DNA of 64,000 nucleotides from Saccharopolyspora gloriosae (lineage in GTDB: Bacteria > Actinomycetota > Actinomycetes > Mycobacteriales > Pseudonocardiaceae). How positions within the stretch are numbered: position 1 is the first letter of the stretch; the number at the start of each line of letters is the position of its first letter. Of this stretch, positions 1 to 64,000 are shown piece after piece. The position numbers were made by a program, and so were the translations under genes. Under the pieces are notes generated by a model. The model saw only the letters and a program-made list of their open reading frames with translations, was not told where the DNA came from and made no database searches. Location: assembly GCF_014203325.1 (NCBI RefSeq), contig NZ_JACHIV010000001.1, forward strand, positions 2,047,501 through 2,111,500, given 5' to 3'.

Positions 1-50
1 ACCCGCCGGTGGTCGGCTTTTGGACGTGGGCTATTCGCTGCGCGAATACA

Positions 51-223
51 GGCACGGCCTTCGGCCGCAAGGCAGGCTGGCTTCGCCGCCCAAGGCACGG
101 CTACGCCGCGGGGCACGGCCTTCGGCCGCAAGGCACGGCTTCGCCGCTAGACACTGCTTCGCCGCTAGACACGGCTTCGCCGCTAGACACGGCTTCGCCG
201 CTAGACACGGCTTCGCCGCTGGG
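51..223. repeat. Short GC-rich tandem repeat array
   Basis: Five consecutive 18-bp units of the form CACGGCTTCGCCGCTAGA occupy 134-223; unit 2 has CACTGC and unit 5 ends in GGG. They are preceded from about 51 by looser relatives containing CGGCCTTCGGCCG. Each unit carries a short inverted repeat around TTC, so transcripts would form serial mini-hairpins. The array lies about 75 bp past the stop of the CoA ligase and could serve as its transcription end. Frames through it encode only low-complexity repeats, and no gene is supported in 1-296. Confidence 0.75.
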
Positions 224-296
224 CGGGGTGGCTTTGCTGTCCTGAGTGTGGGTTCGGCTTGAGGTGGCGGCTTTGTCGTCTTGGGGAGCTGGTCGG

Positions 297-1799
297 TCAG
301 TCGCCGTGGAGGTCTCGGACTTCTGCTTTGCGGATCTTGCCGGAGCCCGTGGTGGGGAGGTGGTCGGCGAAGCGGACCGAGCGGGGGACCTTGTAGCCCG
401 CGAGCCTGCCGCGCAGGTACTCCAGCAGGGCTGCGGGGTCGATGGTGGTGCCGGGGGCGGGTACTACGACGGCGCGGCCCACCTCGCCCCACTTGGCGTC
501 CGGGACCCCGATCACCGCGCAGGCCGCGACGCCGGGGAAGCCGTGGACGGCGTTCTCCACCTCGGCGGGGTGCACGTTCTCGCCGCCGGAGATGAACATG
601 TCCTTGAGGCGGTCGACGATGTAGACGTAGCCGTCCGCGTCGACCGTGGCCACGTCACCGGAGTGGAACCAGCCGTCGCGCAGCACCTCGGCCGTCTCGG
701 CGGGCAGGCCCCAGTAGCCGGGCATCACGTTCGGGCCGCTGACCAGGACCTCACCGTGCTCGCGCGGGTCGACGTCGCGGCCGGACTCGCCGACGACGCG
801 CACGTCGGTGAAGAACGACGGCACCCCGGCCGAGCCGATCTTGCCGGTGGCGTGCTCGCGGTCCAGCAGCAGCGCCCCGGGTGCGGTCTCGGTCATGCCG
901 TAGCCCTGCACGAAGCTCAGCCCGCGCTCCAGGTAGCGGCGGATCGTCGCGGTCGGCACCGGGGAACCGCCGCACAGCAAGGTGCGCACTCCCGACAGGT
1001 CCGTGTCGAGCCAGCGCTCGTGCGCGGCGAGCGCGTCGTACATCGCGGGCACGCCGAACATCAACGTCACCCGCTCGCGCTCGATCGCGGCCAGCGCCGC
1101 CGCCGGGTCGAAGGACGAGTGCAGGACCACCGTGCCGCCCTTGAGCAGCGTGGGCAGGCACACCATGCCCAGCGCGGCGGCGTGGAACAGCGGAGCGGCG
1201 ACCAGCGCGCACTCGTCGGCGGCCAGGTCGGTTTCGACCAGCACGTTCACGCAGTTCCAGGTGAGGTTCCCGTGCGTGAGCACCACGCCCTTGGCGCGGC
1301 CGGTGGAACCCGAGGTGTACATGATCAGGCACGGATCGTCGGTGCCCACCGGCAAGTCCACCCGTTCCGCCGGGGTGTCGGCGCCGAGTCCGATCTCGCC
1401 GTCGGCGGCCACCGCGACCGGGCGGGCGCGAGTGGTGAGCGCGGCGACCGTCGCGGCGTGCTCGGAGGTGTGGATCAGGAGGGTAGCGCCGGAATCGTCG
1501 AGCACGTGCTCGATCTCCGGTGCGGTCAGCCGGAAGTTCACCGGCACGAACACCGCCCCCGTCGAGCCGCACGCGAACAGGACTTCCAGGTACGCGGGAT
1601 GGTTCGGTCCCAAGTAGGCGACCCGGTCGCCGGGGCGCACCCCCGCCGCCCGCAGGCCGTGCGCGAGGCGCCGCACCCGGACGTCGAGCTCGGCGTAGGT
1701 GGTGGACCTGCCGTCGTGGCGCAGCGCGGTCCGGTGCGGCGTCATCCTCGCCCGCCGAACGGGCCAGGAGCCGAGACCCTGGTTTCGCAACGGGTTCAC
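297..1799 (-). CDS. fcs: Feruloyl/4-coumaroyl-CoA ligase-type acyl-CoA synthetase
   Basis: An ANL-superfamily acyl-CoA synthetase of 500 aa, activating a carboxylic acid with ATP and CoA. The adenylation P-loop YTSGSTGRAKG is at about residues 161-171, followed by YGMTE, the hinge region SGDVATVDADGY...VDRLKD, and the C-terminal lysine motif TGSGKIRK. The GTG start at 1799 gives the usual N-terminus (NQGLGSWPVRRARMTPHRTAL); ATG 1745 would cut into that conserved stretch. It lies 104 bp downstream of the hydroxycinnamoyl-CoA hydratase/lyase gene on the same strand, the classic fcs-ech pairing for ferulate and coumarate side-chain shortening. Substrate is inferred from that neighbour. The fatty-acid branch of the family remains possible. 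Confidence 0.85.
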   Translation of the reverse strand: MNPLRNQGLGSWPVRRARMTPHRTALRHDGRSTTYAELDVRVRRLAHGLRAAGVRPGDRVAYLGPNHPAYLEVLFACGSTGAVFVPVNFRLTAPEIEHVLDDSGATLLIHTSEHAATVAALTTRARPVAVAADGEIGLGADTPAERVDLPVGTDDPCLIMYTSGSTGRAKGVVLTHGNLTWNCVNVLVETDLAADECALVAAPLFHAAALGMVCLPTLLKGGTVVLHSSFDPAAALAAIERERVTLMFGVPAMYDALAAHERWLDTDLSGVRTLLCGGSPVPTATIRRYLERGLSFVQGYGMTETAPGALLLDREHATGKIGSAGVPSFFTDVRVVGESGRDVDPREHGEVLVSGPNVMPGYWGLPAETAEVLRDGWFHSGDVATVDADGYVYIVDRLKDMFISGGENVHPAEVENAVHGFPGVAACAVIGVPDAKWGEVGRAVVVPAPGTTIDPAALLEYLRGRLAGYKVPRSVRFADHLPTTGSGKIRKAEVRDLHGD

Positions 1800-1903
1800 C
1801 TTTCGCCGGGCGTCCGCCGGACGCGGACCGCGGTCTCCTGGGACGATCTCGCGCCGGGCCTCGGCGGGCGAGACCCGGCGCGGTGAATTTCCGCCGAGCG
1901 GCG

Positions 1904-2770
1904 CTACTTCTCCGGGTCGAAGGTGCTCAGGCCCGGCCGGTAGGTCTTGTCGTCCAGGAACTGGCTGAGGCCCTTCGCGCGGGCTCCGGCCTGGTCGGCG
2001 AACTGCGACTGGTCGAGCTTCGCGTACAGGTAGTCCTCGGACTGGTCCCACGGCATGTCCGCGGCCACCTTGTAGCCGACCTTCGCGGCGTGCAGCACCA
2101 CCTGGTTCATCGAGGCGAGCTTCGACGCGAGCTCGCGGGTGCGTTCCCGCAAGCGTTCGGCGGGCACCGCCTCGTTCACCAGCCGCATGCGCGCGGCCTC
2201 GGTTCCGTCGAAGGTCTCGCCGGTCATGATGTGGTACAGCGCGTCGCGCTGGCTGACGGTCGCGGCGAGCGCGCGGCTGACGACGCCGCCGGGCGGAATT
2301 CCCCAGTTCACCTCGGAAAGCCCGAACTGCGCGCGTTCGTCGGCGATGGCCAGGTCGCACGCGACGAGCGGGGTGAAGGCCCCGCCGAAGCACCAGCCGT
2401 TGACCATCGCGATCGTCGGCTTGATCCAGTGCGCGAGCCGCTTCCACTGCCACTCGGCGCTGGCGCGGCGAACCCTGGTCTGCACGGCGGCGCTGCCGGT
2501 CGCGTCGACCTCGCGGAAGTACTCCTTGAGGTCCATGCCCGCGGAGAACGATTCGCCCGCCCCGGTCAGCACGAGCACGCGGCACCGGTCGTCGCCTTCG
2601 AGGTGGTCGAGCACGCGGACCATCTCGTCGTTGAGCGCCGGGTTCATCGCGTTGCGCTTGTCCGGCCGGTTCAACGTCACCCAGGCGATGCCGTCCTCGA
2701 ACTCCACCTGCACCGTGTCGCCCCAGGGCTCGGGGGCCCCTCGCCGTTCGTCGTTCACCGCAGCACTCAT
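1904..2770 (-). CDS. ech: p-Hydroxycinnamoyl-CoA hydratase/lyase
   Basis: Crotonase-fold enzyme of 288 aa that hydrates feruloyl-, caffeoyl- or coumaroyl-CoA and cleaves the product to the aromatic aldehyde and acetyl-CoA. It closely matches the Pseudomonas HCHL sequence as I recall it: oxyanion segment AGMDLKEYF (77-85, Tyr84), MVNGWCFGG, FGLSEVNWGIPPG with catalytic Glu153, and DYLYAKLDQS with Tyr249, the equivalents of Tyr75, Glu143 and Tyr239. These residues separate it from ordinary enoyl-CoA hydratases. Start ATG 2770 has GAGGTGG 5 nt upstream; ATG 2791 has no such site. A perfect palindrome lies 18 bp upstream, suggesting operator control. No vanillin dehydrogenase is adjacent. Confidence 0.92.
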   Translation of the reverse strand: MSAAVNDERRGAPEPWGDTVQVEFEDGIAWVTLNRPDKRNAMNPALNDEMVRVLDHLEGDDRCRVLVLTGAGESFSAGMDLKEYFREVDATGSAAVQTRVRRASAEWQWKRLAHWIKPTIAMVNGWCFGGAFTPLVACDLAIADERAQFGLSEVNWGIPPGGVVSRALAATVSQRDALYHIMTGETFDGTEAARMRLVNEAVPAERLRERTRELASKLASMNQVVLHAAKVGYKVAADMPWDQSEDYLYAKLDQSQFADQAGARAKGLSQFLDDKTYRPGLSTFDPEK

Positions 2771-3212
2771 CGGCCACCTCGCTGTGTTCATCAGGTTTCC
2801 TGATGGATTTTTTACAGCGCGACCGGCCTTCGGTCAAGGTCGGCGGGCGGGTGGTGATCCCGCCTCGGCGCCTCGTCGTGACGCGGCCGGGATCGCGGGA
2901 TTCGATCGGGCGGTGATCAGGGTCACGATCGAAAATCGGCGAAGTGGCGCGGAGGTGTTCCGGCTTCACTTCGTGCGGAAATTGCTTTCCGGGAAGATGT
3001 CCGGATTCGGTCCACTGTGGACGAAATGCCCGCTTGGCGCCCCGGAGTCTTGATCATGGGTGGGGCGGCGGTTGTAATCCGTGCTGAACTCGGGCCGCCG
3101 CACCGGCCCGGCGAGCCCGATCAGAGGGCCCGCCGCGCGGTGGTGCGGACGGAACGCCCTGCTCGGACCGTCCGCAGCGATCCGGATCAGCGACCGTTGC
3201 GGAGGAATGCAG
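2771..3212. other. Divergent intergenic region (ech / flavin monooxygenase)
   Basis: This 442-bp stretch separates the divergent ech-fcs operon from the TfdB-like monooxygenase. Apart from the palindrome at 2789-2805 and the GGAGG ribosome-binding site at 3201-3205, I see no gene or repeat. It presumably holds both promoters. Confidence 0.6.
2789..2805. promoter_or_regulatory. Palindromic operator candidate upstream of ech
   Basis: CATCAGGTTTCCTGATG is a perfect 7-3-7 inverted repeat, 18 bp upstream of the ech start codon and inside the 442-bp divergent gap facing the flavin monooxygenase. Its position suits repressor blockage of the ech-fcs promoter. Hydroxycinnamate genes are commonly controlled by MarR-type repressors, but no regulator gene is adjacent here, so the binding protein is unknown. 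Confidence 0.5.
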
Positions 3213-4994
3213 ATGACGGTGTCCGAACCCCCATCCGGACCCCCGGTGGAGACCGATGTCCTGATCATCGGATCCGGTCCGGCCGGAGCCTCGGCCGCCC
3301 TGTTCCTGTCCACGCTCGGCGTGGACAACGTCATGGTGACCAAGTACCGCTGGACCGCGAACACACCCCGCGCGCACATCACCAACCAGCGCACCATGGA
3401 GATCTTCCGCGATGTCGGCATCGAGCAGCAGGTCCTCGCCGAGGCGACCCCGCACGAGCTGATGGGCGACACCGTGTTCTGCACCGCCATCGCCGGTGAG
3501 GAACTCGGCCGGATCCGCACCTGGGGGACCCACCCGGCGCGGCACGCCGACTACGAGCTCGCCTCGCCGTCGTGGAACTGCGACATCCCGCAGACCTACC
3601 TCGAACCCATCCTGGTCAAGAACGCCACCCAGCGCGGCACCCAGACCCGGTTCGCCACCGAATACCTGTCCCTGGAGCAGGACGCCGACGGCGTCACCGC
3701 TCGCGTGCGGGACCGGTTCACCGGGCACGAGTACGACATCCGCGCCCGGTACCTGATCGGTGCTGACGGGGCGAGGTCGCGGGTCGCGGAGGACGTCGCG
3801 CTGCCGATGCGGGGTGAGCTCGACACCGCCGGGTCGATGAACATCACCTTCAGCGCGGACCTCGCCGAGCACGTCGCGCACCGGCCCTCGGTGCTCTACT
3901 GGGTGGTGCAGCCCGGAGCGAACGTCGGCGGCATCGGCACCGCCGCGGTGCGCATGGTCCGGCCCTGGCACGAGTGGATGATCGTGTGCGGCTACGACGT
4001 GCGCGGCGAGCCGCCGGTGCTCGACGACGACGGGGCCACGGCGATCGTGCGGCGGCTGCTCGGACTGCCGGAACTCGACGTGAAGATCACCGGAACCTCG
4101 TTGTGGGGCAACAACGAGCAGTACGCCACGCGGTTGCAGTCCGGGCGGGTGTTCTGCGCCGGGGACGCGGTGCACAAGCACCCGCCGAGCAACGGCCTCG
4201 GCTCCAACACCTCCATCCAGGACTCCTACAACCTGGCGTGGAAGCTCGCCGCCGTCCTGCGCGGGCAGGCGTCGGAAGAGCTGCTGGCGACCTACACGGC
4301 GGAACGCGCGCCGGTGGCCGAGCAGATCGTGTTGCGCGCCAACCGATCCGGGCGCGAGTTCGGCCGGTTCTTCGAAGCGCTCGGCATCGCGGAACCGGGT
4401 TCGGACGCCGAGATGGTCGAGAACATGGAGCAGCGCAAAGCGGCCACCCCGGACGGCGTCGCCAAGCGCGACGCGCTGCGGTCGGCGATGGAGCTCAAGG
4501 ACTACGAGTTCAACGCCCACGGCGTGGAACTGGGCCAGTTCTACGAGTCCGCCGCGATCGTCGCCGACGGCTGCGCTCGACCCGAACCGGAACGCGACCC
4601 GGAGCTGTACTACCAGCCCTCCACGATTCCCGGCTCGCGGTTGCCGCACGCGTGGGTCGGGGACAGCACCCGGAAGCTCTCCACCCACGACCTCGCGCCC
4701 GCCACCGGGTTCACGCTGCTCACCGGCATCACCGGACAGGTCTGGAAGGACGCCGCGGACAAGGTCGCCCACGAGCTCGGCGTGGAGCTGAACACCGTGG
4801 TGATCGGCCCCGGCCGTGAAATCACCGACCTGTACTTCGACTGGTCCCGGCTGCGGGAGGTCGAGGAGGACGGCGTGCTGCTTGTCCGGCCGGACAAGCA
4901 CATCGGCTGGCGCTCCCGGCGATTGCCCGCGGACCCGACCTCGGCCCTGCACGAGGCGATGAGTTCGATCCTCGGATCGAGCGCCCGCGCGTAG
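3213..4994 (+). CDS. FAD-dependent aromatic-ring monooxygenase (TfdB/phenol hydroxylase family)
   Basis: A class A flavoprotein hydroxylase of 593 aa, expected to use NAD(P)H and O2 to hydroxylate a phenolic ring. The N-terminal Rossmann motif is GSGPAGASAA (about residues 16-25), the DG motif is LIGADGARSRV, and the second FAD site is VFCAGDAVHKHPPSNGLGSN. A long C-terminal thioredoxin-like domain is typical of the 2,4-dichlorophenol 6-monooxygenase/phenol 2-monooxygenase group. ATG 3213 is preferred over ATG 3207 because GGAGG at 3201-3205 then has a 7-nt spacing. Facing the hydroxycinnamate genes, it may hydroxylate a phenol from the same pathway; the substrate is not readable from sequence. 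Its TAG stop runs directly into a family A repeat. Confidence 0.88.
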   Translation: MTVSEPPSGPPVETDVLIIGSGPAGASAALFLSTLGVDNVMVTKYRWTANTPRAHITNQRTMEIFRDVGIEQQVLAEATPHELMGDTVFCTAIAGEELGRIRTWGTHPARHADYELASPSWNCDIPQTYLEPILVKNATQRGTQTRFATEYLSLEQDADGVTARVRDRFTGHEYDIRARYLIGADGARSRVAEDVALPMRGELDTAGSMNITFSADLAEHVAHRPSVLYWVVQPGANVGGIGTAAVRMVRPWHEWMIVCGYDVRGEPPVLDDDGATAIVRRLLGLPELDVKITGTSLWGNNEQYATRLQSGRVFCAGDAVHKHPPSNGLGSNTSIQDSYNLAWKLAAVLRGQASEELLATYTAERAPVAEQIVLRANRSGREFGRFFEALGIAEPGSDAEMVENMEQRKAATPDGVAKRDALRSAMELKDYEFNAHGVELGQFYESAAIVADGCARPEPERDPELYYQPSTIPGSRLPHAWVGDSTRKLSTHDLAPATGFTLLTGITGQVWKDAADKVAHELGVELNTVVIGPGREITDLYFDWSRLREVEEDGVLLVRPDKHIGWRSRRLPADPTSALHEAMSSILGSSARA

Positions 4995-5221
4995 GGGTCC
5001 GTTCAGAATGATCTTTCGGTCCTTGTCTTGTCAGCGGCGGAGCCGCTGAGCAGTGACCGGCTTGAGCAGGCCGACCACCGGCGGGTTCTCAGCGGCTTCC
5101 TCGTGAGGACAGCGATTTCGCCGGGTATGGAAATCGCAGCGCCATACCGAGAAAACGGGCAGCGAGGAAGCCGCTGAGGCCGCTGAGCGACCCGCTACGC
5201 AGGTCATCCTGAAAGGACTCC
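4994..5221 (+). repeat. Family A dispersed element, copy A1 (long form)
   Basis: A 228-bp non-coding element filling the convergent gap between the monooxygenase and the membrane-protein gene. Ends are imperfect 20-bp terminal inverted repeats: GGGGTCCGTTCAGAATGATC at 4994-5013 and, reversed, GGAGTCCTTTCAGGATGACC at 5202-5221. Inside are a hairpin CAGCGGC-gga-GCCGCTG (5032-5048) and a 14-bp stem CAGCGGCTTCCTCG (5090-5103) pairing with 5163-5176. Related copies lie at 34137, 46550 and 63303. The terminal repeats suggest a MITE-like origin. Confidence 0.75.
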
Positions 5222-5233
5222 TTAGCGGACGAG

Positions 5234-5767
5234 CTACTCGTGCATGGACTTCGCGAGTTCGTTGGCGATGCGGAGGTCGAGTCCGAGCCGTTCGCGCAGC
5301 AGGCGGACGACCTCGATCTCCGCCTTGTGCTCGACCAGCGGGCGCAGCCGGGCGTCCAGTTCCGGGTCGCGCTCGCGGATCTCCCGCACGACCTCGGCGT
5401 ACCCGGTGGGGTGGTCGTCGTGCTCGACGAGCCGGTCGGTGAGCAACTTGGCCTGCAAGAGCGACACCGCGGGAATCGCCTCGCGCAGCACCGAGACCGC
5501 GCGGGCCTGGTCACCGGAGCGCATCAGCTCGCGCACCGCCTGCCGGATGTCCCACGGGACCGGGATCGCCCACAGCAGCTCGCGCTGGCGCTGCGCGCTG
5601 AAACCCTGCCGGAACCGCAGCCACTTGCTCAGCGCCACCAGCACCAGGGCGATCGCCAGCAGCACCAGCACGAGCACGAACACGACGCGCATCGGATCGG
5701 TCGGCGCGGCCTGCGGCGCGGCGATCGGCGCACCGAGCAGGAGGAAGATCGGCATGATCGCGATCAT
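5234..5767 (-). CDS. Single-pass membrane protein of unknown function
   Basis: A 177-aa protein with a short hydrophobic N-terminus (IFLLLGAPIAA) and a strong transmembrane segment at about residues 26-46 (MRVVFVLVLVLLAIALVLVAL). A charged, helical cytoplasmic region follows, rich in RE, LL and ER pairs and ending ANELAKSMHE. I do not recognise a named domain. No clear ribosome-binding site precedes ATG 5767, and ATG 5755 is an alternative. It stands alone between a family A repeat and the alcohol dehydrogenase on the same strand. Confidence 0.7.
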   Translation of the reverse strand: MIAIMPIFLLLGAPIAAPQAAPTDPMRVVFVLVLVLLAIALVLVALSKWLRFRQGFSAQRQRELLWAIPVPWDIRQAVRELMRSGDQARAVSVLREAIPAVSLLQAKLLTDRLVEHDDHPTGYAEVVREIRERDPELDARLRPLVEHKAEIEVVRLLRERLGLDLRIANELAKSMHE

Positions 5768-5887
5768 GCCCGAGCGCGTTCCGCCGCGGGAGCACGGGTA
5801 CCCCGGCGCTGCGCCGGTCGCCGTCCGCGCCGCGTCCGGACGGGGGAGCGCGGTGCGCCCTCGCGCGCCCGGACGCGGCTCAGCGGA

Positions 5888-7015
5888 TCACCAGTCGGCG
5901 TCGGTGTAGCGGACGATGCCGCGCAGGTTCTTGCCCTCCCGCATGTCCTGGTAGCCCTTGTTGATCTCGTCCAGCGAGTAGGTCCGGGTCACCAGCTCGT
6001 CGAGCTTCAACCGCCCCTGCCGGTAGAGCTCCAGCAGTCGCGGCACCTGGGTGCGCGGGCTCGCGCCGCCGAAGATCGCGCCCTGGATGCGCTTCTGCAG
6101 CAGCGTGAGCTCGAACATGCCGATCTTCGCGTCGGTGGCGGTCATGTCGGCGAGCGCGGTCACCACGACCTGCCCGCCCTTGCCGGTGATCGCCAGCGCC
6201 TCGCCGAGCTGATTGCCCTGGAGCTCGCCGACGGTGAGGATCGTGGTGTGCGCGAGGCGGCCCCAGGTGACGTCGTGCAGCGGCTCCAGCGCCTCCTCCA
6301 TGGACGCGAAGGTGTGGGTGGCGCCGAACTCGACGGCCTTCTCCCGCTTGAACTCCACCGGGTCGATCGCGGCGACGAAGCGGGCGCCCGCGGCAGCGGC
6401 GCCCTGCACCGCGTTGATGCCGATGCCGCCGGCGCCGACGACGACCACGGTGTCGCCGGGACGCGTCGCGCCGACCTCCGTCGCCGAACCCCATCCCGTC
6501 GACACACCGCATCCCAGCAGGGCGGCGGTCTCCAGCGGGATGTCGTCCTCGATCTTGATGACGCTGGACTGGTTGACCGTCACGTACGGCGCGAAGGTGC
6601 CCAGCAGGCACATCGGGGCCACCGGCTTTCCGCGGTGGGTCACCCGGTGGGTGCCGTCGGAGATGGCTTGACCGGTGAGCAGCCCGGCGCCCTGGTCGCA
6701 GAGGTTCTGCATCCCGGCCGAACAGGGCCGGCAGACCCCGCACGCGGGGATGAAGCCGAGGACCGCGTGATCTCCTTCCTGCACCCCGGTGACGCCGGGG
6801 CCGACCTTCGTGACCACGCCGGCGCCCTCGTGTCCGCCGAGCACCGGGTACACCGGGACCGGCATCGCGTTGGTGCGCAGGTGCTCGTCCGAGTGGCACA
6901 GGCCCGTCGCCGCCAGTCGGAGCTGCACCTCGCCCGCGACGGGATCGCCGATCTCGATCTCGTCGACGGCCCAATCCTGACCAGGTTCGTGAAGGAGTGC
7001 GGCCTTGGTTCGCAC
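5888..7015 (-). CDS. NDMA-dependent (mycofactocin-type) zinc alcohol dehydrogenase
   Basis: A medium-chain zinc dehydrogenase of 375 aa. It carries the GHEGAGVV zinc-site motif, the structural-zinc cysteines in CGVCRPC...C, and the cofactor fold VVVGAGGIGINAVQGA. Length and C-terminal GYQDMREGKNLRGIVRY match the group whose NADH stays bound and is re-oxidised by N,N-dimethyl-4-nitrosoaniline in vitro and by mycofactocin in vivo. GTG 7015 is chosen because GGGAGG lies 8 nt upstream and translation begins with the usual RTKAALL. A paralogue is at 35043-36161 beside the mycofactocin genes. Alcohol substrate unknown. Confidence 0.88.
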   Translation of the reverse strand: MRTKAALLHEPGQDWAVDEIEIGDPVAGEVQLRLAATGLCHSDEHLRTNAMPVPVYPVLGGHEGAGVVTKVGPGVTGVQEGDHAVLGFIPACGVCRPCSAGMQNLCDQGAGLLTGQAISDGTHRVTHRGKPVAPMCLLGTFAPYVTVNQSSVIKIEDDIPLETAALLGCGVSTGWGSATEVGATRPGDTVVVVGAGGIGINAVQGAAAAGARFVAAIDPVEFKREKAVEFGATHTFASMEEALEPLHDVTWGRLAHTTILTVGELQGNQLGEALAITGKGGQVVVTALADMTATDAKIGMFELTLLQKRIQGAIFGGASPRTQVPRLLELYRQGRLKLDELVTRTYSLDEINKGYQDMREGKNLRGIVRYTDADW

Positions 7016-7457
7016 GATTCTGTCCTCCCGCGAGGAGTGGGCGGACAGCGTGGTCCGCCGGGAAGCGATGGCGTCGTCGGCATCGGGCGGGGAGCGGAAG
7101 CGATCCCGCGTCCCGGCCACGGGGAAGTAAGTGACCTGAGTCTCATGCAGACCGTGTCATGTGTCGCGGCAAGCGGTCAAGCGGTCAGCGTTGACTCCGT
7201 TGGGTGCAGGAGCGAGCCTCGACGGGGTGCGCATTCCGCCCGTTCGGCGCATTGCCCGGGGGCGCTCGGTCGTGCTGGCTGCAGTGAACGGGGCCGTCGG
7301 TGCTGGTGCGAACGGCGGCGAACGCCGTCGCTCTCCGCGAGCGCCCGCGCCCGGAGAGTTCCGGCGCGGAGCGCCCGCCGGGCCCGCGGCCACTTACCGC
7401 GCCCCATCGTGATCGCGCGCACCGCTGAATCGGCGTGACCTGCGGTAGCTTGCGAAT
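7016..7457. other. Divergent intergenic region (dehydrogenase / carbonic anhydrase)
   Basis: A 442-bp gap between divergent genes. Open frames in it have no recognisable product and look like GC-rich shadows. A direct repeat AAGCGGTCAAGCGGTCA occurs near 7170-7190. Promoters for both flanking genes should lie here. No terminator or repeat-family copy was seen. Confidence 0.5.
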
Positions 7458-8099
7458 ATGCCATTCTCCGATCCGGCCAATCCCGCCGAAGCCCTCCAGC
7501 TCCTGATCCAGGGCAACAGCCGCTTCGTGGACGGCACCCGGCTGCACCCGAACCAGGACGCCGACCACCGGACCGCGCTGGCGCCGGGGCAGACGCCGTT
7601 CGCGGTGCTGTTCGGCTGCTCCGACTCCCGGCTCGCCGCCGAGATCATCTTCGACCGCGGGCTGGGCGACCTGTTCGTGGTGCGCACCGCAGGGCACGTC
7701 GCCGGGTCCGAAGTGCTCGGCAGCATCGAGTACGGCGTCGGCGTGCTCGGCACCCCGCTCGTCGTGGTGCTCGGGCACGACTCCTGCGGGGCCGTCACCG
7801 CCGCCTCCAACGCCTACGACGACGGCAACTCGCCCACCGGCTACGTCCGCGACGTGGTCGAACGGGTGTACCCGAGCGTGCTCAGCGCCCGCGCCGCCGG
7901 TCGCACCTCGATCGACGAGATGGTCGACGAGCACATCCGCAAGACGACCGACTTCCTGGTGGAGCGCTCCGGCGTGCTGGCCGAGAAGATCTCCACGGGC
8001 GAGTGCGCGGTGGCGGGCCTGTCCTACCGCCTACACGAGGGCACCGTCCGGCTCGTGTCCGGCCACGGCGCTCTCGGCGAGCACCTGGTGACGAGCTGA
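7458..8099 (+). CDS. Beta-class carbonic anhydrase
   Basis: A cytoplasmic zinc enzyme of 213 aa interconverting CO2 and bicarbonate. The zinc and active-site set is intact: CSDSR gives Cys54, the Asp56-Arg58 dyad, then His107 and Cys110 in the GHDSCGAV motif. RTAGHV and EYGVGVLGTPLVVVLGH are typical of beta-type enzymes. Length is usual for the family. It is a lone gene on this strand followed after 138 bp by a hydrolase gene; no operon partner points to a special role. Confidence 0.93.
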   Translation: MPFSDPANPAEALQLLIQGNSRFVDGTRLHPNQDADHRTALAPGQTPFAVLFGCSDSRLAAEIIFDRGLGDLFVVRTAGHVAGSEVLGSIEYGVGVLGTPLVVVLGHDSCGAVTAASNAYDDGNSPTGYVRDVVERVYPSVLSARAAGRTSIDEMVDEHIRKTTDFLVERSGVLAEKISTGECAVAGLSYRLHEGTVRLVSGHGALGEHLVTS

Positions 8100-8237
8100 T
8101 CGACGCCCCTCCAGCCGGTGGTGCGCGGCGGGCCGAACTGCGGAGCTCCGGAGCTCGCCCCGCCGTGCCACCGCGCAGGTGACCTCGCTGTTCCCGCTGC
8201 TCGTCGATGCGGCATGATCGACGTGGGAGGGGATCCG

Positions 8238-8999
8238 ATGAGCGAGAGCCGCGTCGTCCAGGCGGCCGAAGGTACGTACCTGGTCCACGGGAGCAGCACC
8301 AACTGGGTCATCCTCGTCGAAGACGATTCGGTGACGCTGATCGACGGCGGTTACCCCGACGACGCGGACGCCGTGGAGGCCTCGGTGCGCGAGGTCGGGT
8401 ACCGGATGCGCGACGTGGAAGCCGTCCTGGTCACGCATGCGCACGTGGACCACATCGGGTCGCTGCCGCACCTGACGCGCAAGTACGGCATCCCCGTCCA
8501 CCTGGACCGGGTCGAGGTGGCGCACGCGAAGCGCGAATACCTCCAGCAGTGCACCCCGAAGCAGATCGTCGCCAACGCGTGGCGTCCCGGAGTGCTGCCG
8601 TGGGCGGCGCACGTGCTGCGGGCCGGGGCGTTGAAGCCGTGCGCGATCCCGTCCGCCGAGCCCTTCCCCCGCGAAGGCGCGCTGGACCTGCCGGGCAGGC
8701 CGGTGCCGGTGCCCACCCACGGTCACACCTCCGGGCACAGCAGCTACCACCTGCCGGAGCGCGGGGTGCTGATCAGCGGCGACACGGTGATCACCGGGCA
8801 TCCCACGTCGCGGGCCAAGGGGCCGCAGATGCTGCTGCCGATGTTCCACCACGACGGTGCTCGCGCCCTGCAGTCGCTGGACTCGCTGGAGGGCCTGCGC
8901 GCGGACGTGCTGCTGCCGGGCCACGGTCCGCTGCGCACCGGCTCGCTGAGCAAGGCACTGGGCGAGGCGAGGGAGAACGCCGCGCGCCACTTGCGGTGA
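8238..8999 (+). CDS. Metallo-beta-lactamase-fold hydrolase
   Basis: A 253-aa MBL-superfamily protein with the binuclear metal site THAHVDHIG (HxHxDH), a further histidine in PTHGHTSGHSSYH, the bridging Asp in LISGDTVITGH, and the final His in LLPGHGPL. The overall pattern resembles glyoxalase II-like and quorum-lactonase-like enzymes, but the substrate cannot be assigned. ATG 8238 has GGGAGGGG 4-11 nt upstream; ATG 8214 adds an unconserved extension. It ends 7 bp before the convergent GTPase gene. Confidence 0.85.
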   Translation: MSESRVVQAAEGTYLVHGSSTNWVILVEDDSVTLIDGGYPDDADAVEASVREVGYRMRDVEAVLVTHAHVDHIGSLPHLTRKYGIPVHLDRVEVAHAKREYLQQCTPKQIVANAWRPGVLPWAAHVLRAGALKPCAIPSAEPFPREGALDLPGRPVPVPTHGHTSGHSSYHLPERGVLISGDTVITGHPTSRAKGPQMLLPMFHHDGARALQSLDSLEGLRADVLLPGHGPLRTGSLSKALGEARENAARHLR

Positions 9000-9006
9000 G
9001 GCCGCC

Positions 9007-10026
9007 TCAGGCGGTGAAGCGCAGGACCGGCAGCATCGCGTACTCGTCGGCGTCCTCGGGTGCCTCGGCGGCGCAGTCCGCGAGGCGCGCGCGGAGGTCG
9101 GCCGCGTCCAGGTCGGTGCCGATCAGCACCAGCGCCGTGCGGTGCGCTTCGCCGCTCGACCACGGCGCGCGGTGGAATCGCACGTAGTTGCCCACGGTGT
9201 GGAGCAGGAACTTCTGCCGGTGCCCGGGAATTCCGAAGTGGACGGTGCCTTTCATGCGGTAGAGGCCGCTGGGCCGGTCGTCCAGGAAGCCCATCAACGC
9301 CCGCGGGTCCAGCGGCCGGTCCGAGGTGAATTCCACGCTCTGGTAGGCGGAATGCGCGTGCTCGGAGCAGTCGTGCTCGGCGAGGAGGTCCGTGAAGGAC
9401 AGTTGCCGCGGGCCGGTGTCGGCGGGCCGTTCCGGATGGTCGAACAGGAACGCCGGATCCACCTGGCCGCGCACCGCCTCCAGCACCGGGGCGCCGGGCG
9501 CTTCGGCGTCCACCGTCGCGCGCAGCGCGGCGAGCTCGTCCGCCGACACGCGGTCGACCTTGTTCAGCACCACCGCGTCGGCGTAGCGCAGGTGCGCGGC
9601 GAACTCCGGATGGCGCCGGCGGGTGGCGTCGAACTCGACGGCGTCCACCACCTCCACCAGCCCGCCGTAGCCGGTGTTCGGGTCCTCCCCGGCCAGCAGC
9701 ATCCGGATCAGCTCGCGCGGATCGGCGAGACCGCTGCACTCCACGACGATCACGTCGATGCCCGCGCTCGGCTCCGCCAGCCGCGCCAGCATGGCGTCCA
9801 GGCCGCTCGCGTCGACCGCGCAGCACAGGCAGCCGTTGCCCAGCGACACCATCGAGTCGACCTGGCCGGCCACGTTCATCGCGTCGATGTTGATGCTGCC
9901 GAAGTCGTTGACGACCACGCCGATCCGGGTGCCGCCCGCGGTGGCGAGCAGGTGGTTGAGCAGCGTCGTCTTGCCCGACCCGAGGAAGCCCGCGACCAGC
10001 ACCACCGGGATCTGCCTGCCTGCCAC
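9007..10026 (-). CDS. COG0523 GTPase (CobW/ZNG1-type metallochaperone)
   Basis: A G3E-family GTPase of 339 aa thought to insert or traffic metal ions. It shows the Walker A motif GFLGSGKT (13-20), the family-defining GNGCLCC (CxCC, residues 66-69), the Glu-rich switch region VVVECSGLADP, the NKVD specificity motif, and a C-terminal CobW domain with KGTVHFGIPGHRQKF. The GTG start has GAGAGGA 6 nt upstream. COG0523 proteins are often zinc-regulated, but no clear Zur box is seen. It diverges from the molybdenum aldehyde oxidoreductase operon. A role in metal supply for nearby metalloenzymes is only a guess. Confidence 0.85.
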   Translation of the reverse strand: MAGRQIPVVLVAGFLGSGKTTLLNHLLATAGGTRIGVVVNDFGSINIDAMNVAGQVDSMVSLGNGCLCCAVDASGLDAMLARLAEPSAGIDVIVVECSGLADPRELIRMLLAGEDPNTGYGGLVEVVDAVEFDATRRRHPEFAAHLRYADAVVLNKVDRVSADELAALRATVDAEAPGAPVLEAVRGQVDPAFLFDHPERPADTGPRQLSFTDLLAEHDCSEHAHSAYQSVEFTSDRPLDPRALMGFLDDRPSGLYRMKGTVHFGIPGHRQKFLLHTVGNYVRFHRAPWSSGEAHRTALVLIGTDLDAADLRARLADCAAEAPEDADEYAMLPVLRFTA

Positions 10027-10309
10027 GGAATTCCTCTCAGGATGAGCTGCGCAGTGGTTGAGAACTCGCCGCCGGCGGGGCGCAGGCCGTGCTGCGCGAA
10101 CCCGCCCCCGCCGAACCTACCGGGGGCGCCACGAGCGGTCTCGGAGGGTGGGCATGGCGCACCTAGGACATTTCGACCCTGGTAGCGCCCGCGCGCCGCG
10201 CAGCACAGTGGGGACGTCCCGGCTCGTGCACGCGGCCCGGCGACCTGTTGCCCACACTCGCCGCCGGTCGAACGCGGCGGCGAGCGCACGCGAGGAGTGT
10301 GACCCGACG

Positions 10310-10885
10310 ATGACCGGCGATCCCACCACCACCGACCTGGTGCTCCACGTGAACGGGCAGGCCCTGCCCATGACCGTCGACAACCGGGTGACCCTGCTCG
10401 ACGCGCTGCGGGAGCACGCGGGGCTGACCGGAGCGAAGAAGGGCTGCGACCACGGGCAGTGCGGTGCCTGCACGGTGCTAGTCGACGGCAGGCGGGCCAA
10501 CGGCTGCCTGCTGTTGGCGGTGGCGGCCGAAGGCCGTGCGGTCACCACCGTCGAAGGCGTCGGCGCGGCGCGGGACGACGCAGACCCGGACTTCGTCGAA
10601 GACCTGCACCCGCTGCAGCGCGCGTTCCTGGAACGTGACGGTTTCCAATGCGGCTACTGCACTCCGGGGCAGATCTGCTCGGCGATCGGCGCGCTCACCG
10701 AAGCCGACGAGGGCTGGCCGAGCCACGTCACCGCCGACGTCGCCGACGGCGTCGCGGACGCGGCGGCCCTCGACGACGCCGAGGTGCGGGAGCGGATGAG
10801 CGGCAACCTGTGCCGCTGCGGTGCCTACGCGGGCATCCGCGCAGCCGTCCTCGACGTCGCCGCACAGGTGGAGGCGCACCGATGA
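10310..10885 (+). CDS. paoA: Aldehyde oxidoreductase [2Fe-2S] subunit (PaoA-like)
   Basis: The iron-sulfur subunit (191 aa) of a xanthine-oxidase-family enzyme. The N-terminal plant-type ferredoxin cluster ligands are in CDHGQCGAC with a later Cys (NGCLLL); the C-terminal four-helix cluster ligands are in CGYCTPGQ and CRCGAY. Unlike Escherichia coli PaoA there is no twin-arginine signal peptide, so the enzyme is expected in the cytoplasm. ATG 10310 follows GAGGAG at some distance. The stop overlaps the next start (ATGA), indicating coupled translation with the FAD subunit. It passes electrons from the molybdenum centre to FAD. Confidence 0.9.
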   Translation: MTGDPTTTDLVLHVNGQALPMTVDNRVTLLDALREHAGLTGAKKGCDHGQCGACTVLVDGRRANGCLLLAVAAEGRAVTTVEGVGAARDDADPDFVEDLHPLQRAFLERDGFQCGYCTPGQICSAIGALTEADEGWPSHVTADVADGVADAAALDDAEVRERMSGNLCRCGAYAGIRAAVLDVAAQVEAHR

Positions 10886-11877
10886 GGCCGTTCAGCTACG
10901 CCCGCGCCACCGACGTCGCCACCGCCTCCCTCGCCGCGCAACGACCCGGCGCGATGCTGCTCGGCGGCGGCACGAACCTCGTGGACCTGATGAAGCTCGA
11001 CGTGCTGCGCCCGAGCGCGCTGGTCGACGTCACCGAGCTCGGCCTGGACCGCATCGAGCACGGGGCCGACGGCGGCGTGCGCATCGGAGCCGGGGTGCGC
11101 AACAGCGACCTGGCCGGGGACGTGGAGATCCGCCGGCGGTTCCCGCTGATCGCCGAGGCGGTGCTCGCGGGAGCCTCCGGCCAGGTGCGTTCGATGGCCA
11201 CCACGGCGGGCAACCTGGTGCAGCGCACGAGGTGCCGGTACTTCCAGGACACCACCAAGCCCTGCAACAAGCGGGAACCGGGCTCGGGCTGCCCCGCGAT
11301 CGTGGGCGCGCACCGCGACCTCGCGGTGATCGGCACCTCCGACTCGTGCGTGGCCTCGCACCCGTCGGACCTGGCGGTGGCGCTGTCCGCGCTGGACGCG
11401 GCGGTGCACGTGCGGCGCGCGGACGGCGCCGAGCAGCGCTACCCGCTCGACGACTTCTACCGGCTGCCCGGCACCACCCCGCAGCGGGAGACCGTGCTGG
11501 AACCGGGCGACCTGATCACCGCGGTGTCCCTGCCCGCCCCACCGGAGGGGGCGCGGATGCGGTACCGCAAGGTCCGGGACCGGGCGTCGTTCGCGTTCGC
11601 CGTGGTGTCGGTGGCCGTGTCGCTGACCTCGCGCGCCGATGGGTCGCTCATCGGGCTCAGCGCCGCTTTCGGGGGAGTGGCGCCGAAGCCGTGGCGGGCG
11701 CGGGCCGTCGAACCAGCGCTGCGGGGGCGGCGACCGGACGCGGAGCTGCTGCGCGCCGCTGGTCGCGCCGAGTTCGCCGACGCCCGGCCGCTGCCGCGCA
11801 ACGAGTTCAAGATCGACCTGGCTGCCGACGTGCTCGCCGCCGTCGTCGCCGATCTCGGCGGAGGTGCCGCGCGATGA
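10882..11877 (+). CDS. paoB: Aldehyde oxidoreductase FAD subunit (PaoB-like)
   Basis: The FAD-binding subunit (331 aa) of the PaoABC-type enzyme. The flavin-binding stretch LLGGGTNLVDLMK and the second site TTAGNLVQRTRC are clear. The insert with Cys in RTRCRYFQD, PCNKREPGSGC and a later Cys matches the extra [4Fe-4S] cluster that distinguishes PaoB from other family members. The CO-dehydrogenase flavoprotein C-terminal domain follows (YRKVRDRASFAFAVVSVA). It overlaps both neighbours by 4 bp (ATGA), so the three subunits are made together. Confidence 0.9.
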   Translation: MRPFSYARATDVATASLAAQRPGAMLLGGGTNLVDLMKLDVLRPSALVDVTELGLDRIEHGADGGVRIGAGVRNSDLAGDVEIRRRFPLIAEAVLAGASGQVRSMATTAGNLVQRTRCRYFQDTTKPCNKREPGSGCPAIVGAHRDLAVIGTSDSCVASHPSDLAVALSALDAAVHVRRADGAEQRYPLDDFYRLPGTTPQRETVLEPGDLITAVSLPAPPEGARMRYRKVRDRASFAFAVVSVAVSLTSRADGSLIGLSAAFGGVAPKPWRARAVEPALRGRRPDAELLRAAGRAEFADARPLPRNEFKIDLAADVLAAVVADLGGGAAR

Positions 11878-13964
11878 CCACGGTCGAACGAGCCGCTGGC
11901 GCAGGCCTGCGCCGCAGCGAAGGACGGGCGAAGGTCACCGGCCAGGCCACCTACTCGTCGGAGTGGCGAATGCAGGACGCCGCCTACGCCTGGCCCGTCA
12001 CCGCCACCATCGCGCGCGGGCGCATCGGCGCGATGGACCTCGGCGCGGCGCTGACCGTGCCCGGAGTGCTGGCCGCAATGGAACCCGGAGCGGCGGGGCG
12101 CTTGGTGCGCGGGGCCAACCCGGAGACGTGGATCCTGCAGGACCACGAGGTGCGGTTCCGCGGCCAGATCATCGGCGCCGTCGTCGCCACCTCGGCGGAG
12201 GCGGCGCGGGAAGCGGCGTCGCTGGTGCGCGTCGACTACGAGCAGCAGCCGCACCAAGTGCTGCTGGACCCGGACCGGGAGCTGGAGACGACGCCGACGG
12301 TGAACGCCGGATACCCCTCCACCACCGACCGGGGCGACGTGGACGCGGCGTGGAACTCGGCGCCCGCCCGGATCGCCGCGACGTACTCGACGCCCGCCGA
12401 GCACACGAGCTCGCTGGAGCCCTACGCCACCATCGCGCGCTGGGACGGCGAGGAGCTGACGCTCTACAACTCCGATCAGGGGCCTGCCGTGTCGGCCCCG
12501 GAGTTCGCGGCGCTGTTCGGCCTGCCCGAGGGCGGGGTGCGGGTCGTCGCCGAGCACATCGGTGGCGGCTTCGGCGCGAAGGCGTTCCCCCGCTCCGTCC
12601 CGGTGCTGGCCGGGCTCGCCGCGAAACTGGTGCGGCGGCCGGTGAAAGTGGTCGCGACCCGCAAGCAGATGTTCAGCCTCGCCGGGCACCGCACCCCGAC
12701 AGTGCAGCACGTGCGGCTCGCCGCCGACACCTCGGGGGCGCTCACCGCGGTGGACCACGAGGCGATCATGCACACCTCGCGCTACGGGGAGTTCATCGAG
12801 CAGACCGCCACCGTGGCCCGGGTGATGTACCGGACGCCGAACCTGCGCACCGCGCACCGCGTGCAGCGGGTGGACCTGCCGACACCCGGCCCGATGCGGG
12901 CTCCGGGGGAGATGCCGGGCCTGTTCGCGCTCGAATCCGCGATGGACGAGCTGGCGCACGAGCTGGACGTGGACCCGATCGAGCTGCGGGTGCGCAACGA
13001 ACCGGACGTGGAACCCGACTCGGGACTGCCGTTCAGCAGCCGCAACCTGGTGAGCTGCCTGCGCGACGGCGCGCGGCGCTTCGGCTGGGACGGCCGGGAC
13101 CGGACACCCGGCGTGCGCCGGGAGGGGCGCTGGCTGCTCGGCACCGGAGTGGCGGCGTCCAGCTTCCCCGCGTTCGCGCTGCCCTCGTCGGCGACGGCGT
13201 TGGCCGAGCAGGACGGCACGTTCACCGTGCGGATCGCCGCGGCGGACATCGGGACCGGCGCGCGCACCGCGCTGCTGCAGCTGGCCGCCGACGAGCTCGG
13301 CGTGCCACCCGAGCGCGTGGTGGTGCAGGTGGGGCGCAGTGCGTACGGACCGGCGCCGTTCGCGGGCGGATCGGCGGGCACCGCCTCCTGGAGCTGGGCG
13401 ATGATCAAGACGATCCGATCGCTGCTCGCGGACCTCGACGAGCGCGGCGGCGTCATCCCTGACGGCGGGCTCGCGGCCACCGCGGACACCACCGAGGACA
13501 TCGCAGGCAGGTCGAAGCTGTCCCGGCACGCGTTCGGCGCTCAGTTCGCCGCGGTGCGCGTGGACGCCGACAGCGGTGAGGCGCGGGTGGACCGGCTGCT
13601 GGGCGTGTTCGCCGCCGGGCGCATCGTCAACCCCCGGACCGCGCGGTCGCAGCTGCTGGGCGGCATGGTGATGGGCCTGTCGATCGCACTGCTCGAACGG
13701 GGCGAGATCGACCCGGTGCACGGCGCTTTCGTCAACGACGACCTGGCGAGCTACCACGTCGCGGCGAACGCCGACGTCGGCGCGATCGAAGCGCACTGGA
13801 TCGACGAGCACGACGACGAGCTGAATCCGGCCGGGGTGAAGGGGATCGGCGAGATCGGCACCACCGGAACGGCCGCCGCCATCGCCAACGCCGTCCACCA
13901 CGCCACCGGCACCCGGCACCGCCACCTCCCGCTGACGCTCGACCGCCTCCGCAACACCTCCTGA
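11874..13964 (+). CDS. paoC: Aldehyde oxidoreductase molybdenum subunit (PaoC-like)
   Basis: The catalytic subunit (696 aa) with two molybdopterin-binding domains. Motifs include the aldehyde oxidase a/b-hammerhead start (GRAKVTGQATYSSEW), GGGFGAKAF in the first Mo-binding domain, MRAPGEMPG, and GIGEIG near the C-terminus, which carries the catalytic glutamate. PaoABC enzymes oxidise aromatic aldehydes to acids, which would suit the aldehyde produced by the hydroxycinnamate genes 8 kb upstream; that link is inference. No PaoD-type cofactor-insertion chaperone follows. The operon ends at a stem-loop at 13993-14016. Confidence 0.9.
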   Translation: MTTVERAAGAGLRRSEGRAKVTGQATYSSEWRMQDAAYAWPVTATIARGRIGAMDLGAALTVPGVLAAMEPGAAGRLVRGANPETWILQDHEVRFRGQIIGAVVATSAEAAREAASLVRVDYEQQPHQVLLDPDRELETTPTVNAGYPSTTDRGDVDAAWNSAPARIAATYSTPAEHTSSLEPYATIARWDGEELTLYNSDQGPAVSAPEFAALFGLPEGGVRVVAEHIGGGFGAKAFPRSVPVLAGLAAKLVRRPVKVVATRKQMFSLAGHRTPTVQHVRLAADTSGALTAVDHEAIMHTSRYGEFIEQTATVARVMYRTPNLRTAHRVQRVDLPTPGPMRAPGEMPGLFALESAMDELAHELDVDPIELRVRNEPDVEPDSGLPFSSRNLVSCLRDGARRFGWDGRDRTPGVRREGRWLLGTGVAASSFPAFALPSSATALAEQDGTFTVRIAAADIGTGARTALLQLAADELGVPPERVVVQVGRSAYGPAPFAGGSAGTASWSWAMIKTIRSLLADLDERGGVIPDGGLAATADTTEDIAGRSKLSRHAFGAQFAAVRVDADSGEARVDRLLGVFAAGRIVNPRTARSQLLGGMVMGLSIALLERGEIDPVHGAFVNDDLASYHVAANADVGAIEAHWIDEHDDELNPAGVKGIGEIGTTGTAAAIANAVHHATGTRHRHLPLTLDRLRNTS

Positions 13965-13992
13965 TCCGCGCACGGGGCTCGGCGTGCCCTCA

Positions 13993-14016
13993 CCGGACGC
14001 CCGGCGCGGTGTCCGG
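13993..14016 (+). terminator. Stem-loop after paoC
   Basis: CCGGACGCC and GGTGTCCGG form a 9-bp stem (one G-T pair) with a 6-nt loop, 29 bp past the paoC stop. No T-run follows, as is usual for GC-rich actinobacterial terminators. Confidence 0.55.
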
Positions 14017-14054
14017 CGACGTGACTTTCCGCGCCCGCGACCTGCTTCGGATTT

Positions 14055-14084
14055 TCACCCGCCCCTGCGCGAGTTCGCGAGAAA
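14055..14084 (+). repeat. Family C repeat, copy C1
   Basis: TTCACCCGCCCCTGCGCGAG followed by TTCGCGAGAAA recurs almost unchanged at 34927-34957. Its core resembles the TTTCTCGCGAA palindromes near 28736 and 28848. Non-coding, between paoC and the SDR gene. Confidence 0.6.
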
Positions 14085-14386
14085 GGGGCGCACACCAGGG
14101 GAAACGGCATCACGATCGCGGAGGTGTGCGCGGGGCGGAGTCATTGCTCGCCGGGGGGGGGGCACCGGACGAGGGGCGGTGAGGTCGCGCGGATCGTTCG
14201 TGACTCGTCGCGCCGGGTGTTCGATCTCGGCGTGGCGGAGTCGTCGAGTTCCGGGCTGCGCACGACACTCGGGAGGTGGCCGTTTTCAGCATGTGACAAC
14301 GCTGGTTGGTCGGGAGCGGGCGGCGCGGCAGCATTCGGGTCATCCGGCTCGGGTGGGCCGGGTCACAGCGAACGGGAGGGCACCTC

Positions 14387-15181
14387 ATGGCCGCATCGGC
14401 AACGACGCCGCGGGTAGCGCTGGTCACCGGAGCAGGGCAAGGAATCGGCCGGAGCATCGCGCTGCGGCTCGCCGCCGACGGGCTGGACGTCGCGGTCAAC
14501 GACATCCCGTCGAACGCGGAGGCGCTGCGGGCCGTCGCCGCCGAGATCGAGTCCGCCGGGCACCGGGCCACGACGGTGCTCGCCGACGTGTCCGACCCGG
14601 TGGCCGTGGACGAGATGGTCGAGCAGGTCGCGACGGACCTCGGCAAGCTGGACGTGATGATCGCGAACGCCGGGATCGCGCACGTCAAACCGCTGCTGGA
14701 GGTCACTCCGGACGAGTTCGACCACCTGATGTCGATCAACCTGCGCGGCGTGCACCTGTGCTACACCGCCGCCGCCAAGCGGATGATCGCCCAAGGCGGT
14801 GGCGGCAAGATCATCGGTGCGTGTTCGATCGTCGGGTACCGCCCCTTCCCGCTGCTGGGGCCGTACTCGGCGTCGAAGTGGGCGGTGCGGGGGCTCACCC
14901 AGGCGGCGGCGATGGAGTGGGCGCAGCACGGCATCACCGTCAACGCCTACTGCCCCGGCATCGTGGGCACCGCGATGTGGGACCACATCGATGAGAAGCT
15001 CGCGGAGAACGAGGGCCTGCGCAAGGGCGCGGCGATCGACAAGTACTCCGAGCTGATCCACCTCGGCCGGGTGTCGGTGCCCGAGGACGTGGCGAAGTTC
15101 GTCTCCTACCTCGCCTCGCCCGACTCCGACTACATGACCGGCCAGTCCGTGATGATCGACGGTGGCATCCAGTTCTCCTGA
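14387..15181 (+). CDS. Acetoin/diacetyl reductase-type short-chain dehydrogenase
   Basis: A classical SDR of 264 aa with the NAD-binding motif TGAGQGIG (about residues 13-20), NAGIAH, a catalytic Ser followed by YSASK (Tyr-x-x-x-Lys), and CPGIVGTAMW. The C-terminal pattern LGRVSVPEDVAKFVSYLASPDSDYMTGQS closely matches meso-2,3-butanediol dehydrogenase/diacetyl reductases (BudC type) as I recall them, so reduction of diacetyl or acetoin is the best guess. ATG 14387 is selected for GGGAGGG 6 nt upstream; ATG 14306 would add a 27-residue basic stretch. It is followed by hairpin repeat B1. Confidence 0.8.
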   Translation: MAASATTPRVALVTGAGQGIGRSIALRLAADGLDVAVNDIPSNAEALRAVAAEIESAGHRATTVLADVSDPVAVDEMVEQVATDLGKLDVMIANAGIAHVKPLLEVTPDEFDHLMSINLRGVHLCYTAAAKRMIAQGGGGKIIGACSIVGYRPFPLLGPYSASKWAVRGLTQAAAMEWAQHGITVNAYCPGIVGTAMWDHIDEKLAENEGLRKGAAIDKYSELIHLGRVSVPEDVAKFVSYLASPDSDYMTGQSVMIDGGIQFS

Positions 15182-15198
15182 CCCGTCGAATCCGGCCG

Positions 15199-15247
15199 AG
15201 TGAACGGACCGTTCGTCCAACCAGATCGGACGAACGGTCCGTTCACT
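15199..15247. repeat. Family B hairpin, copy B1
   Basis: A 49-bp element. AGTGAACGGACCGTTCGTCC pairs perfectly with its reverse complement across a 9-nt loop (20-bp stem). It lies 18 bp past the SDR stop in a convergent gap. Probably a bidirectional transcription end. Confidence 0.85.
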
Positions 15248-15293
15248 CGAACCCCCGAGGCTCCAGCGGCGGTGTTCGCGCCGCTCCGGAAGG

Positions 15294-15342
15294 AGTGAAC
15301 GGACCGTTTGCCCAACGGGATTGGACGAACGGTCCGTTCACT
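15294..15342. repeat. Family B hairpin, copy B2
   Basis: Same 49-bp layout as B1 but the left arm reads CGTTTGCCC, giving one G-T pair and one mismatch. Its right end contains the TGA stop codon of the minus-strand CPBP gene (15338-15340). Confidence 0.85.
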
Positions 15343-16252
15343 CCGCGGATTCGGCTCGCCGGAAGGTGCGGGAGAGGCCGGAGCGGCGGAAGAGGCGATC
15401 GATCCACCAGGTGTAGAGCACCGTCAGGATCGTGATCGGCAGCACCTGCCATGCTGAGAAGTCGCCCGCCTGCTCCAGTCCCGGCACGCCCTGCGTCGAA
15501 TCCAGCAGCACGGCGCTGACGTTGTTCACCACGTGCAGCGCGATGGCGGCCTCCAAACCACCGGTGCGGATCGTCAGCCAGCTCATCGCCATCGCGGTCA
15601 CGAACAGGTCGGCGATCACCAGCGGGTCGTCGTACTCGTGCAGGACCACGAACAGCAGCGCCGCGAGCACCGCGCCCGGCCACGGGGTGCGCAGCCAGGA
15701 AGCGAAGCCCTGCAGCAGGAATCCGCGGCACAGGTACTCCTCGGCGGCGGCTTGGAACGGCACCACCGCCAGCGTGATCAGCGCGAGCAGCAGGTAGTGC
15801 GGCCAGCCGGGCCACCCGGCCAGGTCCGGTGTCGAGCCGCGCGCCAGGTCGAACGCGAGGACGGCGGCGTACCCGAGCAGCGCCCACCCCGCGCAGCGCC
15901 ACATCCACCGCCACCGCAACCGTCCGTCCACACTGGACAATTTGCCGACCGGGCGGCCGTGCACCCAGCGAGCCGTGACCAGCACCGCGGGCAGCAGCGC
16001 GGCGACCGACAGCATCATCGCCCCGTACTCCCAGGTCGGGTCGGTGAACCCGAAGTCGTCCATCTCGACGCCGTTCAACGCGGCCAGCCCGATCAGCGCC
16101 CCGGCCACCACGAGCGCGAAGGCGCCGGCCAGCACCGGGAGCAGCACGAACCCGAGCAGGGGGCGCCACCAGCGGTGCCGGGAGGTGCGCTGCAACAGGT
16201 GGTACGGAACGGCTTCCATCGGGGTGGTCGGCGGCTGCTGCTCTTGAAGCAT
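15338..16252 (-). CDS. CPBP-family intramembrane metalloprotease
   Basis: A polytopic membrane protein (304 aa, about eight hydrophobic segments) of the CPBP/CAAX-protease-like Abi family. The putative catalytic motifs are AAEEYLCRGFLLQ (EExxxR), a histidine in VVLHEYDD, and HVVNN. Family members process prenylated or membrane proteins or protect against bacteriocins; the substrate here is unknown. ATG 16252 has GAGG 6 nt upstream; GTG 16264 would place that site inside the gene. The final codons read GAG-TGA, where the TGA belongs to hairpin B2. Divergent from the two-component system. Confidence 0.82.
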   Translation of the reverse strand: MLQEQQPPTTPMEAVPYHLLQRTSRHRWWRPLLGFVLLPVLAGAFALVVAGALIGLAALNGVEMDDFGFTDPTWEYGAMMLSVAALLPAVLVTARWVHGRPVGKLSSVDGRLRWRWMWRCAGWALLGYAAVLAFDLARGSTPDLAGWPGWPHYLLLALITLAVVPFQAAAEEYLCRGFLLQGFASWLRTPWPGAVLAALLFVVLHEYDDPLVIADLFVTAMAMSWLTIRTGGLEAAIALHVVNNVSAVLLDSTQGVPGLEQAGDFSAWQVLPITILTVLYTWWIDRLFRRSGLSRTFRRAESAE

Positions 16253-16404
16253 CTGAATCCTCACGTCGAACGGTCCTGATCGACGCTAGTGGCGCGGGCC
16301 CGGTCCGCTCTGCCGCCGACCGGCCACGACCGGTGGCCGATCGGCCACGGATCACTGGCCGCCCGGTGCTACCGGTCCAGGCGGGGTGCGGCAAGAATGT
16401 CGTT

Positions 16405-17799
16405 GTGCTCTGGGAGAAATTCGCGCGGATTCCGTCCGCTGTGGCCGCTGAGGCGGACGAGATCCGCGCCGCCGTGCGCGCCGCGCCCCGCCGCACGGTG
16501 GTGCTGGAGTCGGTGTGCTTCGTGCTGCTGCTGGCGGACGGGCCGTTCAGCGCGGCCGTGGTGCGGTTCGATCCGCCGCCGCTGCCCGTCACCCTGCTCA
16601 GCGCGCTGTTCGCCGCCGTGCTCGTGCTCGCGCGCAGGAGGTGGCCGGTCGGCGCGCTGGTGATGAGTCCCCTGCTGGTCACGGGTGGTGCCGTGATCGC
16701 CGGGTTGATCGCGTCGATGATCGTCGCGTTCACCGCGGCCAGGCGGGTGCGGTGGGACCGGCGGCTGTGGTCCGCGGTGCTGTTCGCGGTCGTGGCGCGG
16801 GCGGTGCTCTCGACGCTGGTCGAATCCCCCGCCGCGACGCCGGGCGAGCTGGCCGGGCTGCACGTGACGGTGCTCGCGGTCGAGCTGGTGCTGCCGATGA
16901 TCGCGGGGGCCCTGCTCGGGGAGCGGCAGCCGCTGGTGCGACTGCTGCGGGAGCGCAACGACTACCTGGAGCAGGCCCGCCACCTCACCGCCGAGCAGGC
17001 CCGTTCCGCGGAGCGGACGAGCATCGCGGGCGAGATGCACGACATGCTCGGCCACCGGCTCTCGCTGCTGTCGTTGCACGCCGGGGCGTTGGAGCTGTCC
17101 GCGGCGAAGGAGACGCCGAAGCTCGGCGACCAGGCGACGTTCGTGCGCACCACCGCGGGGGAGGCGCTCACCGAACTCCGCGAGATCCTCGGCGTCCTGC
17201 GGTCCGGAACGGACGAGCCGCACCACGCGCTCGACGAGCGCAGCGGCCGTCGCGGCGACGTCGAACACCTCGTCGCGGAGTCGCGGGCCGCGGGGCTGCC
17301 CGTGTCGCTGGACTGGCGCGGCGCGGACCTCGACGAAGCGGACCCGCGGACTCGGCACGCCGTGCACCGCATCGTGCGGGAAGGGCTCACCAACGCGCAC
17401 AAGCACGCGCCGGGAGCGTCCACCGTGGTCGAGGTGACCGCGTCGGACCCGATCCAGGTCCGCGTCGAGAACGGTCCGGGCGAGGGCGCGAACCGGCACG
17501 CGCCCGGACTGCGCAGCGGCCTCGCCGGGTTGGAGGAACGCGCCAGGATGCTCGGCGGTGCGCTCGCGGGTGCCGCCGCACCGGGCGGCGGGTTCGCGCT
17601 CACGGCGGAATTGCCCGCGCGGCCACCGGTGTCCGCGCCGCGGCAGGACACCGGGCCGGTGCGGGAGCCGCCGCCGGTGCTCGACGCCGACGTGCTGACG
17701 TTGCCGCGCGCCGTCGGCGCCGGATGCCTGCTGGTGTTCCTGGGGCTGCTGATGTTGCTGGCGGTGGCGGTCCTGGTGGCCGCCGCCTTCTACGGGTGA
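16405..17799 (+). CDS. NarL-system sensor histidine kinase
   Basis: A HisKA_3-type kinase of 464 aa. Residues about 31-175 hold several hydrophobic segments forming the membrane sensor, followed by a dimerisation helix with phospho-acceptor His212 in GEMHDMLGHRLSLL. The ATPase domain (VREGLTNAHKHAPG, then LAGLEERARMLGG) follows, and an extra C-terminal transmembrane segment sits at about 440-464. The start at GTG 16405 is a judgement: AAGAAT lies just upstream with no ribosome-binding site, suggesting leaderless translation. The response regulator follows 7 bp later. The signal is unknown. Confidence 0.85.
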   Translation: MLWEKFARIPSAVAAEADEIRAAVRAAPRRTVVLESVCFVLLLADGPFSAAVVRFDPPPLPVTLLSALFAAVLVLARRRWPVGALVMSPLLVTGGAVIAGLIASMIVAFTAARRVRWDRRLWSAVLFAVVARAVLSTLVESPAATPGELAGLHVTVLAVELVLPMIAGALLGERQPLVRLLRERNDYLEQARHLTAEQARSAERTSIAGEMHDMLGHRLSLLSLHAGALELSAAKETPKLGDQATFVRTTAGEALTELREILGVLRSGTDEPHHALDERSGRRGDVEHLVAESRAAGLPVSLDWRGADLDEADPRTRHAVHRIVREGLTNAHKHAPGASTVVEVTASDPIQVRVENGPGEGANRHAPGLRSGLAGLEERARMLGGALAGAAAPGGGFALTAELPARPPVSAPRQDTGPVREPPPVLDADVLTLPRAVGAGCLLVFLGLLMLLAVAVLVAAAFYG

Positions 17800-17806
17800 C
17801 GTTACG

Positions 17807-18466
17807 ATGACGTCCATGATCAGGGTGCTCATCGCGGACGACGAGGCCTTGATGCGCACCGGCATCCGGCTGATCCTGGACAACGCCGACGACGTCGAAG
17901 TGGTCGCGGAGGCCGCCGACGGGCCCGCCGCGCTGCACGCCTGCCGCAACCAGGAGATCGACGTGGCCCTGCTGGACGTGCAGATGCCCGGTGGCGACGG
18001 CATCACCGCCGTGGCGGGGATCGCGCGGGAGGCGCCGCGCACCCGCAGCATCGTGCTCACCGCGTTCGGCGACGATCGCAACGTCGCTCGGGCGCTGCGT
18101 GCCGGGGCGGGCGGTTTCCTGCTCAAGGACACCGGGCCCGCCGAGTTGATCCGGGCGGTGCGCCAAGTCTCCGACGGCGAACCGATCCTCGCGCCGCAGA
18201 TCACCCGGAGCCTCATCGAACGCCACCTGCTCTCGCCGGACGCCGCCGAACCGGCCCGGCGGCGGCTCGCCGCGCTCACCGAAGCGGAGACCGATGTGCT
18301 GCGGCAGGTCGGCGCCGGGTCGTCGAACGCGGAGATCGCGCAGCACCTGCACATGGCGGTCGGCACGGTGAAGGCCCACCTGAGCCGGCTGCTCGCGAAG
18401 CTGGACTGCACGAACCGCGTCCAAGCGGCCATCCTCGCCCACGACGCGGGCCTGCTCGACACCTGA
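17807..18466 (+). CDS. NarL/FixJ-family response regulator
   Basis: A 219-aa regulator with a receiver domain (acidic pair Asp11-Asp12, phospho-acceptor Asp57 in ALLDVQMPGGDG, Lys in FLLKDTGP) and a C-terminal LuxR-type helix-turn-helix (LTEAETDVLRQVGAGSSNAEIAQHLHMAVGTVKAHLSRLL). It is paired with the upstream kinase. ATG 17816 is a possible alternative start. Convergent to the sugar ABC genes; five family B hairpins follow its stop. Target genes are not evident. Confidence 0.9.
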   Translation: MTSMIRVLIADDEALMRTGIRLILDNADDVEVVAEAADGPAALHACRNQEIDVALLDVQMPGGDGITAVAGIAREAPRTRSIVLTAFGDDRNVARALRAGAGGFLLKDTGPAELIRAVRQVSDGEPILAPQITRSLIERHLLSPDAAEPARRRLAALTEAETDVLRQVGAGSSNAEIAQHLHMAVGTVKAHLSRLLAKLDCTNRVQAAILAHDAGLLDT

Positions 18467-18547
18467 GCCATCCGCGCCGGGATGATCGGCGCGCCCTCAA
18501 GATCAACTGCCTGCCGAGGCTCGTCGGCCCGTGCGCACCCGATGCGA

Positions 18548-18596
18548 AGTGAACGGACCGTTCGTCCAACGAGATGGGACGAACGGTCCGTTCACT
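18548..18596. repeat. Family B hairpin, copy B3
   Basis: 49 bp with a perfect 20-bp stem like B1 and a different loop. First of five copies after the response regulator, 82 bp past its stop. Confidence 0.85.
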
Positions 18597-18641
18597 CCGA
18601 CCAAGCCCACCTCCAGCATGCGAACCGCGCCGATCTGAGCG

Positions 18642-18690
18642 AGTGAACGGACCGTTCGACCAACGACATTGGTCGAACGGTCCGTTCACT
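18642..18690. repeat. Family B hairpin, copy B4 (covarying)
   Basis: The left arm has CGTTCGACCAA and the right arm TTGGTCGAACG, so the usual T-A pair is A-T here. The stem reaches 22 bp with a 5-nt loop. The paired change argues that base pairing itself is selected or copied. Confidence 0.85.
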
Positions 18691-18747
18691 CGTGCCGTGG
18701 GTTCGACGGTGGGCGCTGTGGATCTTGCGCGGCGGGTGCCGTTGTGG

Positions 18748-18796
18748 GGTGAACGGACCGTTGGTCCAAGGGGATTGGGCGAACGGTCCGTTCACT
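18748..18796. repeat. Family B hairpin, copy B5
   Basis: Left arm CCGTTGGTCCAA against right arm TTGGGCGAACGG: one G-G mismatch and one G-T pair interrupt the stem. It starts with GGTGAAC instead of AGTGAAC. Confidence 0.8.
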
Positions 18797-18862
18797 CGGC
18801 AACGAGAGGCGTGGCGAGCGTTGTGGATCTTGTGATGCGCTGCGGCAGGTCGAGGGATTCGG

Positions 18863-18911
18863 AGTGAACGGACCGTTGGTCCAAGGGGATTGGGCGAACG
18901 GTCCGTTCACT
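18863..18911. repeat. Family B hairpin, copy B6
   Basis: Same arms as B5, except that it starts AGTGAAC. Similar flanks (TGTGGATCTTG) suggest amplification as part of a larger unit. Confidence 0.8.
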
Positions 18912-18971
18912 CAACGTGCCGTGGGTTCGACGGTGGGTGTTGTGGATCTTGCGCGGCGGGTGCTGATGTGG

Positions 18972-19020
18972 GGTGAACGGACCGTTGGTCCAACGGGATT
19001 GGACGAACGGTCCGTTCACT
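18972..19020. repeat. Family B hairpin, copy B7
   Basis: Left arm CCGTTGGTCCAA, right arm TTGGACGAACGG with one G-G mismatch. TCA at 19016-19018 is the stop codon (TGA, minus strand) of a small membrane-protein gene. Confidence 0.8.
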
Positions 19021-19126
19021 CCGAAAGCGTCGGCGCCGACGTGCGGTGGGCGTCGAAGCGGTATCCGGCGCAGAAACCGGCGATGGCCGCGGTGACGACG
19101 GCGAGAGCGCCCAGGGCGTGCAGCAC
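19016..19126 (-). CDS. Small single-pass membrane protein
   Basis: A 36-aa frame starting GTG with AGGAG 7 nt upstream. It encodes a hydrophobic helix LGALAVVTAAIAGFCAGYRF followed by a short polar tail. Composition and ribosome-binding site support a real small membrane protein. Its TGA stop lies inside hairpin B7, as with the CPBP gene. It is 135 bp downstream of the ABC permease on the same strand, so it may be a separate transcript. Function unknown. Confidence 0.55.
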   Translation of the reverse strand: MLHALGALAVVTAAIAGFCAGYRFDAHRTSAPTLSE

Positions 19127-19261
19127 GGTTCGGCTCCTTCCTCGTGCGACGTCCGGGCTCCGGACCGAGCGATCGGCCCGTGCGACCGGAGAACTCCAGT
19201 CTCGGCCCGGCTCGTGTCGGAGCCGTGAAACCGCGGCAACAGGGCCGTTACCAGCGAAGAG

Positions 19262-20086
19262 TCACCCGTTGACGCCGGTCTCCGTCACGCCGCGCACCAG
19301 GTACCGCTGCAGGCCGACGAACAGCAGCACGATCGGCAGGATGGAGATCGCCGCCGCCGCGAACAGCAGGTTCAGCTGCGGGTTCTGCGCGGTGAGCAGC
19401 CCGGACAGCGCCACCTGCACCGTCCACGACGAGGAGTCCTGAGCGATGACCAGCGGCCACAGGAACGAGTTCCAGCTCCCGATGAACGTGATCGCCGCGA
19501 TGGCGGCGAGGAACCCGGTGGAGTTCGGCAGCACGATGCGCCGGAACACGCCCCAGCGCCCGAGCCCGTCGATGCGGCCCGCGTCCTCCAGTTCGCCGGG
19601 GAAGTCCAGGAAGAACTGCCGGAACAGCACCGTGTTCAGCGCGCTGAACAGTCCGGGCACGACGAGTCCGCGCAGGTCGGAGAGCCAGCCGAGGCTGGAG
19701 ACGAGCACGAAGCTCGGCACGAACGTCACCGAGGTCGGCACCAGCAGCGTCGCCACGACCACGCCGAGCGCCTTGCCGGAATGCCGGTACGGGATCCGCG
19801 CGAGCCCGTATCCGGCGGCCGAGCACAGCAGCAGCTCGCCCGCGGTCTGCAGCACGGCCACGACCGCCGAGTTGAGCAGGCTGCGCGCGAACGGCACCTC
19901 GGTGCCTGCGAACAGCGCCGAGACGTTCTCCCAGTGCAGCTCGGCGGGCAGGAACGTCCACTGCGGTGAGGTGATCTCCTCGCGGGTTGCGAGCCCGTTG
20001 CGGATCAGCAGGTAGAACGGCAGCAGGAACAGCGCCGCCGCGACCACCAGCGCCGCCCACCGCAGCACCGCCCCGGCGCGGCTCAC
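19262..20086 (-). CDS. Sugar ABC transporter permease (MalG type)
   Basis: Inner-membrane permease of 274 aa with six hydrophobic segments and the EAA loop (ELEDAGRIDGLGRWGVFRRIVLPNS) that contacts the ATPase. It belongs to the carbohydrate-uptake CUT1 group. The start GTG 20086 overlaps the TGA of the upstream permease (GTGA). No ATP-binding gene is in the operon, so a shared MsiK-type ATPase elsewhere is likely, as is common in actinobacteria. Confidence 0.9.
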   Translation of the reverse strand: MSRAGAVLRWAALVVAAALFLLPFYLLIRNGLATREEITSPQWTFLPAELHWENVSALFAGTEVPFARSLLNSAVVAVLQTAGELLLCSAAGYGLARIPYRHSGKALGVVVATLLVPTSVTFVPSFVLVSSLGWLSDLRGLVVPGLFSALNTVLFRQFFLDFPGELEDAGRIDGLGRWGVFRRIVLPNSTGFLAAIAAITFIGSWNSFLWPLVIAQDSSSWTVQVALSGLLTAQNPQLNLLFAAAAISILPIVLLFVGLQRYLVRGVTETGVNG

Positions 20087-20994
20087 CGGTCGCGCCCCTT
20101 GCCGAATCCGAGCACCTTGCCCTGCACCAGCGTCACCACCGCGATCAGCACGGACAGGATCACCGCTCCCGCGCTGCCGCGACCGAGGTCTTGGCCGCCG
20201 GAGCCGAGCGCGGTGTAGTACAGGTACACCAGCGGCGGCCGGCCGTACGGCGGGTAGCCGCGGGCGTCGCCGAGGATGTTGTAGAACTCGTCGAACGCCT
20301 GGAACGCGTTGATCAGCAACAGCAGCAGGACGGCGACGCTGGTTCCGCGCAGCTGCGGCAGCGTGATGTACCGGAACACCTGCCAGCCCGGTTTCGCCCC
20401 GTCGAGCCACGCGGCTTCGTAGAGCCGGTCGGGGATGCGTTGCAGCGCCGCGATGAACAGCAGCATGTAGAAGCCCAGTTGCAGCCACAGCCGCGCGGTG
20501 ATCAGCACGATCCAGTACAGCGGCGGGTCGGCGGTGCCCGTCCACGCGACCGGGTCGATCCCGAACGCGCCGAGCACGCTGTTGACCAGCCCGTAGTTCA
20601 CCCCGGAGAACAGCGACGTCTTCCAGATCAGCGCGGCCACCACGTAGGAGCAGGCGAACGGCAGGAAGAACACCGACCGGAAGAACGCCTTCGCGAACTT
20701 CACCCGGTCCACGGCGAGCGCCAGGGCGAGCGCGGCCACGTAGGTCAGCGGCACGATGGCGACGGCGAACGCGCTGAACGTGACGAGGCTGGACAGGAAC
20801 GCCTCGTTGGTGAGCATCGCGGTGTAGTTCCCGACGCCGACGAACACCTCGGGGGTGACGGTGTTGCGGGCGTCGAAGAAGCTCAGGTACAGGCTCCAGC
20901 CGATCGGCACGTACGAGAACACGATCAGCCCGAGCAGCAGTGGTCCGACGAACAGCCAGAAGTCACGGGCGTCGCGGCGGGGGCGCGTGCTCAC
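20083..20994 (-). CDS. Sugar ABC transporter permease (MalF type)
   Basis: The partner permease of 303 aa with six transmembrane segments (first at about residues 13-33) and the EAA motif (RLYEAAWLDGAKPGWQVFRYITLPQLRG). GTG 20994 overlaps the stop of the binding-protein gene (GTGA) and its own stop overlaps the next start, so the three genes are translationally coupled. Substrate unknown; CUT1 systems carry oligosaccharides, glycerol phosphates or similar. Confidence 0.9.
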   Translation of the reverse strand: MSTRPRRDARDFWLFVGPLLLGLIVFSYVPIGWSLYLSFFDARNTVTPEVFVGVGNYTAMLTNEAFLSSLVTFSAFAVAIVPLTYVAALALALAVDRVKFAKAFFRSVFFLPFACSYVVAALIWKTSLFSGVNYGLVNSVLGAFGIDPVAWTGTADPPLYWIVLITARLWLQLGFYMLLFIAALQRIPDRLYEAAWLDGAKPGWQVFRYITLPQLRGTSVAVLLLLLINAFQAFDEFYNILGDARGYPPYGRPPLVYLYYTALGSGGQDLGRGSAGAVILSVLIAVVTLVQGKVLGFGKGRDR

Positions 20995-22280
20995 CCGTGC
21001 AGGCGCTTCAGCTCGGCGTCCGAGGCGGCGACGACCTCGCGGGTCTGCGCCACCGGGTCGGCGCCTTGGCGGGCGATGCGGAACAGCGCGTCGGACAGCG
21101 CCGAGTTCGCCGCCGAGCTCCACAGCGGGCCGCCGACGAGGTGGGCGTGCTCGCGGGTGAACCGCACGGCGTCGGCGGCGGGTCCGGAGCGCAGGTTCGC
21201 GGCCTGGTCGGTGAGGCTGGTGCGGGCGGGGATGTGGAAGCCGAACCCGGTGGCGAACTCGGTCTGGTGGTCGGTGCGCTCGATCCAGAGCCAGCGCAGG
21301 AAGTCCTTGGCGGCACTCACGTTCGCGCTCTTCGCGTTGACCATCGCGCCGTAGGCGCCGATCGGCACCGACGGGGCGCCGTGGGCGTCGAGGCGGGGGA
21401 ACGGCAGCACGCCGAAGTCGTCGCCCAGCGCGGCGGCGACCTTCGGGATGTTCCACAGCCCGGTCCACTGCATCGCGACGAGCCCGTCGATGAACGCGCT
21501 CGGATCGGACCAGTCCGCGGGTGCTCCCAGCAGCAGCCCGCCGCTGTCGTTGAGCTCGGCGAGCTTGCCGAAGGCAGTCGCCGCGCGCGGATCGTCGAAG
21601 CCGGTGCGGCGCTGGTCGGAGCTGAGGTAGTCCAGGCCCGCCGACCACAGCAGCGGTCCGCCGAGCACGCCGACGCCGCCGTCGTTGCCGACGAAGAGTC
21701 CCTTGCCGTTGGGGGAGTTCAGCCGCCTCGCGGCGTCGATCAGCTCGTCGACCGTCCGGGGCGGGCGCACGCCCGCCGCCGCGAGCCTGCTCTTGCGGTA
21801 GAACAGCACCTGGGTGTCGACGGCCTGCGGAATCCCGTAGAGCCGCCCTTCGACGGTCGCCGTCTCCAGCACTTGTGCGGGGAAGTCGGCGCGCACGTCG
21901 GCGATCAGGTCGTCCAGCGGCACGACCTGGCCCTGCCGCACCCAGTCGACCTTGACCTGCGCCTCGAACACGTCCGGCACCGCGCTGTTCTGCAACGCCG
22001 TGACGATCTTCGAATCGTAATCGCCCGGATTCCACTGCACCGAGACCTCGCCGCGCGGGTATTCGGCGGCGTAGCGCAGCACGGCGTCGTGCACGCCGTC
22101 CTCGCCGTAGGCGTGGTACCACTGCTGCAACGAGCCCGGCGCGGAGCCGCCCCGCCCGGTGTTCGAGCCGCACCCGGCGGCGCCCAGCCCCAGCGCTCCC
22201 ACGCCGAAAGCGGTCAGCAGGGTCCGCCGGGACAGGCCCGGCCCACCGGGAACACCGGCACTGGAAGTCGATCTGCGCAC
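20991..22280 (-). CDS. Sugar ABC transporter substrate-binding lipoprotein
   Basis: A 429-aa extracellular solute-binding protein (family 1). The N-terminus has SRRTLLTAFG and a lipobox LGAAGC with Cys37, suggesting Tat-linked export and lipid anchoring. The body has a typical solute-binding pattern (VDTQVLFYRKSRLAAAGV...PRTVDELIDAARRL, and AMQWTGLWNIPKVAAAL). First gene of the three-gene importer operon, with a GTG start. The 440 bp upstream contain a decayed regulator gene on the other strand but no intact one. Confidence 0.9.
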   Translation of the reverse strand: MRRSTSSAGVPGGPGLSRRTLLTAFGVGALGLGAAGCGSNTGRGGSAPGSLQQWYHAYGEDGVHDAVLRYAAEYPRGEVSVQWNPGDYDSKIVTALQNSAVPDVFEAQVKVDWVRQGQVVPLDDLIADVRADFPAQVLETATVEGRLYGIPQAVDTQVLFYRKSRLAAAGVRPPRTVDELIDAARRLNSPNGKGLFVGNDGGVGVLGGPLLWSAGLDYLSSDQRRTGFDDPRAATAFGKLAELNDSGGLLLGAPADWSDPSAFIDGLVAMQWTGLWNIPKVAAALGDDFGVLPFPRLDAHGAPSVPIGAYGAMVNAKSANVSAAKDFLRWLWIERTDHQTEFATGFGFHIPARTSLTDQAANLRSGPAADAVRFTREHAHLVGGPLWSSAANSALSDALFRIARQGADPVAQTREVVAASDAELKRLHG

Positions 22281-22505
22281 GACGGCTGACGCTAGGACGC
22301 AAGATCGTGCTGGTCAACCGCTCCCACACCGTGGTCTGCGAAGCGCCGCACCCCGTCGTGGCAGCACACCCGCCCCGATGATCACCACCGCACCCGTTCG
22401 CCGGTTCGCCCGATGGAGTGGGCATCGTCGGCGGCACGGCCCGACCGGAGCTCGGAGGCAACGGCTCCGGGAGGACGAGCGGTGGGGAAGGTTCCGCTCG
22501 TCCTC

Positions 22506-22705
22506 GACCTCGCCCGTCCGAGTGCTTGCCGGGTTCGAGAAGGCCGCGCCTACCGTGCACCTCGAACACTTCTGAGGTCTTACCGTCTTGTACGAGAAAG
22601 CCGATGTGGAGGCTTATCGTGACGAGCTGGGCGAAGCTGAGTGCGACGGCGGTGGCGCCAGGTGGGTCACTGGCACTGCTTGCGTCAGGAGCGACCGAGA
22701 CCAAG
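22506..22705 (+). pseudogene. Remnant of an XRE-family DUF5753 regulator (3' end)
   Basis: Translations of this stretch carry pieces typical of the end of DUF5753 regulators, spread over frames. LAGFEKAAPTVHLEHF is followed by an in-frame stop, then LYEKADVEAYRDELGEAE, then in another frame LSATAVAPGGSLALLAS. In intact relatives these are one continuous segment (VYLE...LYLEKPADVEAYR...FDRLRATALSPEESLALL). The N-terminal helix-turn-helix is absent. Such regulators normally sit directly before DUF397 genes, and two follow here. The rest of 22281-22721 shows no gene and must include the ABC operon promoter. Confidence 0.5.
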
Positions 22706-22721
22706 AGGGAGAGCCGTGCAG

Positions 22722-22910
22722 ATGTCGCCGAGCTACTGGCGCGAACCGAGTCGTTCCAACCCGAACGACAACTGCGTAGAGGTGGGGCGTGCCGGGGCAG
22801 GTGCCGCCGTCCGGGACTCGAAGGATCGTGGTGCCGGGTTCATCACCGCTGGTGCCGCGCGGTGGGAGGACTTTCTAGCCGCCGTCAAGGCTGATCGCTT
22901 CGGCGGTTGA
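22722..22910 (+). CDS. DUF397 protein
   Basis: A 62-aa DUF397 protein with the family pattern W-(K/R)-x-S-x-S-(16)-NCVEV, then AAVRDSKD and WEDFLAAVKADRFGG. DUF397 proteins are small partners of XRE-DUF5753 regulators, in some cases acting as antagonists of the neighbouring regulator. ATG 22722 follows GAGGGAGAG. The regulator before it appears broken, so this gene may be an orphan. Confidence 0.8.
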   Translation: MSPSYWREPSRSNPNDNCVEVGRAGAGAAVRDSKDRGAGFITAGAARWEDFLAAVKADRFGG

Positions 22911-22996
22911 GAAACCGGGGCCGGTCGATGGACGTCGGGCCAGGACGAGTCTTCCCGGCTCATCGCCGAGATCCTCGACGAGTAGGAGGAAACGGG

Positions 22997-23191
22997 ATGT
23001 GCGAGCAGGTGCGGGGATGGCGGAAGTCCAGCCGCAGCGTCAATACCGACAACTGCGTCGAGATCGGTCACCGCGACGCAGGGGCGGCTGTCCGGGACAC
23101 GAAGGATCGTGGCGCCGGGCATCTCACCGTTGACGCCGCGCGGTGGGAGGACTTCTTAGCCGCCGTCAAGGCTGATCACTTCGGCGGCTGA
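22997..23191 (+). CDS. DUF397 protein (second copy)
   Basis: A 64-aa paralogue of the preceding gene, with WRKSSRSVNTDNCVEIGH, AAVRDTKDRGAG and WEDFLAAVKADHFGG. ATG 22997 has AGGAGGAA at 22985-22992. The two copies share most C-terminal residues, indicating tandem duplication. It is followed within 16 bp by hairpin B8. Confidence 0.85.
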   Translation: MCEQVRGWRKSSRSVNTDNCVEIGHRDAGAAVRDTKDRGAGHLTVDAARWEDFLAAVKADHFGG

Positions 23192-23206
23192 CGGTGCCGG
23201 AGCCGG

Positions 23207-23255
23207 AGTGAACGGACCGTTCGTCCAAGGGGATTGGGCGAACGGTCCGTTCACT
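23207..23255. repeat. Family B hairpin, copy B8
   Basis: Single 49-bp copy filling the 72-bp convergent gap between the second DUF397 gene and the flavin monooxygenase. Left arm CGTTCGTCCAA, right arm TTGGGCGAACG with one G-T pair. It marks the end of the peptide-exporter-monooxygenase operon. Confidence 0.85.
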
Positions 23256-23263
23256 TCAACCGC

Positions 23264-24484
23264 TCAGCGGGTCGTGGCCTTGTCCGCGCGGCTGCCGAGG
23301 GCTTCGCCTCGGCGGCACGCCAGGTACCAGCGCTGGCCGTTGTCGTACCAGCGCAGGCCTTTGCGGACGGCGGAGACCTGCGACGCCTGGTGCACCCGGT
23401 ACTGCCACGGCGGCTGGTAGCCGTGCCGGGCGGCCATCGCGTAGGCCACGTCGGCGGCGTTGCGGTCAAGGTAGCGGTCCGCGCGTTCGAACCACGCCAT
23501 GCTGGTGCGCCCGGCCGCTTGCAGCGGTCGCAGCGCGGCTCGGCCCTGCTGGTCGAAGTCGCGCAGCGCGGTGTCCAGGTGCTCGTGGTCGTGCAGCTTC
23601 TGCGCCAGGATCACCGCGTCCATGATCGCCAGCCGGGTGCCGGAGCCGATGGTGAAGTGCGTGGTGTGCGCGGCGTCGCCGAGCAGCATCACGTTGTCGT
23701 GCAACCAGGTCCGGTTGAGCACCTGGGTGAACCGCTGCCAGCGCGCGGGTTGCCCGCGGGACTGGCTGATCAGCGAATGCCCGTCCAGCGGGGCGGCGAA
23801 GATCTTCTCCAGCAGCCGCACCGTGTCCTCGTTGTCGCGGGAGTCGAAGCCCAGCGCCTTCCAGGTCTGCTCGGTGCACTCCACGATGCAGGTGCTGATG
23901 CCGGCGCTGGACGGGTAGGCGTGGAACCAGATCCAGCCCGCCGAGGTCTGCTCGAAGGCGAACGTGAACCGGTCGAACACCATGTCCGTGCCCAGCCAGA
24001 TGTACGGATTGTTGCCGGTCTCCACGCGGGTGCCGAACTCCGCCTCGTGCAGCGAGCGAACCTTGCTGTTCGCCCCGTCCGAGCCGATGATCAGGTCGCT
24101 GTCGGCGAGCTCGGAGAGGTCGTCCACGCCGTGCTCGTAGCGGATGTTCACGCCCAGGTCTGTGGCGCGTTCGGCGAGCACGTCCAGCAGCGTGGACCGG
24201 TTCACGCTGAAGCCGTAGCCGCCGAGGAAACCGACATCGCTGCCGCCCAGCACGATCTGCTGCTCCTGCCACAGCGTGGAGGCCGAACGGATCTGCTGCG
24301 CGCTCTCGGCGTCGTTGGCGTAGAGGGGGTCCAGCAGGTTGTCCCAGTAGACGACGCCCCACCCGTAGGTGGCTCCGGGCGGATCACGTTCGATGACGGT
24401 GATGTCGTGTCCGGCGTCGCGCAGCTTCGCGGAGATCGCGAAGTACAGCCCGGCCGGTCCTGCGCCGACACACGTGATCTTCAT
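23264..24484 (-). CDS. FAD-dependent monooxygenase of the peptide operon
   Basis: A class A flavoprotein monooxygenase of 406 aa: FAD Rossmann motif GAGPAG (7-12), WGVVYWDN (42-49), the DG motif IIGSDGANS (133-140), and the GD motif MLLGDAAHTTHFTIGSGTRLA (266-285). This pattern resembles the hydroxylase part of salicylyl-CoA 5-hydroxylase/anthraniloyl-CoA monooxygenases and the indole-oxidising VioC/VioD group. ATG 24484 follows AGGAGG by 5 nt. It is the last gene of an operon with an ABC exporter and a Trp/His-repeat peptide. Hydroxylation of Trp or His in that peptide is a hypothesis; a small-molecule substrate is equally possible from sequence alone. Confidence 0.85.
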   Translation of the reverse strand: MKITCVGAGPAGLYFAISAKLRDAGHDITVIERDPPGATYGWGVVYWDNLLDPLYANDAESAQQIRSASTLWQEQQIVLGGSDVGFLGGYGFSVNRSTLLDVLAERATDLGVNIRYEHGVDDLSELADSDLIIGSDGANSKVRSLHEAEFGTRVETGNNPYIWLGTDMVFDRFTFAFEQTSAGWIWFHAYPSSAGISTCIVECTEQTWKALGFDSRDNEDTVRLLEKIFAAPLDGHSLISQSRGQPARWQRFTQVLNRTWLHDNVMLLGDAAHTTHFTIGSGTRLAIMDAVILAQKLHDHEHLDTALRDFDQQGRAALRPLQAAGRTSMAWFERADRYLDRNAADVAYAMAARHGYQPPWQYRVHQASQVSAVRKGLRWYDNGQRWYLACRRGEALGSRADKATTR

Positions 24485-24541
24485 GGGCACCTCCTGGACG
24501 GGGACGGCGCGGGCCGCCCGGTTGTTGTTCGACGACGGTGA

Positions 24542-26407
<1,866 letters not shown>

Positions 26408-26434
26408 GTCGTACCCCCTGTTGCTGACGGGAGT

Positions 26435-26464
26435 GACGCCCGCACCCCGGAAGGTGCGGGCGTC
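26435..26464 (-). terminator. Perfect stem-loop between peptide gene and exporter
   Basis: GACGCCCGCACC and GGTGCGGGCGTC form a perfect 12-bp stem with a 6-nt loop, 21 bp after the peptide stop and 27 bp before the exporter start. No U-tract follows. In small-peptide operons such hairpins give partial termination or protect the upstream mRNA, so that the precursor is made in excess of its exporter. Confidence 0.7.
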
Positions 26465-26485
26465 ATCCGGAAATGAGCCGTGCCG

Positions 26486-26641
26486 CTACTTCTTGTGGCC
26501 CCAGTGGTGGTGGCCCCAGCCCCAGCCGTGACCCCAGCCCCAGCCGTGGCCCCAGCCCCAGCCGTGGCCCCAGCCCCAGCCCCAGCCGTGCTTGCGACGA
26601 CGGTTGTTCACGTACACGAACACGCTCTTGATGCTGCTCAT
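26486..26641 (-). CDS. Gly/Trp/His-repeat small peptide, RiPP-precursor candidate
   Basis: A 51-aa peptide (53 aa if ATG 26647 is used; GGAAAGG spacing of 9 nt favours 26641). It begins MSSIKSVFVYVNNRRRKH, a hydrophobic then basic segment with a possible RRRK processing site. The rest is repeats of GWGWGH (four His-headed blocks, encoded by 18-bp DNA repeats), ending HHHWGHKK. It has no Cys, Ser or Thr after residue 5, so lanthionine or thiazole chemistry is excluded; Trp and His are the only likely targets. It heads an operon with an ABC exporter and a flavin monooxygenase. Alternatives are an unmodified metal-binding or antimicrobial peptide. I know no named family for it. Confidence 0.7.
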   Translation of the reverse strand: MSSIKSVFVYVNNRRRKHGWGWGWGHGWGWGHGWGWGHGWGWGHHHWGHKK

Positions 26642-27044
26642 CGCCATGCACCTTTCCGCATTGCCGATTTCCCCAGAGAAGAGCGTTCTCCTGTGATGTT
26701 CCCCCGGCAGGTGCCGGGAAAACTCGATTCCGGGTCGCGACCCCGGATGCATCACGTCCGCCGAACGAGTTGGTTCACTCGCCCCATGTCGGCGAAACCG
26801 GCGCGTTCCGCACCGGCCCGTGGGTGCCCGGTGTCCTTTCCGGACTGCCGCGCTTCTCCAGTTCTCTTCCAGAAGGTAGGTGCCCCCCATTCGGCGAACG
26901 ACCCGACCTGCCAACGAGTAGACCCCAAGCAGCGGAGCGTGCCCAGAGGACTATCGGCCCTGATTTGCCGCTGATCTCCGGAAATCCGCGTCGCCGTGCC
27001 GAACGCGGCCGAACGCGGACCATGGTGGCGGAGAGGGGGCGGGC
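26642..27044. other. Divergent promoter region (peptide operon / PLP decarboxylase)
   Basis: A 403-bp gap between divergent genes. It contains the GGAAAGG ribosome-binding site of the peptide and GAGAGGGGGCGGGC before the decarboxylase. The stretch just upstream of the peptide gene (26640-26730) is less GC-rich than its surroundings, as expected for a promoter. No repeat-family copy or further gene was seen. Confidence 0.5.
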
Positions 27045-28403
27045 ATGGATCTGCGAGCGTGGGCAGGGCGGGCGGTCGACGAGATCTCGGGGTGGCAGCG
27101 CGGTTTCGGCGAGGTCGAACCGCATCCGGACGCGGTGGTCTCCGACGCCGATTTCGCGGTGGCCTTCGAGGAGCTGCTCGGCCGGTTGCGCGACACCTAC
27201 CCGTTCCACCACCCCCGCTACCTGGGGCAGCTGATCAAGCCGCCGCACCCGGCGGCGGTGGCGGGCTACCTGGCGACGATGCTGCTGAACCCGAACAACC
27301 ACGCGCTCGACGGCGGACCGTCCACGACCGCGCTGGAGCGGGAGGCGGTGGCGCGGCTGGCGGCGATGCTGGGGATGCCGGACGCGCTCGGCCACCTCAC
27401 CACCAGCGGGACCGTCGCGAACCTCGAAGGTCTTTTCGTGGCACGGGAAACGCGTCCCGGTTCGGCGATCGCGCACAGCGCGCACGCGCATTACTCGCAC
27501 GCCCGCAACTGCCACCTGCTCGGCGTGCGGTCGGTGCCGGTCCCGGTGGACCGGCTGGGGCGGATGGACCTGGCGGAGCTGGAGGTGCTGCTGGGGCGGG
27601 AGGACATCGGCACGGTGGTGCTCACGGCCGGAACGACCTCGCTGGGTGCGGTGGACCAGATCGACGAGGTGCTGGAACTGCGGCGGCGCCACGGGTTCCG
27701 GATCCACGTCGACGCGGCCTGCGGCGGATTCTTCGCCCTGATCGCCGACGACGCGCCGGACGGGGTCGCGTCCGCGCCGTTCCGGGCGCTAGCCGAGTGC
27801 GACTCGGTGGTCGTCGACCCGCACAAGCACGGCCTGCAGCCCTACGGGTGCGGGGCGGTGCTGTTCGCGGACCGGTCGGTGGCGCGGTTCTACCGGCACG
27901 ATTCACCGGCCACGTATTACACGTCGGCGGAGCCGCACCTGGGGGAGATCTCGCTGGAGTGCTCCCGTTCCGGAGCTCCGGCGGCGGCGCTGTGGCTGAC
28001 GTTCCGGCTGCTACCGCCGACTCCGGACGGGCTCGGGCGGGTGCTGCGGGCAGGTCGGCGGGCCGCCCTGCGCTGGACCGAGCTGCTGGCCGAGTCGCCG
28101 GTGCTGTCGGCCTACCAGCGCCCGGAGCTGGACATCGTCGCGGTCCTGCCCGAAGCCCCCGACATGTCCACCGTGGATCAGCGGACGACGTGGATGCTGC
28201 ACGAGGGGATGCGGGGCGGCGGCGCCTACCTGGCCGCGCTCGAAGTCTCCGCGGCGGAGCTGCGGGCGCGCGGGCACCCGGTCCGGGAGGACGCGCCGGG
28301 CGCCCGGATCTTGCGCAGCGTGCTGCTGAAACCGGAGCACGAGCACTGGATCGGGCGCTGCCACGACGAGATCGAAGACCTGGCGCGGCGAGCCGCCGGA
28401 TGA
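27045..28403 (+). CDS. PLP-dependent group II amino acid decarboxylase
   Basis: A fold-type I PLP enzyme of 452 aa. It shows the cofactor-ring residues around SGTVANLEGL, the PLP-Asp in HVDAACGGFF (Asp223), and the Schiff-base lysine in VDPHKHGLQPYGCGAVL (Lys261). N-terminal FHHPRYLGQLIKPPHP is typical of the aromatic-amino-acid/glutamate decarboxylase group. Substrate could be Trp, Tyr, 2,4-diaminobutyrate or another amino acid; sequence reading cannot decide. It diverges from the repeat-peptide operon and faces the mycofactocin genes, but no functional link is visible. Confidence 0.85.
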   Translation: MDLRAWAGRAVDEISGWQRGFGEVEPHPDAVVSDADFAVAFEELLGRLRDTYPFHHPRYLGQLIKPPHPAAVAGYLATMLLNPNNHALDGGPSTTALEREAVARLAAMLGMPDALGHLTTSGTVANLEGLFVARETRPGSAIAHSAHAHYSHARNCHLLGVRSVPVPVDRLGRMDLAELEVLLGREDIGTVVLTAGTTSLGAVDQIDEVLELRRRHGFRIHVDAACGGFFALIADDAPDGVASAPFRALAECDSVVVDPHKHGLQPYGCGAVLFADRSVARFYRHDSPATYYTSAEPHLGEISLECSRSGAPAAALWLTFRLLPPTPDGLGRVLRAGRRAALRWTELLAESPVLSAYQRPELDIVAVLPEAPDMSTVDQRTTWMLHEGMRGGGAYLAALEVSAAELRARGHPVREDAPGARILRSVLLKPEHEHWIGRCHDEIEDLARRAAG

Positions 28404-28978
28404 CCTGCGCGGCGCCGGTTTGCGCCGGACGGCGGTGGGGCACCCGGGTGGGGCGCTCGCCTGGGGTCCGGACGGGCGCGGGGTCGTGCCAATCCGAATT
28501 CCTTGGGGGTCACCGAATGTCAGTTCGCGCGTCCGTCCGCGCCCGGAAAGTCCGGCCGGCGTTCCTGCACACCATGTGGACCGAGTCCCGCACCATCGCC
28601 GACGCGCGCCACCGCTTCGTCCGCGGCGGACCTCCGGCGAACCCCGGCGGACAGGCGGTCCCGACCCAACGGTGACCTCGCAACCGCCTCCGGCGAACGG
28701 CCCCGACCGCCTTTCCGGCACGGGGCCGTTCTGCCGCGATTTCGCGAGAAATCCAACCACTCGAACGAGGTGAACCCCGCCCTCGCACGCTCCTGATCAG
28801 TGCAGAAGGTTGTCGGAGCGGGGTGTCCGACACGCGGGGACGCTTCAATTTCTCGCGAAATTGCGGGGCATGAACAAGGTTCGCATCAGGTGGTGTGGGG
28901 ACGGCACCGAGATCTCGGGGACTGGTCGATCGACTCGGGGGTTCGGGCCGTTGCCAGGGGGCTCCTGGTAGGTGGAGG
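28404..28978. other. Convergent intergenic region with family C inverted repeat
   Basis: A 575-bp gap between the decarboxylase and mftE ends. GCGATTTCGCGAGAAAT (28736-28752) and ATTTCTCGCGAAATTGC (28848-28864) form a 17-bp inverted repeat with one mismatch, 95 bp apart. Each half contains the TTTCTCGCGAA motif seen in family C and inside family A. No coding frame is convincing. This is the only long convergent gap without a family A or B copy. Confidence 0.55.
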
Positions 28979-29674
28979 TCACCCGGTGAGGTTTGGGGTC
29001 TCGCCGCGCCACTCCGCTACCGCGCGGGTGAGGGAATCGGCCCAGCGGTGCAGGATCGCGTCACCGGCCGTCGCGTCGGCCGTCGTCGGGTCGCCCAGGA
29101 CGCCGTTGGGGCTGACCGGGCGCACGCCCCCGGAGCGGAGGCGGTCCATCAGCTCGGGCAGCGGCGCGGTGTTCCCGGCCGCGGCGACGTCCGCGGCGAC
29201 CTCGCCCGGGTGCAGGTGCAGCATCGCGGAGGTCTCGGTGCGCCCGGCGTGGCTGTCGTCAGCCGGGGCGTCCGGTGACCACACGAGCACCCGCCTGCCC
29301 TCGGAGCGCAGCAGCGCGGCGGCCCGGTGCGCGGTGGGCAGGTTGCCGCCGTGGCCGTTGACCAGGACCACGCCCGCGAAGTGGTCGGCGGAGCGCACCA
29401 GCTCCACCAGCAGCAGCCGCAGCGCCTCGTGGCCGATCGACAGGGTGCCCGGGAACTCCGCGTGCTCCCCGCTGGCGCCGTAGGGCACGGCGGGTGCCAC
29501 GACGACGTCCGCGACTCGACGGGCGAGGCGGGCGCACAGCTCCTCGGCGATGGCGGTGTCGGTGCGCAGCGGCAGGTGCGGGCCGTGCTGTTCGGTGGCG
29601 CCCAGCGGGATCGCCAGCGTCGGGGCGTGCGCGGCGAGTTCCGGCCAGCGCATCGCCCCCAGGTGCTCGCTCAT
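28979..29674 (-). CDS. mftE: Mycofactocin precursor peptide peptidase MftE
   Basis: A creatininase-family metallopeptidase of 231 aa. Metal and active-site motifs are LGATEQHGPHLPLRTD, VNGHGGN and DSHAGRTETSAML (His, Glu). In mycofactocin biosynthesis it releases the C-terminal decarboxylated Val-Tyr product from MftA. ATG 29674 overlaps the mftF stop (ATGA). It is the last gene of the operon. Confidence 0.92.
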   Translation of the reverse strand: MSEHLGAMRWPELAAHAPTLAIPLGATEQHGPHLPLRTDTAIAEELCARLARRVADVVVAPAVPYGASGEHAEFPGTLSIGHEALRLLLVELVRSADHFAGVVLVNGHGGNLPTAHRAAALLRSEGRRVLVWSPDAPADDSHAGRTETSAMLHLHPGEVAADVAAAGNTAPLPELMDRLRSGGVRPVSPNGVLGDPTTADATAGDAILHRWADSLTRAVAEWRGETPNLTG

Positions 29675-31026
29675 CGCGCTGATCCTCCGGTGAGTCGCGG
29701 CAGCAGGGCCGCCGGGGTGCGGTGCCGTGCGCAGCCCGCCCAGACCCCGGCCCCGTAGGCGAGGTCGTCGAGCACTCGCAGTGCGAGCCAGGACGGCGTC
29801 GGTCGGGGACCGCGCAGCGCGTCCAGCAGGCACGGCAGCAGGGCCGCGAGCAGGACGAGCCGGGCCCGCCTGTTCACCAGGGCGGGCAGCGCCAGCAGCG
29901 GCCACCAGTCGCGGCGCACCGCCTCGGCCAGCAACCGGCCCGCGCCGAGGTGCGCGAGCGCGGCCAGCCGCCACGACTCCCAGTCCGGCACTCCGTGCGC
30001 CCGCAGCTTGCGCGGCAGCGCGCTCGCCCCGGCCACCGCCAACGCGGCGGACAGCACCGGGCGCCCGGCGGCGAGGGCCGTCCACGACGCGGCGCTCCAC
30101 GCCGAGAGCCGGGCGCAGCTGAGCGAGCCGGGATGGCGGCGGGACAGCGGTGCCGCGGAGCCGCCGTAGTCGAAGCGCTGGCGCAGCCACGCCCGCAGCC
30201 GGGGCCGCGCCCGGTGCCGCACCACCGACTCCGGCGCGTACCGCACGGATCCGCCGTCCGCGAGCAGGCGCCACACCAGGTCGACGTCCTCGCCGAACCG
30301 CAGCGCCTCGTCGAACCCGCCCACGTCGTCGAGGCTGTCTCGGCGCACCACGAGGGCGGCGCTGGGCACGTAGCTCACCCGGCTCATGGGCCGCACGGCC
30401 GCTGCCGTCGTCCCCAGGTCGAGGCCGCAGCGGTCCGCTTCGTAGGCCGCGATCCGGCCGCCGGTCCTGGCGCCGCGGACGCGGGGCGCGACCGCCCGCA
30501 CGGCCGGGTCGGCGAAGTGGCGCAGCAGCGGGTCGAGCCACCCTGGTTCCGGTAGCGCGTCGGCGTCGAGGAACGCGACGAGCTCCGTGGTGGCCCGCCG
30601 CCACCCGGCGTTGCGGGCGGCGGCCGGACCCCGCGGAGCTCGGTGCCGCAGGGCGGCTTCGGGGACGGGGGGTGTGGAACCGTCGTCGACGACGATTCGG
30701 CTCGGCAGCTCCTCGGTCGCGGCCAGCAGCGCGGCGAGCCCGGCCGGGTCGTCCTTCACCGGGATCACAGCGGTCACGTCGGCGGGCCCGAGCGTGCCGG
30801 GCGGTGGCTCCGGGTGCGCCAGCCCGGCCTCGATCAGCCGCCGCGCCAGGGCCCCACCGGAACGCACGGGTTCCCCGTCGAGCCACTGGTCGATCAGCCG
30901 GGCCGCGGTCTCCCCGACGCGCAGCAACCGCACGGGAGACCCGCCGAGCAGCACCCTGCCGTCGCCGGTCCGCCGCAGCGAGGAGTCCGCTACCAGCCGG
31001 GTACCCGCGGGCACCGGGGCGGTCAT
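29671..31026 (-). CDS. mftF: Mycofactocin glycosyltransferase MftF
   Basis: A GT2-family glycosyltransferase of 451 aa that adds glucose units to the mycofactocin core. It has VTAVIPVKD, VVDDGS, GPAAARNAGW, FLDADALPEPGWL (DxD), and FGEDVDLVWRL, followed by hydrophobic C-terminal segments suggesting membrane association. ATGA overlaps occur at both ends with the SDR gene and mftE. N-terminal LVADSSLRR...LLGGSPVRLLR agrees with MftF proteins. Confidence 0.92.
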   Translation of the reverse strand: MTAPVPAGTRLVADSSLRRTGDGRVLLGGSPVRLLRVGETAARLIDQWLDGEPVRSGGALARRLIEAGLAHPEPPPGTLGPADVTAVIPVKDDPAGLAALLAATEELPSRIVVDDGSTPPVPEAALRHRAPRGPAAARNAGWRRATTELVAFLDADALPEPGWLDPLLRHFADPAVRAVAPRVRGARTGGRIAAYEADRCGLDLGTTAAAVRPMSRVSYVPSAALVVRRDSLDDVGGFDEALRFGEDVDLVWRLLADGGSVRYAPESVVRHRARPRLRAWLRQRFDYGGSAAPLSRRHPGSLSCARLSAWSAASWTALAAGRPVLSAALAVAGASALPRKLRAHGVPDWESWRLAALAHLGAGRLLAEAVRRDWWPLLALPALVNRRARLVLLAALLPCLLDALRGPRPTPSWLALRVLDDLAYGAGVWAGCARHRTPAALLPRLTGGSAR

Positions 31027-31811
31027 GCGGTGAAACCGCCGTCGGCGTGCACCACGGTTCCGGTGATCGCCGATGACTCCGGAGAGCACAGGAACGCCAC
31101 CACGGCCGCGACCTCGTCCGGTTCCAGCAGGCGCTCCGTCAGCTGGTGCCGCGCGAATTCGTCCACATCGGACAGTTCGTAGAGCGCGCCGGTGGCGTCG
31201 AGCATGTCGGTGCGCGTGGAGCCCGGAGACACGGCGGTGGCGCAGATCCCGGTGCCGCGCAGGTCGGTCGCCAGGCCGCGGATCAGCCCGACCACGGCGT
31301 GCTTCGCGGCGTTGTAGGAGGTCAGCCGCCACAGCCCGGTGTGCGCGGCGGCGGAGGCCAGCGCCACGAACCGGCCGGAGCGCGGTGCGGGCCGCCGCAG
31401 CAGCGCGGGCACCGCGGCCTTGGCGAGGTGGGCGACGCCGTCCACGCCGACGGAGAACAGCGCGTCCCACTCGCGGTCCTCGGCTTCCCAGAACGGTGTC
31501 CCGCCCGCCATCAGCGCCGCCGCGCCGACCGCCGCGTCCAGTCCGCCGAACCGTTGCTCCGCCAGTGCGACGACGTCGCGCACCGCGTCGAGGTCCTGCA
31601 CGTCGGCGGCGACGTCGACGACGGAACCGGGGAATTCCGCGGCGAGCGCGGAAAGCTGCTCGACCGTCCCCAGCGGATAGTCGACGCGGGGGTCGTCGGC
31701 GCACCGGTCGACCGCCACCACCCGCCAGCCGCTCCCGGCGAGCCGGCGCACCACGGCGGCCCCGATGCCGCGCGCGGCTCCGGTGACGACGGCGACCCTG
31801 GGCTCGCCCAT
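31023..31811 (-). CDS. Mycofactocin-operon short-chain dehydrogenase
   Basis: A classical SDR of 262 aa with TGAARGIG (about 10-17) and YNAAK as the Tyr-x-x-x-Lys pair preceded by a catalytic Ser. It matches the mycofactocin-coupled SDR subgroup (VVHADGGFTA end). It sits between mftC and mftF, where mftD would be expected in many clusters. The start codon directly follows the mftC stop (TAGATG). Such SDRs are thought to hold NAD(H) tightly and pass electrons to mycofactocin; the substrate is unknown. Confidence 0.85.
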   Translation of the reverse strand: MGEPRVAVVTGAARGIGAAVVRRLAGSGWRVVAVDRCADDPRVDYPLGTVEQLSALAAEFPGSVVDVAADVQDLDAVRDVVALAEQRFGGLDAAVGAAALMAGGTPFWEAEDREWDALFSVGVDGVAHLAKAAVPALLRRPAPRSGRFVALASAAAHTGLWRLTSYNAAKHAVVGLIRGLATDLRGTGICATAVSPGSTRTDMLDATGALYELSDVDEFARHQLTERLLEPDEVAAVVAFLCSPESSAITGTVVHADGGFTA

Positions 31812-33008
31812 CTACGGCCGGAATCCGGCGAGCGGGCTGGTGTCGCACGCCCGGTCCGGGATCGCCTCGGGCTCCGGCGGACCCCAGCCGATGCCGACGG
31901 TCACCGGCTGCTTCTTCCGCCTGCCGCGGTGCGAATGGTCCTTGTCCGGCTTGGGGATGCTCGTTGCGACCCCGGCGAGCGCGCGTTCCCCGTTGCCGAG
32001 CACGCATTCCGGGTCCGGCCCGTCCAGCGGCAGCCCGGTGAAGAACTTCGCGGCCATGCACCCGCCTTGGCAGGCGTCGTAGGCCGAGCACGAGGTGCAG
32101 GCGCCGCCGGTCTGCGGTTCCCGCAGCCGCGCGAACAACTCCGATTCCCGCCACACGGAGCCGAATCCGCCGTCATCGCGCACGTTCCCCGCGAGGAACT
32201 CGTCGTGGATCGCGAACGGGCACGCGTACACGTCGCCGACGGGGTCGATGAGGCACACGACGCGCCCCGCGCCGCAGAGGTTCAGCCCCGGCAGCGGGGT
32301 GGAGCCCAGCGCGTTGAGGTGGAAGAACGAGTCGCCGGTGAGCACTCCCTCGCCGTGCGCGACGAGCCAGTCGTAGATCTCCCGCTGCTGCTCGGCGGTC
32401 GGGTGCAGCTCGTCCCACACGTCGGCGCCGCGACCGGAGGGCCGCAGGCGGGTGATGCGCAGCTGCGCGCCGTACTCGTCGGCGATCTCCTTGAACCGGT
32501 CCAGCTGCCCGACGTTCTCCCTGGTCAGCACGACACTGATCTTGAAGTCGCGGAACCCGGCGTCGCGCAGGTTCGCCATCGCGGTCAACGCCGTGTCGTA
32601 GGAGCCCGCGCCCCGCACCCGGTCGTTGACCTCGGCGGTCGCCCCGTCCAGGGACAGCTGCACGTCGACGTAGTCGGTGCCCGCGAGCCAGCGCGCCCGC
32701 TCCGGGGTCAGCCGCACGCCGTTGGTGGAGAACTTGACGCCCACCTGGTGGTCGACGGCGTACTCCACGAGCTCCCAGAAATCGGAGCGCACGGTCGGTT
32801 CACCGCCGCCGATGTTCACGTAGAACACCTGCATGCGTTGGAACTCGTCGATGACCGCCTTGCACTCGGCGGTGGACAGCTCGCGCGGATCGCGGCGCCC
32901 GGAGGCGGACAGGCAGTGCACGCAGGACAGGTTGCAGGCGTAGGTCAGTTCCCAGGTGAGGCAGATCGGGGAGTCCAGGCCGTGCTGGAAGTGCTCGATG
33001 AGCCGCAT
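31812..33008 (-). CDS. mftC: Mycofactocin radical SAM maturase MftC
   Basis: A radical SAM/SPASM enzyme of 398 aa. Cys25, Cys29 and Cys32 in CNLSCVHC bind the SAM-cleaving [4Fe-4S] cluster. The C-terminal SPASM region (CGAGRVVCLIDPVGDVYACPF, then CTSCSAYDACQGGC) binds auxiliary clusters. MftC decarboxylates the terminal Tyr of MftA and cross-links it to Val. ATG 33008 has AAGGAG upstream; mftB ends 29 bp before. The C-terminus contains HRGRRKK, ending in SPLAGFRP. Confidence 0.95.
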   Translation of the reverse strand: MRLIEHFQHGLDSPICLTWELTYACNLSCVHCLSASGRRDPRELSTAECKAVIDEFQRMQVFYVNIGGGEPTVRSDFWELVEYAVDHQVGVKFSTNGVRLTPERARWLAGTDYVDVQLSLDGATAEVNDRVRGAGSYDTALTAMANLRDAGFRDFKISVVLTRENVGQLDRFKEIADEYGAQLRITRLRPSGRGADVWDELHPTAEQQREIYDWLVAHGEGVLTGDSFFHLNALGSTPLPGLNLCGAGRVVCLIDPVGDVYACPFAIHDEFLAGNVRDDGGFGSVWRESELFARLREPQTGGACTSCSAYDACQGGCMAAKFFTGLPLDGPDPECVLGNGERALAGVATSIPKPDKDHSHRGRRKKQPVTVGIGWGPPEPEAIPDRACDTSPLAGFRP

Positions 33009-33037
33009 GGGCGTCTCCTTGCGTGGAGGTCGGCCGT

Positions 33038-33343
33038 TCAGCCGCGGGGCCGGATGGTGCCCGCGTCGCACAGCCCGGCGAGGGCCTGGAGGTAGCGCGG
33101 GTGCTGTTCGGCGGGCACGCCGGTCTCGGCGAGGGCGGCGTGCACGTCCGGCTGGTTCTCCAGTTCGCGGACGAGGGCGACGAGTTCCGGCGTCTTGAGG
33201 AACGACAACCGTCGGGTGGTGAAGTCGTAGACGAGCGCGCCGAACCGCTCCGGGCGCAGCGAGACGGTGGGGCTCAGGCGGTGCGGGCGGCCGGGGTCGA
33301 AGCCGGCCGCCGCGCCGGGCTCAGTAGACGCCGCACATGCCAT
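33038..33343 (-). CDS. mftB: Mycofactocin precursor-binding protein MftB
   Basis: A PqqD-like RiPP recognition protein of 101 aa that presents MftA to MftC. The core FDPGRPHRLSPTVSLRPERFGALVYDFTTRRLSFLKTPELVALV is characteristic. The only in-frame ATG (33343) lies inside the end of mftA, giving a 23-bp overlap and about 13 residues before the conserved start. A rarer start codon after the mftA stop cannot be excluded. Confidence 0.9.
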   Translation of the reverse strand: MACAASTEPGAAAGFDPGRPHRLSPTVSLRPERFGALVYDFTTRRLSFLKTPELVALVRELENQPDVHAALAETGVPAEQHPRYLQALAGLCDAGTIRPRG

Positions 33344-33431
33344 CGATCGACACTTCCTCGACGAGCAGGTCGTCTTCGACGCCGTCCACGGGTGCGGTGT
33401 CGGCGGGTGCGCCGTGCTGGGAATCGCTCAT
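33321..33431 (-). CDS. mftA: Mycofactocin precursor peptide MftA
   Basis: A 36-aa precursor ending LVEEVSIDGMCGVY, the conserved MftA C-terminus whose last two residues (Val-Tyr) become the redox cofactor core. GGGAGGA precedes ATG 33431 by 8 nt. It heads the operon mftA-mftB-mftC-SDR-mftF-mftE and diverges from mftR with an 82-bp gap. Confidence 0.96.
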   Translation of the reverse strand: MSDSQHGAPADTAPVDGVEDDLLVEEVSIDGMCGVY

Positions 33432-33484
33432 GGGATGCTTCCTCCCGATCACCTGCTGAGTTGTGATGGCGGGCACACAATAAC

Positions 33485-33497
33485 GACACCGAGTGTC
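33485..33497. promoter_or_regulatory. Inverted repeat in mftA-mftR gap
   Basis: GACACCGAGTGTC is a perfect 5-3-5 inverted repeat in the 82-bp divergent gap; TTGTG...CACAA at 33461-33480 is a second, looser one. Either may be the MftR operator controlling both directions. Position supports this; no footprint data are available. Confidence 0.5.
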
Positions 33498-33513
33498 ACA
33501 ATGGAAGGGATCG

Positions 33514-34137
33514 ATGGCCGGGCCAGCATCCGTTCACCCGACCGGCGCAGGCACGGGACCTGGGCGGCGCCGCACCACCAGCCCCGTCGAGCTGGAGCGC
33601 GTGGCGTTCGCCCTGTTCGACTCCGACGGCTTCGAGCACACGACCGTCGAGCGCATCGCCCGCACCGCCGGGATCGGGCGGCGCACCTTCTTCCGCTACT
33701 TCGAGTCGAAGAACGACGTCGTGTGGGGCGCGTTCACCGAGCAGCTGGACGGGATGCGGGAGCGGTTCCGCGCCCGGCCCGCCGACGAGCCGCTGATGGA
33801 GTCGATCCGCGCGGTCGTCGTCGAGTTCAACCGCGTCGAGCCCGCCGAGACCGACCGGCACCGCCGCCGCCTCGAACTGATCTTGCGCGTTCCGGCGCTG
33901 CAGGCGCATTCCACGCTGCGCTACGCCGAATGGCGAGCGGTGGTCGCCGATTTCGCCGCCGATCGCCTCGACACGTCACCGAGCGCGCTGGAACCGCAGA
34001 CCATCGCCCACGCGGCGCTGGGGGCGGCACTGGCCGCCTACGACCACTGGCTCGAACGGCCGGGTTCCGACCTCTGCGCCACCCTCGACGTCGCCCTTCG
34101 CCGGCTGGCAGTGGGATTCGCGCCGCGGGGTACGTAG
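33514..34137 (+). CDS. mftR: Mycofactocin-system TetR-family regulator MftR
   Basis: A 207-aa TetR-type regulator. The helix-turn-helix is VAFALFDSDGFEHTTVERIARTAGIGRRTFFRYFESKNDVVWG (about residues 30-72), followed by a C-terminal all-helical ligand domain with LRVPALQAHSTLRYAEW. It matches the mycofactocin-linked TetR subgroup, reported in mycobacteria to respond to acyl-CoA. ATG 33514 has GGAAGGG 3-9 nt upstream; GTG 33493 is an alternative. Divergent from mftA, so probably an autoregulated repressor of the operon. Its stop codon abuts a family A repeat. Confidence 0.9.
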   Translation: MAGPASVHPTGAGTGPGRRRTTSPVELERVAFALFDSDGFEHTTVERIARTAGIGRRTFFRYFESKNDVVWGAFTEQLDGMRERFRARPADEPLMESIRAVVVEFNRVEPAETDRHRRRLELILRVPALQAHSTLRYAEWRAVVADFAADRLDTSPSALEPQTIAHAALGAALAAYDHWLERPGSDLCATLDVALRRLAVGFAPRGT

Positions 34138-34239
34138 GGGGCCGTTGCGGAGTGATCTTTCGATCGGTGTCTTGTCGGCGAGGAAGCCGCTGAGGTTCCG
34201 CTGAGCGACCGGCTATGCAGATCATCCTGAAAGGACGCC
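34137..34239 (+). repeat. Family A dispersed element, copy A2 (short form)
   Basis: 103 bp filling the convergent gap after mftR. It keeps the outer blocks (GTGATCTTTCGATCGGTGTC near the start, GAGGAAGCCGCTGAGGTTCC near the middle, GATCATCCTGAAAGGACGCC at the end) but lacks the middle of copies A1 and A4. Terminal inverted repeats are recognisable. Confidence 0.7.
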
Positions 34240-34254
34240 TGAAGGCTCAGCCGC

Positions 34255-34698
34255 TCAGCGGGCGGGTTCCACATCCGTGCAGTCGAGTTCCTCGGATCCG
34301 GGCGGTAGCTCGGGCGCCCCGGGGGTGGGCTTGTTGTCCACCGTGGAACCGTGGAACATGTCGGCGGCCGCGGTGTCCGTGCGGACCGCGCAGAGCCGGA
34401 CCGGGGAGGTCACCTTGCCCGCGCGCACCGTGGCGCTCCGTCCGCCCTTCGGGCTCGGGGTCGCCTCCGCGAGCGGCCGCCAGGTTCCCTTCTCGTCCTC
34501 GGCGACGATCCAGATCCGATCCGAGTCGGGTACCTCGCCGGCCAGCCTGACCAGGAAGTCCCTGGAGAATCGGTAATCGTCGTCGGGTGTGTCGATCGAC
34601 ACGCCTGAGCTCGAACCGAAGGGGGCGGTCAGGTAAGCGAGGACGGCGACCAGCACCACTGCGCCACCGGCGATTGCCCCTTGCGATTTCCAGTTCAT
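34255..34698 (-). CDS. Membrane-anchored extracytoplasmic protein of unknown function
   Basis: A 147-aa protein with one transmembrane segment at about residues 7-26 (AIAGGAVVLVAVLAYLTAPF) and a polar exported domain. The domain includes VSIDTPDDDYRFSRDFLVRLAGEVPDSDRIWIVAEDEKGTW and two Cys (LCAVRTD...ELDCTD) that may form a disulfide. The N-out topology is inferred. GGAGG precedes ATG 34698 by 7 nt. No named domain was recognised. Confidence 0.75.
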   Translation of the reverse strand: MNWKSQGAIAGGAVVLVAVLAYLTAPFGSSSGVSIDTPDDDYRFSRDFLVRLAGEVPDSDRIWIVAEDEKGTWRPLAEATPSPKGGRSATVRAGKVTSPVRLCAVRTDTAAADMFHGSTVDNKPTPGAPELPPGSEELDCTDVEPAR

Positions 34699-35042
34699 CC
34701 GGACGCCTCCCGCAGCGGATGTCTCCTTCGTCGCTCGTCCAGTCACGACTCGCGCAATCGTACGAAATCGCTCTCGGCCGCTGTGCACTCGCCGCGATCG
34801 ACGCGGAATGCGGCCGACAGTGCACCGACCGTAGTGCGTGGGCCGGTGGCGCGAGATCGCGGGCGTACCCGGGTTCGTGCGCGGCCGATCACGTTCGGTG
34901 AGATGGAGCCTTGCGCCGTTCGGAACTTCACCCGACCCTGCGCGAGTTCGCGAGAAATCGGCGTCCGCCAGGGAAATCCTGGCGGTGCTCGCGGAGCGCA
35001 GCCGGGGCTCACCGGGATGGGCGTCCTAGGGGACGCCGTCCG
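34699..35042. other. Intergenic region with family C copy C2
   Basis: A 344-bp gap between two minus-strand genes. CTTCACCCGACCCTGCGCGA continuing GTTCGCGAGAAA at 34927-34957 repeats the C1 sequence at 14055-14084 with one internal difference. It is not self-complementary over its whole length, but contains TTCGCGAGAA. Nothing else is recognised. The promoter of the membrane protein should be here. Confidence 0.5.
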
Positions 35043-36161
35043 TCATTCGAAGGTGATCACGCCGCGGATCGTGTCGCCCTCCTCCATGTCGCGGTAGCCC
35101 TGGTTGATGTCCTCCAGGCGGTAGGTGCGGGTGATCAGCTCGTCGAGCTTCAGACGGCCCGCGCGGTAGAGGTCGAGCAGCTTCGGCACGTCGTTGCGGG
35201 GCTTGCAGCCGCCGTAGACGCCGCCGCGCAGCTGCTTCTCGAACATGACGAACGGGAACAGGCTCAGCGACACCTGGTGGGTGCTCATCGCGCCGACGCC
35301 GCCGAGCGCGAGCACGCCGCCCTTGCTGATCAGCCCGAGCGCCGGTTCGATCATGTCGCCGGGGACCACGCCGACGGTGATGATCGCCCGGTCGGCCATC
35401 ACGCCGGCGGTGAGGTCGGCGACCAGGGCGTGGGCTTCGGCGAGGTCGGCGGCGGTGTGGGTGGCGCCGAACTCGCGGGCCTTCTCCCGCTTCCACCGCA
35501 CCGGATCGACGGCGACGATCACCGCGGCCCCGGCGAGGCGGGCGCCCTGCACGGCGTTCATCCCGACTCCGCCGGTGCCGATCACCACCGTCACATCTCC
35601 TTGCCGCACCTGCGCGATGTTGACGGCGGTTCCCCACCCGGTGGGCACCGCGCACCCGGCGATGGCGGCCACGGGCATCGGGATGTCGTCGCCGAACTTC
35701 ACCAGCGAGTCGGCGGGGCAGACGGTGTAGGGCGCGAAGGTGCCGAGGAACGTCATCGGCGTCACGGGTTCCCCGTGCGAGTGCACCCGCCGCGATCCGT
35801 CCAGCGCGCGCCCGGTGAGCAGGTCCGCGCCCCGGTCGCACAGGTTGCCGCGGCCGTCCCGGCACCACCGGCAGTGCCCGCAGGACGGGATGAACGTGGT
35901 GATCACCCGGTCGCCGACGGCGAGGTCCGCCACACCGGGCCCGACCTCCTCGACGATGCCCGCGCCTTCGTGCCCGCCGAGCAGCGGCGGCGCGTCGACG
36001 AAGCCGTCCCCGGCGTCGTAGTGGAAGTCGGAGTGGCACAGCCCGGCCGCGGCGAGCTTGACCCGGACCTCCCCGGCGCGCGGTTCGCCGATCTCGATGT
36101 CGTCGATGGTGTACCCGGCGCGTCGTCCCTGTTCTCGCAGCAGGGCGCCTCTGGTCTTCAT
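35043..36161 (-). CDS. NDMA-dependent (mycofactocin-type) zinc alcohol dehydrogenase 2
   Basis: A 372-aa zinc MDR enzyme paralogous to the one at 5888-7015, with GHEGAGIV, CGHCRWC...C, VVIGTGGVGMNAVQGA and the C-terminal GYRDMEEGDTIRGVITF. Proximity to the mft operon (under 1 kb beyond mftR) supports mycofactocin as electron acceptor for its bound NADH. The two paralogues differ in the substrate region (FHYDAGDGFVDAPPL here against EHLRTNAMPVPVYPV), so they probably use different alcohols. Confidence 0.88.
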   Translation of the reverse strand: MKTRGALLREQGRRAGYTIDDIEIGEPRAGEVRVKLAAAGLCHSDFHYDAGDGFVDAPPLLGGHEGAGIVEEVGPGVADLAVGDRVITTFIPSCGHCRWCRDGRGNLCDRGADLLTGRALDGSRRVHSHGEPVTPMTFLGTFAPYTVCPADSLVKFGDDIPMPVAAIAGCAVPTGWGTAVNIAQVRQGDVTVVIGTGGVGMNAVQGARLAGAAVIVAVDPVRWKREKAREFGATHTAADLAEAHALVADLTAGVMADRAIITVGVVPGDMIEPALGLISKGGVLALGGVGAMSTHQVSLSLFPFVMFEKQLRGGVYGGCKPRNDVPKLLDLYRAGRLKLDELITRTYRLEDINQGYRDMEEGDTIRGVITFE

Positions 36162-36286
36162 GGGCCTGGTCCTCCCGGCGCTGGATCGGCCGTGCGGCCG
36201 CCGATCGTTCGGGCCGGGACGCTAGCCGACCGGGTGCCGGTGTTGATCAACGTTGCTGCAAATTCACCCCGATCGGCGCAAATGCG

Positions 36287-37213
36287 CTATCGCGGGGGCT
36301 GTGCGTCGTCGGGCCAATCGAGCTCCCGGCGGCTCTCGAAGTGCCGCGGGGCGCCGGTGATCGGATCGGTGAAGCGGAGGGCTTTCGCCAGCAACCGCAA
36401 CGGATCCGCGAAGTCGTCCGGCGCGCGGTCCCGCACCACCGGGTAGAGGTCGTCGCCGACGATCGGCGCGCCCACCGAGGCCAGGTGCACGCGGAGCTGG
36501 TGGGTCCGCCCCGTCGTCGGCAGCAGCCGGTAGCGGACGGCGGTGCCGCGGCGTTCGACGGGTTCGACGCGGGTCTCCGCGTTCACCGGCCCCGGCACCT
36601 CCTGGGCTTGGAGCACGCCGCGCTCCTTGACGATCCTGCTGCGCACGACGTCAGGCACGGCCGGCTCCGGGGCGTGGTGCGCGATGGCCTCGTACTCCTT
36701 GCGCACCGCGCGGTTCTGGAACAGCAGCTGGTACTCCCGGCGGGCCGCTTCGTGCACCGTGAACAGCACGAGGCCCGCCGTCATCCGGTCCAGCCGGTGC
36801 GCGGGGCTGAGCTCCGGCAGGTCCAGCGCGCGGCGCAACCGGACCAGCGCCGTCTCGGCGACGTGCCCGCCGCGCGGGGTGGTGGCCAGGAAGTGCGGTT
36901 TGTCCACGACCAGCAGGTGCTCGTCGCGGTGCAGGACGTCGAGTTCGAACGGCACCGGCGTCTCCACCGGCAGTGCGCGCTGGATCCACAGGAACGAGCC
37001 CGGTGCGAAGGGCGTGTCCGCGTCGACGAAGCTGCCGTCGACCGCCGCGACGCGTCGTTCCCGCAGCATCCGGTCGACTTCGCCGGGAGCCACCGGCAGC
37101 CGGTCGACGAGGTGGTCCCGCACCGTCGGCCACGTGCCGGTGTCCGGCAGGCGCATCCGCGCGGCGTCGAGGCCGTCGCGTTGCGGCAGGGGAGACCGGA
37201 GCTTGCGTCGCAT
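36287..37213 (-). CDS. RluA-family pseudouridine synthase
   Basis: A 308-aa enzyme that isomerises uridine in rRNA or tRNA. The catalytic motif is HRLDRMTAGLVLF with Asp142; TGRTHQLRVHLASVGAPIVGDDLY is also diagnostic. An S4-like N-terminal part (VDRMLRERRVAAVDGSFV) precedes it. ATG 37213 or in-frame GTG 37216 starts it. The target RNA site cannot be read from sequence. Confidence 0.9.
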   Translation of the reverse strand: MRRKLRSPLPQRDGLDAARMRLPDTGTWPTVRDHLVDRLPVAPGEVDRMLRERRVAAVDGSFVDADTPFAPGSFLWIQRALPVETPVPFELDVLHRDEHLLVVDKPHFLATTPRGGHVAETALVRLRRALDLPELSPAHRLDRMTAGLVLFTVHEAARREYQLLFQNRAVRKEYEAIAHHAPEPAVPDVVRSRIVKERGVLQAQEVPGPVNAETRVEPVERRGTAVRYRLLPTTGRTHQLRVHLASVGAPIVGDDLYPVVRDRAPDDFADPLRLLAKALRFTDPITGAPRHFESRRELDWPDDAQPPR

Positions 37214-37349
37214 CACCGGCCAGCGTAGGCCGCCGCGCGGGGACGTCGTGCCACGCCGGGGCGAACCCGGTGCAGGGGGAGGCCGTCCAGTCCGTGGGAC
37301 GGTCGTTCGCGCGGTTGACCACGACTCGGGGCGGGGCAAGAATCGTCGT

Positions 37350-37439
37350 GTGGATGTCGCGGCGCGGTTCTTCTTCGCTCGCCTGCACGTCGATCTCCGG
37401 CGGCACGCGAGCGCGATCTGTGCCCCCGCGCTGCCCTGA
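37350..37439 (+). CDS. Cys-containing leader peptide upstream of tRNA-Cys
   Basis: A 29-aa frame (GTG start) reading ARFFFARLHVDLRRHASAICAPALP near its end. RLHVDLRR-ASA-C is the signature of the small actinobacterial leader peptides found upstream of sulfur and cysteine genes. AAGAAT followed 6 nt later by GTG suggests leaderless translation. An attenuator-like hairpin lies 17 bp after the stop, then tRNA-Cys 60 bp further on. The single Cys codon (TGT, sixth from the end) could report Cys-tRNA supply. Confidence 0.6.
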   Translation: MDVAARFFFARLHVDLRRHASAICAPALP

Positions 37440-37455
37440 GCAGCGTCCTGGTGAC

Positions 37456-37475
37456 CGGCCGGTACCACCCGGCCG
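37456..37475 (+). terminator. Hairpin between leader peptide and tRNA-Cys
   Basis: CGGCCGG and CCGGCCG form a perfect 7-bp stem with loop TACCAC. Placed between the leader peptide and tRNA-Cys, it could be an attenuator or a simple terminator for the leader transcript. The rest of 37214-37535 contains nothing else I can assign. Confidence 0.5.
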
Positions 37476-37535
37476 TTGTCAGTCCTATGTGGACTTGTTT
37501 CCGATCGTCCGGCGCGGTGGCCGGAATCGGATCGT

Positions 37536-37606
37536 GGCGGAGTGACCGAGTGGCTAGGTAAGGGCCTGCAAAGCCCTGCACACGGGTTCGAATCCCGTCT
37601 CCGCCT
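37536..37606 (+). tRNA. tRNA-Cys (GCA)
   Basis: Complete 71-nt cloverleaf: acceptor GGCGGAG/CTCCGCC, anticodon stem AGGGC/GCCCT with loop CTGCAAA (anticodon GCA), T-arm CGGGTTCGAATCCCG, discriminator U. The CCA end is not encoded. The only tRNA seen in the window. Confidence 0.97.
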
Positions 37607-37732
37607 CCCCTTCCCCTCCGGCGAGCTCGTGCGTCCCCGCGGCGCCTCGTCGCGTTCTCGACGCGGTCGCCGCGGGCGCAATCCCCCGGCGACCCGTTTC
37701 ACCCGCGCGCAGCGGGTACACGGGAGGCAGTG

Positions 37733-38884
37733 ATGACATCCGTTCCGCTCTCGGTCCTCGACCTCGCACCGGTGCCCTCCGGCGGCACCGCCGCGGGCGC
37801 GCTGCGGGACACCGTCGACCTCGCCCAGCACGTGGAGCGGTACGGCTACCGGCGCTTCTGGCTGGCCGAACACCACCTGGTGCCGGGAGTCGCGTCGTCC
37901 TCCCCGGCGGTGCTGATCGCGTCCGTGGCCGCCGCGACCCGGCGCATCCGCGTCGGTTCCGGCGCGGTGCTGCTCGGCCAGCACACGCCGCTGCAGGTCG
38001 CGGAGGACTTCGGCACCATCGCCCAGCTGCACCCGGACCGCATCGACCTCGGTCTCGGCCGTTCCGGCCTGGCGAAGTTCGTCGAACTCGCGAAGGCCGC
38101 GCTCGACCGGGAACCGGACGACGTGCCCGCGACCCCGCCGGAACCGGTGCTCGTCGACGGGCTGCCCGTGCCGCGCACCGCGCGCGGCGGTTCGCTGTCG
38201 CGGGCCCGCGCGCAGCGGCTCGAAGCGCACGTCCGGCTGCTCGGCGGCACCGGACAACCGGAGTACGACGAGCAGGTGCGCGACGTGCTCGCGTTCCTCG
38301 ACGGCACGTTCCGCGACACCGACGGGCAGGAGGCGCGCGCGGTCACCGCGGAGCAGGCGCTGCTGCAGGTGTGGGTGCTCGGCGCCAGCGCCGGGCCCAG
38401 CTCCCGCGCGGCGGGCGCACTGGGCTTGCCGTTCGTGTCGAACTACCACGTCACGCCCGGCACCGTGCTCGACTCCGCCGCGTCCTACCGCGAGTCGTTC
38501 GTGCCCTCCGCGCGGCTGGACCGGCCGTACCTCGTGGTGTCGGCGGACGTGCTCGTCGCCGACGACGACGCCACCGCGCGGGAGCTCGCCAAGCCGTTCG
38601 CCGGATGGGTGCACGACATCCGCTACGGCGACGGCGCCCAGCCGTACCTGACCCCGGCCGAAGCGGACCGGCGCACCTGGACCGCCCCTGAACGCGCCGT
38701 AGTCGCCGACCGGTTGCAGACCCGCATCGTCGGTTCCCCGGACACCGCGGTGGAACGCCTGGAGGTGCTGCGCCGGGTCACCGGGGCCGACGAGCTGCTG
38801 ATCACCACCATCACCCACGACCACCAGGACCGCCTCCGCTCGTTCGAACTGCTGGCGAAGGCCTGGGCCGCCGCCGGGCACTGA
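37733..38884 (+). CDS. Luciferase-like flavin monooxygenase
   Basis: A 383-aa LLM-superfamily protein: N-terminal [20 protein letters not shown] and [23 protein letters not shown] are typical of the FMN-dependent MsnO8-like branch; [22 protein letters not shown] follows. Such enzymes use reduced FMN and O2 on an unidentified substrate. ATG 37733 has GGGAGG 5 nt upstream. Single gene between tRNA-Cys and a MerR regulator. A region near residues 120-160 ([16 protein letters not shown]) appears to be a linker-like insert. Confidence 0.85.
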
Positions 38885-39014
38885 AACGCCTCGGAGCACC
38901 CGCCCGAGCACCACCCCGCCGAGTTCCCGCTTGACCGTGACCTGGGGGCACGGTTTTTCATTGCCGGAGGAACTCGACGGCTCGGTCCCGAGCCCGAAGC
39001 ACGAGGGGGAACCG

Positions 39015-39737
39015 GTGGGGTGGAGCACGCGCCAGGTGGCGGAGCTCGCCGGCACGACGCTGAAGACGGTCCGGCACTACCACAAGATCGGGCTGCTGAA
39101 CGAGCCCGAGCGAGCGGCGAACGGGTACAAGCAGTACGGGGTCACGCACCTCATCCGGCTCTTGCGGATCCGCAGGCTCGTCGACCTGGGGGTGCCGCTG
39201 TCCGACATCGCGGCGGTGGAGGAAGCGGGGGAGAACGCGGAGCAGACGCTGCGCGCGCTCGACGCGGAGCTCGCCGCCAGCATCGACCGCCAGCAGCGGA
39301 TGCGGCAGGAGCTCGCCGTGCTCCTCGAACACCGGACCTCCGGCGAAGTGCCGACGGGTTTCGACGCGTTCGCCCGCGAGATGAGCGACGCCGACCGGTC
39401 CTTCCTGCTGATCTGCGCCCAGATCCTCGGGCCGGCGGAGATGGCGGCGTTGCAAGAGCTGCACGCGGCTCCGCGCACCCCGGTCGACGAGGAGTTCGAC
39501 GCGCTGCCCGCGGACGCGAGCGACGAGGCTCGCCAGCAGCTCGCGGAACGCTTCGCGCCGGAGGTCATCCAGCAGCTCGCTGACCACCCGTCGTTGCAGA
39601 ACCCGGTGGCGAGGGTGAAGGGCGGCGAGGCGCTGGCGTCATCGGCCGTGGGGCGCGGACTGGTCGAGCTCTACAACCCGGCCCAGGTCGACGTGCTGAT
39701 CCGCCTGCACGCGCTCATCGAGGACCACCGGGGCTGA
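39015..39737 (+). CDS. MerR-family transcriptional regulator
   Basis: A 240-aa regulator with the N-terminal winged HTH of MerR proteins (STRQVAELAGTTLKTVRHYHKIGLLNEPERAANGYKQYG...RLLRIRRLVDLGVPLSDI). A helical dimerisation segment and a C-terminal effector region without obvious metal-binding Cys follow. GTG 39015 is selected for the GAGGGGGAA just upstream. It ends 9 bp from the convergent siderophore-binding gene. It might control the luciferase-like gene before it, which is on the same strand. Confidence 0.85.
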   Translation: MGWSTRQVAELAGTTLKTVRHYHKIGLLNEPERAANGYKQYGVTHLIRLLRIRRLVDLGVPLSDIAAVEEAGENAEQTLRALDAELAASIDRQQRMRQELAVLLEHRTSGEVPTGFDAFAREMSDADRSFLLICAQILGPAEMAALQELHAAPRTPVDEEFDALPADASDEARQQLAERFAPEVIQQLADHPSLQNPVARVKGGEALASSAVGRGLVELYNPAQVDVLIRLHALIEDHRG

Positions 39738-39746
39738 CCGGGTGCT

Positions 39747-40685
39747 CTAACCCCGGTGCGTCGCCGCCTCGCCGAGGGCGGGCAGCACGTGCTCGATCAG
39801 GTAGGGCAGCGCGAGCACGCCCGGTTCGCGCAGCGCGAACCAGTCGGCGCCGTCGACCGGCAGGTAGCCGCCGTCGCGGACGGCGCGCAGGGTGCCGAAC
39901 ACAGGAGCGGATTCGAGCGCCGGTCGCAGCGCCGGGTTCGGGTAGGCGGTGATGAGCACGTCGGTGTCCACCTGCGCCAGGTTCTCGGCGCTGACCTGCG
40001 CGGAGAAACCCTCGCCCGGCAGGTTCGCCGCCGCGGGCGACAGGCGCAGGCCGAACTCGGTGAGCGTGCGGACCGTGACGTCCCGCGCCGAGCGGATCAC
40101 GCCGAGACCACCGGGACCGTGCGCGAGGGTGACCGCGAACTCGGCGCCCGCCAGCTGCGGATGAGCCGCGCGGACCCGGTGCTCGGTCTCGGCGACGAGC
40201 CGATCGGCCGCGGCGGACTCGCCCAGCGCCCGGCCCACTTGGCGGGTCGTGACCTGCCACGGCTCCTCGTCGGGCGCGTTCTCGAACGCGGTGGTCGGCG
40301 CGAGCGCGGACAGCGCCGGGTACTCGCGGTCGATGTAGTAGTCGCTGCCCGCGAGGATCAGGTCCGGGTGCAGTTCGGCGATGGCCTCGGTGGAGTAGCC
40401 GCCGTCGGTGGGCCGCAACGTCACCGGATGCCAGTCGGGGCGCCGCTGCCACGGCGGGACCTCCTCCGACAGCGGCAGCCCGACCCCGACGGGCCGCACT
40501 CCCAAGGCGAGCGCGGCATCGACGTCGGCCGGCCCCAGCGCGACGACGCGCGCCGGATGCGGCGGTGCGAAAGCGGTCCCCAGCCGATGCGGCACCGCCG
40601 TCCCCACCCCCTCCGGCGGAGCAGGCACCGCGGAACACCCGGCGACCAGCCCCAGCAGCACGACGAGCAAAGCCGTCCTCTTCAC
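39747..40685 (-). CDS. Iron-siderophore ABC substrate-binding lipoprotein
   Basis: A 312-aa helical-backbone (type III) binding protein. Signal peptide with lipobox LVAGC (Cys17), then RVVALGPADVDAALALGVRPVGVG and the DLILAGSDYY pattern of FepB/FecB-like proteins. It would capture ferric siderophores outside the cell. No permease or ATPase gene is adjacent; its start overlaps the stop of the acyl-CoA dehydrogenase gene (ATGA), an unusual partner suggesting a possible siderophore or natural-product link. Confidence 0.85.
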   Translation of the reverse strand: MKRTALLVVLLGLVAGCSAVPAPPEGVGTAVPHRLGTAFAPPHPARVVALGPADVDAALALGVRPVGVGLPLSEEVPPWQRRPDWHPVTLRPTDGGYSTEAIAELHPDLILAGSDYYIDREYPALSALAPTTAFENAPDEEPWQVTTRQVGRALGESAAADRLVAETEHRVRAAHPQLAGAEFAVTLAHGPGGLGVIRSARDVTVRTLTEFGLRLSPAAANLPGEGFSAQVSAENLAQVDTDVLITAYPNPALRPALESAPVFGTLRAVRDGGYLPVDGADWFALREPGVLALPYLIEHVLPALGEAATHRG

Positions 40686-41698
40686 CGCGCACCTCCGGCG
40701 AGCAGTTCGAGCAACTCGTCCTTGATCGCCGGTCGAGAGGCCGCGACCAAGGTGAACGTCGCCTCGCGCACCAACCGCTGCCCGTGGGCACCGGCGAGCA
40801 GCGCGGAACTACCGGCCGCCGTCACGAGCGCCCCGGCCGCGCGCAGCGCGAGATCGGCCGCGGCGGCACGGGCCGGGGCGATGTCCGCGCCCGCCGCGAA
40901 CGCCGCGTTGAGCTCCTCGCGCGCGTCGTCGCGCCACGCCTCCAGCCGCTCGGCGACGCGGGGCCGTCCCGCTTCGGCGATGAGGCGTGCGCAGCGGCCG
41001 GTCAACCCGAGCGGGAGCGAGCCGTTGAGCCAGGAACCGCGTGCCTGCGCGGACAGCACGTCGGCGTGCGGGAGCACGCCGAGCACCCGCTCGGCGGGAA
41101 GGAAGAAGTCCTCGAACCACAGCCGCACCGTGGAAGTCGCCTGCGCCGCGACGAGTTCGAGCGGTTCGACGCGGATCCCGGTGTCCGGTCGGGCATCGAC
41201 GAGCCCGTTGACGACGAGGTCGTCTTGGCGCGCCGACAGCTGCAGCACGTCCACCAGCCCCCACCCGCTGACGAACGGTGCCTCACCGTCGAGCCGGTAG
41301 CCGCCGTCGACGGGCGTCGCGTGCAGCCGCGGCGGCTGCGGGACCGCTCCCGCGAACGACACGCCCCCGCGCACCGCTCCCCGCACGACGTCCGCGAAAT
41401 AGCGTTCTCGCAGCTCGGCGCGATCGGTGGTGGCGATCCCGTGCACCACCCCGTGGTGCTGCGCCCACACGAACGCCGTCGTCAGGCAGCCCCCGGCGAG
41501 CGCCTCGAAGACCCGCGCGGAGTCGACGAGGCCCAGGCCGGGACCACCGTGCTCCGGTGGCGCGGTGAGCCCGTAGAAGCCCTCCTGCGCCAGCAGGTCG
41601 AAATGGCTGCGCGGCACCTCGCCTGCGGCGTCGACCGCGGATGCGGCGGGGAACAGCACCTCGTCGGCCAGGGCCTGCGCACGCTCAATGGTGACCAC
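40682..41698 (-). CDS. Acyl-CoA dehydrogenase-family flavoprotein
   Basis: A 338-aa member of the acyl-CoA dehydrogenase fold: N-terminal helical domain (GFYGLTAPPEHGGPGLGLVDSARVFEAL), a beta-domain (VSGWGLVDVLQLSARQDD), and a shortened C-terminal helical domain. The usual catalytic Glu region is not readable, so it may be a side-chain-modifying or monooxygenase-type relative. GTG start; translationally coupled to the siderophore-binding lipoprotein. Function of the pair unknown. Confidence 0.75.
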   Translation of the reverse strand: MVTIERAQALADEVLFPAASAVDAAGEVPRSHFDLLAQEGFYGLTAPPEHGGPGLGLVDSARVFEALAGGCLTTAFVWAQHHGVVHGIATTDRAELRERYFADVVRGAVRGGVSFAGAVPQPPRLHATPVDGGYRLDGEAPFVSGWGLVDVLQLSARQDDLVVNGLVDARPDTGIRVEPLELVAAQATSTVRLWFEDFFLPAERVLGVLPHADVLSAQARGSWLNGSLPLGLTGRCARLIAEAGRPRVAERLEAWRDDAREELNAAFAAGADIAPARAAAADLALRAAGALVTAAGSSALLAGAHGQRLVREATFTLVAASRPAIKDELLELLAGGAR

Positions 41699-41738
41699 GC
41701 CGCGAGGCTACCTCCGGCAGATCGCGACGGAGGTCGTT

Positions 41739-43181
41739 TCAGTCATCGAGCCCACCGAGGTCCAACACCTCCACGTGCCCCGTCTTGTCGCGCCGCAGCA
41801 CCGGGATGTCGCCAATCCGGTCGCCGGAGTCGCCGTCCAGCATGAAACGTCCGCTGGCTCCGGACACCAGGTTCGTCGGATGGTTGAGCAGGAACAGGTT
41901 GTCGTGCACTCCGCCGGGGGTGGGCACGGTACGAACGCCGCTCACCGAGTTCTTCGCGGCCGTGACGGCCGCGTAGGTGGCGTCGTGGCCCATCACGGTC
42001 CAATTGGACTCGCGGACGTTTCCGCCGAACCGCCTCTCCATCTCGCCGGTGAAGCGCAAGTACAGATCGCGGTGGAGATTGCGCTGGTCGCGGAGCGCGG
42101 TGGGGTCGGACACCGATGCGTAGAGAACTGCGGCCGATGCGTTCTCGTTCTTCGGCAGATCGGTCGATTCGGACCCGGTCACGACGGTGATCGGCCGGTC
42201 GCGTATGCAGCCGCGATTGCTGATCTGTTCCATGAACTTGGGAAGCAGGTTGCTGCGACCCGCGTACAGCACCGTGCGCGGAGCGTCCGCGCTGCACAAC
42301 CGGGAGGCGATGGTCCCGAACTGCGTGTCGAGTCCGAATGCGTCCGATCCACCGCCGTAGGGAGCGGACATGCTCCCGGTTCTCGTCACGATCTCGGAGA
42401 ACGTGTCTTCGAAGTTCTTTTGCAGGTCCGCGGTGTAGTAGTCGTTGCGGCTCTCGTCGTGGACGAGGATCGCCGTGGCGGCCGGATCGCCGAGGTGTTC
42501 GGCGACGGCTTCCAGTTCTTGGTGCAGACTCGGGGAAACGCGGGTGAGTCCTTTGATGGGCGGGCCGCTCTCCTCGGACGTGCTGTTGAACCTGTCGGCG
42601 CTGAGATAACCGACCATGGGGATGCCCGCCGCGGACAACTTGCGGGCGCCTTTCTCCGTTTCGGGAGAGCTGAGACCGAGTCCGGTGACGGCGACCAGGT
42701 TCTCCGGCTCGTCGACCATCTTGAGCAGCTCATCGGTGACCTGTTCGGAAGCGTGCTCGTCGCGTCCTTCGTTGGCGAGTGCCAAGCGGAACTTCAAGCC
42801 GGGTCCACCGGCGTTCGCCGACAGCTGGGCAATGTAGGCGCCCCGCAGGTAGTCGTTGATCTGCTCGATGGACAAGCTGGCGCCGGGTTCGGCGGTCATC
42901 GGCATCAGCACCGCCACGGTGACGACTTCGGGTTCCTGAGCGACGCGCTCGTTCTCCTGCCGGATCTTGTCCTCGACATCGGCCAGTTCAGAGGAGAACG
43001 GGAACGAGCCGTCGGTCACTCCGACGCACTCACCCTCGTCGCCCGCGTGCCACACGCCGGTGTCGCACCGCTGCACGAGCCCGACGACCACGACGACGCC
43101 GAGTGCGAGGGCGAGTACGGTCCCGAGCGCCAGCGAGACTCGTAAGAGCCATCGGGGGCGGGGTGGCGTTTCGAAGCTCAC
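41739..43181 (-). CDS. Membrane-anchored periplasmic-binding-like (type 1) receptor
   Basis: A 480-aa protein. A cytoplasmic stub is followed by a transmembrane helix at about residues 12-36 (LLRVSLALGTVLALALGVVVVVGLV), then a large exported domain of the Leu/Ile/Val-binding (Peripla_BP) type. Segments include EVVTVAVLMPMTAEPGASLSIEQINDYLRGAY, VAVTGLGLSSPETEKGARKLSAAGIPMVGYLSAD and ATAILVHDESRNDYY. Two free-standing Cys pairs are present. No lipobox, permease or transport ATPase is nearby; instead a P-loop ATPase gene lies 20 bp upstream on the same strand. This looks like a sensor rather than a transporter component. GTG 43181 has AGGA 5 nt upstream. Confidence 0.75.
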   Translation of the reverse strand: MSFETPPRPRWLLRVSLALGTVLALALGVVVVVGLVQRCDTGVWHAGDEGECVGVTDGSFPFSSELADVEDKIRQENERVAQEPEVVTVAVLMPMTAEPGASLSIEQINDYLRGAYIAQLSANAGGPGLKFRLALANEGRDEHASEQVTDELLKMVDEPENLVAVTGLGLSSPETEKGARKLSAAGIPMVGYLSADRFNSTSEESGPPIKGLTRVSPSLHQELEAVAEHLGDPAATAILVHDESRNDYYTADLQKNFEDTFSEIVTRTGSMSAPYGGGSDAFGLDTQFGTIASRLCSADAPRTVLYAGRSNLLPKFMEQISNRGCIRDRPITVVTGSESTDLPKNENASAAVLYASVSDPTALRDQRNLHRDLYLRFTGEMERRFGGNVRESNWTVMGHDATYAAVTAAKNSVSGVRTVPTPGGVHDNLFLLNHPTNLVSGASGRFMLDGDSGDRIGDIPVLRRDKTGHVEVLDLGGLDD

Positions 43182-43201
43182 GCTGTTCCTTTCGTCCGGC
43201 G

Positions 43202-45199
43202 TCAATCGGTCAGTTCGGACCACCTGCGGTACTTCTCGGATTCGGCGCGCAGCGTCGCCAGACCGCTGTCGGCGAACGGCGCGATCTCGTCGAAGCAGGC
43301 GGCGATCTCCAGGTAGAGCGAGTGGCGCCTGCCGTCGCCCAGCGGGTCGGCGGCGATCCACAGCGCCGCCACCAGCCGAGCGACCGGGGCGAACGGGGCG
43401 CTGCCCGGTTTCGTCCAGTTCGCCAGCGAACGCACCAGGTCCAGCTGGGATTCGTCGTGATCGAGTCGATTGGGTGCCGCGGTGATTCGGGCGAGGATGT
43501 CCAGCCAGGTGGCCGGATCTGTGCTGTTCAGCAGGCTCGAGAGCCGGAGCGCCACGGACTCGAGTTCGCCCGCGGCGAGCGCGTGGTGGAACTCGCCCAC
43601 TTCGTCGTCTTGCCTGACGCGATCATGGCTCAACCACGTGTGCACTTCCATCCAGTCGGCAGCGGTGTCCTCCGGGGCGCGGGCCGCGAGCTCCTGCAGC
43701 AGCAACCTGCGCAGCACCGGGGGCAGCACGTTGTTCACGCCGTCGTCGCCGGTCACCCACAGCTCCGGCGCGAACACCGACCGGCCGCCGCGCGCATTGA
43801 CCAGCCCGCTGCTCGCCACGAGCCGTTCAGCTTCGTCCTGGGTTCGGGCGGCGGAGCAGGTGATGAGGTCGTTGAGGACCTCCTTGGGAATGCCCGCGAG
43901 GAGGGGCGCGGCGGGCCCGTACGCGGCGACGGCCGGATCCTGTTGCGCGGCGGCGATTTCCGGCGGGTGGAGCAGGTCGCGCAGGTCGATCGGATCGGTG
44001 CTGCGCACTTGGATCTCGTCCAGCACGTGGCGGGTCGCGCCCGGATGTCCGTGCGTGAAGCGGAAAACGGTTTCGCTGACGCGCCGCTTCTGGTTGCCCG
44101 CGTAGCGGCCGAGTTCGTCGACCATGTTGGCGATCTCGTCGAGCACGAGGTCGCGCAGCCGGATCGGGTACCACGGTTTGTGGCCCTGCTCGGCATAATC
44201 CGCGTAGTACGGGTCGTCGCGGGTCAGGTCGAACGCGTCGAGTTCGCGCATGGGCGCGGATTCGCCGGATGCGATCACCGCTCCGGAGCGCTTCCCGCGG
44301 CTCGTGGCCACCACCGTCAGCGGGTCGGCTCCGTCCGGGACGTGCGCGGCGTGCTGCCTGCGGGCCTGGACCAGCCCGTCCAGCAGCATCTTGGCGGCGG
44401 GCGAGTCGACGTTGTCCAGCAGCACCAAGCAGTTCAGCGGGCGCCGGGCGCCGCGGTTGCCGTGGTCGAAGTTCTCGCGCAGGTCGGCGAGGAACGCCGC
44501 CCACAGCAGTTCGCCCGCTTCGCTCGCGCTGTCGGCGCTGCCGGGTTCCCGCGCCCACCGGTTCAGCTCGACGAGCACGTCCAGGGAATTCCGGGCCAGG
44601 CCGCGATCCTGGTGCGCGAACCAGTCCTGGCCTTCGGTGAGCACCACTCTGCGGCCGCGCCGCCAGGACATGAGTCCGCGCCGGAGCAGGTCGGGGACGT
44701 GATGTCCGGCCGCGGTCCGATCCGTGCTCGGGTCCGGCGCCAACTCGGCCAGGAAGTTCAGCAGCTTGTCACTGCTGCGGTGCTCGGCGAGCGCGTGTTC
44801 CGCTTGCAGCCGCGCGAGGGCCGGATCGGTGTCGAGGTCCTGCTCGGCGACGATCTGCCCGGTGATGAAGCGGGGGAAGGCGATCCGGTCGTGCCCGGAG
44901 CCGTTCCGATTCAGCTCGTAGACGATCGCTGCGAGCGTGTCCCGGATCGAACCGAGCTCGTCGCAGTCGATGCGCGCATAAGGAACCTGCTGGTCGAGGC
45001 GTTGCTGGAGGGCGGCGAGGAAGGCGGTCTTGCCGCTGCCCCGCGGGCCGGTGAACAGCAGCACCGGTAGCGGCCTGCTCTGGGCGCGTCCGTCGTGGCG
45101 GGGGCGGTCGGCGAATTCCCGCACCAGGCGCATCGCGGGTTCCCGGCCGAAGAGGTATCCCTCTGCATCCGGTCTTTCCTCGGTAGCGCGCAGTGTCAC
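43202..45199 (-). CDS. P-loop (AAA/STAND-like) ATPase paired with receptor
   Basis: A 665-aa soluble ATPase. FGREPAMRLVREFA, then Walker A GPRGSGKT (51-58) and Walker B LNCLVLLDNVDS, with sensor-like VVATSRGKRSGAV and a winged-helix-like region (RFTHGHPGATRHVLDEIQ). The C-terminal part is helical. No HTH or effector domain is recognisable. It forms an apparent two-gene operon with the membrane-anchored binding-protein-like receptor. I do not recognise a characterised family. Confidence 0.72.
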   Translation of the reverse strand: MTLRATEERPDAEGYLFGREPAMRLVREFADRPRHDGRAQSRPLPVLLFTGPRGSGKTAFLAALQQRLDQQVPYARIDCDELGSIRDTLAAIVYELNRNGSGHDRIAFPRFITGQIVAEQDLDTDPALARLQAEHALAEHRSSDKLLNFLAELAPDPSTDRTAAGHHVPDLLRRGLMSWRRGRRVVLTEGQDWFAHQDRGLARNSLDVLVELNRWAREPGSADSASEAGELLWAAFLADLRENFDHGNRGARRPLNCLVLLDNVDSPAAKMLLDGLVQARRQHAAHVPDGADPLTVVATSRGKRSGAVIASGESAPMRELDAFDLTRDDPYYADYAEQGHKPWYPIRLRDLVLDEIANMVDELGRYAGNQKRRVSETVFRFTHGHPGATRHVLDEIQVRSTDPIDLRDLLHPPEIAAAQQDPAVAAYGPAAPLLAGIPKEVLNDLITCSAARTQDEAERLVASSGLVNARGGRSVFAPELWVTGDDGVNNVLPPVLRRLLLQELAARAPEDTAADWMEVHTWLSHDRVRQDDEVGEFHHALAAGELESVALRLSSLLNSTDPATWLDILARITAAPNRLDHDESQLDLVRSLANWTKPGSAPFAPVARLVAALWIAADPLGDGRRHSLYLEIAACFDEIAPFADSGLATLRAESEKYRRWSELTD

Positions 45200-45629
45200 G
45201 AAAAGTCCCCCGACTCATTCAGTTGAACCGCATTCCCCGTTGGCAGGCGACCCAACGTAGTCACACGTCAGCGAAGCGTCAACGAAATCCCGCCGAATTG
45301 CGGTATCGGCGAACCCGGTCGGGCGCCACCGGGAGATCAATCCGAGGACCGTCCATTGTGCTTGATCGACAGATCGCCGGTCCGGGCCGTGGAAGGAGGA
45401 AAACGCTGATCAACCACGGTTGCCGCGCAGGTCCTGCATCAGGTTCGAGGCACCCCCGCGTCCGCATTCGCCGTCGCTGGAAAGGGGAGCGCCGGTGCGG
45501 GAGAACCGTCCACGAAAGCACCACGATGCTCGACGCATCCCCGGAGCGGATGAATCGAACCGGTCGTCGAATGGCAGTCGATCCGGTCGGCTCGTACCGT
45601 CGGATTCGGCCGATCTGGGGGGAGCGGAC
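45200..45629. other. Divergent intergenic region (ATPase / CitE-like)
   Basis: A 430-bp gap, lower in GC near 45240-45300. It holds the divergent promoters of the receptor-ATPase operon and the lyase gene. No repeat-family copy or small gene was identified. Confidence 0.5.
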
Positions 45630-46499
45630 ATGATCGAAGGCGATGTGGAAACCGCCGTGCGCGCCGCGCGCAGCTGGATGTACACGCCCGGCACGAAACC
45701 GGAACTCGTCGACTCGGCCGCGCGCAGCGGGGCCGACGCGGTGATCCTCGACCTCGACGAGTCGGTGCGGCCCGAGGACGAGGCGATCGCCCGCGGCATG
45801 GTCATCGACCACGTGACCACCGCGCGGCGCGAAGACCTGGTGACCGCGGTGCGGATCAACTCGGCGTCGACGGCCGCCGGGCTGGCCGACCTCACCGCGC
45901 TGATCTCCGCGAGCGTCGCTCCGGACGTGCTGGTGCTGCCGAAGATGGAGTCGGCGGGCGCGCTCGGCGTCATCGAGAACCTGCTGTTCGAAGCGAGCAG
46001 CAGGACGATGCTGGTCCCGCTGATCGAAACGGCGCGCGGACTCCGGGAGCTGCCGCGCATCCTCGCTTCGCAGCACCGGGTGGTGGCCGTGCTGGTCGGT
46101 GCCGCGGGCTTGGTCACGAGCCTCGGCGTGGCCGGGGACTGGGAGTCGCTGCGGTCCGTGCGCGGCTCCATCGTGCTCGCCGCCGACGCCGTGGACCTCG
46201 TCGCCATCGACGCCCCGTTCTTCGACTCCGGCGACCCGATCGGCTTGGCGGCGGAGACCCGCAGCGCCGCGAAGCTGGGCTTCTCGGCGAAGGCGGCGAT
46301 CCACCCCGAGCAGGCCCGCGCGATCAACACCGCGTTCGCCCCGACGGAGGACCAGCTCACCTGGGCGCACCAGGTCATGTCGCTCTACGCCGCAGGGGGA
46401 GGGGAGCTGGCGGGCGAGGTGGTCGACGACGCGCTCGCCCACCGCGCCCGCCGCTACCTCCGCCGGAACCTGTCCGTCGACACCCTCAGCCCCGCGTAG
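45630..46499 (+). CDS. CitE/HpcH-type aldolase or CoA-ester lyase
   Basis: A 289-aa (beta/alpha)8 enzyme of the HpcH/HpaI-CitE group: SWMYTPGTKPELVDSAARSGADAVILDLDESV (metal/substrate site), VRINS, LPKMESAG and PLIETARGLREL. The C-terminal GFSAKAAIHPEQA is typical of CitE-like malyl-CoA or citramalyl-CoA lyases. ATG 45630 follows GGGGGGAGCGG. It stands alone. Substrate unassigned. Confidence 0.85.
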   Translation: MIEGDVETAVRAARSWMYTPGTKPELVDSAARSGADAVILDLDESVRPEDEAIARGMVIDHVTTARREDLVTAVRINSASTAAGLADLTALISASVAPDVLVLPKMESAGALGVIENLLFEASSRTMLVPLIETARGLRELPRILASQHRVVAVLVGAAGLVTSLGVAGDWESLRSVRGSIVLAADAVDLVAIDAPFFDSGDPIGLAAETRSAAKLGFSAKAAIHPEQARAINTAFAPTEDQLTWAHQVMSLYAAGGGELAGEVVDDALAHRARRYLRRNLSVDTLSPA

Positions 46500-46549
46500 G
46501 CCCCAGCGACTTCGACGCCCCCGAACGCACGAACGCACCGCCCTCCCTC

Positions 46550-46628
46550 GGAGCTCCGTGCAGGATGATCATTTGATCTTTGTCCTGCCAGCGGCGGAGC
46601 CGCTGAGGTTCCGCAGAGCGACCAGTTA
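46550..46628 (+). repeat. Family A dispersed element, copy A3 (truncated)
   Basis: It begins GGAGCTCCGTGCAGGATGAT, matching the terminal repeat. It keeps the hairpin CAGCGGC-gga-GCCGCTG (46590-46606) and GAGGTTCCGC, but lacks a clear right end. It lies 50 bp past the CitE-like gene stop. Confidence 0.65.
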
Positions 46629-46870
46629 CCCGCGCGTCCCCGGCGTGCGCGATCGTGCCGTCGTCCGCCCGCGCCTCGTGTCCGGTGATCATGAGCGACC
46701 GTTGCGGGCCAGGACGGCGTGCTCGTACCCGAGCTGGTCGCCGAAGTACCGCGGGCCGATCTCCCCGCGCTCCACCGCTCGCTCCCTCCGCTCGCCCCGG
46801 CGGACGAGGCACGCCCACCAGTACCGCCGCGAATTCTCCGACCCCTGAACGACGACACCCGACGGACCGA

Positions 46871-46919
46871 AGTGAACGGACCGTTCGTCCAAGGGGATTG
46901 GACGAACGGTCCGTTCACT
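46871..46919. repeat. Family B hairpin, copy B9
   Basis: 49 bp; AGTGAACGGACCGTTCGTCC with a perfect right arm; the stem extends to 22 bp through CCAA/TTGG around a GGGGA loop. Confidence 0.85.
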
Positions 46920-46986
46920 CGCTGATGCTTCGAGCGGGGGACCGCGTGCGCGCACCGCCAAGGCTTTGTGCGGATGGTTCGGATCG

Positions 46987-47035
46987 GGTGAGCGGACCGT
47001 TCGTCCAACGGGATTGGACGAACGGTCCGTTCACT
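46987..47035. repeat. Family B hairpin, copy B10
   Basis: 49 bp; left arm begins GGTGAGCGG (two changes), the rest pairs fully with the right arm. Confidence 0.82.
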
Positions 47036-47080
47036 CGAGGATGTTCGAACCGCCAGGCCGGTGACGGGTGGCCGGGATCG

Positions 47081-47129
47081 GGTGAACGGACCGTGTGCCC
47101 AACGGGATTGGACGAACGGTCCGTTCACT
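47081..47129. repeat. Family B hairpin, copy B11
   Basis: 49 bp; left arm CCGTGTGCCCAA carries several changes, while the right arm keeps the consensus. It ends 22 bp from the P450 stop. Confidence 0.82.
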
Positions 47130-47150
47130 CGGTTCCGGTGGCCGAGGGGG

Positions 47151-48365
47151 TCACCAGGTGACGGGGAGGGACTTCACGCCGCCGGTGACGCGGTCGGAGC
47201 GGACGTCGAGGTCGTCGACGTCGACGGCCAGGCGCAGGTTCGGGTAGCGCTGGAACAGCTCGGTGAACACGACGCGGAGTTCGGTGCGGGCGAGGCTCGC
47301 GCCGATGCAGAAGTGCGCGCCGTGCCCGAAGGACAGGTGCACGTTCGGCTTGCGTTCCGGGTCGAACTCGGTCGGGTCGGTGAACGCGCCGGTGTCGCGG
47401 TTCGCCGCGCCCGTCGGGATGATCACCGCGTCGCCGGACGGGATGGTCTGCTCGCCGAAGGTGACGTCCTCGTGCGCGTAGCGCAGCAGCCCGAGCCCGC
47501 CGGGGTCGGCCAGCCGCAGGATCTCCTCGACCGTCTGCTGCGCGAGCCCTTCGGGGTCGGCGACGAAGGCGTCGCGCCGGTCCTGCTCGGTCAGCAGCAT
47601 CAGCACGCCGAGGTCGATGCGGGTCACGGTCGTCTCGTGCCCGGCGAACAGCAGCCCGGAGGCGAGCCTGGTCATCTCGTCGTCGTCGAAGTCGGGGTCG
47701 TCGCGCTGCGCCTGGACGAGGTCGGTGACGACGTCCTCACCGGGGGAGCGGCGCTTCACCTCGGCGAGCCGGCCCATGTACGCGGCGAACTCGGCGCGCG
47801 CGGCGAGCGCGTCCCCGCCGGTGCCCATCCGGCTGATGCGGTCGGAGAGCTGGTGGAAGTACTCGCGGTCCTCGAACGGCACGCCGAGCAGTTCGCAGAT
47901 CACCAGCACCGGCAACGGGAACGACAGGTGCTCGTGCAGGTCGACGACACCGTTCGGATCGGCCTCGTGAGCGGCTTCCAGCGAGGCGAGGCAGCCGGCG
48001 ACGAGTTCGCGGACGTGCTCGGTGAGCAGCCGCATCCGCTTCGCGGAGAACGCCGGGGTGAGCAGCTTGCGCAGCCGGGTGTGCGCGGCCTTCTCGGTGT
48101 CGTAGCTGCCGGACGGTCCGTCGAGGATGCCCGCGTCGGACACTCGGGCGGCCTGCTCGGGGGCCGGGTGCGAGCGGCCGAAGCGCGGGTCGCCGAACAC
48201 CGTGCGCGCCACCTCGAAGGAGGTGATCAGCCAGGCCGGGTCCCCGGCGGGCGTGCGCACCCGCGCGATCGGCGCCTGCTTGCGCAGCACGTCGTAGAGC
48301 GGAGCGGTCTCCAGCACGTTGGGCCGGTCGAACGGCAGTTGCGGCAGCTGTTCGGTGGTGGTCAT
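47151..48365 (-). CDS. Cytochrome P450
   Basis: A soluble bacterial P450 of 404 aa: I-helix [10 protein letters not shown], the ExxR-type EEILRL, and the heme-binding [15 protein letters not shown] with the proximal Cys. Length and the N-terminus [12 protein letters not shown] fit actinobacterial CYP105/107-like enzymes in natural-product oxidation or drug detoxification. ATG 48365 overlaps the stop of the PadR regulator (ATGA), so the two are co-expressed. No ferredoxin gene is adjacent. Substrate unknown. Confidence 0.93.
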
Positions 48366-48907
48366 CGGCGCTCCTTCTCCTGTGGTGGTGCGGAAATCGG
48401 TGGTGCGCCGGTGGCGCGGGCGTGGATGCCTGCGAGCCAGTCGAGCTCGGCGTGCACACGGCGGGCGGCTTCGCGCAGCGCTTCCTGCCCCCATCCTTCG
48501 GAGCTGCCGCGTTCGAGCGCGATGAGCCGGTCGCGGCGTTGTTCGAGGGCGTGGCGGCGGGCGTCGAGCACGACCGCGCGCTCGTCGACGGTCAGCCAGT
48601 CGAAGTGGGCGAGCCGCGCCAGGAACTCCGGTTCGTCACCGGCGAGTTCGGCGGGCAGGTCGGCGAGCATGTCGTGCAGCAGTTCCCGGCCGACCTCGGT
48701 GATCGTGTAGACGTTGCGCGGCGGCCTGCCCTCCTGCGGTTCCGGGTTGCGCAGTACCGCCCCGGCCTCGGAGAACCTCCGCAGTGCCGGGTAGAGCGAG
48801 TTGTTCGACAGCGCGTAGCCGGTGCCCTCCTCCACGCGCTTGCGCAACTCGTAGCCGTGCGAGGACTGCTTCGCGAGGTTCGCCAGCAGCAGCACATCGA
48901 TCCACAC
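48362..48907 (-). CDS. PadR-family transcriptional regulator
   Basis: A 181-aa PadR regulator: N-terminal winged helix with [49 protein letters not shown] and wing [19 protein letters not shown], then a helical dimerisation domain. It is the first gene of the PadR-P450 operon and is likely an autorepressor released by a ligand that the P450 may modify. GTG 48907 starts it. A candidate operator lies directly upstream. Confidence 0.9.
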
Positions 48908-48911
48908 CTAT

Positions 48912-48937
48912 GTCACGATAACCTAGGTCAGCGTGAC
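48912..48937. promoter_or_regulatory. Candidate PadR operator
   Basis: GTCACG (48912-48917) and CGTGAC (48932-48937) form an inverted repeat, and CTATGTCA/CTAGGTCA a direct repeat, within 30 bp upstream of the padR start. The position suits autoregulation. Confidence 0.45.
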
Positions 48938-49063
48938 CGTCGATGATGCGACGAAGACGACGGGCGGGTGAGGGTCGACCGCGGCGGTCGTACCTGGTGA
49001 GAGGCCGCGGGGTGGCGCGAACGGGGGCGCGAGCAGCTCAGCGTTCCCGGCGACGCGCGTTCG

Positions 49064-49750
49064 TCACCCCTCGGCGCGGCGGCGGACCATCTCGGTGATC
49101 CAGATCGGCGCGTAGGGCGAGGTGCAGTTCGGCGGCGTGGGGTAGTCCTTGAGGACTCCGAGCCGTTCGCCGATGCCGATCGCGCGGGCGCGGTGCTCGG
49201 GGTGGTGGATGCCGATGGCGGCGAGGCATTCGTTCATGGCCCACTGCAAGCGTTCCGGCGCCTCCTGCATGCGCTGCTCGATGAGGTCGAGGAGCTCGTG
49301 CAGGTCGAGCCCGGCGGGGGCCTTCGCCACTCGATCGCCGGTCAGTGCCCACCCGGCGCTCGCGACGACCGGGTCGGGGTCGGCGAACCAGGCGGCGCGG
49401 AGTTCGTCGGCGTGCGGGTTCTTCTGCACGACGTTGCTCAGCAGCCAGCCGTGCACCTTGGGCGTGCGGGCGTCGCGGAGCATCGCGTCGAGTTCGGCCG
49501 CGCCGTAGGACTTGGGGCGGCTGATCAGGGTCGCGACGAGCCGGGCGGCTGTGTCGCCGGTCCTCCAGAGCTCGCCCGCGAGGTCGTGCTGCACCTTGAG
49601 GCGCTTGGCCACCGCGCGCAGCTTGGTGAGGTTGACGGCGTGGTCGTCCCCGTGGCGTTCGTTCACCGCGCGGGTCTTCGGGTCTTCCAAGGCCGCGAGT
49701 TCCGCCAGGACGTCCTCGACGCTGGTGTTCGATTCGGAACCGGTCGCCAC
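49064..49750 (-). CDS. DNA alkylation repair protein (AlkD-like HEAT repeats)
   Basis: A 228-aa all-helical protein similar to the AlkD/AlkC-type DNA alkylation repair family. Recognisable parts are AVNLTKLRAVAKRLKVQHDLAGELWRTGDTAARLVATLISRPKSY, WLLSNVVQKNPHADELRAAWFADPDPVVASAGWALTGDRV, and EAPERLQWAMNECLAAIGIHHPEHRARAIGIGERLG. AlkD enzymes excise positively charged alkylated bases; whether catalytic residues are kept was not established. GTG 49750 with GGAGA 5 nt upstream is preferred over far upstream starts. Single gene. Confidence 0.72.
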   Translation of the reverse strand: MATGSESNTSVEDVLAELAALEDPKTRAVNERHGDDHAVNLTKLRAVAKRLKVQHDLAGELWRTGDTAARLVATLISRPKSYGAAELDAMLRDARTPKVHGWLLSNVVQKNPHADELRAAWFADPDPVVASAGWALTGDRVAKAPAGLDLHELLDLIEQRMQEAPERLQWAMNECLAAIGIHHPEHRARAIGIGERLGVLKDYPTPPNCTSPYAPIWITEMVRRRAEG

Positions 49751-49936
49751 GACGCTCTCCTCTGCTCTCCTGCCCGTGCCCACCCCAGCGTACGTGCGGA
49801 TTCGCGGGTCCCCGGCCGCCGTGATGGGGAGCGGTCCGGGTCGGTGGTGCTGAGTTCGGCGGTTCCGGACCGCGTGGCCGGTGGATGAGCCATTCGACGG
49901 CACCGTTCGGTGAGTCCGTCAGCCTGACCCGAGTGG

Positions 49937-49976
49937 GAGCCCGGCCGGGGTTGTCGGGGTGCGCCCGGCCGGGCTC
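49937..49976 (-). terminator. Perfect 13-bp stem-loop
   Basis: GAGCCCGGCCGGG and CCCGGCCGGGCTC pair perfectly across a 14-nt loop. Downstream of the zinc-ribbon genes and before the repair gene, it is probably an intrinsic-like terminator without a U-run. Confidence 0.65.
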
Positions 49977-50087
49977 CGCAACGGCGGCCGGGCGGGCGGG
50001 GAGGAGCCGCGTCCGGCCTGACCTCGCCACCGGCGAGGTCCCGGCCCGCGCCGAGCCGGGGGTGCGGGGCGGCGGGCCGAGTTCGTC

Positions 50088-50117
50088 GAGCCGTCGCGCG
50101 GAAAACTCGCGCGGCTC
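50088..50117 (-). terminator. Stem-loop after zinc-ribbon-like gene
   Basis: GAGCCGTCGCGCG pairs with CGCGCGGCTC with a small bulge, around a GAAAACT loop. It lies 43 bp past the stop of the 50160-50405 gene. Confidence 0.5.
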
Positions 50118-50159
50118 GGGGAAGTTCGTTGGTATTGCGGGGAAGTCCGGTGCGCTGTT

Positions 50160-50405
50160 CTAGAATTCGCTGTCTCGGCGGGATTCTCGTGGTGTGCTGT
50201 TCCTAGCGGCGTGCAATGCGGAATTGCACGAGTCGCAGGACGGCGCCCGCACCCACTCCTCCTCGGAGACCTCCTCGGGCAGCGAAACCTCTACGCCGCA
50301 CACGGAAGTGGCGTCCGGGCGACCGTTCCACCGCGGACCGCGGAAAGCGTGCCGAACCCCGTCCCCGGCCGGACGCCAGAAGTGCCGCCCGCTCACGCCG
50401 CCCAC
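50160..50405 (-). CDS. Small zinc-ribbon-like protein
   Basis: An 81-aa protein with HFWRPAGDGVRHAFRGPRWNGR, SVCGVEVSLP-EEVSEEEW and APSCDSC. The His...Cys...Cys-x-x-Cys order is that of small actinobacterial zinc-finger-like proteins found next to XRE-DUF5753 regulators. GTG 50405 is supported by GGAGG 5 nt upstream. It overlaps the preceding gene by 13 bp. Function unknown; it may play the partner role that DUF397 plays elsewhere. Confidence 0.65.
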   Translation of the reverse strand: MGGVSGRHFWRPAGDGVRHAFRGPRWNGRPDATSVCGVEVSLPEEVSEEEWVRAPSCDSCNSALHAARNSTPRESRRDSEF

Positions 50406-50755
50406 CGGAACCTCCGGCACGACGACCGGTGCTGCGGCCGAACGCAGGCCGTTGCGAGGAGAGCAGCGCACCCGCCGCACACCTCCCGATCCGCCTCACC
50501 GTCCGGAAAACCCGCGCGCCGCAGGTGGACCGGGCCGTAGACGTAGGTTCCGCACAACGCGGCCAACGCCCCGCCGCCGGCCCGCCGCACCGCGTGCCAG
50601 CGCGTGTCCACCGGTCCGCGCGAGGCCGCCCACACCGAGACCGTCGCCGTGATGGCGTGATCTTCTCGGGGGCGACGACTTCCGAAGTGGAATTCTCTCA
50701 TTGCGATTTCACCGCCGTACCGGGAATTTCCAGCTGTGGCGTTCTGGGGGTTCAT
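50393..50755 (-). CDS. Small zinc-ribbon-like protein, second gene
   Basis: A 120-aa protein with TRWHAVRRAGGGALAALCGTYVYGPV followed by EADREVCGGCAALLATAC: the same His-Cys-(n)-Cys-x-x-Cys order as the next gene. AAGGAG lies 7 nt before ATG 50755; ATG 50701 is an alternative. Divergent from the XRE regulator. Frame choice rests on motifs and ribosome-binding site. Confidence 0.6.
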   Translation of the reverse strand: MNPQNATAGNSRYGGEIAMREFHFGSRRPREDHAITATVSVWAASRGPVDTRWHAVRRAGGGALAALCGTYVYGPVHLRRAGFPDGEADREVCGGCAALLATACVRPQHRSSCRRFRWAA

Positions 50756-50977
50756 CGGAATGCTCCTTCGGGTTCTCGTTCCGGCACTCGGCTTCCGGGG
50801 CTCTCGGGGTGGAGTGGCATCATCATCGGAGAGGCGGTCAGCGCGTTGCTGATGTTCGAAAACGATGCACCGGCAGGGGATTCGCCGACAACGGCGTGCT
50901 CTTAACCGCATCGGGTGATCAGGTAGGTGCACTCGCGGCCATTGATGATGGCGCGGGTACGACGACACGGAGCGCGG

Positions 50978-51754
50978 ATGGCGAGAACTCCGAAGAATCA
51001 CGCCTTGGGGAAGGCGCTGCGGCAGGCGCGCGAAGAGCACGGGCTGACGTTGCGCGCGTTCGCGAAGCGGCTGGAACGAGATCCGGGAGTGCTCTCGCGG
51101 TGGGAGACCGGTGACCGCACTCCTCGGCCCGAGCAGGTGGCCCAAGCGCTGACCTCGCTCGGGATCAACGGCGAGCGGTACGAGGAGGTGGTGGCGCTCG
51201 CGCACGGTGCCGACGACCCGAACTGGGTCGCGACGACACTTCCCGCGCAACGGCAGCAGCTGGAAGCGCTGATCGACTTGGAGCGGCGAGCGACGAAGAT
51301 CATCGAGGTATCGCCGCTGATGATTCCAGGGCTGCTGCAAACGAGTGACTACATCGGCGCGGTGATGAAAGGGGGTGGCGTACCTGAATCCGAGCTCGCT
51401 GCGCGAACTTCCCGCCGGATCAGTCGCAGGGAATCGGTGATCGGGCACCAGCCCGCAGAGCTCGTCGCGTTCATCGGCGAGGCAGCCTTGCACCAGGTGA
51501 TCGGCGATCGGTCCGTCCTGCGTGCGCAGCTGCGTTTCCTGGATCAGGTCGCGGCTAAGCCGAACATCGAGCTCCGCGTCGTTCCGCTCGCCAGCGGATG
51601 GCATCCAGGGCTGGAAGGTCTCTTTCTCCTCATCCGGTCCGAGCTGGGAGAGGTCGTCCATTTGGAGAATCGCAAGTCTGGGCTCTTCCTGTGGCCGGAC
51701 TCGACCTCGTCTGGGTCGTGGGCGGCAACGCTTTCGTCCTGGCCCGCGCCATGA
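50978..51754 (+). CDS. XRE-family DUF5753 regulator with chimeric C-terminus
   Basis: A 258-aa regulator: XRE helix-turn-helix LGKALRQAREEHGLTLRAFAKRLERDPGVLSRWETGDRTPRPEQV (about residues 10-55) and a DUF5753 domain (IPGLLQTSDYIGAVM, ELRVVPLASGWHPGLEGLFLL, VVHLENRKSGLFL). After residue 238 the family sequence stops and reads WPDSTSSGSWAATLSSWPAP. That is an out-of-frame reading of a peptidase E gene. The last 25-30 residues of DUF5753 are therefore lost by a DNA junction near 51692. GGAG precedes ATG 50978. Possibly still functional. Confidence 0.8.
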   Translation: MARTPKNHALGKALRQAREEHGLTLRAFAKRLERDPGVLSRWETGDRTPRPEQVAQALTSLGINGERYEEVVALAHGADDPNWVATTLPAQRQQLEALIDLERRATKIIEVSPLMIPGLLQTSDYIGAVMKGGGVPESELAARTSRRISRRESVIGHQPAELVAFIGEAALHQVIGDRSVLRAQLRFLDQVAAKPNIELRVVPLASGWHPGLEGLFLLIRSELGEVVHLENRKSGLFLWPDSTSSGSWAATLSSWPAP

Positions 51755-52095
51755 CGCAGGCAGGATTCCGCGACGCCCTCGCCGCGCAGTTCCCCCGGCG
51801 CGAGTTCACCTACGGCGGTTACTCGGCGGGTGCTTGCGTCGCCGGACCGGACCTCCGGGGCATCGACCTCATGGACGACCCGGCGGTCCTGCCTGACGGG
51901 TACTCGTCGACCGCCGCGCCCGAGTGCCTCGGCCTGGTGCCCTATCGGATCGTCCCGCACTGGCGCTCCGGCCACCCCGAATCGGACAGCGCGGAGAACG
52001 CCGCCGCTCACCTGGCCGAGCACGGATCGGCGCACCGATGCCTCCGGGACGGGGAGGCGGTCAACGTCCACGACATCACCGGCCCGGCCGCCTGA
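51694..52095 (+). pseudogene. Truncated peptidase E (S51) gene
   Basis: Reads AGLDLVWVVGGNAFVLARAMTQAGF, then YGGYSAGACVAGPDLRGIDLMDDP (nucleophile Ser in GYSAG), LVPYRIVPHWRSGHPES, and the normal C-terminus. About the first 80 residues of this dipeptidase-like family are missing, replaced by the end of the XRE regulator gene. No start codon with a ribosome-binding site precedes it. The catalytic Ser and later His-containing segment remain, so decay is recent. Confidence 0.75.
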
Positions 52096-52248
52096 CTTCC
52101 CGGCTCCCGGCGAGCGGTGAACCGCTGGTCACAGCGCACCGCTGATTCCCGGCGTACCGTGATCTTGGGCGACGCGTGGGAGCGCCGCCGCTGATCTCGG
52201 ACGGAGAGCGGCGCGCGCCGGTGGGCCGCGCCGGAGAGGCGAGGCGTC

Positions 52249-53154
52249 ATGCGTGCGGTCAGGTACCACGAGTACGGCGGCGTGGAGGAATTGGTGGTCG
52301 AGCAGGCGCCCGAACCGCATCCGGGAGCCGGTGAAATCCGCATCCGCGTCGCGGCGGCCGGCGTCAACCCGGTCGACTGGAAGGTGCGTTCCGGCGCTGC
52401 CCGCGACTTCCTGACCGTCGAGCTGCCCGCGATCCCGGGGCGCGACGCCGCCGGAGTGGTCGACGAGATCGGCACCGGCGTGTCGGGCGTGAACGTCGGT
52501 GACCGCGTGTTCGGGCTCGGTGGCGTCACCGGTGCGTCGGCGGAATCGGCCGTGCTGTCCGCTTGGGCCGCCGCCCCCGACACCTGGGACGACGCGCAGG
52601 CCGCGAGCGCGGGCCTGGCGTCGGTGACCGCGATCGGCGGGCTGAACCCGCTCGGCCCGCTCGAAGGGCGGACGCTGCTCGTGGAAGGCGGGGCCGGTGG
52701 GGTGGGCAGCGCGGCGATCGAGATCGCGATCGCCCGCGGCGCGACCGTGATCGCCACGGCCGGCGAACGCAACCACGCCTACCTAGCGTCGCTCGGCGCG
52801 GTCCCCACGACGTACGGTCCCGGCCTCGCCGAGCGCGTCGGAGCCCTCGCGCCGGGCGGTGTCGACGCCGCGCTGGACACCGCGGCCTCCGGTTCGCTCG
52901 CCGACCTCGTCGCGATCGTGGGAGACCCCGCGCGCGTCTCCACGGTCGCCGACCAGGCCGGTGCGGCGCGCCTGGGCGCGCACCAGGCCAACGCGGAGAA
53001 CAACCCCGCGTACCTGGCGGAGGCGGCGGAGCTCGGCGCGCAAGGCCGCTACACGCCCCAGGTGGAGCGGACCTTCTCGCTCGACGAACTCGCCGAGGCG
53101 CACTCGTACGTCGAGCGCGGGCACACCCGGGGCAAAGTAGCGATCCTGTTGTGA
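52249..53154 (+). CDS. Zinc-independent quinone/NADPH oxidoreductase (MDR)
   Basis: A 301-aa medium-chain reductase of the quinone oxidoreductase group: MRAVRYHEYGGVEELVVEQAPEPHPGAGEIRIRV, AAGVNPVDWKVRSG, PGRDAAGVVDEIG, and the NADPH motif VEGGAGGVGSAAIEIA. It lacks the zinc-binding Cys loop. Expected to reduce quinones or enones with NADPH in the cytoplasm. Single gene with GGAGAGGCGAGG upstream. Confidence 0.88.
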   Translation: MRAVRYHEYGGVEELVVEQAPEPHPGAGEIRIRVAAAGVNPVDWKVRSGAARDFLTVELPAIPGRDAAGVVDEIGTGVSGVNVGDRVFGLGGVTGASAESAVLSAWAAAPDTWDDAQAASAGLASVTAIGGLNPLGPLEGRTLLVEGGAGGVGSAAIEIAIARGATVIATAGERNHAYLASLGAVPTTYGPGLAERVGALAPGGVDAALDTAASGSLADLVAIVGDPARVSTVADQAGAARLGAHQANAENNPAYLAEAAELGAQGRYTPQVERTFSLDELAEAHSYVERGHTRGKVAILL

Positions 53155-53261
53155 TCGGGCCTCGCACGCTCGCCGTCGCACTCGGCCTGCGCGGTGCTCC
53201 GGTCGACGAGAACGCCGGTCGGGAAAAGAGATCGTTCCCGCCGCGCCGGTAATCTCGCCGC

Positions 53262-55853
53262 ATGCGCACGGATTCGCCGCTCGTCGGACGCGATGAGGAG
53301 CTCCGCCTGCTCGGGCGGCTGACCTCGGCCGCGGCCGACGGGCGCGGCGGTGCGCTGGTGCTGCGCGGGGAGCCGGGCATCGGCAAGAGCGCGCTGCTCG
53401 ACCACGTCCGCCGGGCGAGCGGCTTCCTGGTCGTCGCGGCCTCCGGGGTCGAGTTCGAATCGGAGCTGCCCTTCGCCGGGCTGCACCAGCTGTGCCTGCC
53501 GCTGCTCGGTCGGGCCGCCGAGACGCCGGAGGCGCTGCGCGACGCGTTCGGTTCGACGGGCGCCCCGGACGTGTTCCGGGTCGGGCTGGCGGTGCTGGAG
53601 CTGATCGACGTGGCCGCGCGGGAACGGCCGGTGCTGTGCGTGATCGACGACGCCCACTGGCTGGACCACGCCTCGGCGAAGGTGCTGGCGTTCGTCGCGC
53701 GGCGGATCGCCGAGGAACCGGTGGCGATGGTGTTCGCGGCGCGGGACGGGTTCGACGAACTCCCCGGGCTGGAGCTCGGCGGCCTGCCCGAAACGCAGGC
53801 GCGCCGGTTGTTGCGCGCCACGCTCGACGAGCAGGTGCGGGACCGCATCCTCGCCGAGGCGCGCGGGAACCCGTTGGCACTGCTGGAGTTGCCGGAGGAG
53901 AGCGGCGAGCCGCCGGTGGCGTCGTCGGTGCCGCACCGGATCGAGCGGTCCTTCCGCGCCAGGTTCGCGGAACTGCCCGCGACCGCTCGGACGCTGCTGG
54001 TCGTCGCCGCGGCCGAACCGGCCGGAGATCCCGCGCTGGTCTGGGCCGCCGCAGGCGAACTCGGCATCGACGGTGCGACGGCCGCGACGGCGGAGGCATC
54101 CGGTCTGGCCGAGTTCGGCACGCGGATCCGGTTCTGCCACCCGCTCGCTCGATCCGCCGTCCTGCGCGCCGCCGACGCCGAACAGCGCCACGCCGCGCAC
54201 CGGTCGCTCGCCGCCGCCACCGACCCGGTCGCCGATCCGGACCGCCGCGCGTGGCACCGCGGCCAGTCCGGCACCGGGCCCGACGAGGAGGTGGCGGCGG
54301 AACTGGAATCGGCCGCCTCCCGCGCCGGCGCGCGCGGTGGTGTCGCGGCGGCCGCCGTCGTCCTCGAACGCGCGGCGGCGCTGTCGCTGGACCCGGTGCA
54401 CCGCACCGATCGCACGTTCGCGGCCGTGCGGGCGCGGCTCGCGGCGGGAGGGGTCGACGCGGCGACCGACCTGCTCGCGACCGTGGACACCGGCGGGCTC
54501 GACGAGCGGCGGCGAGCCGAAGCGGACCTGCTGCGCGGCCGGATCGCGTTCGCCTCGGGCGGCGACGGACCCGCGTTCATGCTCCGCGCCGCCCTGCGAC
54601 TGTCCGAAGTGGACCCGGCGCTGTCGCGGGAGCACCACCTGGACGCGCTGGAGATGGCGCTGGTCGTCGGCCGGGCCTCCGGGGTGCTCGACGCGGTGCT
54701 GAACGGCGCCGCGCCCGCACCGGGACCGCCCGACGTCCTCGACGCGCTGGTGGCGCTGGAGACGCGCGGCCACCTGGCGGCAGGCCCCTTGCTGCGCGCC
54801 GCCGTCGCCGACGACACCGCGATCGCCGCCCGCCCCGCGCTGGCCGCCATGCTCGCGGCCGAGCTCTGGGACCTGGACGCGCACGCCGACGTCACCGGCC
54901 GGATCGTGCGGTCCGGCCGCGCCTCCGGATCGCCGATGGTGGTGCGGCTCGGCCTCGCCCAGACCGCGTCCGGCGCCGTGCTCGCCGGTGACTTCGCCAC
55001 CGCCGCGTCGGCGATCGCCGAGGAAGAGGCCATCGCCGACGCCGCGGGGGAAGCGCCGCTGCGGTATCCGCGCCTGCACCTGGCCGCGATGCGCGGGGAC
55101 CACGAGGAACTGGCGAGGCTCGGCACCGAGGGGGACGGCGGCGGACAGCTCGCCGCCAACCTGCACTGGGCCACCGCGCTGCTGCACAACGGCCGCGCCG
55201 ACTACCGGGCGGCGCTGGCCGCCGCCGAGGAGGCGACGGCGCCCGGTGACCTGTTCCTCGCCGGGGTCGCGCTGCCCGAACTGGTCGAAGCCGCCTCCCG
55301 GTGCGGCGCGCGGGCCGCCGCCGAAGCCGCGGCCGGCGCGCTCGCCGAACGCACCCGGGCCGGTGGCGCGCCGTGGGGCCTCGGCGTGGCCGCCTGCGCC
55401 CGCGCGCTGATCAGCGACGACGAGGACGACTACCGGGAAGCCCTCGACCACCTCGACGCCTCCCCGGCGGCCCCGTACCGGGCGAGAACCCGGCTGCTGT
55501 ACGGGGAATCGCTGCGCAGGCGCCACCGCGGGCTCGACGCCCGCGAACACCTCCGCGCCGCGCACCGGGAACTCACCGACCTCGGGATGACCGCGTTCGC
55601 CGACCGCGCGGCCGCCGAGCTGCGCGCGGCCGGAGGACGGATCACCGAACGCCCCGCACCCGCCGCCGACGGGCTCACGTTCCAGGAACGGCACATCGCG
55701 CGGCACGTGGCCACGGGCGCGACGTCGAAGGAGGTCGCGGAGCGGCTCTTCCTCAGCCCCCGCACGGTCGACGCCCACCTGCGCAACATCTTCCGCAAGC
55801 TCGGCGTCACCTCGCGTCGCCGGTTGCGCGACCTGCCCGACTTCAGGCCCTGA
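53262..55853 (+). CDS. Large ATP-binding LuxR-family (LAL) regulator
   Basis: An 863-aa regulator. N-terminal ATPase: VGRDEELRLLGRL, Walker A GEPGIGKSALL, Walker B VLCVIDDAHWLD. A long helical middle follows, then a C-terminal LuxR HTH (LTFQERHIARHVATGATSKEVAERLFLSPRTVDAHLRNIFRKLGV) at about residues 800-860. LAL regulators often switch on secondary-metabolite or uptake genes. Its stop overlaps the convergent Dabb gene by 11 bp. Target unknown. Confidence 0.92.
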   Translation: MRTDSPLVGRDEELRLLGRLTSAAADGRGGALVLRGEPGIGKSALLDHVRRASGFLVVAASGVEFESELPFAGLHQLCLPLLGRAAETPEALRDAFGSTGAPDVFRVGLAVLELIDVAARERPVLCVIDDAHWLDHASAKVLAFVARRIAEEPVAMVFAARDGFDELPGLELGGLPETQARRLLRATLDEQVRDRILAEARGNPLALLELPEESGEPPVASSVPHRIERSFRARFAELPATARTLLVVAAAEPAGDPALVWAAAGELGIDGATAATAEASGLAEFGTRIRFCHPLARSAVLRAADAEQRHAAHRSLAAATDPVADPDRRAWHRGQSGTGPDEEVAAELESAASRAGARGGVAAAAVVLERAAALSLDPVHRTDRTFAAVRARLAAGGVDAATDLLATVDTGGLDERRRAEADLLRGRIAFASGGDGPAFMLRAALRLSEVDPALSREHHLDALEMALVVGRASGVLDAVLNGAAPAPGPPDVLDALVALETRGHLAAGPLLRAAVADDTAIAARPALAAMLAAELWDLDAHADVTGRIVRSGRASGSPMVVRLGLAQTASGAVLAGDFATAASAIAEEEAIADAAGEAPLRYPRLHLAAMRGDHEELARLGTEGDGGGQLAANLHWATALLHNGRADYRAALAAAEEATAPGDLFLAGVALPELVEAASRCGARAAAEAAAGALAERTRAGGAPWGLGVAACARALISDDEDDYREALDHLDASPAAPYRARTRLLYGESLRRRHRGLDAREHLRAAHRELTDLGMTAFADRAAAELRAAGGRITERPAPAADGLTFQERHIARHVATGATSKEVAERLFLSPRTVDAHLRNIFRKLGVTSRRRLRDLPDFRP

Positions 55854-56271
55854 CCGACCCGCCGTGCGGGCCGGGGGCGGCGCTGCCGCGGTACTCGCCG
55901 AGGCCGGAGACGAGCGCGGCGATGTCCGGCATGCCGTCGTACCGCCGCCGGTGCAGCTGCGCGATCTTCCCGGCGAGCCCGGGGTCCGGGTCGTCGGTGA
56001 TGTCGAACGACGCGAACCGGTCCACCAGCGGCAATCCGACGCGATCGGTGTTGAGGTGCGCCGGGTGCACCAGGTACTCCTGGTAGCCGTCCAGATCCGC
56101 CAGCACGAAGACGGCGCCGAAGTCGTAGTCGCCGCCGTGGTCCGGGCCGACGACGAAGGACCGCACGGCCGGAATCGCCCGGCCCTGTTCGCGCAGGCTC
56201 TCCAGCGCCTCCTCGACCCGCTCCGGTGCCGCGTCGGCCCTGAAGGTGAACCGGTTTCCGTGGTAGATCAT
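55843..56271 (-). CDS. Dabb-family (stress-responsive A/B barrel) protein
   Basis: A 142-aa protein with one dimeric alpha/beta-barrel domain: FTFRADAAPERVEEALESLREQG..., FVVGPDHGGDYDFGAVFVLADLDGYQEYLVHPAHL and VDRFASFDI. The family ranges from stress proteins to polyketide cyclases. ATG 56271 overlaps the MFS stop (ATGA), so both are expressed together. The long disordered-looking C-terminus (GEYRGSAAPGPHGGSVRA) is unusual. Confidence 0.82.
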   Translation of the reverse strand: MIYHGNRFTFRADAAPERVEEALESLREQGRAIPAVRSFVVGPDHGGDYDFGAVFVLADLDGYQEYLVHPAHLNTDRVGLPLVDRFASFDITDDPDPGLAGKIAQLHRRRYDGMPDIAALVSGLGEYRGSAAPGPHGGSVRA

Positions 56272-57431
56272 CGTGCTTCCCTCTCGTTTCGGTGCCACGT
56301 CGTTGCGGTGAGCGCGGCGGCGGTCAGCGCCGCGCCGGTCCAGGTGAAGGCGCCGGAGATTCCGGCCACCTCGATGAGCGGTTGCGCCGCCAGCGGCGAC
56401 AGGAACTGGCCGAGGAAGATCCCGGTGACGAGCCCGCTGAGCACCCGCCCGCGCCTGGCGGGCGTCGCCAGTTCCGCGAGCCGCAGGTTCAGGTCGGGCA
56501 CCACGAGCCCGACTCCGACGCCGCCGACGAGCAGGCCGAACACGATCGGCACGGCGGAACCGGCCGTGCCGATCACCACCCAGCCCAGCCCGAGCAGAGC
56601 GATGCTGCCCGCCGTGAGCACTCGCGGGGCCGGCCCGGCGCGCAACGCCGGGAACGCGAGCGCGCCCACGGCGCCGGTCAGCGTGCTGCACGCGACGACG
56701 GCACCCGTGACCGCCGGGCCGAGGTGGAACCCGGCCAGCAGGAACGGCAGCTGCGTCGGCGCCATGTAGAACACGAGCGTCGCCACCAGCGCCAACAGGT
56801 AGATCCCACCGATGCGTCGGCCGTTCCGCTCCCGCCCGGCGGCGGGAGGGGCCGAGCTGCGCCGGGTCCCCTCGATCGTCCGCCACGCCAACGGCAGCAC
56901 CAGCGCACCGGCGGCGTAGAGCCAGAACGGCAGTCGCCAGTCCACCGCCGACAGCACCCCGGCCAGCGGCAGGAAGACGACGCCGCCGAGGCTCGCGGCG
57001 GCCTGTTGCCTCCCGAGGAACGCGGCGCGCCGCCGCCCGTCGAACCAGTCGGTGATCAGCGCGCTGATCGCGGTCAGGAGGCCGCCGACCGCGACCCCGA
57101 GCAGCATCCGCGTCACCAACAGCAGTCCCAAACCCGTCGCGAAATAGCCCGCCGTGCCCGCCACCGCGTACAACGCCAGCGCACCGACCAGCAGCGGACG
57201 GCGGCCGAGCCGGTCGGCGACCGCGCCGGACAGCGGCGCGCTGATCGCGATCGCCAGCGACGTGATCGTCAACGCCAGCCGCACCAGCACGTCGGCGCCC
57301 GCGAAGGCGACGGCCATCGCGGGCAGGCTCGGTGCGATCAGCGCCGCCGACATGATCGTCAACCCGGCGGCGCCCAGCACCGTCACCTGCGCCGCCCGCG
57401 TCGGCGTCCCCCGAACCGTCGTTGTGCTCAC
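56268..57431 (-). CDS. MFS drug/metabolite exporter
   Basis: A 387-aa, 12-helix major facilitator. Conserved loop GAVADRLGRRPLL between helices 2 and 3, SLPAMAVAF near the start, and the antiporter-like VTRMLLGVAVGG. Expected proton-coupled efflux of a small molecule. GTG start; coupled to the Dabb gene by ATGA. Confidence 0.9.
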   Translation of the reverse strand: MSTTTVRGTPTRAAQVTVLGAAGLTIMSAALIAPSLPAMAVAFAGADVLVRLALTITSLAIAISAPLSGAVADRLGRRPLLVGALALYAVAGTAGYFATGLGLLLVTRMLLGVAVGGLLTAISALITDWFDGRRRAAFLGRQQAAASLGGVVFLPLAGVLSAVDWRLPFWLYAAGALVLPLAWRTIEGTRRSSAPPAAGRERNGRRIGGIYLLALVATLVFYMAPTQLPFLLAGFHLGPAVTGAVVACSTLTGAVGALAFPALRAGPAPRVLTAGSIALLGLGWVVIGTAGSAVPIVFGLLVGGVGVGLVVPDLNLRLAELATPARRGRVLSGLVTGIFLGQFLSPLAAQPLIEVAGISGAFTWTGAALTAAALTATTWHRNEREAR

Positions 57432-57576
57432 GACGTCGACCCTGGCAGCGGCACCGTAGGAAGCGCGTCGGCGAAAACCACCTACGTGGAACGCGGCGGG
57501 CGACTAGGCGAACCGCTCACCGGGTACAGCGAGATGATCAGTCGTGGTGGCGCGGGTTCTCGCGGTCTTGGACCCG

Positions 57577-59946
57577 CTACGCGCCGTCCGGGGCGTCGCG
57601 GAGGCGGGCTCGGGTGCGTTCGGCGGTGGGGTCGGTGAAGTCGGCGAGCAGGTCCGTCGCCTCACGTCGGCACCGGTCGGCTTCGGCGGTGTCGCCGGTG
57701 CCGTCGAGGGCGGTGCTGAGGTGGGCCAGCGCCAGGGCCAGCTGCCACCGGTCGTCCAGTTCGCGGAAGGTGTTCGCCGCCAAGCGGTGGAATCCGGCGG
57801 CCTCCTCGGCCCGGTCCAGCTCCGAGTAGACCGTTCCGGTGACGTCGAGCGCTTCGGCTTCCCTGGCGCGGTCGGACAACCGGCGTTGCATGGAAGCCGA
57901 GCGCTGGAAGGAGATCAACGCCTCCGACGGCCGTCCGAGGTCGACCTGCACCCGTCCGAGTTCGAGCGACCAGTACGCCTCCCACGCGCGGTTCTCGTGC
58001 GCGTGGGCGATCGCCAGCGCCTCCTCGACGTAGCGGTGCGCGTCCTCGGGGCGTCCGAGTCCCCGGTGGGCGTGGCTGAGACCGCGCAGCGCGTCGCCCC
58101 GGCCACCGGGAGCGCCGAGCCGGGTGTAGCGCTCCACGGCGTCCCGCAGCAGGCTCGCGGCCTCCTCGAAGCGCTCCAGTCCCAAGTGGACGTTGGCGGT
58201 GTTGTTCGACGACACCGCGATCCAGTACTCGTCGCCGACCTCGACGGCGAGCCGGTGGGTCTGCTCGAACATGATCAGCGCCCGGTGCAGTTCGTGGCCC
58301 CGCAGGTGCGCCATGCCCACGGCGTTGGTGGAGGCCAGTTCGCCCCGCCGATCCCCGAGCTCGCGGCGGATGTCGAGCGCCGCGCTCTGGAAGCGGATTC
58401 CCTCCGCGCGCCTCGAGAACTGCGTGTGCGCCTTGCCCAAGCTCTCCAGCATGTCGGCCTCGGCGTGCCTGTCGCCGGAGGAACGGGCGGCGCCCAGGCC
58501 GATGGTGCTGGTCGCGAACCAGTCGTCGAACTGGTTGCGGCTCGCGTAGATCCCGCGCAGCAGCGCGGGAAGCAGCCACGCGAGCTCGGGGAGGTCCGCT
58601 TCGTCGGCGGCCCGCGTGGCGGCGACGAGGTTCATCCGCTCGCGCTCGTACCACTGCACGGCCTCCTCCGGCGTCGCGAAGTCCTGGGAGCCGGAACCGC
58701 CGATCGGCGGGCGCCGGTGCGCGGGAGCGAGCACCCGCACCGCCTGGTCGGCGCACCCCGCGTACCAGCGCACCGACCGGTCGAGCGCGGCTCGGGCGGT
58801 CTCGGCGGATTCCTCGGTGCGGGCCTGGTCGGTGGCGTAGGCGCGCAGCAGGTCGTGGAACTCGTAGCGGTCCGGCCGCCGCTGCTCCAGCAGGTGCGCG
58901 CCCACCAGGTCGTCCAACAGCCGGCGCACGCGCACCACTGGCAGGTCGGCCAGCGCGGCGGCGGCGGCCGAGCCGAAATCACGACCGGGATGCAGCCCGA
59001 GCAGCCGGAACAAGCGGCTCGCGTCCTTCGACAACGCGCGGTAGGACCAGGCGAACACGGAACGGACCGCGTCCGCATCGTCGTCGTCGCCCGCGGTGAG
59101 CGCGTCCCACAGCGCGGATTCGTCCCGCAGTTCCTCGATGAGGTCGCCCAGCGGCACGCTCGGCCTGCTGATCGCGCGTTCCGCCGCGATGCGCAGCGCC
59201 AGCGGGAGGCGCGCGCACAGCCGGGCCAGCTCGTCGAGCTCCGCACCGTCGTCGGGACCCCGATGGCCCTCGGACAGGCTCCGCAGCAGCCGCACGGCCT
59301 CCTGTTCGGGCAGGACGCCGAGCGTCACCCTGCGGGCGCCGTCGCGCGCGACGAGCCCGGAAAGCCTGCTTCGGCTGGTGATCAGGGTGAGGCACTCGCC
59401 GCTGCCGGGCAGCAGCGGCCGGACCTGCCCGACGGTCGCCGCGTTGTCGAGCACGATCAGCATCCGGCGCCCGGCCAGTTCCGAGCGGTACAGCGCCGCG
59501 CGCGATTCGAGGTCGCCCGGAATCCGATCACCGGGCACGCCCAACGCGCGCAGGAAGCGATCCAGCGCCTGATCGGGCGTGACGAGCGGCCCCGGATCGT
59601 AGCCGTGCAGGTTGACGTACAGCTGCCCGCCCGGGAAGCGCGGCGCCATGCGGTGCGCCCAGTGCACGGCCAGCGACGTCTTGCCCACCCCGGCGGTGCC
59701 GACCACCACGCACGGAGCCATCGCGCCCTCGTCCGGCAGCAGCAGGTCGAGCTGTTCGAGCTCGCCGTGCCGGTTGACGAAACCCGGCACGTCGGCCGGG
59801 AGCTGCCGGACGACGCCGTCGTCACCGCGCGCGGTGCGGTGGAAGTGGATGCCACCGCTGACGCTCCCGGCCTGGATCACTTCCCGCGCGCTGCCGGAGA
59901 GCTCGTTCCTGGATTCGTCGCCGTCCCGCGTCGGCATGTCACCCAT
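57577..59946 (-). CDS. STAND NTPase regulator with TPR repeats (AfsR-like, no DNA-binding domain seen)
   Basis: A 789-aa NB-ARC protein. FVNRHGELEQLDLLL precedes Walker A GTAGVGKT (83-90); LIVLDNAATVGQV is Walker B; ITSRSRLSGL and LCARLPLALRIAAERA are typical AfsR/SARP-type ARC motifs. Many tetratricopeptide-like helices fill the C-terminal half (YEVRRLDRAEEAAGFHRLA-type repeats). There is no N-terminal SARP winged-helix or trypsin/TIR effector. It lies 13 bp after the DUF6879 gene in the same operon. Function may be signalling or conflict-related. Confidence 0.85.
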   Translation of the reverse strand: MGDMPTRDGDESRNELSGSAREVIQAGSVSGGIHFHRTARGDDGVVRQLPADVPGFVNRHGELEQLDLLLPDEGAMAPCVVVGTAGVGKTSLAVHWAHRMAPRFPGGQLYVNLHGYDPGPLVTPDQALDRFLRALGVPGDRIPGDLESRAALYRSELAGRRMLIVLDNAATVGQVRPLLPGSGECLTLITSRSRLSGLVARDGARRVTLGVLPEQEAVRLLRSLSEGHRGPDDGAELDELARLCARLPLALRIAAERAISRPSVPLGDLIEELRDESALWDALTAGDDDDADAVRSVFAWSYRALSKDASRLFRLLGLHPGRDFGSAAAAALADLPVVRVRRLLDDLVGAHLLEQRRPDRYEFHDLLRAYATDQARTEESAETARAALDRSVRWYAGCADQAVRVLAPAHRRPPIGGSGSQDFATPEEAVQWYERERMNLVAATRAADEADLPELAWLLPALLRGIYASRNQFDDWFATSTIGLGAARSSGDRHAEADMLESLGKAHTQFSRRAEGIRFQSAALDIRRELGDRRGELASTNAVGMAHLRGHELHRALIMFEQTHRLAVEVGDEYWIAVSSNNTANVHLGLERFEEAASLLRDAVERYTRLGAPGGRGDALRGLSHAHRGLGRPEDAHRYVEEALAIAHAHENRAWEAYWSLELGRVQVDLGRPSEALISFQRSASMQRRLSDRAREAEALDVTGTVYSELDRAEEAAGFHRLAANTFRELDDRWQLALALAHLSTALDGTGDTAEADRCRREATDLLADFTDPTAERTRARLRDAPDGA

Positions 59947-59959
59947 CTCGGTTTCGCCG

Positions 59960-60595
59960 TCAGGCGGTGGGAGTCGTGCACTCCGCGGGCCGCAACCCCG
60001 CCACTTCCCGGTCGAAGTAAGCGTCGATCGGCTCGCCTGCCCGGTGCAGCCGGTCGATGAAGTTCGCCCAGCGCTGGGCGGTCCGCTCGTCGACGTACCG
60101 GACCGCACCTTCGGCGACGCCGTCGGAGTCGTAGCGGACCTCGTAGACGGTGTCCGGACCGATCACGAAGATCTCCGGCAGCGCGACATCGCGCTCGTGC
60201 GCTTCCAGCGCGCCCGCGTCGACGATGCTGACCGACGCTCCGCACTGATGGCGGATGAGCAACGAGTTCAGCTCCCAGACGAGGTAGGAGCTGAGCGGCT
60301 CCTCCACCACTCGGACCCGGCGCACGAAGAACCCGTGTGCGGAGACGCGGTCGAAGTAGTCCTGGAGCGCCGGCCGCCGCTGTTCGAGCAACCGCAGCGA
60401 CAGCTCCCAATTCCCGTCGTGGAACGCATTCCAGCTGGCGCTTTCCGGCTGCCGGAAGGTCTGCGCGCGTTCGAATTTCCACGCTCCGGTGTTCCGGGGC
60501 CTCCAGAAGCGCTCGTTGAAGTCGTCGGCGTATTCATCGAGCGTCAACCTGTCCCCGGAGGCAATTCGGCCGGGAGCGCCGGTCAGGTCAGCCAT
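59960..60595 (-). CDS. DUF6879 family protein
   Basis: A 211-aa DUF6879 protein: FERAQTFRQPESASWNAFHDGNWELSLRLLEQRRPALQDYFDRVSAHGFFVRRVRVVEEPLSSYLVWELN and LPEIFVIGPDTVYEVRYDSDGVAEGAVRYVD. The family is common beside XRE, DUF397 and STAND genes in actinobacteria; activity unknown. GGGGG lies 8-12 nt before ATG 60595. It overlaps the preceding gene by 8 bp. Confidence 0.82.
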   Translation of the reverse strand: MADLTGAPGRIASGDRLTLDEYADDFNERFWRPRNTGAWKFERAQTFRQPESASWNAFHDGNWELSLRLLEQRRPALQDYFDRVSAHGFFVRRVRVVEEPLSSYLVWELNSLLIRHQCGASVSIVDAGALEAHERDVALPEIFVIGPDTVYEVRYDSDGVAEGAVRYVDERTAQRWANFIDRLHRAGEPIDAYFDREVAGLRPAECTTPTA

Positions 60596-60857
60596 GGGGT
60601 ATGTCCCCCTTCGCGGACTTGAGCATGACTCCGGGAATCACGACGAGTCGTTCGTCGGATCCCACGCTCACCCCGTCGGGCAGCGTGGCCGTGTAGCTGG
60701 CCGTGAGATCACGACCGATCACGGCGATGTCGCCGTTGTCGAGCTCCCAGATGTCCGGGCAGGTCAGTTCGTTGTCGCTGGCGCCGAGTTCGAGCGCTGA
60801 CTTGCCCAGGCGTCTCCGGAAGGTCGCTGACGGGTCTGCTTCCCAAGGTCGTGGCAT
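60588..60857 (-). CDS. Small DUF6879-associated protein
   Basis: An 89-aa protein beginning MPRPWEADPSATFRR and containing CPDIWELDNGDIAVIGRDLTASY and ERLVVIPGVMLKSA, the pattern of small proteins encoded just before DUF6879. GGAGGG at 6 nt gives a strong start at ATG 60857. First gene of the three-gene operon with the STAND ATPase. Confidence 0.75.
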   Translation of the reverse strand: MPRPWEADPSATFRRRLGKSALELGASDNELTCPDIWELDNGDIAVIGRDLTASYTATLPDGVSVGSDERLVVIPGVMLKSAKGDIPHG

Positions 60858-61377
60858 GGCAATCCCTCCGCCCATCGACGCGCCAACGAGAGAAGTCGCG
60901 AAAATCCCAGACCTCGTGGGTGATTTCCCACAAGAAATCGATTCGCTGGAACATTCCCGTTGTTCGCGGTGCTGCTCACCTTGCGGAAGATCAGTGTAAT
61001 TGCGAGCGCGACTTGCTCGGTCTCGCCGTCTGAGTGTCTCACTCGAACGGGCGATGGAAAATGGACTGATCGATGGCTCGAACATGCGCGAATGCGGGTT
61101 TTGCTTCGATGATTTCGAAAGTGAGAATCGATTCGGGGCGGATTGGCAAATCCGGTGATCCGCGAATAAGCCAAGTGGAATACGCATAGCGCAGGTGAGG
61201 ATAACGTCCCGCATCCTGTTGTTCGAGCGGCGAAGCGAGATCGTTACCGCTTTCGCGCGACCTCCGCCGTTCGGCGCAATCGGAGAAGCGCGAAAGGCGC
61301 CTGCCGAATGCGCCGCAATGCGGCGGCGCCCCGGAGGTGTGGGGTCCGGGGCGCCGGTCGTCGTGGCGGGGTGCGGG
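60858..61377. other. Low-GC intergenic region with transketolase terminator
   Basis: A 520-bp gap; 60880-61220 is clearly lower in GC than the rest of the window and presumably contains the promoter of the DUF6879-STAND operon. Small frames on both strands have no recognisable product. The end holds the hairpin at 61325-61355. Confidence 0.5.
61325..61355 (-). terminator. Stem-loop downstream of transketolase C subunit
   Basis: GGCGCCCCGGA and TCCGGGGCGCC pair perfectly (11 bp) across a 9-nt loop, 22 bp past the transketolase stop on the minus strand. Confidence 0.7.
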
Positions 61378-62370
61378 TCAGGCGAGTTCGGCGAGGACCT
61401 TCGACACGATCGAGCCCCGGGCCAAGCCGTAGCGCTCGTGCAGGGTCGGCAGGGCGCCGGCGTCGAGGAACCGGTCCGGCAGTGCGATCGGCACGACGCG
61501 CTGCTGCTCGCCCACCTTGGCCATTTCCGCGGCCAGGGTCTCGAAGAGGCCGCCGACGACGGTGTGGTTCTCCAGCGTCACCACGAGGCGGTCCCCGCGG
61601 GTCTCGCGCAGCACGGTCTCCGCGTCGAACGGCTTGATGGTGGGGCTGTGCACCACCGAGACGTCTACGCCGTGCTCGGCGAGGTCCTGCGCGGCCTGCA
61701 GCGCGCGCATCGTCATCAGGCCGCTGGAGACGAACACGACGTCGTTCCCGCCGCGCAGCACGGAAGCCTTGCCCAGCCGGAACTCGTAGTCGTACTCGTC
61801 GAGCACCGTCGGCACCTTGCCGCGCAGCAGCCGCAGGTACGTCGGGCCGTCGGCGGCCGCGAGCTGCGGCACGGCCTGCTCGATGTCCACCGAGTCGCAG
61901 GGGTCGACGATCGTCAGGTTCGGCATTCCGCGGAAGATCGCGATGTCCTCCGTCGCCTGGTGGCTCGGTCCGTAACCCGTGGTGAGCCCGGGGAGTCCGC
62001 CGATGATGTTGACGTTGAGGTTCGGTTCGGCGATGTCCAGGCACAGGAAGTCGTAGGCCCGCCGCGCCGCGAACACGCTGTAGGTGGAGGCGAACGGCAC
62101 CAGGCCGACCTCGGCCATGCCCGCCGCGGCGCCGAACAGCAGCTGCTCGGCCATGCCCATCTGGAAGAAGCGGTCGGGGTGCGCTTCGGCGAACACGTGC
62201 ATGTCGGTGTACTTGCCGAGGTCGGCGGTGAGGCCGACGATCCGCTGGTCCTGCTCGGCCAGCGCCGCCAGCGCGTGCCCGAACGGCGCGGAGCTCGTCG
62301 GCTGGCCGGGGTCGGCGAAGGACGCGATCATCGCCGAGGTCGTCAGGCGCTTCTTGGTGGGGGTGCTCAT
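61378..62370 (-). CDS. Transketolase C-terminal subunit
   Basis: A 330-aa split transketolase subunit carrying the pyrimidine-binding and C-terminal domains: TADLGKYTDMHVFAEAHPDRFFQMGMAEQLLFGAAAGMAEVG (with the glutamate activating thiamine diphosphate), and the C-terminal domain with LENHTVVGGLFETLAAEMA. ATG 62370 overlaps the N-subunit stop (ATGA). Two-subunit enzymes of this kind often serve sugar-specific catabolic paths rather than the central pentose pathway. Confidence 0.92.
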   Translation of the reverse strand: MSTPTKKRLTTSAMIASFADPGQPTSSAPFGHALAALAEQDQRIVGLTADLGKYTDMHVFAEAHPDRFFQMGMAEQLLFGAAAGMAEVGLVPFASTYSVFAARRAYDFLCLDIAEPNLNVNIIGGLPGLTTGYGPSHQATEDIAIFRGMPNLTIVDPCDSVDIEQAVPQLAAADGPTYLRLLRGKVPTVLDEYDYEFRLGKASVLRGGNDVVFVSSGLMTMRALQAAQDLAEHGVDVSVVHSPTIKPFDAETVLRETRGDRLVVTLENHTVVGGLFETLAAEMAKVGEQQRVVPIALPDRFLDAGALPTLHERYGLARGSIVSKVLAELA

Positions 62371-63254
62371 GCGCTCGCTCCTTCGAAACCGGCGGTGAGC
62401 TGGTCGCGGCACTGCTGCCACTCGTGCTCGTCGATCCGCATGAAGTGGGCCTTCTCGCGGGTCTCCAGCAGCGGAACACCGCGGCCGATCTTGGTGTCGC
62501 AGAGGATCACCGACGGCGTGCCGTGCGGTTCGGCCTGCTCGGCGGCGGCGTCGAAGGCGGCCAGCAGCGCTTCCACGTCGTTGCCGTCGACGCGCTGGGT
62601 GAACCAGCCGCACGCGGCCCACTTCTCCTCGGCGGGTTCGATGCTGAGGACCGACTCCGTCCTGCCGTCGGCCTGCAACGCGTTCATGTCGACCATCGCG
62701 GTCAGCCCGCCGAGCCCGTGGTGCTTCGCGCCCATCGCCGCCTCCCAGGTGGAGCCCTCGTCGAGCTCCCCGTCGGAGAGGAAGTTGAAGACCCGCGAGG
62801 ACGACGACCGCAGCCGCAACCCCAGCGCCATCCCGACGGCGACGGTGAGCCCGTGGCCGAGCGAGCCGCCGGAGATCTCCATGCCGGGCGTGTAGGAGGC
62901 CATGCCGGACATCGGCAGCCGCGAGCCGTCCGAGCCGTAGGTGTCGAGTTCGTCGACGGGGACGATCCCGGCCTCCGCCAGCGCCGCGTACAGCGCGATG
63001 GCGTAGTGGCCGGTGGACAGCAGGAACCGGTCCCGCTGCTCCCAGTGCGGATCCTCCGGCTTCAGCCGCAGCTGGTCCACGTAGGTCACCGCGAGCATGT
63101 CGGCGACGCCGAGCGCCTGGCCGACGTAGCCCTGGCCCTGCACCTCGCCCATGTCGAGCATGTGGTGGCGCATCCGGTACGCGGCTTCGCGCACCCGATC
63201 CGCCCGCGCGGCGAGGTCGAGCCCTTCCGTGCGTGACGCGCTCACAGCGGTCAT
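62367..63254 (-). CDS. Transketolase N-terminal subunit
   Basis: A 295-aa thiamine-diphosphate-binding subunit: GYVGQALGVADMLAVTY, DRFLLSTGHYAIALYAALAEAG, and the ThDP/metal motif LSDGELDEGSTWEAAMGAKHHGLGGLTAMVDMNALQADG. It forms the active site with the next gene. ATG 63254 has AAGGAG 5 nt upstream; GTG 63260 is less likely. The upstream MHS transporter may supply the sugar or acid. Confidence 0.92.
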   Translation of the reverse strand: MTAVSASRTEGLDLAARADRVREAAYRMRHHMLDMGEVQGQGYVGQALGVADMLAVTYVDQLRLKPEDPHWEQRDRFLLSTGHYAIALYAALAEAGIVPVDELDTYGSDGSRLPMSGMASYTPGMEISGGSLGHGLTVAVGMALGLRLRSSSSRVFNFLSDGELDEGSTWEAAMGAKHHGLGGLTAMVDMNALQADGRTESVLSIEPAEEKWAACGWFTQRVDGNDVEALLAAFDAAAEQAEPHGTPSVILCDTKIGRGVPLLETREKAHFMRIDEHEWQQCRDQLTAGFEGASA

Positions 63255-63302
63255 GTTCACTCCTTACTTGTCTTCGAGCTCGTTCTGCTTGGTGGGGCGG
63301 GT

Positions 63303-63472
63303 GGCGGAACCTCAGCGGCCTTCTCGCTGCGGGATCGATTTCTTATGTAGGCCCCTACACGGCGAAATCGCTGTCCTCGCGAGAAGGCCGCTGAGAACCC
63401 GCCGCGCTGCCGGTTGCATGCGTGGTCACTGCTCAGCGGCTTCGCCGCTGACAAGACAGAGATCACGATCAA
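63303..63472 (-). repeat. Family A dispersed element, copy A4 (long form, inverted)
   Basis: Reverse orientation. It contains the hairpin CAGCGGC-ttc-GCCGCTG (63434-63450) and the 14-bp stem CAGCGGCCTTCTCG (63313-63326) with 63380-63393. Relative to A1 two positions change in both arms together, so pairing is kept. The terminal repeats are less well kept. It separates the transporter from the transketolase genes. Confidence 0.72.
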
Positions 63473-63486
63473 CCCGCGCGACCGAC

Positions 63487-64000
63487 TCAGGCCGGAACGC
63501 GGTCCGGCTCGGTGAGCTTCGCGGGGGCGGTCTCGGCGGTGAACGCGGCGGCGACGGTGGAGATCACGCCCAGCAGCACGAACAGCAGCGCGGGCCCGAT
63601 CCAGCCCATACCGCCGTAGAGCGCGGTCGCCAGGAACGGCAGCAGTCCCGCCACCATCGACGCGCCGTTGTAGCCGAGCGAAATCCCCGAGGAACGGACG
63701 TCGCGGGGGAACTGCTCGGAGAACCACGACGACTCCACCGCGAAGATCGGGTCGTGGCTCAGCAGCAGCCCCAGCGACACCGCGACGACCACGGCGATGC
63801 CCGCGCCGGTGTTGACCAGCAGGAACATCGGGACGCCGAAGGCGATGGTGAACACCGCACCCAGCAGGAACACCGGCTTGCGCCCGATCCGGTCCGACAG
63901 CGCGCCGAACAGCAGGTGGCTCAGCAGTCCCAGCGCGGAACCGACGATGGTGCCGATCAGCACGTTCTGCTTGTCGGTCAGCCCGGCGAGCACCACGTAG
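63487..64000 (-). CDS. MHS-family MFS transporter (C-terminal part, truncated by window)
   Basis: C-terminal 170 or so residues of a metabolite:H+ symporter; the 5' part lies beyond position 64000. LLFGALSDRIGRKPVFLLGA is the second conserved MFS loop, and AVESSWFSEQFPRDVRSSGISLGYNGASMVAGLLPFLATALY is typical of the shikimate/alpha-ketoglutarate/proline MHS group. It likely imports a carboxylate or polyol used by the transketolase genes downstream; inference from position only. Confidence 0.85.
   Translation of the reverse strand, partial: YVVLAGLTDKQNVLIGTIVGSALGLLSHLLFGALSDRIGRKPVFLLGAVFTIAFGVPMFLLVNTGAGIAVVVAVSLGLLLSHDPIFAVESSWFSEQFPRDVRSSGISLGYNGASMVAGLLPFLATALYGGMGWIGPALLFVLLGVISTVAAAFTAETAPAKLTEPDRVPA

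What the first reader, a model, noticed from the sequence alone, without database searches (positions are those of the whole stretch)
23207..26647. Candidate new RiPP-like operon: GWGWGH-repeat peptide, ABC exporter, flavin monooxygenase
A 51-53 aa peptide with a hydrophobic/basic leader-like part and a core of repeated GWGWGH ending HHHWGHKK heads an operon with a peptidase-less ABC exporter and a class A flavin monooxygenase resembling indole- and aryl-oxidising enzymes. Core residues are almost only Gly, Trp and His, so Trp or His oxidation is the obvious chemistry. Gene order, short gaps (78 and 57 bp), an intercistronic hairpin and a terminal hairpin make it a self-contained unit. I know no described RiPP class with this precursor and a lone FAD monooxygenase. 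The product could also be a Cu- or Ni-binding peptide.
Basis: partly seen in the sequence, partly recalled or inferred. Interest (0 to 1): 0.88.

Follow-up and report, generated by a model that had tools for sequence, protein, structure and literature searches.

The report
Tryptophan-glycine repeat peptide and its oxygenase
Many soil actinobacteria carry a small gene for a protein made mostly of repeated tryptophan and glycine, next to a gene for one particular oxygen-adding enzyme, which points to an apparently undescribed family of chemically modified, probably exported peptides.

Summary
In detail: on the minus strand lie a 53-aa peptide (basic leader-like part, then GWGWGH repeats), an MsbA-like ABC exporter without peptidase domain, and a flavin monooxygenase (FMO) whose nearest solved relative is VioD. 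Of the 80 best named FMO relatives, 72 had enough flanking DNA: 64 have an intact Trp/Gly-repeat ORF beside the FMO or its exporter, one is interrupted, seven lack it. Of 13 more distant FMO loci, none has it. The conserved pair is peptide + FMO; delivery is exchangeable: IKxxF-type or leaderless peptide, mostly with ABC exporter (Saccharopolyspora, Pseudonocardia); Sec-like signal (Nocardia, Streptomycetaceae); lasso-type leader (Frankiaceae). Trp is the only reactive residue in all 64 cores; His is missing from 18. The likeliest chemistry is therefore Trp indole hydroxylation. Modification, product and role are not shown. The intercistronic hairpin is real and common in relatives; the terminal hairpin is a dispersed repeat. 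Nine paper searches (listings only), Pfam and NCBIfam gave no description. Verdict: a new RiPP-like family with a two-gene core.

The parts
26486..26647 (-). Trp/Gly/His-repeat precursor peptide, 53 aa plus stop; leader-like part 26588-26647, repeat core 26489-26587
26434..26465 (-). intercistronic hairpin, 13-bp perfect stem, between peptide and exporter; probably sets precursor excess
24542..26407 (-). MsbA-like ABC half-transporter, 621 aa, no peptidase domain; probable exporter
23264..24484 (-). VioD-like class A FAD monooxygenase, 406 aa; probable modifying enzyme
23207..23255 (.). inverted repeat after the FMO; one copy of a dispersed palindrome, perhaps a terminator, not specific to the unit

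Best explanation
The locus makes a ribosomal peptide whose Trp residues are oxidised, most probably hydroxylated on the indole, by the adjacent VioD-like FAD monooxygenase; the product is then exported by the adjacent ABC transporter. Shown: the peptide frame, its conservation, and its strong genetic pairing with one clade of this FMO across actinobacteria, with exchangeable N-terminal or export modules. Inferred: that the FMO acts on the peptide, that Trp is the target, that the leader guides the enzyme or exporter, and that the product works outside the cell. Its role is open; a redox-active, cross-linkable or metal-binding coat or matrix peptide fits the low-complexity, variable-length cores better than a target-specific antibiotic.
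For: Pairing: intact peptide in 64 of 72 assessable named FMO loci, 0 of 13 distant FMO loci and 0 of 8 other FAD_binding_3 loci of the own genome; 22 of 41 first-set loci, of which 13 are distant FMO loci. The pair persists without the ABC (L046, L048, L058). Trp and Gly in 64 of 64 cores, His in 46, Cys in 26, Tyr in 12. Export modules segregate: Sec-like signal in 40 of 40 Nocardia and Streptomycetaceae peptides with ABC in 0 of 40; no signal in the 16 others outside Frankiaceae, ABC in 14 of 16. Lasso-type leader motif in 8 of 8 Frankiaceae peptides and 0 of 56 others. FMO nearest solved structures are VioD by sequence and fold. Orphan precursors share the leader motif.
Against: No modification was observed; association is not catalysis. 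By NCBIfam score the FMO is nearer to salicylyl-CoA 5-hydroxylase (380.8 bits) than to VioD (209.5 bits), both far below their cut-offs. Seven of 72 assessable loci lack the peptide (L121, L123, L127, L137, L160, L166, L179), including close FMO copies that must do something else or act in trans. Sec-signal forms are unusual for RiPPs. No cognate protease was found. In the window's own genus the codon-position bias is weak.
Confidence: 0.72

Rival explanations
1. The peptide is a structural or metal-binding exported protein that is not itself modified; the FMO makes a small aromatic partner (for example a quinone-type cross-linker or pigment) that associates with it outside the cell.
For: The FMO family resembles enzymes acting on small aromatic substrates; close FMO copies occur without a peptide; cores are rich in Gly with His, Asp or Arg.
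Against: In many loci only peptide and FMO are adjacent, with no conserved gene seen for a small-molecule pathway; Trp is universal in cores while metal ligands such as His are not.
Confidence: 0.17
2. The Trp-rich ORF is a regulatory leader: ribosome stalling at Trp codons works the hairpin behind it and controls the FMO or ABC gene (trp-type attenuation); the peptide itself does nothing.
For: Trp codons followed by a hairpin and then the enzyme gene.
Against: Sec-like signals in 40 of 64 and lasso-type leaders in 8 of 64 peptides; orphan copies away from any FMO or ABC; FMO convergent, hence not downstream, in 8 of 22 first-set loci; third-position excess in Nocardia.
Confidence: 0.03
3. The element acts as G-rich DNA or RNA (18-nt repeat, possible quadruplex) and is not translated.
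For: Repetitive G-rich DNA with an 18-nt period.
Against: Third-position excess in 14 Nocardia sequences; in-frame length changes; signal peptides and leaders; fixed position before the FMO or ABC.
Confidence: 0.01

Closest known systems
VioD of violacein biosynthesis (PDB 8gqr, 8h0m, 3c4a)
   Same: Best sequence and fold match among solved structures; VioD hydroxylates an indole ring (recalled).
   Different: 26-28% identity; far below the NCBIfam VioD cut-off (209.5 of 620 bits); neighbour is a ribosomal peptide, not violacein genes.
Salicylyl-CoA 5-hydroxylase (NF006101)
   Same: Highest NCBIfam score of the FMO, 380.8 bits over the first 360 of 768 profile positions.
   Different: Below cut-off 1078; lacks the second half of that bifunctional enzyme.
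Lasso peptide precursors
   Same: All 8 named Frankiaceae relatives carry a lasso-type leader motif; 2 of 3 tested pass the NCBIfam leader cut-off.
   Different: The window's peptide has no such leader; no lasso enzymes were noticed beside the Frankia peptides (by eye); cores have almost no Asp or Glu for the ring.
DOPA- and Gly/His-repeat proteins of mussels and squid (recalled)
   Same: Low-complexity Gly/aromatic/His repeats, with ring hydroxylation in the DOPA case.
   Different: No homology claimed or tested; Trp in place of Tyr; bacterial two-gene system; no material shown.

Membership tests
RiPP (superclass) | Gene-encoded precursor with leader-like part and variable core | tested here: met
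   Conserved N-terminal parts and variable repeat cores; six named relatives look leaderless
RiPP (superclass) | Dedicated modifying enzyme encoded with the precursor | tested here: met
   FMO pairing in 64 of 72 assessable named loci; activity not shown
RiPP (superclass) | Post-translational modification of the core | not testable with these tools
   Needs mass spectrometry
RiPP (superclass) | Leader removal by a cognate protease | tested here: inconclusive
   ABC has no C39 domain; no conserved protease noticed nearby (by eye and clustering)
Lasso peptide | YxxPx[LI]xxxGxFxxxT leader | tested here: met
   Only in the 8 Frankiaceae relatives, 0 of 56 others; the window's peptide lacks it
Lasso peptide | Adjacent B1, B2 and cyclase genes | tested here: not met
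   Not noticed in the printed Frankia neighbourhoods (by eye, no model scan); a B2-type domain (PF13471) lies elsewhere in 4 of 4 Frankia genomes
VioD | NCBIfam equivalog score | tested here: not met
   209.5 bits against cut-off 620
VioD | Same fold and sequence superfamily | tested here: met
   Foldseek ranks 1-4, profile E 7.4e-62
Salicylyl-CoA 5-hydroxylase | NCBIfam equivalog score and full bifunctional length | tested here: not met
   380.8 bits against cut-off 1078; profile positions 1-360 of 768 only
Trp-attenuator leader peptide | Short Trp-codon ORF and hairpin whose only role is regulation of the gene downstream | tested here: not met
   Signal peptides, lasso-type leaders, orphan copies and convergent FMO

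The most novel reading that the evidence does not exclude
Actinobacteria make extracellular Trp/Gly-repeat polypeptides in which many or most Trp side chains are hydroxylated by a dedicated VioD-like FMO, giving a bacterial, Trp-based counterpart of DOPA proteins (cross-linking, redox-active or pigmented coat). One enzyme family has been joined to three delivery routes: ABC exporter, Sec signal and lasso-type leader.
Probability: 0.22. Interest if true: 0.95.

Novelty: new variant of a known kind. Interest (0 to 1): 0.86.

Why it matters
A lone flavin monooxygenase paired with a Gly/Trp repeat peptide would add an apparently unreported enzyme-substrate logic to ribosomal peptide chemistry, and perhaps a genetically encodable, multiply hydroxylated Trp polymer. 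The same FMO clade works beside several unrelated leader or export modules, so the core, not the leader, may define the substrate; two genes make that easy to test. FMO or peptide homology gives a ready handle for finding the family in Nocardia, Streptomyces, Frankia, Pseudonocardia and Saccharopolyspora genomes.

Tried and rejected
Whole-phylum pattern search for GWGWG-x-GWGW: 11 of 396 genomes matched, many of them simple GGNTGG repeats; its useful hit was the orphan precursor in the own genome. Order-level FMO search: 2 of 298 genomes at E <= 1e-110, the own one included, both of the same family; alone this would have wrongly suggested a narrow family. Class-level search: 39 of 394 at E <= 1e-100, the own one included. 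Of its 29 new loci (L221-L249), 21 have FMO identity of 52% or more: 16 of these show a Trp/Gly peptide, all with the lasso-type leader; L225, L227 and L238 end too near the FMO (L227 shows only a fragment); L237 and L241 show none. The 8 loci at 45-48% identity show none by the filter (upstream frames of six printed).

His oxidation as common chemistry: rejected because 18 of 64 cores lack His. A fixed three-gene operon: rejected because of convergent FMO and missing ABC in relatives. The divergent PLP decarboxylase as a core member: rejected because its cluster was seen in 8 of 41 first-set loci only (genus, g13, L058). Anti-phage defence: PADLOC gave no hit for the FMO and three partial hits (mad3, AriA, mad8) for the ABC. 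Literature: nine searches for this system (and one search returned no paper) and one on VioD structure gave no paper on it by title and abstract; I saw listings only and read no paper; the library holds open-licence papers only. One search's automatic choice of precursors missed six loci and mis-picked L184; one search replaces it for composition. One search's lasso pattern was mis-spaced and returned zero; one search corrects it. One search's filter missed some frames that or one search shows. In the tree, L125 was labelled as lacking the peptide; I now count it as not assessable, because only 78 nt follow its FMO. One search used a mononucleotide shuffle as control; of its 29 stretches, L063 (z 0.4) and L113 (z -0.3) were no more stable than shuffled.

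Full report
What is there. On the minus strand at 26486-26647 lies a 53-aa ORF, MAMSSIKSVFVYVNNRRRKH followed by GWGWGH-type repeats and HHHWGHKK. After 78 bp, holding a 13-bp perfect hairpin, comes a 621-aa MsbA-like ABC half-transporter with no peptidase domain; after another 57 bp comes a 406-aa class A flavin monooxygenase, FMO. The hairpin after the FMO is one copy of a dispersed palindrome (24 half-site matches with up to one mismatch in the window against 0.03 expected). The window lies in a 6.83-Mb single-contig genome. A same-genus genome (G046) shares contig length and place with a record titled Saccharopolyspora sp. HNM0986, so the host is close to Saccharopolyspora by that naming.

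The pairing is real. I searched 200 genomes of the family with the FMO and fetched 40 wider loci. With the window these make 41 loci; 22 show a Trp/Gly ORF beside the FMO or the ABC. The other 19 are five further FMO copies (L051, L054, L056, L060, L062), one contig end (L052) and 13 more distant FMO loci (L064, L066, L068-L078). A scan of named genomes with the FMO alignment kept the best 80 of at least 572 relatives. One rule for all loci (ORF of 25-300 aa, at least 5 Trp in a Gly-rich stretch of 40 residues, same strand, within 1000 nt before the FMO or 600 nt before the ABC) finds such an ORF in 60 of 80. Elsewhere in the same 829 kb there are 3 such ORFs, one of them a second peptide of the kind in L187. 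The 13 distant FMO loci have 0 adjacent (1 elsewhere), and 8 other FAD_binding_3 loci of the own genome have 0. Reading frames directly adds L115, L141, L181 and L182, and L164 with an internal stop. Eight loci lack the flanking DNA needed (L118, L122, L125, L143, L149, L158, L169, L177). So 64 of 72 assessable loci have an intact frame, one is interrupted, and seven have none: L121, L123, L127, L137, L179 (Saccharopolyspora), L166 and L160 (Pseudonocardia; the L160 exporter is decayed). For L121, L123 and L127 the same species has a peptide-bearing copy among the 80 (L115, L117, L119); the L137 and L179 genomes hold further FMO copies whose flanks I did not check. A class-level search adds 16 of 21 loci with FMO identity of 52% or more that show a peptide, and 0 of 8 at 45-48%; some of these genomes may be the same as named ones.

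Phylogeny. In a 114-row tree (quick method, SH-aLRT only, several long branches flagged) the 17 outgroup rows without peptide lie on one side of a branch with support 99 and the 97 rows of the pairing clade on the other. Saccharopolyspora copies without peptide are nested inside, as expected of later duplication or loss.

Exchangeable delivery. Of the 64 peptides, all 22 from Nocardia and all 18 from Streptomycetaceae have a Sec-like signal (basic residue, hydrophobic stretch, A-x-A; a simple rule, not SignalP) and none of these loci has the ABC exporter. Of the 16 others outside Frankiaceae none has a signal and 14 have the exporter. Ten of these 16 carry the IKxxF-type leader; six look leaderless, several of them Asp-rich. 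All 8 Frankiaceae peptides carry Y-x-x-P-x-[LIV]-x3-G-x-F-x3-T and 0 of the other 56 do; NCBIfam's lasso leader model scores two of three tested above its cut-off. I noticed no lasso enzyme beside them in the printed neighbourhoods, though I did not scan those with models; a domain of the lasso B2 type (PF13471; role recalled) occurs elsewhere in 4 of 4 Frankia genomes searched. Hence the conserved unit is peptide plus FMO.

Which residue. All 64 cores contain Trp and Gly, with GW and WG dipeptides in all; His is absent from 18, Tyr from 52, Cys from 38; the median core is 52% Gly and 24% Trp; two cores have only two Trp. Trp is the only reactive side chain common to all. The FMO's nearest solved structures are the VioD entries by profile (E 7.4e-62; best non-VioD 4.5e-22) and by Foldseek (ranks 1-4, 26-28% identity) with a model of mean pLDDT 89. 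VioD hydroxylates an indole in violacein synthesis (recalled). By NCBIfam score the FMO is nearer to salicylyl-CoA 5-hydroxylase (380.8 bits) than to VioD (209.5 bits), both below cut-off; both are ring hydroxylases (recalled). Trp indole hydroxylation is therefore the most likely reaction. This is inference.

Translation and dosage. In 14 Nocardia precursors (91 pairs) the differences by codon position are 1453, 1136 and 3037. In the window's genus the bias is weak (56, 53, 76), and in a small Saccharopolyspora set there is none (23, 23, 22), but repeat number varies in frame and one genome keeps a single repeat. A perfect stem of 12 bp or more lies between the precursor stop and the next gene in 28 of 59 loci, against 2 of 59 stretches after the FMO and 0 of 59 shuffled (one of the 59 precursors was mis-picked). 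With one mismatch allowed and a fixed 150 nt, a stem of 13 bp or more occurs in 36 of 64, against 10 of 192 random stretches and 4 of 64 shuffled; 25 of 64, most of them Nocardia, have no stem of even 11 bp by this rule. Stem sequences differ between groups. This fits, where present, a processed or attenuated transcript with more precursor than enzyme; that is inference.

Orphan precursors. The own genome carries a second precursor, MQIMRIKSIFVYSGGGWGWGHG..., at L106:6156-6311, with neither FMO nor ABC noticed beside it in 14 kb. Two other genomes of the genus have similar orphans (L206, and L204 at what looks like a different place). The leader motif KS[IV]F is shared while the cores differ, which suggests action in trans.

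Function. The cores vary in length and in their polar residues and are poor in Ala, Val, Ile and Leu (each in at most 4 of 64 cores). This looks like material, matrix, redox or metal chemistry rather than a single high-affinity target, but nothing here tests it. Searches for a description in open-licence papers (listings only) found none; Pfam and NCBIfam gave no named family for the peptides tested apart from the lasso leader model and matches below cut-off (KRTAP, DUF5972, GRP, lasso_cyano).

Noticed in passing
window 28979-33476, minus strand: Mycofactocin cluster 2.3 kb from the unit: MftA, MftB, MftC, a mycofactocin-coupled SDR, MftF and MftE all pass NCBIfam cut-offs.
   Followed up: partly
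window 27045-28403, plus strand: PLP decarboxylase, tyrosine/aromatic type by best NCBIfam match but below every cut-off, divergent from the peptide; its cluster was seen in 8 of 41 first-set loci.
   Followed up: partly
window 15200-15341, 18549-19019, 23208-23254, 46872-47128: Dispersed palindrome GTGAACGGACCGTTC, in groups: 24 half-site matches against 0.03 expected.
   Followed up: partly
L106:6156-6311; L206 about 1255-1560 (minus strand); L204 about 1357-1593 (minus strand): Orphan Trp/Gly precursors with the same leader motif and no FMO noticed beside them.
   Followed up: partly
L234, L235, L236, L239; L187: Two lasso-leader Trp/Gly peptides in one locus.
   Followed up: no
L069-L072, L074-L077: An FMO subfamily at about 50-53% identity, partly in tandem pairs, beside glycosyltransferase-, methyltransferase- and acyltransferase-like genes (names by eye), without a Trp peptide.
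   Followed up: no
L110, L111, L112, L114, L115, L116, L117, L119, L120, L167, L171, L182, L184, L185, L186, L188: Cys within the last three residues of the peptide in 16 of 64 named peptides; role unknown.
   Followed up: no
window 50-220: Tandem repeat array with 18- and 54-bp periods.
   Followed up: no
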